From the IMG/VR virus record IMGVR_UViG_3300010883_008773, positions 1-20,312 of that record: a stretch of DNA of 20,312 bases; one strand, 5' to 3'. Of this stretch, positions 1-20,312 are shown piece after piece; positions within the stretch are counted from its first letter, which is position 1; the number at the start of each line of letters is the position of its first letter. Below the pieces are notes generated by a model. The model made no database searches, was not told the DNA's origin, and saw only the letters and a list, made by a program, of their open reading frames with translations. The position numbers and the translations under genes were made by a program. This stretch comes from a virus.

Positions 1-1580
1 TTAACATTTAACTCATCTTGATAATACACCTCATTGGGTCCTACCTTCATCACAGAAGCGCTATAGAGCCAACTTTTCTGCTTTTCTGTAGTATCATTAT
101 GGAAAAAATGAACATATACATAATTACTAACATAGCCAGCTGGTACATCAAATAGGAAATAGCTATTATGCTGCTTGCTGTCTCCAGCAGAAGTTGAATA
201 AGTGGCACTATTATCTATTAAAGATGATGTTGGAACGCTGGTTTCTCTTACTTCTAGTCTGCAATGCCCATTTTGGGCTTCCGTTGTCATCACATTTGAT
301 TGAACGCTGAAAGTAGTCTTATAGGTTAAGCCTGCCGTTACTGATACGCGAATGGAGCAAGATTTAAAACTATTATTGTCAGTAACATTATAAAGTTCCA
401 ACACACCTGTACCTGGTGGTGAAGCCGATGTTTCTGTAACACTACCCCCTCCTGCACCACCATATGGCCCCTCATTATTTTGGGTTCCATCATAATACGG
501 TACATAATTCATACTTCCATTGAAATTAGGCTCATATGTCCACTCATTTACATCAGCACTTTCATCAAAATCTCCAAACCAGCTGCCCTGTCCGACTATA
601 AGTTCTGGGTTTGCATTAGTAAAGTTTGTGACTTCCAGTCCCCATAACCTCACTACTTCTTTATCTTGTATCTTTGATCCTATAGTTACATAATAAAGAA
701 AGGTAGCATAATCTCCAGTACATGCATTGTGTCCCACTTTTGTATTTGTAGACATATCTGTCAAATTCCCTTCTGGACCCCTACCTTCAGATATATGCGC
801 TCTGGTATTTTCACCTCCAGTGTGACGATGCTGACCACTCGCATACACTTCCCCATCCCAGGGGGGACACTCATTAGAGAAATAGGGAGATAATCTATTA
901 TCATCACCACCAGCATAATCATACAACTCTTGTTTAAAATCGTTTTCCGCTCCAAATATTATCCCATTACTACCATTATTGGCAGGAACCGTCACATTGC
1001 AGGTAGAAACAGTTATAGAGGCGCTCGCGGACCCAAGTCCATTCATTATAACATGAACTGTAGAAGAGTCTGTATCTCCAGTTGTGGCAAACCAGTAGCT
1101 ACCTGACACAGCATTTATTGCTTTACAAAGTCTATCTGCTACATAGTGGTCTGTGACAGCCACCCCGCTATTGTATATATCCACCTCGGTTTCAATTGCC
1201 ACAATGCCAGGAGCAGATGCAGTAGCAGTAGAATTAAACCACCAAATATATTCAGTATTACTTCCTGGTGGGTTCATCATCAAATAACGGCCAGTACTAC
1301 CATCAATATACGGAGATCCGTTTGCATTTTTGGCTACTAGATCAATTTTAACATATTGTTCATTGGTCCGAGTTCCTTTTCTTACATGCACAGCATTGAT
1401 AGTTAACAGTCCAGACACTAGCCTGTCCTTCTTTAATTCCATAGCATATACCTGCTCTTCACCAAAACCCATTCCTGCTCCAGTTCCTGAACATTCTCCG
1501 TTTGAGCAACCCCAACCTACTCCATATCCACCTTCACCATCGTCTTCGCTACCTGTGCTACCTGGTCCACCTCTAGGCAT
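1..1580 (-). CDS. Partial tail fibre / receptor-binding-like structural protein (C-terminus off the left edge)
   Basis: Reading the minus strand from an ATG at 1580 gives an uninterrupted frame of 526 codons plus two bases to the window edge, so the C-terminus is missing. The start is fixed by a strong GGAGG at 1591-1587, just after the TAA of the upstream fibre gene. The first ~40 residues are Gly- and acid-rich with two cysteines (GCSNGEC). The rest is a beta-rich, Asn/Thr/Ser/Gly-rich protein without a membrane segment. Around residues 340-520 it looks like a jelly-roll or carbohydrate-binding module, with a Gly-rich linker near residue 390 before the last visible domain. Its position after the large fibre gene suggests a tail fibre tip, receptor-binding protein or fibre-associated protein. 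I do not recognise a specific family, and the carbohydrate-binding idea is inference. Confidence 0.8.
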   Translation of the reverse strand, partial: MPRGGPGSTGSEDDGEGGYGVGWGCSNGECSGTGAGMGFGEEQVYAMELKKDRLVSGLLTINAVHVRKGTRTNEQYVKIDLVAKNANGSPYIDGSTGRYLMMNPPGSNTEYIWWFNSTATASAPGIVAIETEVDIYNSGVAVTDHYVADRLCKAINAVSGSYWFATTGDTDSSTVHVIMNGLGSASASITVSTCNVTVPANNGSNGIIFGAENDFKQELYDYAGGDDNRLSPYFSNECPPWDGEVYASGQHRHTGGENTRAHISEGRGPEGNLTDMSTNTKVGHNACTGDYATFLYYVTIGSKIQDKEVVRLWGLEVTNFTNANPELIVGQGSWFGDFDESADVNEWTYEPNFNGSMNYVPYYDGTQNNEGPYGGAGGGSVTETSASPPGTGVLELYNVTDNNSFKSCSIRVSVTAGLTYKTTFSVQSNVMTTEAQNGHCRLEVRETSVPTSSLIDNSATYSTSAGDSKQHNSYFLFDVPAGYVSNYVYVHFFHNDTTEKQKSWLYSASVMKVGPNEVYYQDELNV

Positions 1581-1586
1581 TATTAA

Positions 1587-1591
1587 CCTCC
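1587..1591 (-). promoter_or_regulatory. Shine-Dalgarno GGAGG for the gene starting at 1580
   Basis: GGAGG lies six bases before the ATG at 1580-1578 (GGAGGTTAATAATG) and three bases after the TAA of the 1408-aa fibre gene. It is one of the best ribosome sites in the window and decides the start of the edge-spanning gene. It contrasts with the nearly SD-less start of the fibre gene upstream. Confidence 0.85.
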
Positions 1592-1594
1592 ATA

Positions 1595-4500
1595 TTATGT
1601 ATGAACATCTCTATCCTCCCATATACCAACACTATTCCTAGTGTACCAGTTTCCATTTATAAGCTCTTTTCTTGTATCACTCCCTCTGTAAAAATTTGTA
1701 AATCCCAGAAGTGAATAGTTTGCAGTCATATCCCCATCGTATGATTCTGCATCCTCAGGGGTAGATTTTTGTATATCCCAGACATTAGTTGTCCCACAAT
1801 CTATAGTGGTATTTTTCCAAGACAATCCAGACACATTTATCGTATTTATATTATTAGTGGTAGGCATTTCCCCCTCGGCTACAGCGTTAACTCCATTCAC
1901 CTTATACCTAAAACCTTCTGCATTATCACTGGGATAATAGACAGTGGGAGTGACAGAATAAGTGTTTGGATCAAGATCGGATATGGCTGTAGCATTACTA
2001 AAATAAAATGAATCACCTACTTGAACCTTGCTATCTAGCTTAATTTGTCGTATATTTGCTGCCTCTCCAACAGCATTATCATGCCTCAATGTTAATCTTT
2101 TAGAAGTTTTTAACTCCATATCAGAGTCCACACCAGCATAAATATATTCATCAGTCCCATCAGAATTCCATGATATCTTTTTTCCACTCGCGTGATATGT
2201 ATGAGTTGTGGGTGACAAGTTTATGCCTCCTGCCGATCCAAGGGCATATGAACTCTGACCTGTATTAGAAGTGCTGACTGTCATTATGCCCGCGTCTATA
2301 TCCACTTCAGAAGCAGTATGAGCATTACAATCAATATGCAATGCGCGACCTGCTGTATGGGCGGATACTAGTTTTATTTCACCATCTGCTGTTGTTGTTG
2401 TAAGGCTTATATCGTACTTGGCGCTAATACCGACATTGTCTTCTGAACCCATGTTTATGTCCCCAGTTCCAGACAGAATAGTAACAGAAGTCTCAGCTTC
2501 AGAATTTCCAATACCAACAGTAACTTCCTTGGCGCCATACCCCATATAAATAGCTCTTTCACCATCTGTCCCAATATTAATATCCTGGTCAATATCATCT
2601 ACACCTATTCCAATGGTTCCTGCTGATGAGTCTATAGTTATCGCTCCCACGGCATCTACATTGAATACAGTTCCAGCATATAGTGTCATACCACCCGATA
2701 TCGCTTCAAATTTCATAGCAAGATCAGAAGTACCACCAACATTACCGATATAAATTTTCTCCGTTGCAGCACTACCAGGAGTAAAGGCCATATACGTCGA
2801 ACTCGAATTACCAAGAGCCAATCTTCTCCCATCTATTAGCGATGGTGCAATCTTCATTGAACCAGCAGTTACATCTAGCTTCATTGCAGGAGAGCCATCT
2901 CCTTCTCCAGCAGAAACTATTCGCAGTTCTTGTGCGCCTCCTCCAGCAACCGCAATGTCTAAATCTTTTGCACTACCTGTTACTGTCAAGTTTGAATCAA
3001 GAGTGCCATCGATGGAAACGCTGGTCCCATCCATTGTTATTGATCCACCATCAAAATCGAGTGCCAAAGCATTAATATCAACCATTGTTGATGCAGCATT
3101 ACCAACTGTAATCGTCTTTGCTACAGCCTCAACACCAAGACTGATATTATCTGTCCCATCTGTATCAATTATTAAAACTCCCCCTGAATCAATGGTCATA
3201 GTACCAGCGGAAGTAACAGTCATTATATTACCAGCAAGAGCAGTTGTAGTATTATCAGCAGAACCTAATGTTAAATTACCAGTTCCATGCGGATCAATAC
3301 TAACATTACCATTAGTACCTGTGGTCATTGTAAGACCGCCTGAACCAGTAGTTACATTTACAGCTGTTGCCCCTTCGGCATTACCAATATTAATAGTGTC
3401 TGGAAATGCCCCTGTTCCTATAGATATAGTTCTTTCTCCTTGTGTACCTATATTAATTGCTTGGTCAACATCATCAATGCCTATCCCAATAGTTCCAGCA
3501 CTATCAATGGTTATCGACCCACTTGCATCTATATCCAATATACCTGCGTCTAGGTTCACTAGAGAACTAGCGTCAGCATTACAATCAATCCACAGTGCAG
3601 AACCTGCTGTTGTGTGGGCTGATTTTATCTTAATATCTCCATCTTCTCCTGATGTTTCCAGGTCTATACTACCAGTAGTGCTTGTAAAGATCATGTTGTC
3701 ACCAGCATCAATCGTGAGTCCCAAAGCGGCATCAATATTCATACCGCCAGCGCTAGCGTTAAACACCATCGCATTTACACTTGTACCCTGGGAAACGAAA
3801 TTCAGTGTCTGGTCCGCACCTCCTCCAAGAGCTTTAATTTGCAAATCTTGATCTTCGCCTGTGACTACAAATTTTGAAGTAAGAGTACCATTTATATCTA
3901 CTGTAGGGCCAGTTATATTTATAGTTCCATCAGAGTTTAAATCTAATGTGGTTGCCGTTCCAGATATTTTAGTATTATCATCTACCCAGGTAATGAGTTT
4001 ACCTGTAGCCATGTCAATATCGCCTGCGATATCTATATCACCAGATATCTGCAATTCAGGCGTAGTCATATCTACTATGGTTGAGGCAGTAATATTAGTA
4101 GTTGGATAAGTAATAGTCGCTGTAGTACCACTCATGGTTAGGGTTGTTGCATCTACATCAAAGGTAGCTGTAGTTAATTCCACCTCTGTACCAGCATTAA
4201 TGTCTAACAATGCTGTATTCATTTCAGTTTCTGTAGTAGAATCCAGAGTTAATTTGTCCGCATAATTAATGGTTCCAGTGGTTCCATGCATAGTCAGCGT
4301 GGTTGCATCTACATCAAATGTCGCTGTGGTTAGCTCTACCTCTGTACCAGCATTAATGTCTAGCAAGGCCGTGTTCATCTCTGTTTCTGTGGTAGAATCC
4401 AGAGTTAATTTGTCCGCATAATTAATAGTTCCAGTTGTACCATCCATAGTTAAGGTAGTGGCATTAACATCTAAAGTTGCTGCACCTGTAGTGGCTACAA

Positions 4501-5821
4501 TCTGTGTTGTGGGTGCTGTTAATATAGTTGAGGTTGCACTATTTATCGTGGCATCGGTGACATCTACATCTAATGTGGGCGTGCTTATTTCAACTTCTGT
4601 TACCGCATCTATATTTAATGTTCCACTATGGTCAATTTTATTAGTAGTTATAACAGTATTACCTACTGTAAAGTCAGTATCTGCATCGTAGGTCGTGGCG
4701 CTGTGTGCGCCTGTACAGTCTACATCTCCAGCTAATGACAATGTAGCATCTGTAATAACTCCGCTTGTTATAACTGTAGTGCCTACCGTAAAGTCTGTAG
4801 TAGCATCTATTGTTGTACCTTTAATAGTTGTGTGGCTTGAAAGTCCAATAGTAGTCCCATCAATAGCTCCTGCATTACAATCAACAGTTGCAATAGTAGT
4901 CGTTCCAGTAGCAAAATCTTGAGCTGAACTCCAAGTTAAACCACCTGATATAGTTGAAGCAGATATATCTCCACCATCAATGTTTACATTGGTAAGGGCT
5001 TGACTGTTCATATCTTGAGCTGAACTCCAGGTCAATCCTCCAGATATTGTGGCCGCACTTATATCACCAGAATCTATATTAACGTTTGTTAACGCTTGAC
5101 TATTCATATCTTGAGCTGAAGACCAAGTTAAGCCACCAGAAATTGTTGCAGCTGAAATATCACCAGAATCTATATCAACCTTAGTCATATTTTGGTCATT
5201 AAAATCAATGGCACCAGTAGCTTGAAATGCACCTATTTTGGTAGCCGTTAATGTCTGTCCACTAAATGTTAAATCAGCATCGTCAGCTAACAGTCCTGCT
5301 GTCCCTGCAAATGTAACTCGTCCTGAAGTTAAGTCAGAAGCTGTGAATGCTTTAGCAGTAAGTTTATAGTTTCCTATATCAACATGATCTGCTACAGTTA
5401 AACTTGTTATGCCATCAACTGTACCACCATCTATATCAGGGGTATTAAGGTCAGCAGTTGTTATTGTTGGAGAGGTATCCATAACTACCGTAGAGCCAGT
5501 ACCTGTAGTACCACTCACATCTGAAAGCTGGCTTAATATACTAATATGACCACCACTATCACCTGTCGCTCCACCACCATATCCTAGAACCATTACTCCT
5601 GAACTGGCGTTATCGCTAGAAACCTCACTGGTTTGTGCGGATATAGCATCTCCACCTACGCGAAACCAAGAACCAGCATCCTTAACATACATTGCAAGAC
5701 CGCCCTCAATTCTTGCCGCCCACATACTTCCATCTGAACCCTCATTATTACCTGGAGGTCCATTTGTAAATTGTAGTAATTTAGCATCCCTAAAGGCGTG
5801 TCTTCTGGTATCTTGTTTCAT
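1595..5821 (-). CDS. Large repetitive tail fibre / beta-structured structural protein (1408 aa)
   Basis: This is a very long Asp/Thr/Ser/Gly/Ile-rich protein of short strand-turn units (patterns such as LTMDGTTGTI and ITIDSAGTIGIG), typical of trimeric beta-helical phage fibres. The N-terminal ~60 residues, with aromatic WAAR and SWFRVGG patches, probably dock to the tail. Residues ~90-130 carry a GTTGTGSTVVMDTSPTITT segment common in phage fibres. Three 32-residue repeats lie at ~207-302, and 52-residue repeats lie at 457-560 with a partial third. Further similar blocks 292 residues apart fill the middle. The last ~150 residues are less repetitive and may hold a tip or trimerisation domain. 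The ATG at 5821 shares one base with the stop of the upstream gene (TAATG) and has no good SD, so translational coupling is likely. Host-receptor contact is inferred. Confidence 0.85.
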   Translation of the reverse strand: MKQDTRRHAFRDAKLLQFTNGPPGNNEGSDGSMWAARIEGGLAMYVKDAGSWFRVGGDAISAQTSEVSSDNASSGVMVLGYGGGATGDSGGHISILSQLSDVSGTTGTGSTVVMDTSPTITTADLNTPDIDGGTVDGITSLTVADHVDIGNYKLTAKAFTASDLTSGRVTFAGTAGLLADDADLTFSGQTLTATKIGAFQATGAIDFNDQNMTKVDIDSGDISAATISGGLTWSSAQDMNSQALTNVNIDSGDISAATISGGLTWSSAQDMNSQALTNVNIDGGDISASTISGGLTWSSAQDFATGTTTIATVDCNAGAIDGTTIGLSSHTTIKGTTIDATTDFTVGTTVITSGVITDATLSLAGDVDCTGAHSATTYDADTDFTVGNTVITTNKIDHSGTLNIDAVTEVEISTPTLDVDVTDATINSATSTILTAPTTQIVATTGAATLDVNATTLTMDGTTGTINYADKLTLDSTTETEMNTALLDINAGTEVELTTATFDVDATTLTMHGTTGTINYADKLTLDSTTETEMNTALLDINAGTEVELTTATFDVDATTLTMSGTTATITYPTTNITASTIVDMTTPELQISGDIDIAGDIDMATGKLITWVDDNTKISGTATTLDLNSDGTINITGPTVDINGTLTSKFVVTGEDQDLQIKALGGGADQTLNFVSQGTSVNAMVFNASAGGMNIDAALGLTIDAGDNMIFTSTTGSIDLETSGEDGDIKIKSAHTTAGSALWIDCNADASSLVNLDAGILDIDASGSITIDSAGTIGIGIDDVDQAINIGTQGERTISIGTGAFPDTINIGNAEGATAVNVTTGSGGLTMTTGTNGNVSIDPHGTGNLTLGSADNTTTALAGNIMTVTSAGTMTIDSGGVLIIDTDGTDNISLGVEAVAKTITVGNAASTMVDINALALDFDGGSITMDGTSVSIDGTLDSNLTVTGSAKDLDIAVAGGGAQELRIVSAGEGDGSPAMKLDVTAGSMKIAPSLIDGRRLALGNSSSTYMAFTPGSAATEKIYIGNVGGTSDLAMKFEAISGGMTLYAGTVFNVDAVGAITIDSSAGTIGIGVDDIDQDINIGTDGERAIYMGYGAKEVTVGIGNSEAETSVTILSGTGDINMGSEDNVGISAKYDISLTTTTADGEIKLVSAHTAGRALHIDCNAHTASEVDIDAGIMTVSTSNTGQSSYALGSAGGINLSPTTHTYHASGKKISWNSDGTDEYIYAGVDSDMELKTSKRLTLRHDNAVGEAANIRQIKLDSKVQVGDSFYFSNATAISDLDPNTYSVTPTVYYPSDNAEGFRYKVNGVNAVAEGEMPTTNNINTINVSGLSWKNTTIDCGTTNVWDIQKSTPEDAESYDGDMTANYSLLGFTNFYRGSDTRKELINGNWYTRNSVGIWEDRDVHT
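4142..4453 (-). repeat. Two tandem 156-bp (52-aa) repeats in the fibre gene
   Basis: Copies occupy 4453-4298 and 4297-4142 (residues 457-508 and 509-560). The two 52-residue units differ at one amino acid (LTMD versus LTMH), while roughly one base in ten differs, nearly always at synonymous sites. A partial third copy (LTMSGTTATI) begins at 4141 and soon diverges. The phase is exact at 156 bp. Confidence 0.95.
4916..5203 (-). repeat. Three tandem 96-bp (32-aa) repeats in the fibre gene
   Basis: The segment encoding SSAQDMNSQALT/NVNIDSGDISAATISGGLTW recurs with an exact 96-bp period; the shared plus-strand marker 'atcttgagctga' begins at 4916, 5012 and 5108. Protein copies are almost identical and the DNA differs mainly at silent positions. 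Each unit probably forms one layer of the fibre shaft. Confidence 0.93.
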
Positions 5822-7026
5822 TATGTATTCTTTAGATGTTTCATTCTATAAACAACATCAATTCCATAGATTTCAAGGCCAACCTGTGTAGCGCCTGTAG
5901 ACCTAAATATTAGCATACAGGTATATATATCTATCATCGGAAGGCTTGTTGTCAGGCTTACTGTTGTTCTTGAGGAGCTAGTTGTAAGCGCGCCTATTTC
6001 TGTTTTAGTATCTCCACCATCAGTAGATAGATAAACTGTAATATTTTCTCCTTTTTTAAAATCGACTCTAACCTCATATACTGTTGTTCTTCTAGCAGAA
6101 TCCCCAAAATCATAGTTCTTTGTAATAAGCTCAAAGTCACCTGTAGCGTATGTCACATCGGTCGCACTCCAGGTATATAAAAAGGCCGAGGATGTATCTA
6201 CCGTTGCTTGACTTAAATATGCCATTTTTTTATCTCCAGCAATGACTGCATTTGTTACCCTTCCAGGGACAACAAGAGAGTTATTATGATAGCTCCACGC
6301 CCCTGTTGCCAGATCACAAACAAACCCTGCCCCATTCCCAGAATCACCGTGCTTATCTACAACTACTAATTTTTTCACACCAGGAACATAATATAGTGCC
6401 ATATTACCTGAAATGCCAAGTTCTGATAGGGCGGAGGCCCAGGTTGGGACATTAACTTCCGCAGGGGTGCTTATATATGTGTCTATTCTTATCTTTCTGA
6501 AATTATCTTTCTCTGTTAATACTACTATTGAGTCCCCATTATATAAATAACAACCATGTGTATTGGCCCAGGCTATTCCATATTCAGTTTTCACAACTGC
6601 GCATGGATGGCCCACTCCCATGTTTGACCTGGTATCTTCTAAATACTCAGTACCCTGTGCCGTATTAATAATATATAGCGTGTTTGTTTTAAACTGTAAG
6701 ACTCTATCAGCATAAGATGCCAGGGCTATAATTTCTTCCCCATCATCCGTAGACACATCTATCAATCTATTTTCAGCAAATGTATCATAACTACCAACGA
6801 CAGACTTATACATTGTGTCTGGATATGTTACGGTGCTACCATCCTGTTTTACTGCAACCACATTACCTATATATGCAACCTTGTTTATAACTGTGGACGC
6901 TTTCCATCTAACCGCTTTAAGCGCTTGCCCGCTTGAAATAACCCTTCCATTTTGGTATGGAGGTTTTGAATATCCAAACTTTTTGCCCACTGGTGCGGGT
7001 GCTACATAGGCATAACTGGTAGCCAT
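5821..7026 (-). CDS. C-terminal half of nozzle / tail beta-propeller protein (401 aa)
   Basis: The sequence resembles the C-terminal half of phage nozzle (stabilising tail) proteins. Near residue 45 it has AVRWKAS...VAYIGNV, then TMYKSVVGSYDTF, LIDVSTDDGEEIIALASYADRVLQFK, LYIIN...EYLEDT and a GIAWANTHGCYLYNGD block. These are successive blade-like strands known from podovirus tail proteins. The C-terminal ~120 residues form a beta domain. In relatives as I recall them, these motifs sit inside one longer protein whose N-terminal half corresponds to the gene directly upstream (9671-7026). Here a separate ATG at 7026 shares one base with that gene's TAA, and the SD (AAGGAG) lies inside its last codons, so the halves are translated as a coupled pair. 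Location in the virion tail is inferred from family resemblance and order. Confidence 0.75.
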   Translation of the reverse strand: MATSYAYVAPAPVGKKFGYSKPPYQNGRVISSGQALKAVRWKASTVINKVAYIGNVVAVKQDGSTVTYPDTMYKSVVGSYDTFAENRLIDVSTDDGEEIIALASYADRVLQFKTNTLYIINTAQGTEYLEDTRSNMGVGHPCAVVKTEYGIAWANTHGCYLYNGDSIVVLTEKDNFRKIRIDTYISTPAEVNVPTWASALSELGISGNMALYYVPGVKKLVVVDKHGDSGNGAGFVCDLATGAWSYHNNSLVVPGRVTNAVIAGDKKMAYLSQATVDTSSAFLYTWSATDVTYATGDFELITKNYDFGDSARRTTVYEVRVDFKKGENITVYLSTDGGDTKTEIGALTTSSSRTTVSLTTSLPMIDIYTCMLIFRSTGATQVGLEIYGIDVVYRMKHLKNT

Positions 7027-7754
7027 TAATTAATCTCCTTGTAAAAGTACGGAAGTTTATCTAACCCTTTATATCTCCACTTTGCGCACATAAATTCCAT
7101 CTTGTTGCGCCATAGATCCCCATAAATATTAGTACATGATGGGTCGTTGTCAATTAAATTATCTATATCGTAATTTTTTGGATGGGATCTGTCGTAATAA
7201 AAATAGCAGTCAACCTTATCTTCACGATGGTCATATACCTCTTTGCCTGTATAATCCTTCATATAAAGAAATTGTGGACATATATGAGGGTTTACAAGCC
7301 TGCCATCCTTTTCTTGAACATAATACAGGGTTTTGAGTATATCTTCGTATATTTCTAAATCTATGTCTTCTTTTAGAGGAGTTATCTGTATATCATAATA
7401 ATGCGTTACTATTTCGTTCCTTGCGTTACTACCTATAAGGTAATAGTTAAACAATCCAGGGTATTTTATCTTCAGCTCTTTTACAACTTTAGTTGCCCTA
7501 ACATGTCCAGTAGCTTTATTATAATACTGTGATATTTCTTGTCTTGCCAAATAATCCCATATTGGCTTAATAAATGGCTTTATCCAGCCTGCCTTGCGAA
7601 CACGCTCCGCCCATTTTATGCCATATTTTTTATATACCCTTGTAAACAGGTTGTTTGTGTTCATAACATAATGTCTGGCCTTATATGTTTGTTTATTGGA
7701 TAATCCATAAAGCTCTATCGCCACAGGGCAACAGTTCCCACCTGGATTATTCCA
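7026..7754 (-). other. Accessory C-terminal module: CFI-box-like segment plus nucleotidyltransferase-like domain
   Basis: This region, residues ~640-881 of the 881-aa tail protein, sits at the junction between the two nozzle halves. Its first part (C647 C648 P V A I E L Y G, then R667 and LFTRVYKKYGIKWA) follows the spacing of the CFI box, C-x6-YG...R...F-x-x-x-Y-Y, with Pro in place of Phe. The second part fits hG[GS]-x(9-13)-Dh[DE]h of Pol-beta-type nucleotidyltransferases with 11 spacer residues, but the second carboxylate is Gln762. D821 in a hydrophobic strand would be the third metal ligand. Activity is uncertain because of the Gln. Confidence 0.5.
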
Positions 7755-9671
7755 ACCTTCAGGACCACCAGGCGGCTCCGTATAGTCTGAAGGTCCCACT
7801 GTATAATCCACCTTTGTAGATTCAGAAACCATTAAAAGACTCTCATCAAGAAGTTGCCAGTAAACCTGCGCAACGCCCTCTGATGTATTATATGCATCTA
7901 TTGAAACACCAACATAAGCAGGATAGGTGAGAGCCGTGTATTCTTTATAAACTGGGCCATTGTGTACTCCATATAATGCCGCGTAATAAACCCTTGCATC
8001 CCTGGCCTCTGTTGGATAATGATTGTCTATATGGGTTAAGGGGAATGTTGCTGTTTTATATGCCTCTGCCGCGGTTAATATGGGCAAAGTTCCCATTGAT
8101 ATGCTCCCTTTAAATATGCCTCTATGATCATCAGTAAATGTAACTAAAACATCACTGTTGGTGGCAGTAGCAATCTTATTCAAAGTCACAGTGTGGAGGG
8201 AAGTTCTGTCAATACTTACGATTCTTGTTGAACTTTGTAAACCAGTACCTGAAACATACATTCCAACCCTTAAATCGTCTGGAGGGGTAATGGCAGAACC
8301 ACCAGAACCATCTTGTATACCAAGTGCTGAAGAGGCAGCAATAGTGGTACAATAATATGTAAATTTATTCCTATATACCTCCCAATAATTCAATTTTGCT
8401 GTTGCTGCGTCTATTTCCTCTAAAATAAACCAGTCTGAATCAAATTGTTCTTGAAAATACAATACCAACCCCTCCACTCTATGATCACCAAAAAGCGAAT
8501 CGGCATTTGTCATATCTCCTAAGAGGTTAACGCTAACATCACCGCAAACAAATAACTGGAACGAAAGACTTCCCTTGGTTAGAGCAAGCCTAAATTGAGT
8601 AGCATTCGTATTGGTGACCTCTTTTATACTTCCAGTTCCTCCACCCTTATACCTTAATGCACAGCCAAACTTAAATGTACCACTCCAACCACCCATGGCG
8701 CTATCAGCAGAACCAGTTTTAGCTAAATATCCAAAAATAATAGTGTTATCTTTTAAAGAAGTACTTGTCTGGGGGTTAAGGCCGTCTAGATCGTGCGCCC
8801 ATACATTTAATGTGTCTATTGCGGATGTTGAGTCCTGGATTCCGCCAGCAAACTTACTAATTTCCATTGCACTGTGTTGGTCTACCTTCCCTGGTACTGG
8901 ATTAAATAAATCTTGTGCTATAAAGCCAAACCAATATGATTTATTATTAGTTTTAGAAAAGTCTATATCAGACACTCTTAATATTGACTCTGTATAATAG
9001 CTATCAAAACCCTTGCCTGTTGTGTCATTGGCAGCTAAATCAGCTTTAGGGACTCTAATCCATGTAGCCGCTGAATCTGGCTTTATCCATAGTGATTGCT
9101 GTTCAGATGGACAAATAGAATACCCCTCACCTCCACCAACTCCTTTAGGATAAGATATCTCTGTAATTGTTTTAAAAGTACTTGTGGCGCTGGTTTCCAT
9201 AAAACCAGACGCACCAGCGTAGTGGAGTTCAATATTAGCAGCTATTGCCCAGGACGTATCTGCAACTCTATAATTATATAAGATTACAGTAGTGCTGTCT
9301 GGAACCGACTGAACTTCTCCAACATTTGCAGTTGAGCCTAGAAAATTCGCTCTATCACCAACTATATTACCCACTGCAAGACCATGAGCGCCACTTGTTT
9401 TCAATTGTACTAAGTTCCACTTCCAATCACTTACAATATATTTAAGTCCGCCTTGTTTGGGAAGGTTTACACTCTCTAATCCATTAAATCCATCAAGCTC
9501 TGTGTCATTGTGTTTTATTGTGTCCCCATTACCCTCCTGAGAAATGGTACCAATACTTGAAAAACTACACCCAATTGCAGACGCGCATTCTTTTTCCTGT
9601 AGATTGTCAGCATTGCTTGCATTATTTAAACCTCCGTAGAATTCTGATATCTGTAGTGTTCTTTTGGCCAC
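7026..9671 (-). CDS. N-terminal half of nozzle / tail protein with extra CFI-box-like and nucleotidyltransferase-like C-terminus (881 aa)
   Basis: The start codon is GTG at 9671-9669. The N-terminus (FYGGLNNASNADNLQEKE..., residues 11-30) is the classic opening of podovirus nozzle/tail-tube proteins, and LRVSDIDF with YWFGFI (near 230-250) and DSDWFILEEIDA (~410) support this. Residues ~86-155 hold an AHGL-type domain. Residues ~440-512 hold a VGMYVSGTGL-type beta module frequent in phage tail proteins. From about residue 640 the protein changes character. A Pro/Gly linker leads to C648-x6-YG...LFTRVYKKYGIKWA, which resembles a CFI-box domain. Residues ~730-881, rich in Tyr/Lys/Asp, carry G747-S748-x-A-R-x-E, D760-I-Q-I and D821 in KVDCYFYY, the layout of a nucleotidyltransferase fold. 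The gene ends exactly where the second nozzle half starts. Confidence 0.75.
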   Translation of the reverse strand: MAKRTLQISEFYGGLNNASNADNLQEKECASAIGCSFSSIGTISQEGNGDTIKHNDTELDGFNGLESVNLPKQGGLKYIVSDWKWNLVQLKTSGAHGLAVGNIVGDRANFLGSTANVGEVQSVPDSTTVILYNYRVADTSWAIAANIELHYAGASGFMETSATSTFKTITEISYPKGVGGGEGYSICPSEQQSLWIKPDSAATWIRVPKADLAANDTTGKGFDSYYTESILRVSDIDFSKTNNKSYWFGFIAQDLFNPVPGKVDQHSAMEISKFAGGIQDSTSAIDTLNVWAHDLDGLNPQTSTSLKDNTIIFGYLAKTGSADSAMGGWSGTFKFGCALRYKGGGTGSIKEVTNTNATQFRLALTKGSLSFQLFVCGDVSVNLLGDMTNADSLFGDHRVEGLVLYFQEQFDSDWFILEEIDAATAKLNYWEVYRNKFTYYCTTIAASSALGIQDGSGGSAITPPDDLRVGMYVSGTGLQSSTRIVSIDRTSLHTVTLNKIATATNSDVLVTFTDDHRGIFKGSISMGTLPILTAAEAYKTATFPLTHIDNHYPTEARDARVYYAALYGVHNGPVYKEYTALTYPAYVGVSIDAYNTSEGVAQVYWQLLDESLLMVSESTKVDYTVGPSDYTEPPGGPEGWNNPGGNCCPVAIELYGLSNKQTYKARHYVMNTNNLFTRVYKKYGIKWAERVRKAGWIKPFIKPIWDYLARQEISQYYNKATGHVRATKVVKELKIKYPGLFNYYLIGSNARNEIVTHYYDIQITPLKEDIDLEIYEDILKTLYYVQEKDGRLVNPHICPQFLYMKDYTGKEVYDHREDKVDCYFYYDRSHPKNYDIDNLIDNDPSCTNIYGDLWRNKMEFMCAKWRYKGLDKLPYFYKEIN

Positions 9672-9673
9672 CC

Positions 9674-12600
9674 TTATGCTTCCCCGCCACCAACAGGGGT
9701 ATATTGCGACATAAAGGCTTTTAGCGCCTCATTGTACTGGGACTTTAGATCCTGCAAAGATTCAAGTTTAGACTTATGGTCCTGTAATACATTTTGGCTT
9801 TCCACCTGGTATGATGATATTTCACCTTGATATTTCTGCAATTTCATACTATCTTCTGACTGAATATTCTGTATATCTGCCTGGTATTTAACTATAAGCT
9901 CACCATTAAATTTTGTAGCCTCATCCAATTCGCTTGTATGTTTTTGAACCAGAATCTGATAGTCTTGAACAGCAATGCCAAGTTGAGCTTGAAAGGACTG
10001 TATGTCTGCCTGGTATTTACTAATTTTACCCTGGTATTCTGATACATCCTTATTAAAATCACTTACTTCATTTTGTATATCTTGAGCATATTGTTGTACT
10101 AATCTGTTTTCACTTGATTCCCATGTAGCTATTTCCTTTTGAAGTTCGTTAATTGTATACTCTTGAACCTCCAGAGCTATCCTGGCCTTATACCTCTCCA
10201 GGTCCCCAGTATACTTTGCAATCTTTGACTGGTACTCGGTCACATCTAAATTATATATATTTAATTCATTTTGTATATCAGAAGAATATACCTGGATCTT
10301 GGTAGTATTATATTGATTCCAGGCCGTAAGCTGTTTCTGTAACTCATTTATAGTATACTCTTGCACGGATGCGCCTATATCGGCTTGATATAGTGCCGTA
10401 TCGTTTGCAAATCTTTGAAGTGTCAGAGTATAGTCGGAAACACCTGCTTCCAGGGTTTTAGCCTCATTTTGGAGGCTTAATACTTGAGCTTGAGCTTTAT
10501 TTGACACATCCACATTGGTAGCCAGATCTGCCTCCTTTGTCAATCTTGCTATTTCAAGCTCCGCATCTTTTAATGATTTTTGCAATGCCGTCTGCATTTT
10601 TTGTATTTCCGCCTGCATTCCTGCCTGGAACACTCCATTACCCTTGTTGTATTCATTTAACTCGTTTTGAATATCCTGTCCATACTGTTGTATTTTTGAA
10701 GCGTTATAGTCACGCCACGCTGATAATTCTCTCGTTATTTCATTTATGGTATACTCTTGAACAGATGTAGCTATGTTCGCCTGGTAGGCCTGTACATCCT
10801 GTTGATATAATTGTATGTCGGCATTCCAGTCGGCCACTTGTGCCTCAAATATTTTAGCTTTGTTTTGAAGGTCTAATGCTTGATCCTGCGCCTTATTAGT
10901 AATGTCTACCTGTGTTCCTAGATCTCCATCTTTCATCTTCTCCTGCAATTCTACATCTGCCTGTTTCTGAGCCATCGATATATCTTTTTGCAGATTCGCC
11001 TGGCCAACAGTAATGGCTGACTTCATTTCCGCTAACTCTGCCTGAAAGTCCGTCTGATATATAGCGTTCTCTTTATTATATTTATTAAGCTCATTCTGAA
11101 TATCTTTTCCATAAGCATCTAATGAATCCAGGTTTCTTTTATTCCAAGCCATAAGCTGGTTGTCTATTTCATTTACCTTATACTCTTGAACGGCTGAATT
11201 TACCTGGTTATTATAACTTGCAATTTCAGCTTGATACCTCTGTATAGACGCTGAATATTCAGCCACATCCTGTTCAAAGTCTTTCACCGCGTTACCAATA
11301 GCAAGAGCCTGGTCCTGTTGCTTATTAAACATAGCCAGGGCCTGGTCTTGGGCCTTATTCCTTAAACTAACCTCTGTCACTGCTTTAGCATTCTGCATAG
11401 CAGTCTGTAGGTCTAAATCAGCCTGTTTAAGCATCTCACTTGAATCTATCTGCGCTTGGGTAATCATTTTTTTGGATTTAGCTTCAATGTCTGTTGACTG
11501 TGACTGCATTCCTGCCTTATAAACCGACAGGCTTTGATTAAAGATATTTAATTCATTCTGTATGTCTGCCTGGTATTCACCTAGAGATCCCTGGAACTGC
11601 TGTATTATAGACTGTGCAAGCTCAACATCCTCATCACCAATTGCCGTTGTTATAGTGCCTTGAACATCATTGTCTAATACTGGTGGAGTATAAGATGGTG
11701 CGCCTGGCAGACTGCCAAAGGTTGCATCACCTACGGTTGTGGCACTATTTACTGTAGGCGCTACCAGTTCCGTGGCCCCTGCGTCATTGTTTGTGGCATC
11801 AGAGTTTGATGCTGGCGTATATGTCAAGGCTGGGGCGGGAGGGGCGGTTGGTACTGTTATAGTAGATAAATCCAAATCATCAATATCTGGGACATTATTA
11901 AGCGTCAGTGCTGGCTGTGTATATGTTGGAGCGGTTACAAAGGCTATGTCTGTAGCAGACCCCATATCTGATACAGGCGGTATTGTTATAGTAGATATAT
12001 CATCTGCTGATGCATCTGAATTTGTTGCGACAGTATATGTTATAGTAGGTATACCAGGAGCCACAGGAGCGGTTATAGTAGACAGGTCTATATCATCAAT
12101 AACTGGTATAACATCAAGCATTAAAATAGGTTTTACATATAATGGGGACTCTGGTATCGTTATGTTGGCAATATCTGTAGTTGATGTCATGCCTATAGAT
12201 GATGCCGATCCATCCCCACCTGTTGCATCTTCATATGCTATGCTTGGGTCGGGTGGTGGTACTGGCGCGGATATTCCAGACAGGTCTAAATCATCAATAG
12301 ATGGGATAGAATCAATAGAAACAGACGGCTTTGTATATGTAAAAGCTGGAGCGGAAGGTTCTGCTGGCGGAGCTATTAAAGAGAGATCTAAATCTGATAT
12401 AGATGGAATACCTGAAAGCGATATGCCTGGCTTTGTATAGCTGAAACTTGGACCCGAAGGTGAAGAGGGGGCCGATGGTCCAGTGTAGGCAAAACTAGAC
12501 ACTGCGTTTGCCAAAGTCTGGTCTAGCGTTGGAGTTGCTGGGGCCGTTCCAAGCACTGGTGCTAACGGACTTGAAGGGATCCCTGTTATTGTTCCATGTA

Positions 12601-13369
12601 AAAAACTATATAGACATTTTATAGATGCGCCCAGAACAACTGTATGCGTCAGCTCTTCAGGAAACCCATTGGCTAGTTTTACAACAGTACCACCATCCAA
12701 GTCTTCTGATATGCTATTTGCTACTATTCCCTCTAAAGTAAATGTTGTAGAATTAGGGGTTGCCAATACCTGTGTGGTCATGCCGTTAATTAAATCATAT
12801 GGATCATCATCAGACACTTCAAGGAAACCAGATAGTTGTACAGTATCACCTACAGTTAACCCATGCGCCCCAGTGGTTGTAAACACCGCGTCATCTGCTT
12901 CACAGGTCACTGATGTAATTGTTGCGCCAGCAGATCTAATCAGACTATCGGTATACAGCACTACAGGGTATCCTACTTCTGTTACCTTAAATTCTCCTGT
13001 GGTTGCTACTGGCTCTGGATATACATATATTTTACCTGATTTTTTAAGGAAGACAGGGTTGTCTTCTGAAGCATAAAACATGCTATTTACATTGGAAAGA
13101 CCGCCCACATAAGCAGGACTAATCTCTTTACAATTAATATAGTATCCATCCACACCGCCCTCGCGCTGAACCTGAAGAACTTTACAGGTATTAGTTTGAG
13201 TATATCCATTTGCTGACTGCACTGCACTCTCCTGTGATACAAGCCATAGACACTCATAAGGTAAGATATTAATAACATCCTTGACCGCATCAGTCATTGA
13301 ATCGGTCATTAGCTGGGTATCACTTACACTACCGACCAGGTCTTCTATTCGCGCTTGAAAGGTTGCCAT
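9674..13369 (-). CDS. Adaptor-headed, Pro-rich, long coiled-coil tail protein (1231 aa)
   Basis: Residues 1-145 and ~233-260 look like a head-tail adaptor-type domain (MATFQARIEDLVG...AVKDVINILP; FPEELTHTVVLGASIKCL), interrupted at ~149-233 by an AHGL-type beta domain. Residues ~260-575 are Pro/Ala/Ser-rich, with four copies of an IPSIxDLDLS...AP motif. Residues ~575-1225 form a Gln/Ala/Glu/Tyr-rich coiled coil with five DIQNELN-type markers at 601, 755, 898, 1030 and 1096. No membrane segment or enzyme motif is seen. The stop lies two bases before the next gene's GTG, and the start follows TAGGAGAG, where the SD overlaps the upstream stop. The protein is likely a virion component anchored at the portal/adaptor ring, with the rod forming a fibre, needle or tail extension. 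The name rests on the N-terminus; the coil's function is unknown. Confidence 0.7.
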   Translation of the reverse strand: MATFQARIEDLVGSVSDTQLMTDSMTDAVKDVINILPYECLWLVSQESAVQSANGYTQTNTCKVLQVQREGGVDGYYINCKEISPAYVGGLSNVNSMFYASEDNPVFLKKSGKIYVYPEPVATTGEFKVTEVGYPVVLYTDSLIRSAGATITSVTCEADDAVFTTTGAHGLTVGDTVQLSGFLEVSDDDPYDLINGMTTQVLATPNSTTFTLEGIVANSISEDLDGGTVVKLANGFPEELTHTVVLGASIKCLYSFLHGTITGIPSSPLAPVLGTAPATPTLDQTLANAVSSFAYTGPSAPSSPSGPSFSYTKPGISLSGIPSISDLDLSLIAPPAEPSAPAFTYTKPSVSIDSIPSIDDLDLSGISAPVPPPDPSIAYEDATGGDGSASSIGMTSTTDIANITIPESPLYVKPILMLDVIPVIDDIDLSTITAPVAPGIPTITYTVATNSDASADDISTITIPPVSDMGSATDIAFVTAPTYTQPALTLNNVPDIDDLDLSTITVPTAPPAPALTYTPASNSDATNNDAGATELVAPTVNSATTVGDATFGSLPGAPSYTPPVLDNDVQGTITTAIGDEDVELAQSIIQQFQGSLGEYQADIQNELNIFNQSLSVYKAGMQSQSTDIEAKSKKMITQAQIDSSEMLKQADLDLQTAMQNAKAVTEVSLRNKAQDQALAMFNKQQDQALAIGNAVKDFEQDVAEYSASIQRYQAEIASYNNQVNSAVQEYKVNEIDNQLMAWNKRNLDSLDAYGKDIQNELNKYNKENAIYQTDFQAELAEMKSAITVGQANLQKDISMAQKQADVELQEKMKDGDLGTQVDITNKAQDQALDLQNKAKIFEAQVADWNADIQLYQQDVQAYQANIATSVQEYTINEITRELSAWRDYNASKIQQYGQDIQNELNEYNKGNGVFQAGMQAEIQKMQTALQKSLKDAELEIARLTKEADLATNVDVSNKAQAQVLSLQNEAKTLEAGVSDYTLTLQRFANDTALYQADIGASVQEYTINELQKQLTAWNQYNTTKIQVYSSDIQNELNIYNLDVTEYQSKIAKYTGDLERYKARIALEVQEYTINELQKEIATWESSENRLVQQYAQDIQNEVSDFNKDVSEYQGKISKYQADIQSFQAQLGIAVQDYQILVQKHTSELDEATKFNGELIVKYQADIQNIQSEDSMKLQKYQGEISSYQVESQNVLQDHKSKLESLQDLKSQYNEALKAFMSQYTPVGGGEA
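10085..11569 (-). repeat. Four coiled-coil repeat units of 154, 143, 132 and 66 residues (all multiples of 11)
   Basis: The marker DIQNELN, with its preceding residue, has first-codon positions 11569, 11107, 10678, 10282 and 10084 (last copy DIQNEVS). The spacings are 462, 429, 396 and 198 bp. Each unit also carries VQEY(T/K) exactly 28 residues before the next marker. Length differences all fall between the marker and VQEY and are 11, 11 and 66 residues. This preserves an 11-residue (hendecad) phase, as expected for a right-handed or weakly twisted coiled coil. Confidence 0.9.
11647..12592 (-). repeat. Pro-rich linker with repeated YTKP / IPSIxDLDLS motif
   Basis: Within the 1231-aa gene, residues ~260-575 hold four diverged copies of a block such as IPSIDDLDLSGISAP. 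The DLDLS/DIDLS segments repeat at intervals of 34, 66 and 72 residues; the first two copies are also matched by YTKP with Y codons at 12439 and 12337, exactly 102 bp apart. Between blocks are Asp/Ser/Ala-rich spacers. The region is probably an extended flexible stalk. Confidence 0.8.
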
Positions 13370-13378
13370 ATTACTCTC

Positions 13379-14278
13379 CTATTGATGATTGATCCAGTCA
13401 GCCATTGGGGGAGGTATAATGTCTGGCATTATCTCCCTGGCTGTATGGGATCTCTTATATTCTTCTTCATGTTGCCTACCAAGGCCACGATGACCAGAAC
13501 CGTTCTGTAATTGACCATCTAGGTCTAATAGCTTGGAAATAACATAATGTATCGCAGATGTTACTAATATATCATGCAGATCTATTTCACTTCTATTTGA
13601 ATTTCTTGGTCTTGGTTTTGCATAATAATAGACTGTTACTGTATCGCCAGAGTCTGGGGCCTTCGTAAAATGTAATTTATATGTTTCCTGGGTCCACGCT
13701 CCACCCGATGTATAGGCAACAGCATATGAATCAGCAACTACTGGTATGGAAAAGCTGTCAGCATCTATTTTAGTAATGGTATTCGTTAGACCATTAACTT
13801 CTGATAATGTATTATATTCATTATTGCCAGCGGTTAGGAAAAACCCAGCAACTTCTGATATTTTCACCGTATTGTCAGTGACAAGGCCGTGTGCCGTTGA
13901 TGTGACAACAGCGGGATCTGCTGCGGTTATTGCTGTAATTACACCATTTGTATTATGGGTCTTTACATAAAAGCCAATATTTGAAACATCAGAATCACTT
14001 ACATTAGAATTAATCGTTGCCTCTGGTACGAATGGTACCAGTTTCTCCCCAAGTTCCACTTTATAGATAGCTGGAGTGATATCATCGGGTGTAAGGATAT
14101 GCTCCCTGGTCCCCGATGATGTCAACACAACGCTTGCCTTTTTTCTTACACAAGTCCTTCCAAGTTTATCAACTTCTGTATCAAAGAAATTGGCTATAAG
14201 GCTATCTGTTACAGGGAAACCGAGGCTTGCTTTATTTAAAGCTGATGTTACAAGCTCATACGCCTCTCGATATCTCAT
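13379..14278 (-). CDS. Head-tail adaptor-like protein with AHGL-type domain insertion (299 aa)
   Basis: The N-terminal helix (MRYREAYELVTSALNKASLG) leads into a beta-rich section, and after residue ~198 comes YKLHFTKAPDSGDTVTVYYYAKP. This is followed by a helical segment (IDLHDILVTSAIHYVISKLLDLDG) and a basic tail (GRQHEEEYKRS). That order matches adaptor/connector proteins of podoviruses and SU10-like phages, which form the ring below the portal. Residues ~112-195 are an inserted domain with TSTAHGL, VKISEVAG, NTLSEVNG and AYTSGGAW, the pattern often matched to FCCH-like domains in phage tail proteins. The ATG at 14278 overlaps the stop of the 57-aa gene as ATGA, so coupling is expected. The stop TAG forms part of the SD of the following gene. 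The adaptor role is inferred from architecture and gene order. Confidence 0.65.
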   Translation of the reverse strand: MRYREAYELVTSALNKASLGFPVTDSLIANFFDTEVDKLGRTCVRKKASVVLTSSGTREHILTPDDITPAIYKVELGEKLVPFVPEATINSNVSDSDVSNIGFYVKTHNTNGVITAITAADPAVVTSTAHGLVTDNTVKISEVAGFFLTAGNNEYNTLSEVNGLTNTITKIDADSFSIPVVADSYAVAYTSGGAWTQETYKLHFTKAPDSGDTVTVYYYAKPRPRNSNRSEIDLHDILVTSAIHYVISKLLDLDGQLQNGSGHRGLGRQHEEEYKRSHTAREIMPDIIPPPMADWINHQ

Positions 14279-14448
14279 TTTACTTTAGAGGCTTTCTTGC
14301 CTTTCTCTTTAACCCCATCTTTAGCAAAGCTGTGGCCAGTAGAAGTGTCCCCGCCCCTCGATTTAGAAACCCTTTTGCCCCTGGGTTTTGAAACCGCCTC
14401 ACTAAATTTATAACCTAGCTGTGCTAATGTATCTGTCCAAACACTCAT
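14275..14448 (-). CDS. Small very basic hypothetical protein (57 aa)
   Basis: A complete reading frame begins at the ATG 14448-14446 behind a strong AGGAG at 14460-14456 and ends at TGA 14277-14275, overlapping the next ATG by four bases (ATGA). The product starts MSVWTDTLAQLGYKF and then becomes a Lys/Arg/Ser/Gly-rich tail (SKPRGKRVSKSRGGD, KEKGKKASKVK). There are no cysteines and no membrane segment. The net charge is strongly positive, suggesting DNA or acidic-protein contact inside the head or at the connector. I do not recognise a family. The strong SD, the overlap and the conserved packing support it as a real gene. Confidence 0.8.
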   Translation of the reverse strand: MSVWTDTLAQLGYKFSEAVSKPRGKRVSKSRGGDTSTGHSFAKDGVKEKGKKASKVK

Positions 14449-14455
14449 TGTTTTT

Positions 14456-14460
14456 CTCCT
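14456..14460 (-). promoter_or_regulatory. Shine-Dalgarno AGGAG for the 57-aa gene
   Basis: AGGAG is seven bases before the ATG at 14448 (AGGAGAAAAACAATG). It lies in the 24-bp gap after the 155-aa gene and is the main reason to accept this short frame as a gene. Confidence 0.8.
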
Positions 14461-14472
14461 TTTTGTTTTTTA

Positions 14473-14940
14473 TTAATCGCCTATTGCAATACAGGTGCAA
14501 GTTGCTTCATCAACAGTAGTAACCCAGCCTGGATTTGCAATTTTTAAATTAGCCATTGTTCCTGCTGTAAATGGTATAACACACCCTTCTCCAACAGATA
14601 AGGATGCATGTTTTACTAACGCCACATATACATCTACAACACCAGGATCACCAAGCGCGCTATCATAAGTCACACTATATGCTTTAACACCAGTAGTAGA
14701 CGGATCTGTACCTGTTTTAGTCATCCCTGTTGATGCAAGAGCTGTAGTGGTTGTTTTATCAACTACACCAGTGTACTTTGACACTTTAGCGTCTGCATAT
14801 GTCGTTTCTACTGTGCCACCCTTGGAACCGCCCACTATTTGGTCGGCTGCGTATTGAGTGTAAGCCTTGCTATCTATCGTGTCTTCAACACTAATTGATG
14901 CGTTTATATTGGCTCTTATTATTAATCTATTGTCTGCCAT
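14473..14940 (-). CDS. Possible capsid decoration / head protein (155 aa)
   Basis: This small, beta-rich, Thr/Ala/Val-rich protein (residues TVETTYADAKVSKYTG, VVDVYVALVKHAS, VIPFTAG, CTCIAIGD) is encoded directly after the major capsid gene. A single SD AAGGAG at 14955-14950 precedes the ATG at 14940. There is no signal peptide, membrane segment or catalytic motif. Genes of this size and place in podovirus and SU10-like head clusters are often head decoration or stabilisation proteins, which is the best guess. The sequence alone does not prove it. The 85-bp gap upstream carries a strong hairpin that could set its expression relative to the capsid gene. Confidence 0.55.
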   Translation of the reverse strand: MADNRLIIRANINASISVEDTIDSKAYTQYAADQIVGGSKGGTVETTYADAKVSKYTGVVDKTTTTALASTGMTKTGTDPSTTGVKAYSVTYDSALGDPGVVDVYVALVKHASLSVGEGCVIPFTAGTMANLKIANPGWVTTVDEATCTCIAIGD

Positions 14941-14970
14941 GCTATCTTTCTCCTTATATTTATTTGTTTT

Positions 14971-15005
14971 GAAACCGCCCCCAAAATAGGAAAGGAGGCG
15001 GTTTC
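14971..15005 (-). other. Stem-loop between major capsid gene and 155-aa gene
   Basis: On the transcript, GAAACCGCCUCC (15005-14994) pairs over 12 bp with GGGGGCGGUUUC (14982-14971), including one G-U pair, around an 11-nt loop. It starts 20 nt after the capsid stop and ends about 15 nt before the SD of the next gene. No U-tract follows on either strand, so it is not a classic intrinsic terminator. It may be a 3' stabiliser, a processing site or a partial attenuator after the most abundant gene, as the T7 late terminator follows the T7 capsid gene. Confidence 0.75.
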
Positions 15006-15025
15006 TGACCGTTTACAAAGCCGTT

Positions 15026-16483
15026 TTAAACGAGCTTTAAGATTGCATGAGTTTGTTCATTACGAATTTCCATGCCAACTTCCATTAGCCATTCATCCGT
15101 TCTGCCATCATGTCCATCTTTAACAATATCACTTCTCAACTGCATGTCACGACTAGCTAAAGGTCGAACATTGAAGTTATTGAAGTCAATTGCTATAGCG
15201 TATTCATCCAGTGCATTGTTCAAAAGAGGATGTGGAATGAATTCCAATTCCCCTACAGGACCGTAGAACTTCGTAACCCGAAGTCCAGCAGTCGCATCTG
15301 CACCCATTTCAGCAACGAGCTGTGTAGAAGAGTCTTTCCGCGCAGCGATAGTCATAAACTTCAACCATCTATTTGAACAGAAAACAGTCTTCTTCATAGA
15401 TCCAGATACCATGTCATGGAATATAGTTTCACATACACCATCCATCGCATCCAAGTCCTGGGTTGACTCATCAACTTGACAAGCAGTGTTAGTTTCACCA
15501 TTTAGTGTTGCCACAACACCAGCGGATCCACCAATACCAAAACCCTGAAATGTCCGTGTTGGACTTTCAGAAGTAGCATCAAGAGCAAGTGCGCCTTGAG
15601 TCAAGATTGCATATTCAAGGTCACCCTTGATTTTAGCCAACTTGCGTGCCTGGAGCCGTGCCAGTTCTGGACCACCATAGTATTTGGAGGCATTTGCAGT
15701 ACCAGTGATTGTGTAAGGCTCACGGAAGATCTGGGTGCAGTTTTTTAACCTACGGACCTTTTTCTTCGTTTCTACGCCTACACTTGCACCCTCTGCCCAG
15801 CCTACACCACCAGAGTTGCCCTGGAAGTAATCAGCAGCCGCTAATGCTTTTATTTGAGCATTAGACAGGTTATTACCCCAAGTGTTAACAATCGCAGTTC
15901 CAGCATCATAATACTGGCCAGCGTTAGTAACATATTCCAGCTTCAGCAATCCAGCAGCATTTGCTGGAAGTAAATCCGCACCATCTGCATTTGGAACTAC
16001 CAGCCAGTTATTTACCAAGCTACCATGAGCTTTCATACCTACAAACTGAACCATAAGGTCAGTTGCAGTCGCATGTTCACAGCTTTTACCAATACGCACA
16101 CACAACAAGTGTGTTACGGTGGATAGAATTGTTCCACCAGTCATCGTTGCTTTATAGATAGCACCAGTTTCAAATGCTTCTAGTTGTGCGCGTCTTTCAC
16201 AGATCACAATAACCTGATCTTCCTGGGCAGCATTTGCGCCAGTTACATCATCTGTTTGTGCCGCTGTGGTTGTTAATGTCACATCTTTCTTTATCATATA
16301 CTCGTCTTCCATCCATTCAAAGATAGGTACAGGTGTAACCATCGTGGATGAGCGTCCAGCTACGGTAAAGATCGGTGTAACATCGGGATTATACATGTGA
16401 ACCTTCTTACCAAGTTCCAGTACCTGTCTTTGCGAGGCATCTGTAAATTGGCCAGCGGTTCCTGTTCCATATGTTGTTGCCAT
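15026..16483 (-). CDS. Major capsid protein, SU10-like HK97 fold (485 aa)
   Basis: The length and order (after portal and scaffold) fit a major capsid protein. The start MATTYGTGTAGQFTDASQRQVLELGKKV and the FEWMEDEYMIKKDV segment (residues ~55-70) resemble the SU10-type major head protein family. So do QIFREPYTITGTANASKYYGG (~255), ARLQARKLAKIKGDLEYAIL (a spine-helix-like segment, ~275-300) and the C-terminal EWLMEVGMEIRNEQTHAI. A variable stretch around residues 75-240 is larger than in minimal HK97 proteins and could hold an insertion domain. The SD is AAGGAAAAG upstream of the ATG at 16483. About 535 such subunits or fewer would form the shell in relatives, but the triangulation cannot be read from sequence. 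Confidence 0.88.
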   Translation of the reverse strand: MATTYGTGTAGQFTDASQRQVLELGKKVHMYNPDVTPIFTVAGRSSTMVTPVPIFEWMEDEYMIKKDVTLTTTAAQTDDVTGANAAQEDQVIVICERRAQLEAFETGAIYKATMTGGTILSTVTHLLCVRIGKSCEHATATDLMVQFVGMKAHGSLVNNWLVVPNADGADLLPANAAGLLKLEYVTNAGQYYDAGTAIVNTWGNNLSNAQIKALAAADYFQGNSGGVGWAEGASVGVETKKKVRRLKNCTQIFREPYTITGTANASKYYGGPELARLQARKLAKIKGDLEYAILTQGALALDATSESPTRTFQGFGIGGSAGVVATLNGETNTACQVDESTQDLDAMDGVCETIFHDMVSGSMKKTVFCSNRWLKFMTIAARKDSSTQLVAEMGADATAGLRVTKFYGPVGELEFIPHPLLNNALDEYAIAIDFNNFNVRPLASRDMQLRSDIVKDGHDGRTDEWLMEVGMEIRNEQTHAILKLV

Positions 16484-16507
16484 TTTTCTTTTCCTTTTAT
16501 TTAAGCA

Positions 16508-17365
16508 TTATACTTTTCGAGAATTGTCCATAATGCCATTCCAGAATTTGTCAACTTCTCCTGTTTCAGGGTCAGTATCAGACACTGGTGCTTTTCCAGG
16601 TGAGGCCACAGCAGTTGTATGCTTTGTTTTGCCTTTACTGGTAGGAGTCTTCTCATTATTTTGCGGGGAAAGGAATTTCCAGATTTTAACAAGATTTTTA
16701 TTGGTAAGATTATCGTTATTGTTCATAAACGAATTAAAACTCTCAATATCACCGTCATCAAGTCCGAGATCTTTAAGTTCAGAAACTTCAGCTTCATGCT
16801 GTTGTTTCATTTGGATCTCTTGTTTAAACTTCCCGATCTCATCTTTAGCCGACTGTGAACCCTTCCTAATAAGATAGGAGTCGTGTTCATCACGCCATGT
16901 AGCCGATGATGATCCATCGATCTGTTCATCCAGGATATCGTAGTCTTCAGGTTTTTCTGGCGGATCATTAGCGTCACTACTGATTCTTGATTGAAGATTC
17001 TGAACCACATCTGGGTTCTCTCTCAAATAAGCATCCAGTTTGTTAAGCTGTTCATACTGCGCTGCCTTATTGGTAGATTCTGTCCGTTCCTTATCGGTTT
17101 TAGACTGAAGTTCCCTGTAAGCTGTCGCAAGATCTGCCTTACCTTTATCGTTATCCTTGAACTTGTTGTCAATGAGCCATTGAATGGCTTCCTCTCGTTG
17201 TTCTGTTGTTCCTTCTTCTCCCTCGCCTTTATCTTCAACAACATCATCACTGGAGCCTGTAGCTTCATCAGTAGGAACTGATTCTTCTGAATTGAAATCA
17301 TCCAGTACATCCACAAGGTTATCCGTCTGTTCTTCAGTTGCTTGGTTTTCTTCTTGATCGCTCAT
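16508..17365 (-). CDS. Head scaffolding protein (285 aa)
   Basis: The protein is placed between portal and capsid genes and has the expected composition. Residues 1-65 are extremely acidic and low in complexity (MSDQEENQATEEQTDNLVD..., DKGEGEEGTTEQ). Residues ~65-220 are mainly charged helix with likely coiled coil (TAYRELQSKTDKERTE; IGKFKQEIQMKQQHEAEVSELK). The C-terminus is short and more basic (KGKTKHTTAVAS...FWNGIMDNSRKV), where scaffolds typically bind the capsid. No protease motif is visible, so it is a simple internal scaffold as in P22 gp8. SD GGGAG lies nine bases before the ATG. Function is inferred from position and composition rather than a conserved motif. Confidence 0.8.
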   Translation of the reverse strand: MSDQEENQATEEQTDNLVDVLDDFNSEESVPTDEATGSSDDVVEDKGEGEEGTTEQREEAIQWLIDNKFKDNDKGKADLATAYRELQSKTDKERTESTNKAAQYEQLNKLDAYLRENPDVVQNLQSRISSDANDPPEKPEDYDILDEQIDGSSSATWRDEHDSYLIRKGSQSAKDEIGKFKQEIQMKQQHEAEVSELKDLGLDDGDIESFNSFMNNNDNLTNKNLVKIWKFLSPQNNEKTPTSKGKTKHTTAVASPGKAPVSDTDPETGEVDKFWNGIMDNSRKV

Positions 17366-17388
17366 TACGATGCTCCCATTTATGCAGG

Positions 17389-19413
17389 TTATCCTTTAGC
17401 AGGAGCCTGCTGGTTGGTTTCTTGTTCGGAGTTAACCGCGTTAACAGCAACATCCAGATCCCTGCCAACCTCGGCAGTTTTATCCTTTTGTCGCTCTGTT
17501 TGAAGTTTTGCATTAGCCTTAATATTACTTACGGCCTGGGCAACTGGTTTGGTTGCCTCTGAAATTTCTGCTCGCATATTTGCATGGAATACTTCTCGTT
17601 CTCTGGTTTGCAGATCACCCTTCATCTTCTCAAGTTCACCCATAAGGCCTTTATTTTCACTTTGAAGTTTTTGTATCTGTCCATGTCTTTGCATTAGCGA
17701 GGCTTTATCTACATCCCCTGGGAGATTCATAATAACCTGTGTTTGATCATATATGCCAGCTTCAAGTAGCATAAGATCCTTTTTCAATACTGCTGATGGT
17801 GATTTTGCCCTGGTTGAACCAACAACACATTGCACATCTATATTCATAGATCCCATATCAAACATCTTAATAACAGACGAGGATCTATCATCCCAAACAG
17901 GTTGGTTTAAGGTTATTTCCTGCGCTCTTCCGTCTGGAGCCAATATCCTTACAACTCTTTGCTGGTCATATACAAGCGGAAACCACTCCATAGCCACTTT
18001 AGATAGCCTATTCATCATATCATATATTGGCAATACCTTCCAGTTTTGCTTGCGAGCCACGGCCTCATCCACTATTTGAGCCTCCCCAACTGTGCCAGGA
18101 GCGTCTTGTGTGGATCCCTGCATATATTTATAAGCACCAAATACCTGTTCTATATCCATTTCATAGCGCTGTTTCTCTGAATAAAGCTGTGAAGATATAG
18201 CGGCTGGTGAGAATTCTTTAATTTTATTTTCACGGAGTGCGCCAGGGTTAGCTCTTACTACAGCGTTAGGAATCTGCCATTTAGCGATCTCTTCTGGATC
18301 TATGGCCCCATCTTCATATACCAGCTTAAAGTTCGTTGTAGCGTTAATATGGCTGATTAAAAGAGCTTCTGTGCGATTGAGCATCCTTTGCGGAGCTTTT
18401 GCATGTCTTACATCACCCGCTGGGAATGGAGTGCCTGTATGTTCATTCATTGCTGCCTGCACTGGGTAGGTTGATATTGGGAGTATTTCGTCATATGTTA
18501 TAATGTCACCGAAACAACACACCTCTCGAACCTTTGTATCATAAATAACTTCTTCGTCTATAATTTCTTCGCTTATTAGCGTTTTATAATTAGGGTCCTC
18601 TATAAAATCTTTATATTCATCCCTGGAGTAGACATTTGTAAAGCCAGTTTGAAGGTCTGTTACTCTAACCATTGGGATATTAACTTTAGAAAAATGTACA
18701 TACTTTCTAACTTTTTCCTGATGGTCATGTGCAAGATCCGCCCTGGTAGACATCTCATCCCTGGAATATTTGCCAGAAGACTGTTCATTTACCGTGGAAT
18801 CAATAGGTGCATCGTTAATCTGTTTTCTATAGCGCGGGAACAGCGTTAGAAGGCTCTGTCTTGTATGCACATCTGAATATATAATACTGCTTGCATCTGA
18901 CAGATCGCTCTGTGATGCATTAGGATCTACAAAGACGGCTTCAGGCGGTATTCTGCGGACCCGAATGGATCCAAGACCTTTGTCAGCATTCCAGTCTGGA
19001 TATATAAAGCAATACCCTAGACCTTTAACCAGGTAGTCTTTACATACTTTCCTAAATTGTACATCTCCATAGCTATCATACCATATTTTATCTAACATCT
19101 GGTTCATTACATAGGCAAAGTCCTCATCGCCCTTTCCAAACGGTAGTACATCCCATTCAGGGGATGCGGATGCTATGTGGGCCAGAACTGTTTCAACTGC
19201 TGGTCTTATCTTATTGTTTGCCTCTGGAGGCTGACCAACTGATATTAGATAGTTCTTTTGAGCCTGTGTTAGCTGATTGCCCAGGTAGAATTCCTCATCT
19301 TCAGCCATTTGGAAACGATAGGTTGAAGACGATGACTCATAGTGAATGAATTCACTGCGAATCTCTTCTGCCGATATTTTAGGCGGTTTTAAGCTAGCTA
19401 TTGGAATTGGCAT
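17389..19413 (-). CDS. Portal protein, P22-like (674 aa)
   Basis: This is the twelve-subunit DNA entry channel of the head. The N-terminal part (FQMAEDEEFYLGNQLT, ~34-50; NKIRPAVETVLAHIASASPEW, ~66-86; DYLVKGLGYCFIYPDW, ~125-140; RVRRIPPEAVFVDPNA, ~150-165) shows the standard motifs of P22-type portals. The core continues to LNRTEALLISHINATTNFKLV (~345) and the helical SQLYSEKQRYEMDIEQVFGA region (~415). From ~574 a long Gln/Lys/Glu coiled coil is followed by a Gln/Asn-rich tail, fitting an extended C-terminal barrel into the head. The ATG at 19413 shares a base with the stop of the 85-aa gene and has no clear SD, suggesting coupling. The terminase expected as a partner lies outside this window. 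Confidence 0.92.
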   Translation of the reverse strand: MPIPIASLKPPKISAEEIRSEFIHYESSSSTYRFQMAEDEEFYLGNQLTQAQKNYLISVGQPPEANNKIRPAVETVLAHIASASPEWDVLPFGKGDEDFAYVMNQMLDKIWYDSYGDVQFRKVCKDYLVKGLGYCFIYPDWNADKGLGSIRVRRIPPEAVFVDPNASQSDLSDASSIIYSDVHTRQSLLTLFPRYRKQINDAPIDSTVNEQSSGKYSRDEMSTRADLAHDHQEKVRKYVHFSKVNIPMVRVTDLQTGFTNVYSRDEYKDFIEDPNYKTLISEEIIDEEVIYDTKVREVCCFGDIITYDEILPISTYPVQAAMNEHTGTPFPAGDVRHAKAPQRMLNRTEALLISHINATTNFKLVYEDGAIDPEEIAKWQIPNAVVRANPGALRENKIKEFSPAAISSQLYSEKQRYEMDIEQVFGAYKYMQGSTQDAPGTVGEAQIVDEAVARKQNWKVLPIYDMMNRLSKVAMEWFPLVYDQQRVVRILAPDGRAQEITLNQPVWDDRSSSVIKMFDMGSMNIDVQCVVGSTRAKSPSAVLKKDLMLLEAGIYDQTQVIMNLPGDVDKASLMQRHGQIQKLQSENKGLMGELEKMKGDLQTREREVFHANMRAEISEATKPVAQAVSNIKANAKLQTERQKDKTAEVGRDLDVAVNAVNSEQETNQQAPAKG

Positions 19414-19670
19414 TATTTATTATCTGCTATTATTTTACGAGCTTCATCAAGGTACTCACCATACATTGGGTTTCCTAATACCTTGTAGGCAAACGATACT
19501 AAATTTGCGCTTCCAACTTCTTTAGCTTTCGCCTCAAAATCAGATACTTTTGGAGTAGCCTCTTTAGTTTTTTCAACAGCAGCCTTATCATCTTTTTGGG
19601 CAAATCCTGCTCCCATTGGATTTTTATGCACTTTCATGTCAACTTTTTTTGGTGCCTTTTTAGTAGGCAT
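19413..19670 (-). CDS. Small basic hypothetical protein upstream of portal (85 aa)
   Basis: The first ~45 residues are Lys-rich and probably disordered (MPTKKAPKKVDMKVHKNPMG). The last ~40 form one or two amphipathic helices (ANLVSFAYKVLGNPMYGEYLDEARKIIADN). A good SD (AAGGAG at 19684-19679 region) precedes the ATG at 19670, and the stop overlaps the portal ATG as TAATG. The start lies inside the last codons of the 51-aa zinc-knuckle gene in another frame. No family is recognised. Expression would be tied to portal synthesis, so a head assembly or packaging accessory role is possible. Confidence 0.7.
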   Translation of the reverse strand: MPTKKAPKKVDMKVHKNPMGAGFAQKDDKAAVEKTKEATPKVSDFEAKAKEVGSANLVSFAYKVLGNPMYGEYLDEARKIIADNK

Positions 19671-19815
19671 ATTGATTTCTCCTTTTTTTTAATTTATGAT
19701 AGTGATCCCTATGGTATTTTTTTCTACAAGGATCACACATGCTATGTCTTTGCATTCCCATCTTTATAAACTCAGCAGCAGATTTATATTCTTTACATAT
19801 TGTACATTTTTTCAT
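19660..19815 (-). CDS. Small zinc-knuckle protein, CxxC-x19-CxxC (51 aa)
   Basis: Read by hand from the ATG at 19815-19813 to TAA at 19662-19660. Cysteines at 4 and 7 and at 27 and 30 (KKCTICKEY ... HSMCDPCRKKY) form a treble-clef or zinc-ribbon-like pair. A His/Lys/Arg-rich tail follows (HRDHYHKLKKRRNQYAY). Such zinc modules occur at the N-terminus of phage HNH endonucleases and as free small proteins, but here no HNH core follows. Terminase genes often lie beside such HNH proteins, which makes the place just upstream of the portal suggestive. There is no good SD; it begins five bases after the stop of the 76-aa gene, so re-initiation is likely. It overlaps the 85-aa gene by 11 bases. DNA binding is inference. 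Confidence 0.7.
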   Translation of the reverse strand: MKKCTICKEYKSAAEFIKMGMQRHSMCDPCRKKYHRDHYHKLKKRRNQYAY

Positions 19816-19820
19816 ATTAA

Positions 19821-20051
19821 TTATTTATAGTCTAATCCATTTGTTATTAGCCTTTCTATATTAGAAAATCCTTGTTCTATCTTAGATTCAATGACTGCTA
19901 TCTTTTTATCATTACTGTATGCCATATCTAAGGCCGTATCTGCCGATTCCTGCGCGTTTAACACGCTCTTGGACATTACACCTACCATGAAGATAATATT
20001 GATTAATACGATAGATATGGTAATCCAATTTCCTGTGCTAATATTTTTCAT
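19821..20051 (-). CDS. Small single-pass membrane protein with coiled coil (76 aa)
   Basis: Residues ~9-28 (WITISIVLINIIFMVGVMSK) form one hydrophobic membrane span. They are followed by a helical, heptad-like segment (SADTALDMAYSNDKKIAVIESKIEQGFSNIERL). The N-terminus is short and likely cytoplasmic. Proteins of this layout are common beside phage structural or lysis genes and may act as holin-like, spanin-like or superinfection-related factors; none can be confirmed. The ATG at 20051 is five bases after the stop of the upstream membrane gene, with only a distant G-rich SD. Together these two genes form a small membrane cassette. Confidence 0.65.
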   Translation of the reverse strand: MKNISTGNWITISIVLINIIFMVGVMSKSVLNAQESADTALDMAYSNDKKIAVIESKIEQGFSNIERLITNGLDYK

Positions 20052-20056
20052 GTCAG

Positions 20057-20312
20057 TTATTTATTTTTCCCCCATTTCCACGAGAGGGGGTTTATGTTTA
20101 ATTCTGTTTTTAATAAACTTTCCATATCTTCTATATGCTCTTTCTCTGCAAGTTTGCGCTCTGTATCATGTAATTCTATTTCTTCCATGGCCAGGACCAT
20201 ATTTCGCTCTAGTGTCTGGATCCTGGTTTCTAATTGATACCATCCAAATACTACTATGCCAGTTGCAGCAATTATCTGCAAGAGCCACTTAAAGTTTAAG
20301 GTTATGGCAAAA
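20057..20312 (-). CDS. Partial single-pass membrane protein with coiled coil (N-terminus off the right edge)
   Basis: The frame remains open to the window edge and reads FAITLNFKWLLQIIAATGIVVFGWYQL before the coiled coil (LETRIQTLERNMVLAMEEIEL), so the true start lies beyond 20312. An internal TTG at 20281 would cut into the hydrophobic span and has no SD, so it is not used here. The membrane segment is followed by ~50 charged helical residues, then NPLSWKWGKNK. The layout resembles the next gene (19821-20051), suggesting related roles in the envelope, possibly holin-like or spanin-like. No enzyme motif is present. Confidence 0.65.
   Translation of the reverse strand, partial: FAITLNFKWLLQIIAATGIVVFGWYQLETRIQTLERNMVLAMEEIELHDTERKLAEKEHIEDMESLLKTELNINPLSWKWGKNK

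Follow-up and report, generated by a model that had tools for sequence, protein, structure and literature searches.

Nozzle proteins gate DNA in short-tailed phages, and the nozzles of T7, SU10, crAss001 and P22 are single chains. In the virus record analysed here (20,312 bases, a fragment, hereafter the window), the initial annotation read two consecutive minus-strand genes as the front and back halves of one podovirus nozzle. This raises the question of whether the two genes are a split nozzle, what accompanied the split, and what occupies the break. Both open reading frames are present where that annotation placed them, and their parts are as follows.

9671-7026, minus strand: front nozzle chain with fused C-terminal domains, 881 aa, GTG start
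8391..9671, minus strand: front core (residues 1-427), assigned to N-terminal platform strands, propeller blades 1-2 and the first nozzle-tip domain
7779..8390, minus strand: Ig-like beta module (residues 428-631), specific to split nozzles
7515..7778, minus strand: linker (residues 632-719) with Gly/Pro, a Cys-Cys pair (NCC at 646-648) and predicted helices
7029..7514, minus strand: nucleotidyltransferase (NTase) domain (residues 720-881), fused in frame to the front
7386..7433, minus strand: GSNARNE...HYYD motif, with the first DxD carboxylate changed to Tyr758 and Asp760 kept
7278..7298, minus strand: LVNPHIC, with the third catalytic carboxylate changed to Asn794
7035..7040, minus strand: Shine-Dalgarno sequence AAGGAG of the back half, within the front gene's final codons
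7024..7028, minus strand: TAATG, in which the front stop overlaps the back start
7026-5821, minus strand: back nozzle chain, 401 aa, ATG start, assigned to blades 3-7 and the C-terminal platform through the model of a single-chain relative

The gene order of the window is portal-(scaffold)-major head protein-155 aa-299 aa-1231 aa-nozzle-1408 aa and is matched in relatives; the portal and head protein were identified by PHROG, and the 299-aa "adaptor" by position only. The nozzle genes thus lie between the head genes and the tail fibre genes of the structural operon, as expected of a podovirus nozzle. The 1231-aa protein (9674-13369, minus strand), between the putative adaptor and the nozzle, matches in its first ~145 residues a protein only ~218 aa long in many relatives, and its remainder consists of long coiled-coil-like repeats (VQEYTINELQKELTAW...). 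The 1408-aa protein that follows the nozzle (1595-5821, minus strand) has near-identical internal repeats (e.g. EVELTTATFDVDATTLTM..GTTGTINYADKLTLDSTTETEMNTALLDINAG) and matches relatives at the N-terminus only; it is probably a fibre.

Direct searches with the window proteins returned no usable relative, and a PDB sequence search gave nothing meaningful. One candidate, L002, was discarded as a chance match on the antisense strand of a tape-measure-like gene. A search with the major head protein led to 80 viral loci that share the gene order; 80 more came from an alignment of split backs, and further loci from NTase alignments. One locus near the window, L004, has a 77% identical head protein but stops short of the nozzle. 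Loci that extend far enough mostly show a single open reading frame of ~800-1080 aa between the fibre genes and the putative adaptor, and the 401-aa protein is matched by the second part of this frame. Profiles of split fronts and backs identified 91 single-chain open reading frames and 38 separate backs, and the front precedes the back in single chains wherever both were detected; after removal of near-identical rows, 60 single-chain and 17 split forms remained, so that split nozzles occur in at least 17 non-redundant viruses. Since the split-front and split-back profiles match the same single chains, the reading of the 881-aa and 401-aa proteins as front and back of one nozzle held up, as did the earlier statement that known relatives carry both parts in one chain: ~60 non-redundant relatives do so, front then back, without the insert. 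Neither the nozzle nor the NTase matched any named phage. A genome scan with the nozzle returned one contig, L179, which is binned as Marinimicrobia, carries the single-chain form and is probably viral. Neither a split nozzle nor an NTase associated with a nozzle turned up in the literature searched.

The fold was assessed on one single-chain relative, L084, of which 812 residues were modelled in a prediction from 51 sequences (pTM 0.81). The top Foldseek matches of this model were phage nozzles, and VIA-align placed it closest to Pa223 (Z 26.9, 452 aligned, 3.2 A), followed by the crAss001 muzzle (Z 25.1), SU10 gp17 (24.6), VP1 (24.1) and P22 gp10 (21.1). Unrelated WD40 propellers also score Z ~21 against it; the nozzle matches stand out because they cover the whole chain including the platform. 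The podovirus nozzle identity proposed from sequence is thereby borne out. The model contains a platform and a seven-bladed propeller, to which the window halves were assigned by sequence profiles. Its strands, in our own reading of the strand list, form two blades (~48-183), a tip region (~190-455) and five blades (~460-697). The tip of SU10 is formed by four Ig-like nozzle domains that sit as an insertion between blades 2 and 3 (PMC9509320), and the T7 tip domain branches off the propeller at blade 3 (PMC6702177). The L084 model has its tip-domain insertion between the same two blades as SU10. On this model, the break in the split viruses lies at the end of the tip region between blades 2 and 3, which agrees with the earlier suggestion of a break between propeller blades. 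Among single chains the tip region measures anywhere from ~220 to 960 residues, and this wide range indicates that the site tolerates additions. Seven single-chain nozzles have 1600-1840 aa (L066, L080, L100, L125, L127, L142 and L158), with an extra several hundred to ~1000 residues that apparently sit at the same place in the tip; Pfam found no domain in the four of these that were scanned (L066, L100, L127 and L158).

The model of the window's own 881-aa front is poor overall (mean pLDDT 55), and a BFVD search with it gave no clear whole-chain match; the window blades were therefore assigned through relatives. In the front core the parts follow the same order as in single-chain relatives, and positions 1-342 of profile A3 match both split and single-chain nozzles; its assignment to blades 1-2 is inferred from the L084 model. 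The initial annotation had ended the front at residue ~640 and described ~240 unrelated residues beyond it. That the front is followed by extra residues stands, and they form an additional C-terminal part of ~250 residues, but the front including its Ig-like module ends at ~631, and what follows consists of the Cys-containing helical linker and the NTase domain. The linker (~90 residues) has no match among the other loci; a likeness to CFI-box domains was dropped after no match was found in NCBIfam or in the loci.

What distinguishes split from single-chain forms is the Ig-like module and not the NTase. Single chains follow the front profile to near position 342 and enter the back ~50-90 residues later, whereas split fronts carry an Ig-like module of ~115-205 residues after the front profile. 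The module model matches every split front, including members outside its training set (such as L126, L034 and L130) and the window (~5e-32), and it is absent from all single-chain nozzles (module HMM, E<=10). Region 487-613 of the model of the window front is similar to Ig-type domains of transglutaminases (Z ~5). The Ig-like module, rather than the NTase insert, accompanies the split. Beyond the module, the content of the gap differs among viruses: four (L067, L086, L088 and L097) have no cargo, only the module and a short tail; the fronts of L036 and L034 end in a Hint domain (PF14623; 28.3 bits in L036 against a cut-off of 27); and others have an NTase gene. The Hint-bearing fronts (L036 13191-14996 and L034 12823-14436), in which the domain begins CFLANTKI and is possibly self-cleaving, carry it at the same site as the NTase elsewhere. 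In L126 (1254-2751) the front appears broken into two overlapping open reading frames (160 + 353 aa), probably through a sequencing or assembly frameshift.

In 12 other viruses (L015, L033, L085, L096, L099, L126, L130, L131, L132, L145, L166 and L170), a free NTase gene of ~145-170 aa lies exactly in the gap, and the order front-NTase-back recurs in at least 11 non-redundant viruses. The window domain is ~32-35% identical to the free NTases of L015 and L033, and the L033 homolog matches PF01909 (NTP_transf_2; 21.9 bits against a cut-off of 21). The window domain was modelled with confidence (pLDDT mostly 80-94). Among solved structures it comes closest to AadA/ANT(9) nucleotidyltransferases (Z 5.3-6.2, with AadA at 6.2), a predicted fold match that is modest alone but agrees with the Pfam match of the homologs. 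The free copies resemble minimal nucleotidyltransferases (PF01909; AadA/ANT(9), MNT antitoxin) in their GSxxR...DxD...D pattern and in fold (Z ~6), and all 12 retain D-Y-D and the third D. The window copy retains the GSxxR motif as GSNAR and lacks two of the three catalytic carboxylates (Y758-Y-D760 and N794; D->Y and D->N), so that its catalysis is probably lost. In contrast to other PF01909 nucleotidyltransferases, members of this family are encoded between nozzle halves, and the one in the window forms part of a tail protein by fusion. Fusion to the front was seen only in the window among the loci compared, and it looks like a later event by comparison with the sequences elsewhere, since the NTase usually stands as an intact gene of its own. 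When the viral collection was scanned for the family, 16 loci came back, all 16 at the nozzle border (the stored sequence of L167 stops short of the back); a scan of genomes with the same family found none.

Translation of the back half had been proposed to rely on a coupled start, with TAATG and a Shine-Dalgarno sequence within the last codons of the front, and both elements are found in the window. The overlap extends to nearly all split loci: in 17 of 18 the ATG of the back and the stop of the gene upstream, be it the front or the NTase, share a TAATG, and in L036 the back start overlaps the upstream gene by 8 bases. TAATG overlaps are also common at other gene borders of these genomes (34/64 and 41/64), and the coupling is therefore neither a special device nor special evidence. 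The dN/dS values of front, NTase and back are 0.08-0.27 in diverged pairs and 0.06-0.19 in close pairs, pointing to purifying selection on all three in the pairs measured. These low values argue that the split is maintained and not decaying; together with the recurrence of the order, the range of 0.06-0.27 argues that the front-NTase-back layout did not arise by chance.

How the split arose can be approached from the distribution of these forms. Known nozzles are single chains, and this state is thus probably ancestral. In a tree of backs, split forms are scattered and four changes are needed, with weak deep forks; a single clade of all split forms is not rejected (p-AU 0.33). The Ig-like module common to the split forms favours one origin of the split. 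The NTase was then either gained once and lost, or gained twice. The initial annotation had supposed that an accessory insert broke a single-chain nozzle in the window virus and that the back was rescued by a new coupled start, and the ~250 extra residues, stop and restart exactly between the window halves fit this order of events. As a general account it is contradicted, however, by the split nozzles that have no insert (L067, L086, L088, L097) or a different one, the Hint domain of L036; the NTase is moreover a free gene in the 12 other viruses, and the p-AU result leaves room for all split forms as one clade. We consider an insert-first origin improbable. Poorer still are the prospects of a mature nozzle that is one chain, its halves joined by protein trans-splicing, frameshift or readthrough. 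The Hint domain (PF14623, Vint) that ends the L036 and L034 fronts at the break would suit such joining, but the backs lack a partner C-intein, the back of the Hint-bearing L036 starts like all others, with a conserved N-terminus that is the same in viruses without Hint, and no Hint domain was found in the window. Each back has its own ATG, and the Shine-Dalgarno sequence in the window is well placed; no Rfam group I/II intron matched in the window up to E=1. Intron, splicing and frameshift readings were accordingly rejected, and joined halves seem very improbable.

We instead regard it as likely that the two genes are a split podovirus nozzle whose two products come together in a single propeller, with the tail tip as the place of the break and of any cargo, a break site that hosts tip modules, and, in the window, an NTase that is fused to the front and probably non-catalytic. 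The relatives in single-chain form share their overall fold with T7 gp12, SU10 gp17, Pa223, P22 gp10 and the crAss001 muzzle; unlike those single chains, the split nozzles are broken at the tip insertion into two genes, in the window by the stop and restart at 7028-7024. The front chain would supply the N-terminal platform strands, blades 1-2 and the tip domains, and end at the tail tip; the back chain, started by coupled restart at TAATG, would re-enter at the tip and supply blades 3-7 and the rest of the platform. Two outcomes at odds with a split nozzle were not seen: the 401-aa chain is not a complete fold of its own, since by homology it equals blades 3-7 plus the C-terminal platform, and the two genes are not ancestrally separate and non-adjacent, being adjacent or parted only by the NTase gene. 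Since all seven blades are present in neither half, the two most likely meet in one propeller, associating non-covalently, possibly in six copies per tail by analogy with known nozzles. A break within the tip-domain insertion, which we infer to lie at the tail tip, would create new ends there. Because this insertion tolerates large additions, these ends could serve as a site for modules: Ig-like in all split forms, followed by a Hint domain, a free NTase gene or nothing.

The exclusive place of the NTase and its fusion in the window suggest a tail-tip component. It could also be ordinary moron-like cargo in an existing gene border, unrelated to the tail, with the window fusion as neutral readthrough, and we give this reading considerable weight while stopping short of calling it probable. 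The NTase is present in only part of the split group, is absent from the L086/L097 lineage, which is sister to an NTase lineage, and has lost catalytic residues in the fused window copy, all as expected of a passenger; a passenger would not be expected, however, to occur nowhere but the nozzle border in 16/16 loci, to be under purifying selection, or to keep its predicted fold once fused. More speculative is the broader proposal that the tail-tip break is a general docking port with exchangeable modules (Ig-like, Hint, NTase), that the NTase is a virion protein acting at the host envelope or delivered into the host, and that the window holds a covalent, catalytically dead form; this we offer tentatively, as somewhat unlikely in its full extent. 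A nozzle naturally made of two chains, found repeatedly and kept by selection, would demonstrate that two separate pieces suffice to assemble the propeller and that its chain can be opened at the tip insertion. Such a nozzle would offer a ready site for studying tail-tip modules, and it points to a tail-tied nucleotidyltransferase in uncultured viruses where these proteins lack named relatives.

Follow-up and report, generated by a model that had tools for sequence, protein, structure and literature searches.

The window, by which we mean the whole stretch of 20,312 bases analyzed here, is an entire virus record and probably a fragment. The features listed in Table 1 lie on its minus strand, and their gene set and order are recognizably those of the structural module of a short-tailed phage. 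The protein of interest is the 881-aa product, for which the family libraries Pfam, PHROG and NCBIfam give no match. Comparison of its C-terminal part with 2.9 million viral contigs found one relative, present in two contigs (L001 and L002), with 53% identity over the final 238 residues of the 881-aa protein. Using the window domain, the nozzle back half and the free-standing nucleotidyltransferases (NTases) described below as queries, tblastn against 50,697 phage records returned no meaningful relatives, and NTase profiles run twice over 84,980 prokaryote genomes found none; no cultured phage relative was found in our searches, which included those phage records. L001 (4633-5127) and L002 also carry a SET-domain gene (PF00856, E 1e-9), which in L001 separates the coiled-coil virion gene from the nozzle front half; the window has no gene at this place.

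Table 1. Genes and segments of the structural module in the window
Feature	Position	Strand	Gene order	Evidence
Portal		-		PF16510/phrog_156
SU10-type major capsid protein		-	after portal	PF17236
SU10-type adaptor		-	after capsid gene	PF24175, E 1.6e-5, slightly short of cut-off
Coiled-coil protein, 1231 aa		-	after adaptor	
881-aa protein (nozzle front half plus NTase-like end)		-	after coiled-coil gene	
Nozzle-like tail protein front half, residues 1 to about 428, GTG start	8388..9671	-	within 881-aa gene	N-half profile hits on the N-terminal region of unsplit nozzles, E down to 1.7e-34
Extra segment, residues about 429-643	7743..8387	-	within 881-aa gene	in split nozzles, past the part alignable to unsplit nozzles
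CFI-box-like segment, residues 648-710	7542..7730	-	within 881-aa gene, just ahead of NTase-like domain	profile-profile match to CFI-box sequences
Degenerate Pol-beta-type NTase-like domain, residues 724-881	7029..7502	-	end of 881-aa gene	alignment with L011/L065/L017 NTase ORFs, BLASTP, AlphaFold, Foldseek, Pfam on homologues
Nozzle back half, separate 401-aa gene	5821..7026	-	after 881-aa gene	homologous to C-terminal part of single-gene nozzles
Repeat-rich fiber-like protein, 1408 aa		-	after 401-aa gene	

Both the 881-aa and the 401-aa proteins are homologous to single-gene nozzles, and the window therefore encodes its nozzle-like tail protein in two genes; the 881-aa product supplies the front half alone, plus a fused NTase-like end, a point that the original prediction had missed. 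Its assignment as a nozzle is suggested by gene order, with the SU10-type adaptor upstream, and by propeller-like repeats and weak kelch-propeller profile matches; nozzle profiles run against solved structures retrieved no solved phage nozzle and nothing convincing. The N-half profile aligns with unsplit nozzles as far as approximately position 455 of its 573 positions, and the extra segment beyond this ends in a strand pattern ("LLDES") that looks Ig-like and may be so. The 401-aa gene has its own GGAG ribosome-binding site, and its start overlaps the stop of the 881-aa gene by 1 nt (TAATG; sequence 7010-7046). A pair of cysteines, C647-C648, lies ahead of the gene break, and we set aside the idea of an intein, since a separate ribosome-binding site and start serve the back half and Pfam found no intein family.

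A profile of the 401-aa back half retrieved 56 loci. The nozzle is a single gene without an NTase domain in 35 related loci, and a split at this point was found only in the window, L001/L002, L011, L065 and L017. Unsplit nozzles have no NTase, all split ones have it, and in every NTase-bearing lineage found (about four) the nozzle is split right there, with the NTase stop running into the back half as TAATG. An NTase profile applied to 40 related virus records matched only in the split loci. The family varies elsewhere as well. In five loci (L034, L035, L036, L039 and L045) the first ~100 residues of the nozzle form a separate ORF of 139-147 aa just upstream (e.g. L034:5287-5727), which gives the nozzle a second point of division. 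Five others (L012, L015, L038, L040 and L042) have nozzle-like genes of 1550-1780 aa, in which the region before the conserved back half reaches ~1200-1400 aa, far above other relatives.

The original prediction had placed a Pol-beta-type NTase-like domain at the C-terminus of the tail protein, at residues ~730-881 (7026-7484). The domain is indeed at the C-terminal end, but it is slightly longer than that, beginning at residue 724, and positions 7026-7028 are the stop codon. The residues quoted for it are all present: FNYYLIGSNARNE with G747 and S748, D760-I-Q762-I, and D821 within KVDCYFYYD. The window segment by itself has no meaningful Pfam, PHROG or NCBIfam match, Pfam NTP_transf_2 (PF01909) included, so homologues were needed to show the NTase relationship. 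These come from L011, L065 and L017, each of which has, between the nozzle halves, an ORF of ~150 residues homologous to residues 724-881 of the window protein (BLASTP 34% identity, E 2e-20 for L011; 26% identity, E 4e-13 for L017). The ORFs of L011 and L017 pass the PF01909 gathering cut-off of 21 bits, with 26.1 and 24.1 bits, respectively. A profile of five NTase sequences gave weak matches in the PDB, including the MntA antitoxin (best E 0.014), 2rff, CdnE and an aminoglycoside nucleotidyltransferase. A PADLOC scan of the NTases yielded only marginal, scattered matches, and Pfam recognized no HEPN gene among the nine window proteins scanned from this 20.3-kb fragment.

Each free-standing NTase ORF shares about 17-35 nt with the end of the front half and a single nt (TAATG) with the start of the back half. 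We considered that a programmed frameshift might join the front half to the NTase in these relatives, and the frame of the NTase ORF is +1 relative to the front half in L011, L065 and L017 alike; however, a separate start codon is present near the overlap in every one of these ORFs, and no obvious slippery motif was seen.

Structure prediction agrees with the NTase assignment. The AlphaFold model of the window segment has a pLDDT of 72.9, and most of its NTase core lies at 73-95; that of the L017 protein has a pLDDT of 87.7 and a pTM of 0.82. The window model has the order helix-strand-(G-S)-strand-helix-strand (alpha-beta-beta-alpha-beta), which is that of the NTase core, and Foldseek searches of the PDB with the window and L017 models placed AAD(9), HI0073, MntA, 2rff, AadA, Pol beta and Pol mu on top, with NTase-superfamily entries throughout the 50 matches listed, at modest E-values (best 0.024 for the window model and 0.0058 for the L017 model). 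The L017 model also matched, from end to end, the predicted structure of a BFVD viral protein, A0A516ML51 (TM 0.67, E 7.2e-5). Given the Pfam-recognized homologous ORFs, the predicted strand and helix order and the Foldseek results, residues 724-881 are a Pol-beta nucleotidyltransferase superfamily fold, and in this the original prediction was borne out.

Its reading of the active site fared less well. Alignment with the free-standing homologues and with MntA, whose D39-I40-D41 falls at the catalytic D-x-D, puts this motif at D33-I-D35 in L017 and at D-Y-D in L011 and L065. The window has Y758-Y759-D760 here and L001 has Y-Y-D, which makes D760 the second Asp of the pair rather than the first, as had been supposed; the first is replaced by Tyr758. 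Q762, earlier taken for the replacement of the second metal-binding carboxylate, occupies no catalytic position in the same alignment. Nor is D821 the third Asp: it aligns with Lys in L011 and with Tyr in L017. The third acid is instead D68 in L017 ("RVDAQI"), the Asp of "PIDTQI" in L011 and an Asp in L065, and its place is taken in the window by N794 ("LVNPHI") and in L001 by Asn. Conservation among homologues, which had been proposed as a check, held for G747, S748 and D760, which together with R751 are invariant across all five homologues, and failed for D821. The Gly-Ser of the phosphate-binding loop and the Arg three residues after the Ser (R751 after S748) are kept.

L017 and L011 retain all three catalytic acids, while the two fused copies (window and L001) are left with one of the three carboxylates. 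The window copy should be catalytically dead, because by known chemistry the loss of two of three metal-binding carboxylates abolishes activity. Between an enzyme that modifies a host molecule and a dead fold reused for binding, both of which had been entertained, these losses favor the second, a dead fold that would now serve for binding. A pseudo-active site retaining one Asp, the Ser and the Arg could still bind a nucleotide, and action with an unusual residue is less likely.

Just ahead of the NTase-like domain, and only in the fused copies (window and L001), lies the CFI-box-like segment. With hhalign, residues 648-710 matched a CFI-box profile at a probability of 81 and P of 1.2e-5, and slices of the fused proteins containing little or none of these residues scored far worse (0.004 to 0.24). 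A CFI-box consensus served as the search bait, and the profile was built solely from the retrieved sequences, ten plasmid-borne and one from a phage record. Remote homology of the segment to the CFI-box is probable. It shares with CFI-box-CTERM (NF041770) the pattern C-x-V-A...Y-G...R...R-x-Y...A, but it is internal rather than C-terminal, has lost the FRD motif and is missed by the NCBIfam model, which gave no match at E <= 10 to the window protein and none in its own record or the 40 related records.

The NTase-like domain is well kept between the fused copies. Identity between the window and L001 is 56% for this domain, against 26% for the front half, 48% for the CFI-like segment, 36% for the back half, 38% for the coiled-coil protein and 40% for the adaptor; the capsid protein end (68%) alone is above it. 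The best kept parts of the domain are the degenerate motif blocks themselves, with 17 of 21 residues identical in 743-763 and 10 of 13 in 789-801, a comparison of one pair, the only two fused sequences known (window and L001/L002). This pattern argues for a retained function and against decay. For the free-standing form, comparison of L011 with L065 gave dN 0.063, dS 0.51 and dN/dS 0.125, and the NTase is by this measure under purifying selection between them. The NTase ORF of L011 (4126-4575) has 84-92% nucleotide identity to L065, the front half about 60-79%, and dS is 0.51 in the NTase and 1.03 in the front half; this contrast may hint at exchange of the NTase module.

At one site, then, the NTase gene is seen in three states: absent with the nozzle intact, present as a separate gene that retains its active-site residues, and fused, with two of those residues replaced. 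In a tree of the back half the window, L001 and L017 group together (97/93) and L011 and L065 lie elsewhere, and a single origin of the nozzle split was not rejected (p-AU 0.36). The simplest story would be a single capture, after which the window/L001 branch fused the gene to the nozzle and lost catalysis.

We consider it moderately probable that an NTase was captured, fused to the nozzle front half and turned into a non-catalytic tail-tip domain. The fused domain would descend from a gene that relatives keep free-standing between their nozzle halves, as the shared position, split and TAATG junction suggest, and we infer that the change ran in this direction. In the window the NTase-like domain is joined to the front half through the CFI-box-like segment. 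It would most likely be carried on the virion, as an accessory domain displayed where the chain of each nozzle subunit is interrupted. Because the break follows the N-terminal part and precedes the conserved back-half region, the display site may be near that of the extra domains of the SU10 nozzle, which are inserted between propeller blades 2 and 3 (PMC9509320). The nozzles of SU10 and T7 resemble the one described here in the placement of the gene after the adaptor and the presumed beta-propeller, and that of SU10 in the insertion of domains into the propeller; they differ in that here there are two genes and an NTase fold at the break, and in that sequence comparison with solved nozzles detects no match. 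Since the carboxylates are missing, we favor a role in binding or assembly over one as an enzyme: the domain might hold together the nozzle halves or neighboring tail parts, or alternatively grip a nucleotide-like or envelope ligand.

Several other readings should be weighed. One extends to the relatives: in L017, L011 and L065 a competent, co-translated NTase might assemble with the nozzle halves in the virion and, at entry, modify a molecule of the host or the phage, the window copy being a later inactivated structural derivative. We regard this as doubtful. Also doubtful, in our judgment, is a dedicated nucleotide- or nucleic-acid-binding module, in which the G-S...R loop and D760 would bind an NTP, nucleotide sugar or DNA and act as a tail trigger or sensor without transfer. 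The invariance of G747, S748, R751 and D760 in all five homologues speaks for it, and within the fused domain the loop is conserved best, but such conservation may only maintain the fold.

It is rather unlikely that the domain is what remains of a gene-splitting cassette, in which case an NTase gene would have inserted into the nozzle gene, been tolerated because the nozzle halves reassemble, and later fused to the front half and drifted. There is a precedent in phage Aeh1, whose nrdA is split by the homing endonuclease gene mobE, and free-standing homing endonucleases have overlaps of 11-24 bp and UAAUGA (PMC2988022), which the overlaps of the NTase ORFs (about 17-35 nt; 1 nt) resemble. As in nrdA/mobE, a foreign enzyme ORF lies between the halves of an essential gene with start and stop codons overlapping, and the NTase is in all split nozzles and absent from the unsplit. 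The intruder here, however, is a nucleotidyltransferase and not an endonuclease, and it is fused to one half in the window; neither an endonuclease nor an integrase or repeat was seen alongside. The purifying selection on the free-standing copies (L011 vs L065) and the nearly unchanged degenerate site of the fused copies also count against a drifting relic.

An active tail-borne NTase, altering a surface or cytoplasmic molecule of the host at entry by means of unconventional catalytic residues, is quite improbable: the free-standing relatives keep three acids (D33, D35 and D68 in L017), but in the window the first and third carboxylates are replaced (Y758, N794), and the loss is common to both fused sequences. 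Finally, a chance motif in an unrelated fold, for which the lack of a direct Pfam, PHROG or NCBIfam match to the window segment could be cited, is very improbable and contradicted by homology to Pfam-recognized NTases and the uniform fold matches.

The captured and repurposed NTase that we favor is closest to the NTP_transf_2 or minimal NTases (PF01909; MntA 5yep/7bxo, HI0073 1no5, 2rff), which are among the best Foldseek matches and share its G-S loop, Arg at Ser+3 and sheet order, and, in the free-standing relatives, the D-x-D and third acid. The window copy differs from them in having one of three carboxylates, in being attached to a tail protein, where a CFI-box-like segment precedes it, in a longer C-terminal part with further strands, and in having no HEPN partner recognized in Pfam scans. 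Pol beta has S180...D190-x-D192, and the palm of DNA polymerase X (Pol beta, Pol mu) shares the S-x9-D-x-D spacing with L017 and L011 and supplied many Foldseek matches, but the folds overlap only in part (about 11-14 angstrom rmsd in the long alignments), there are no fingers or 8-kDa domain here, and the Pfam palm match is below cut-off.

We found no description of an NTase fold in a phage tail nozzle in a limited search of the open literature. The locus carries a warning for annotation, namely that a G-S motif alone is no basis for calling such tail proteins active transferases. The set of three states would form a compact natural series for the capture of an enzyme into the virion and its conversion to a structural part, and the same series may serve to ask whether a two-chain nozzle can work.

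Follow-up and report, generated by a model that had tools for sequence, protein, structure and literature searches.

The question raised by this locus is what kind of phage protein carries a long helical rod whose repeat units appear to shrink by exact multiples of 11 residues, and which rule governs the lengths that such a rod may take. The stretch of DNA that we analysed, hereafter the window, is the 20.3-kb virus contig held as IMG/VR record IMGVR_UViG_3300010883_008773 (20,312 nt). The rod gene lies on its minus strand and has the following parts:

9674-13369, minus strand: rod gene, a single ORF with relatives in IMG/VR, for an adaptor-like protein of 1231 aa
12584-13369, minus strand: N-terminal tail-adaptor-like domain (aa 1-262, including an inserted beta domain), by likeness to the relatives L002, L072 and L044
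12674-12934, minus strand: small beta-domain insert (about aa 146-232) that resembles the FCCH-like insert of the neighbouring protein (BLASTP)
11675-12583, minus strand: Pro/Ser/Thr-rich beta-like repeats (about aa 263-565), read from the sequence
9725-11632, minus strand: helical rod (aa 580-1215), with a hydrophobic period of 3.665 and an all-helical model of low confidence
11108-11569, minus strand: unit 1, 154 aa, arms of 66+60
10679-11107, minus strand: unit 2, 143 aa, arms of 66+49
10283-10678, minus strand: unit 3, 132 aa, arms of 55+49
10085-10282, minus strand: unit 4, 66 aa, without tip motif
9881-10084, minus strand: unit 5, 68 aa up to a degenerate marker, which violates an exact rule of 11
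11354-11380, minus strand: tip motif TEVSLRNKA of unit 1, a helix break in the low-confidence model
10892-10918, minus strand: tip motif TQVDITNKA of unit 2, likewise a helix break in that model
10496-10522, minus strand: tip motif TNVDVSNKA of unit 3, likewise a helix break in that model
11291-11356, minus strand: tandem 11-residue (33-bp) duplication KAQDQALAMFN/KQQDQALAIGN, aa 672-693, 23/33 bases identical
11180-11191, minus strand: VQEY element of unit 1, aa 727
10751-10762, minus strand: VQEY element of unit 2, aa 870
10355-10366, minus strand: VQEY element of unit 3, aa 1002
10157-10168, minus strand: VQEY element of unit 4, aa 1068
9959-9970, minus strand: VQDY element of unit 5
9704-9766, minus strand: C-terminal helix LESLQDLKSQYNEALKAFMSQ, aligned to the C-terminal motif of relatives

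Using the residue that precedes DIQNE[LV] as the marker, we found that the marker codons at 11569, 11107, 10678, 10282 and 10084 share one minus-strand frame and correspond to aa 601, 755, 898, 1030 and 1096, so that the spacings of 154, 143, 132 and 66 residues given in a preliminary description of this DNA hold in the 1231-aa protein. A sixth, degenerate marker (YQADIQN, aa 1164), outside that earlier count, closes a fifth interval of 68 aa. The VQEY element, stated to lie 28 aa before the next marker, does so in the four units counted, but in the fifth interval VQDY stands 30 aa before the marker. The further proposal that every length change falls in one segment does not hold, as the changes are found at two sites, on either side of a mid-unit motif (T.V[DS]..NKA) that splits the longer units into two arms: the step from 154 to 143 alters the second arm and the step from 143 to 132 the first. 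The second-arm change between the units of 154 and 143 is still visible as the tandem 11-aa duplication at aa 672-693, which sits at the end of the tip motif.

The hydrophobic period of the window rod gives a single clear peak at 3.665, that is 11/3, where the power is 23.1 (95% limit from shuffles, 7.9), compared with 2.0 at 3.5; the dominant period is 11/3 and not 7/2. Relatives with at least three units have overall periods mostly between 3.60 and 3.65, mixed but not heptad, and per-unit Fourier peaks in short segments are too broad to tell 3.5 from 3.67. The family so mixes hendecads and heptads and stays near the undistorted helix (3.63; PMC4786415). Inside long units, self-identity is highest at a lag of 11 (0.173, vs a background of 0.098), followed by lags of 18 and 7.

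From five IMG/VR scans we collected a large set of relatives, about 80 uncultivated viral ones after removal of redundancy, with family proteins of 349 to about 1640 aa. A protein-level search with three family members as queries recovered no relatives in 50,697 named phage records, none were found in the bacterial and archaeal genome contigs searched, and a search of PDB sequences gave only weak matches of a coiled-coil kind. In these proteins the marker (M) and the VQEY element (V) were scored by position-specific matrices that are blind to distance, and the M-to-V length was measured to the last V preceding the next M.

In the relatives and the window together, only twelve M-to-V lengths occur (38, 45, 49, 56, 60, 64, 71, 82, 93, 104, 115 and 126), nine of which climb from 38 to 126 as a ladder of 11 with no rung missing; the remaining three (45, 56 and 64) sit off that ladder by 4 or 7, about one or two helical turns and not a single residue. 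The window contributes 126, 115, 104, 38 and 38. Among the 83 internal units of relatives the most frequent lengths are 56 (22 units), 104 (16), 64 (14) and 93 (10), followed by 82 and 71 (7 each), 60 (5), and 49 and 45 (1 each), and taken modulo 11 these 83 units fill only three of the eleven classes: 5 (46), 1 (23) and 9 (14). Since related units inherit their lengths, the phase test was made on the distinct lengths and not on the counts, and for these twelve, which are still not fully independent, vector strength is 0.963 at a period of 3.67, compared with 0.26 at 3.5, 0.59 at 3.6 and 0.59 at 11. None of 20,000 random length sets reached the observed phase locking. As controls, the spacings of the proline-motif repeats in the beta region of these proteins gave vector strengths of at most 0.31 and the motif-to-marker distances of at most 0.21; the N-terminal domain yielded no single-gap pairs and so was unusable as a gap-length control. 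Judged on relatives that had no part in the formation of the claim, the length pattern goes beyond chance.

The same rule is seen when units are compared directly. In 33 independent single-gap unit pairs, with each unit used once, the gaps were 4, 7, 8, 10, 11, 15, 21, 22, 26, 33, 37, 47, 48 and 66, of which 10 and 21, each seen in one pair, are the only ones clearly off whole turns. Between V and the following M, the linkers measure 27, 34 or 41 in most relatives, thus differing by steps of 7, and a linker of 28 is found in the window and in at least single linkers of L190, L222, L244 and L262. Where a linker of 28 follows a class-5 segment, the sum (5+28 = 33) makes the whole unit a multiple of 11, which is why the spacing looks exact in the window. 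A strict modulo-11 rule for whole-unit spacing, which we considered and rejected, is true of the window and of some spacings of L190, L244 and L257 but fails in most relatives, where whole units of 83, 87, 90, 98, 120, 127, 131 and 138 aa occur. The claim that the rod accepts indels only in whole 11-residue steps consequently survives as to the dominance of such steps, but relatives also step by 4 and 7, and their lengths of 45, 56 and 64 and linkers of 27, 34 and 41 are indels not divisible by 11, which the preliminary description had itself named as refuting its idea, so that its rule fails if taken strictly. What remains is a rule of whole turns of a 3.67-residue helix, usually three, and not strictly of 11.

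This rule applies to each arm separately. Besides 66+60 and 66+49 in units 1 and 2 of the window, we found splits of 55+49 in 52 units (unit 3 of the window included), of 44+49 and of 44+38, from which it follows that each arm steps by 11 independently; this holds for units with a scorable motif, as many units, including all the shorter ones, lack it. Nearly all variation in M-to-V length is therefore by whole turns of the 11/3 helix, mostly three per step, arm by arm.

Such lengths could also reflect the way in which mutations arise, if 33-bp tandem duplications and deletions were produced by slippage or recombination with little structural selection. The one visible 33-bp duplication in the window, and the slightly higher lag-11 identity at third codon positions (0.339 vs 0.278), would fit this explanation; we nevertheless consider it unlikely, because steps of 4 and 7 are found as well, all in the same 3.67 phase, large single gaps of 22, 26, 33, 37 and 48 also fit whole turns, and steps of 4, 7, 26, 37 and 48 are not derivable from a 33-bp repeat. 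Slippage by 33 bp likely contributes, but alone it cannot make the steps of 4 and 7. An added whole number of turns would keep the hydrophobic stripe turned towards its partner, which suggests that packing of the core between the arms is under selection; insertions that keep phase would then survive and others would be lost. Coiled-coil theory holds additions of the 4 and 11 type (4-residue stutters and hendecads) to be tolerated (PMC4786415).

What the rod is attached to was approached through profiles and models. Residues 7-160 of L072 pass the Pfam SU10_adaptor profile (PF24175; 32 bits, cut-off 27), this being the only relative to do so among the scores seen; the window protein has no Pfam or PHROG match to an adaptor and most relatives are likewise without a SU10_adaptor match. 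The N-terminus of the window protein is 39% identical to that of L002 across 152 aa. An AlphaFold2 model of L044 (415 aa, 23 sequences, pLDDT 78, pTM 0.55) has an N-terminal mixed domain, a proline-rich stretch of low confidence equivalent to the Pro/Ser/Thr-rich repeats of the window, and two helices (253-323 and 327-411), the break between which, at 324-326, coincides with the tip motif. Foldseek places this model with podovirus tail chains (cyanophage A4, E 1e-5; GP4, 9e-5; also Pa223), and VIA-align gives Z scores of about 9-10, modest for helical models, to A4, GP4, KHP30, Pa223 and T7 gp11. The adaptor fold, a helix bundle with a beta dock domain, is thus found in the model of the relative L044; the model of the window's own rod (pLDDT 53, with breaks in units 1-3 at the tip motifs) is too low in confidence for fold searches. 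In VIA-align the aligned range of L044 runs from residue 1-4 through 414-415, an extent by which the C-terminus would sit at the adaptor domain and the arm would go out and back. The final helix of L044 seems in the model to lie against the adaptor domain, and the helical rod was probably inserted ahead of the helix that ends the adaptor fold. By the same matches, which reach the last model residue, the C-terminal helix of the window protein would return to its adaptor domain. C-termini in the family, those of L269, L235 and L185 among them, are of two kinds, a common one with QY..L...Y and a rarer one, for example YIQNNSKMI..TIAAQ.

The gene neighbourhood agrees with an adaptor. Gene order is portal, putative scaffold, SU10-type capsid protein, small gene or genes, and rod gene; the neighbours in the window comprise a portal (phrog_156), a SU10-type capsid protein (PF17236) and a protein near the SU10_adaptor cut-off, and in relatives the capsid gene comes immediately before the rod gene or is separated from it by one or two small genes. 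The rod gene accordingly lies in the cluster that adjoins the portal and capsid genes, where an adaptor gene is looked for. The protein near the cut-off is a second adaptor-like gene product:

13379-14278, minus strand: adaptor-like gene of 299 aa, neighbour of the rod gene (PF24175 25.9 bits, cut-off 27)

The 299-aa protein, which also scores just below the cut-off of PF16190, is homologous to a gene of 154-157 aa downstream of the rod gene in relatives. No similarity was found between the family profile and this protein, though both relate to SU10_adaptor. Because this second adaptor-like gene adjoins the rod gene, the rod protein may not be the adaptor that contacts the portal. Between one and three dodecameric adaptors are present in known podovirus tails (PMC11784390), and in SU10 the long tail fibres dock on the adaptor (PMC9509320), so that by analogy a second, arm-bearing adaptor is plausible in these phages.

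Other features of the surroundings were also recorded. A small beta domain of FCCH-like type occurs in both adaptor-like proteins (12674-12934 and 13682-13960; 29% identity, E 2e-4 in a BLASTP pair). The closest homologue of the 299-aa protein (217 aa, in L019) is without this stretch, and the domain may have passed from one of these genes to the other. A 1408-aa ORF with tandem repeats of 156 bp (52 aa) at 4106-4482 and of 96 bp (32 aa) at 4916-5179 has no family match and is probably a fibre-like protein. A 968-aa gene of L019 matches with its start the 881-aa gene and with its end the 401-aa gene of the window (5824-9671), which may be a split or fused pair.

Taking this together, we lean, on slightly better than even terms, to the reading that the rod gene encodes a tail-adaptor-like protein of a SU10-related short-tailed phage, with a helical arm of hairpin-like units and phase-keeping lengths inserted before the last adaptor helix. 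The protein would have the T7 gp11/SU10 adaptor fold, with the arm placed after the proline-rich beta-like repeats, and each hairpin-like unit would consist of a marker helix going out, the tip motif, a VQEY helix coming back and a linker to the next unit. It is like the T7 gp11/SU10 adaptor (PF24175) in the fold of its N-terminus, as judged from the compared model of a relative, in the one relative above the Pfam cut-off and in its gene position after the capsid gene. By contrast, the matched adaptors have about 180-240 aa and the family 349 to about 1640 aa, and the beta-like repeats, the helical arm before the last helix and the second small adaptor-like gene set the family apart.

The arms need not be hairpins if the rod is a continuous coiled coil in a parallel oligomeric tail fibre, with kinks and not turns at the tip motifs. 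In the low-confidence model of the window rod, long helices continue across the linker between VQEY and marker, and the long tail fibres of SU10 dock on its adaptor (PMC9509320), but the adaptor matches of L044 span the C-terminus and the length changes lie on both sides of the central motif; we regard such a fibre as rather improbable, though less so than the purely mutational explanation. We see still less of a case for a conduit, in which Gln/Asn-rich helices of many subunits would form an alpha-helical barrel, for nucleic acid or in the periplasm, as in the DNA-piloting tube of phiX174 H. The H protein has Gln-rich helices with hendecads and then heptads, a similar mix by the table in PMC7354561, and an adaptor is expected to have ring symmetry; against this, no sequence relation to H was seen and its gene place and domain context differ, the C-terminus is back on the adaptor domain in the L044 model, and length varies several-fold between relatives, so that a conduit is very unlikely.

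The preliminary description had also suggested a molecular ruler, in which the rod would measure virion length as tape-measure proteins do, with 11-residue steps as ticks. In favour of this are the exact 11-steps in the window, the 11-aa units and evolution of length by 11-residue steps of some tape-measure proteins, themselves helical phage proteins (PMC3271669), and weak matches of 9/23 relatives to tape-measure PHROG 1535 (best E 1.8e-5), which are consistent with shared coiled-coil composition. Those proteins, however, come from long-tailed phages and their 11-mers are marked by W/F, whereas the rod family is adaptor-like, steps by 4, 7 and 11, has hairpin-like units and lies in the gene cluster of a short-tailed phage, as the SU10-type capsid gene and the gp11-type fold indicate. 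Moreover, L021 and L012, with a 99% identical capsid protein and three small neighbours that are 98-100% identical, have rods of one vs two units: their rod proteins of 412 and 608 aa differ by a 131-aa unit plus a 65-aa beta-like repeat, and the larger neighbour is constant in length (707/709 aa). The ruler is thus unsupported and is, to us, the least probable of the explanations considered. The 707/709-aa genes, which lie downstream, are only 47% identical.

Helical repeats of 11 or 22 residues are also known from apolipoproteins of the A1/A4/E type, and the corresponding profile (PF01442) matches 10/23 relatives (best E 3e-7); the scores seen (19.8 and 30.8 bits) are far under its curated cut-off of 90, a resemblance of composition and period and not membership. 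Membership of the apolipoprotein, TPR/MLP or tape-measure families was rejected, the matches being only weak ones typical of coiled coils. What sets the rod family apart from the known 11-step and hendecad-heptad cases is the domain context, together with two arms that are scored separately.

Established theory has coiled coils prefer insertions of 3-4, 7 or 11 residues, and engineered insertions have often been used to test this. Here natural homologues occupy nine successive rungs of 11 together with single- and double-turn offsets, and each arm is scored on its own; the rule can thus be measured in evolution, and the rod is a clean natural record of the insertions that a coiled coil accepts. 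The family suggests a type of tail adaptor that bears helical arms, and the named phage records searched contained no relative of it. About a dozen arms would then project from the adaptor ring in the manner of whiskers or fibres, for fibre docking or host contact, with the number of units setting arm size unmatched to another part; whether as fibre dock, host contact or spacer, the function of the arm is a guess from position. It is possible, at clearly less than an even chance, that the tail adaptor bears a dozen helical arms which evolve fast and may take the place of the long fibres or dock them, an architecture not found in solved podoviruses, and that unit gain and loss tunes their reach. 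If the protein is such an armed adaptor, gain and loss of units would adjust the reach of the arms between near-identical phages.
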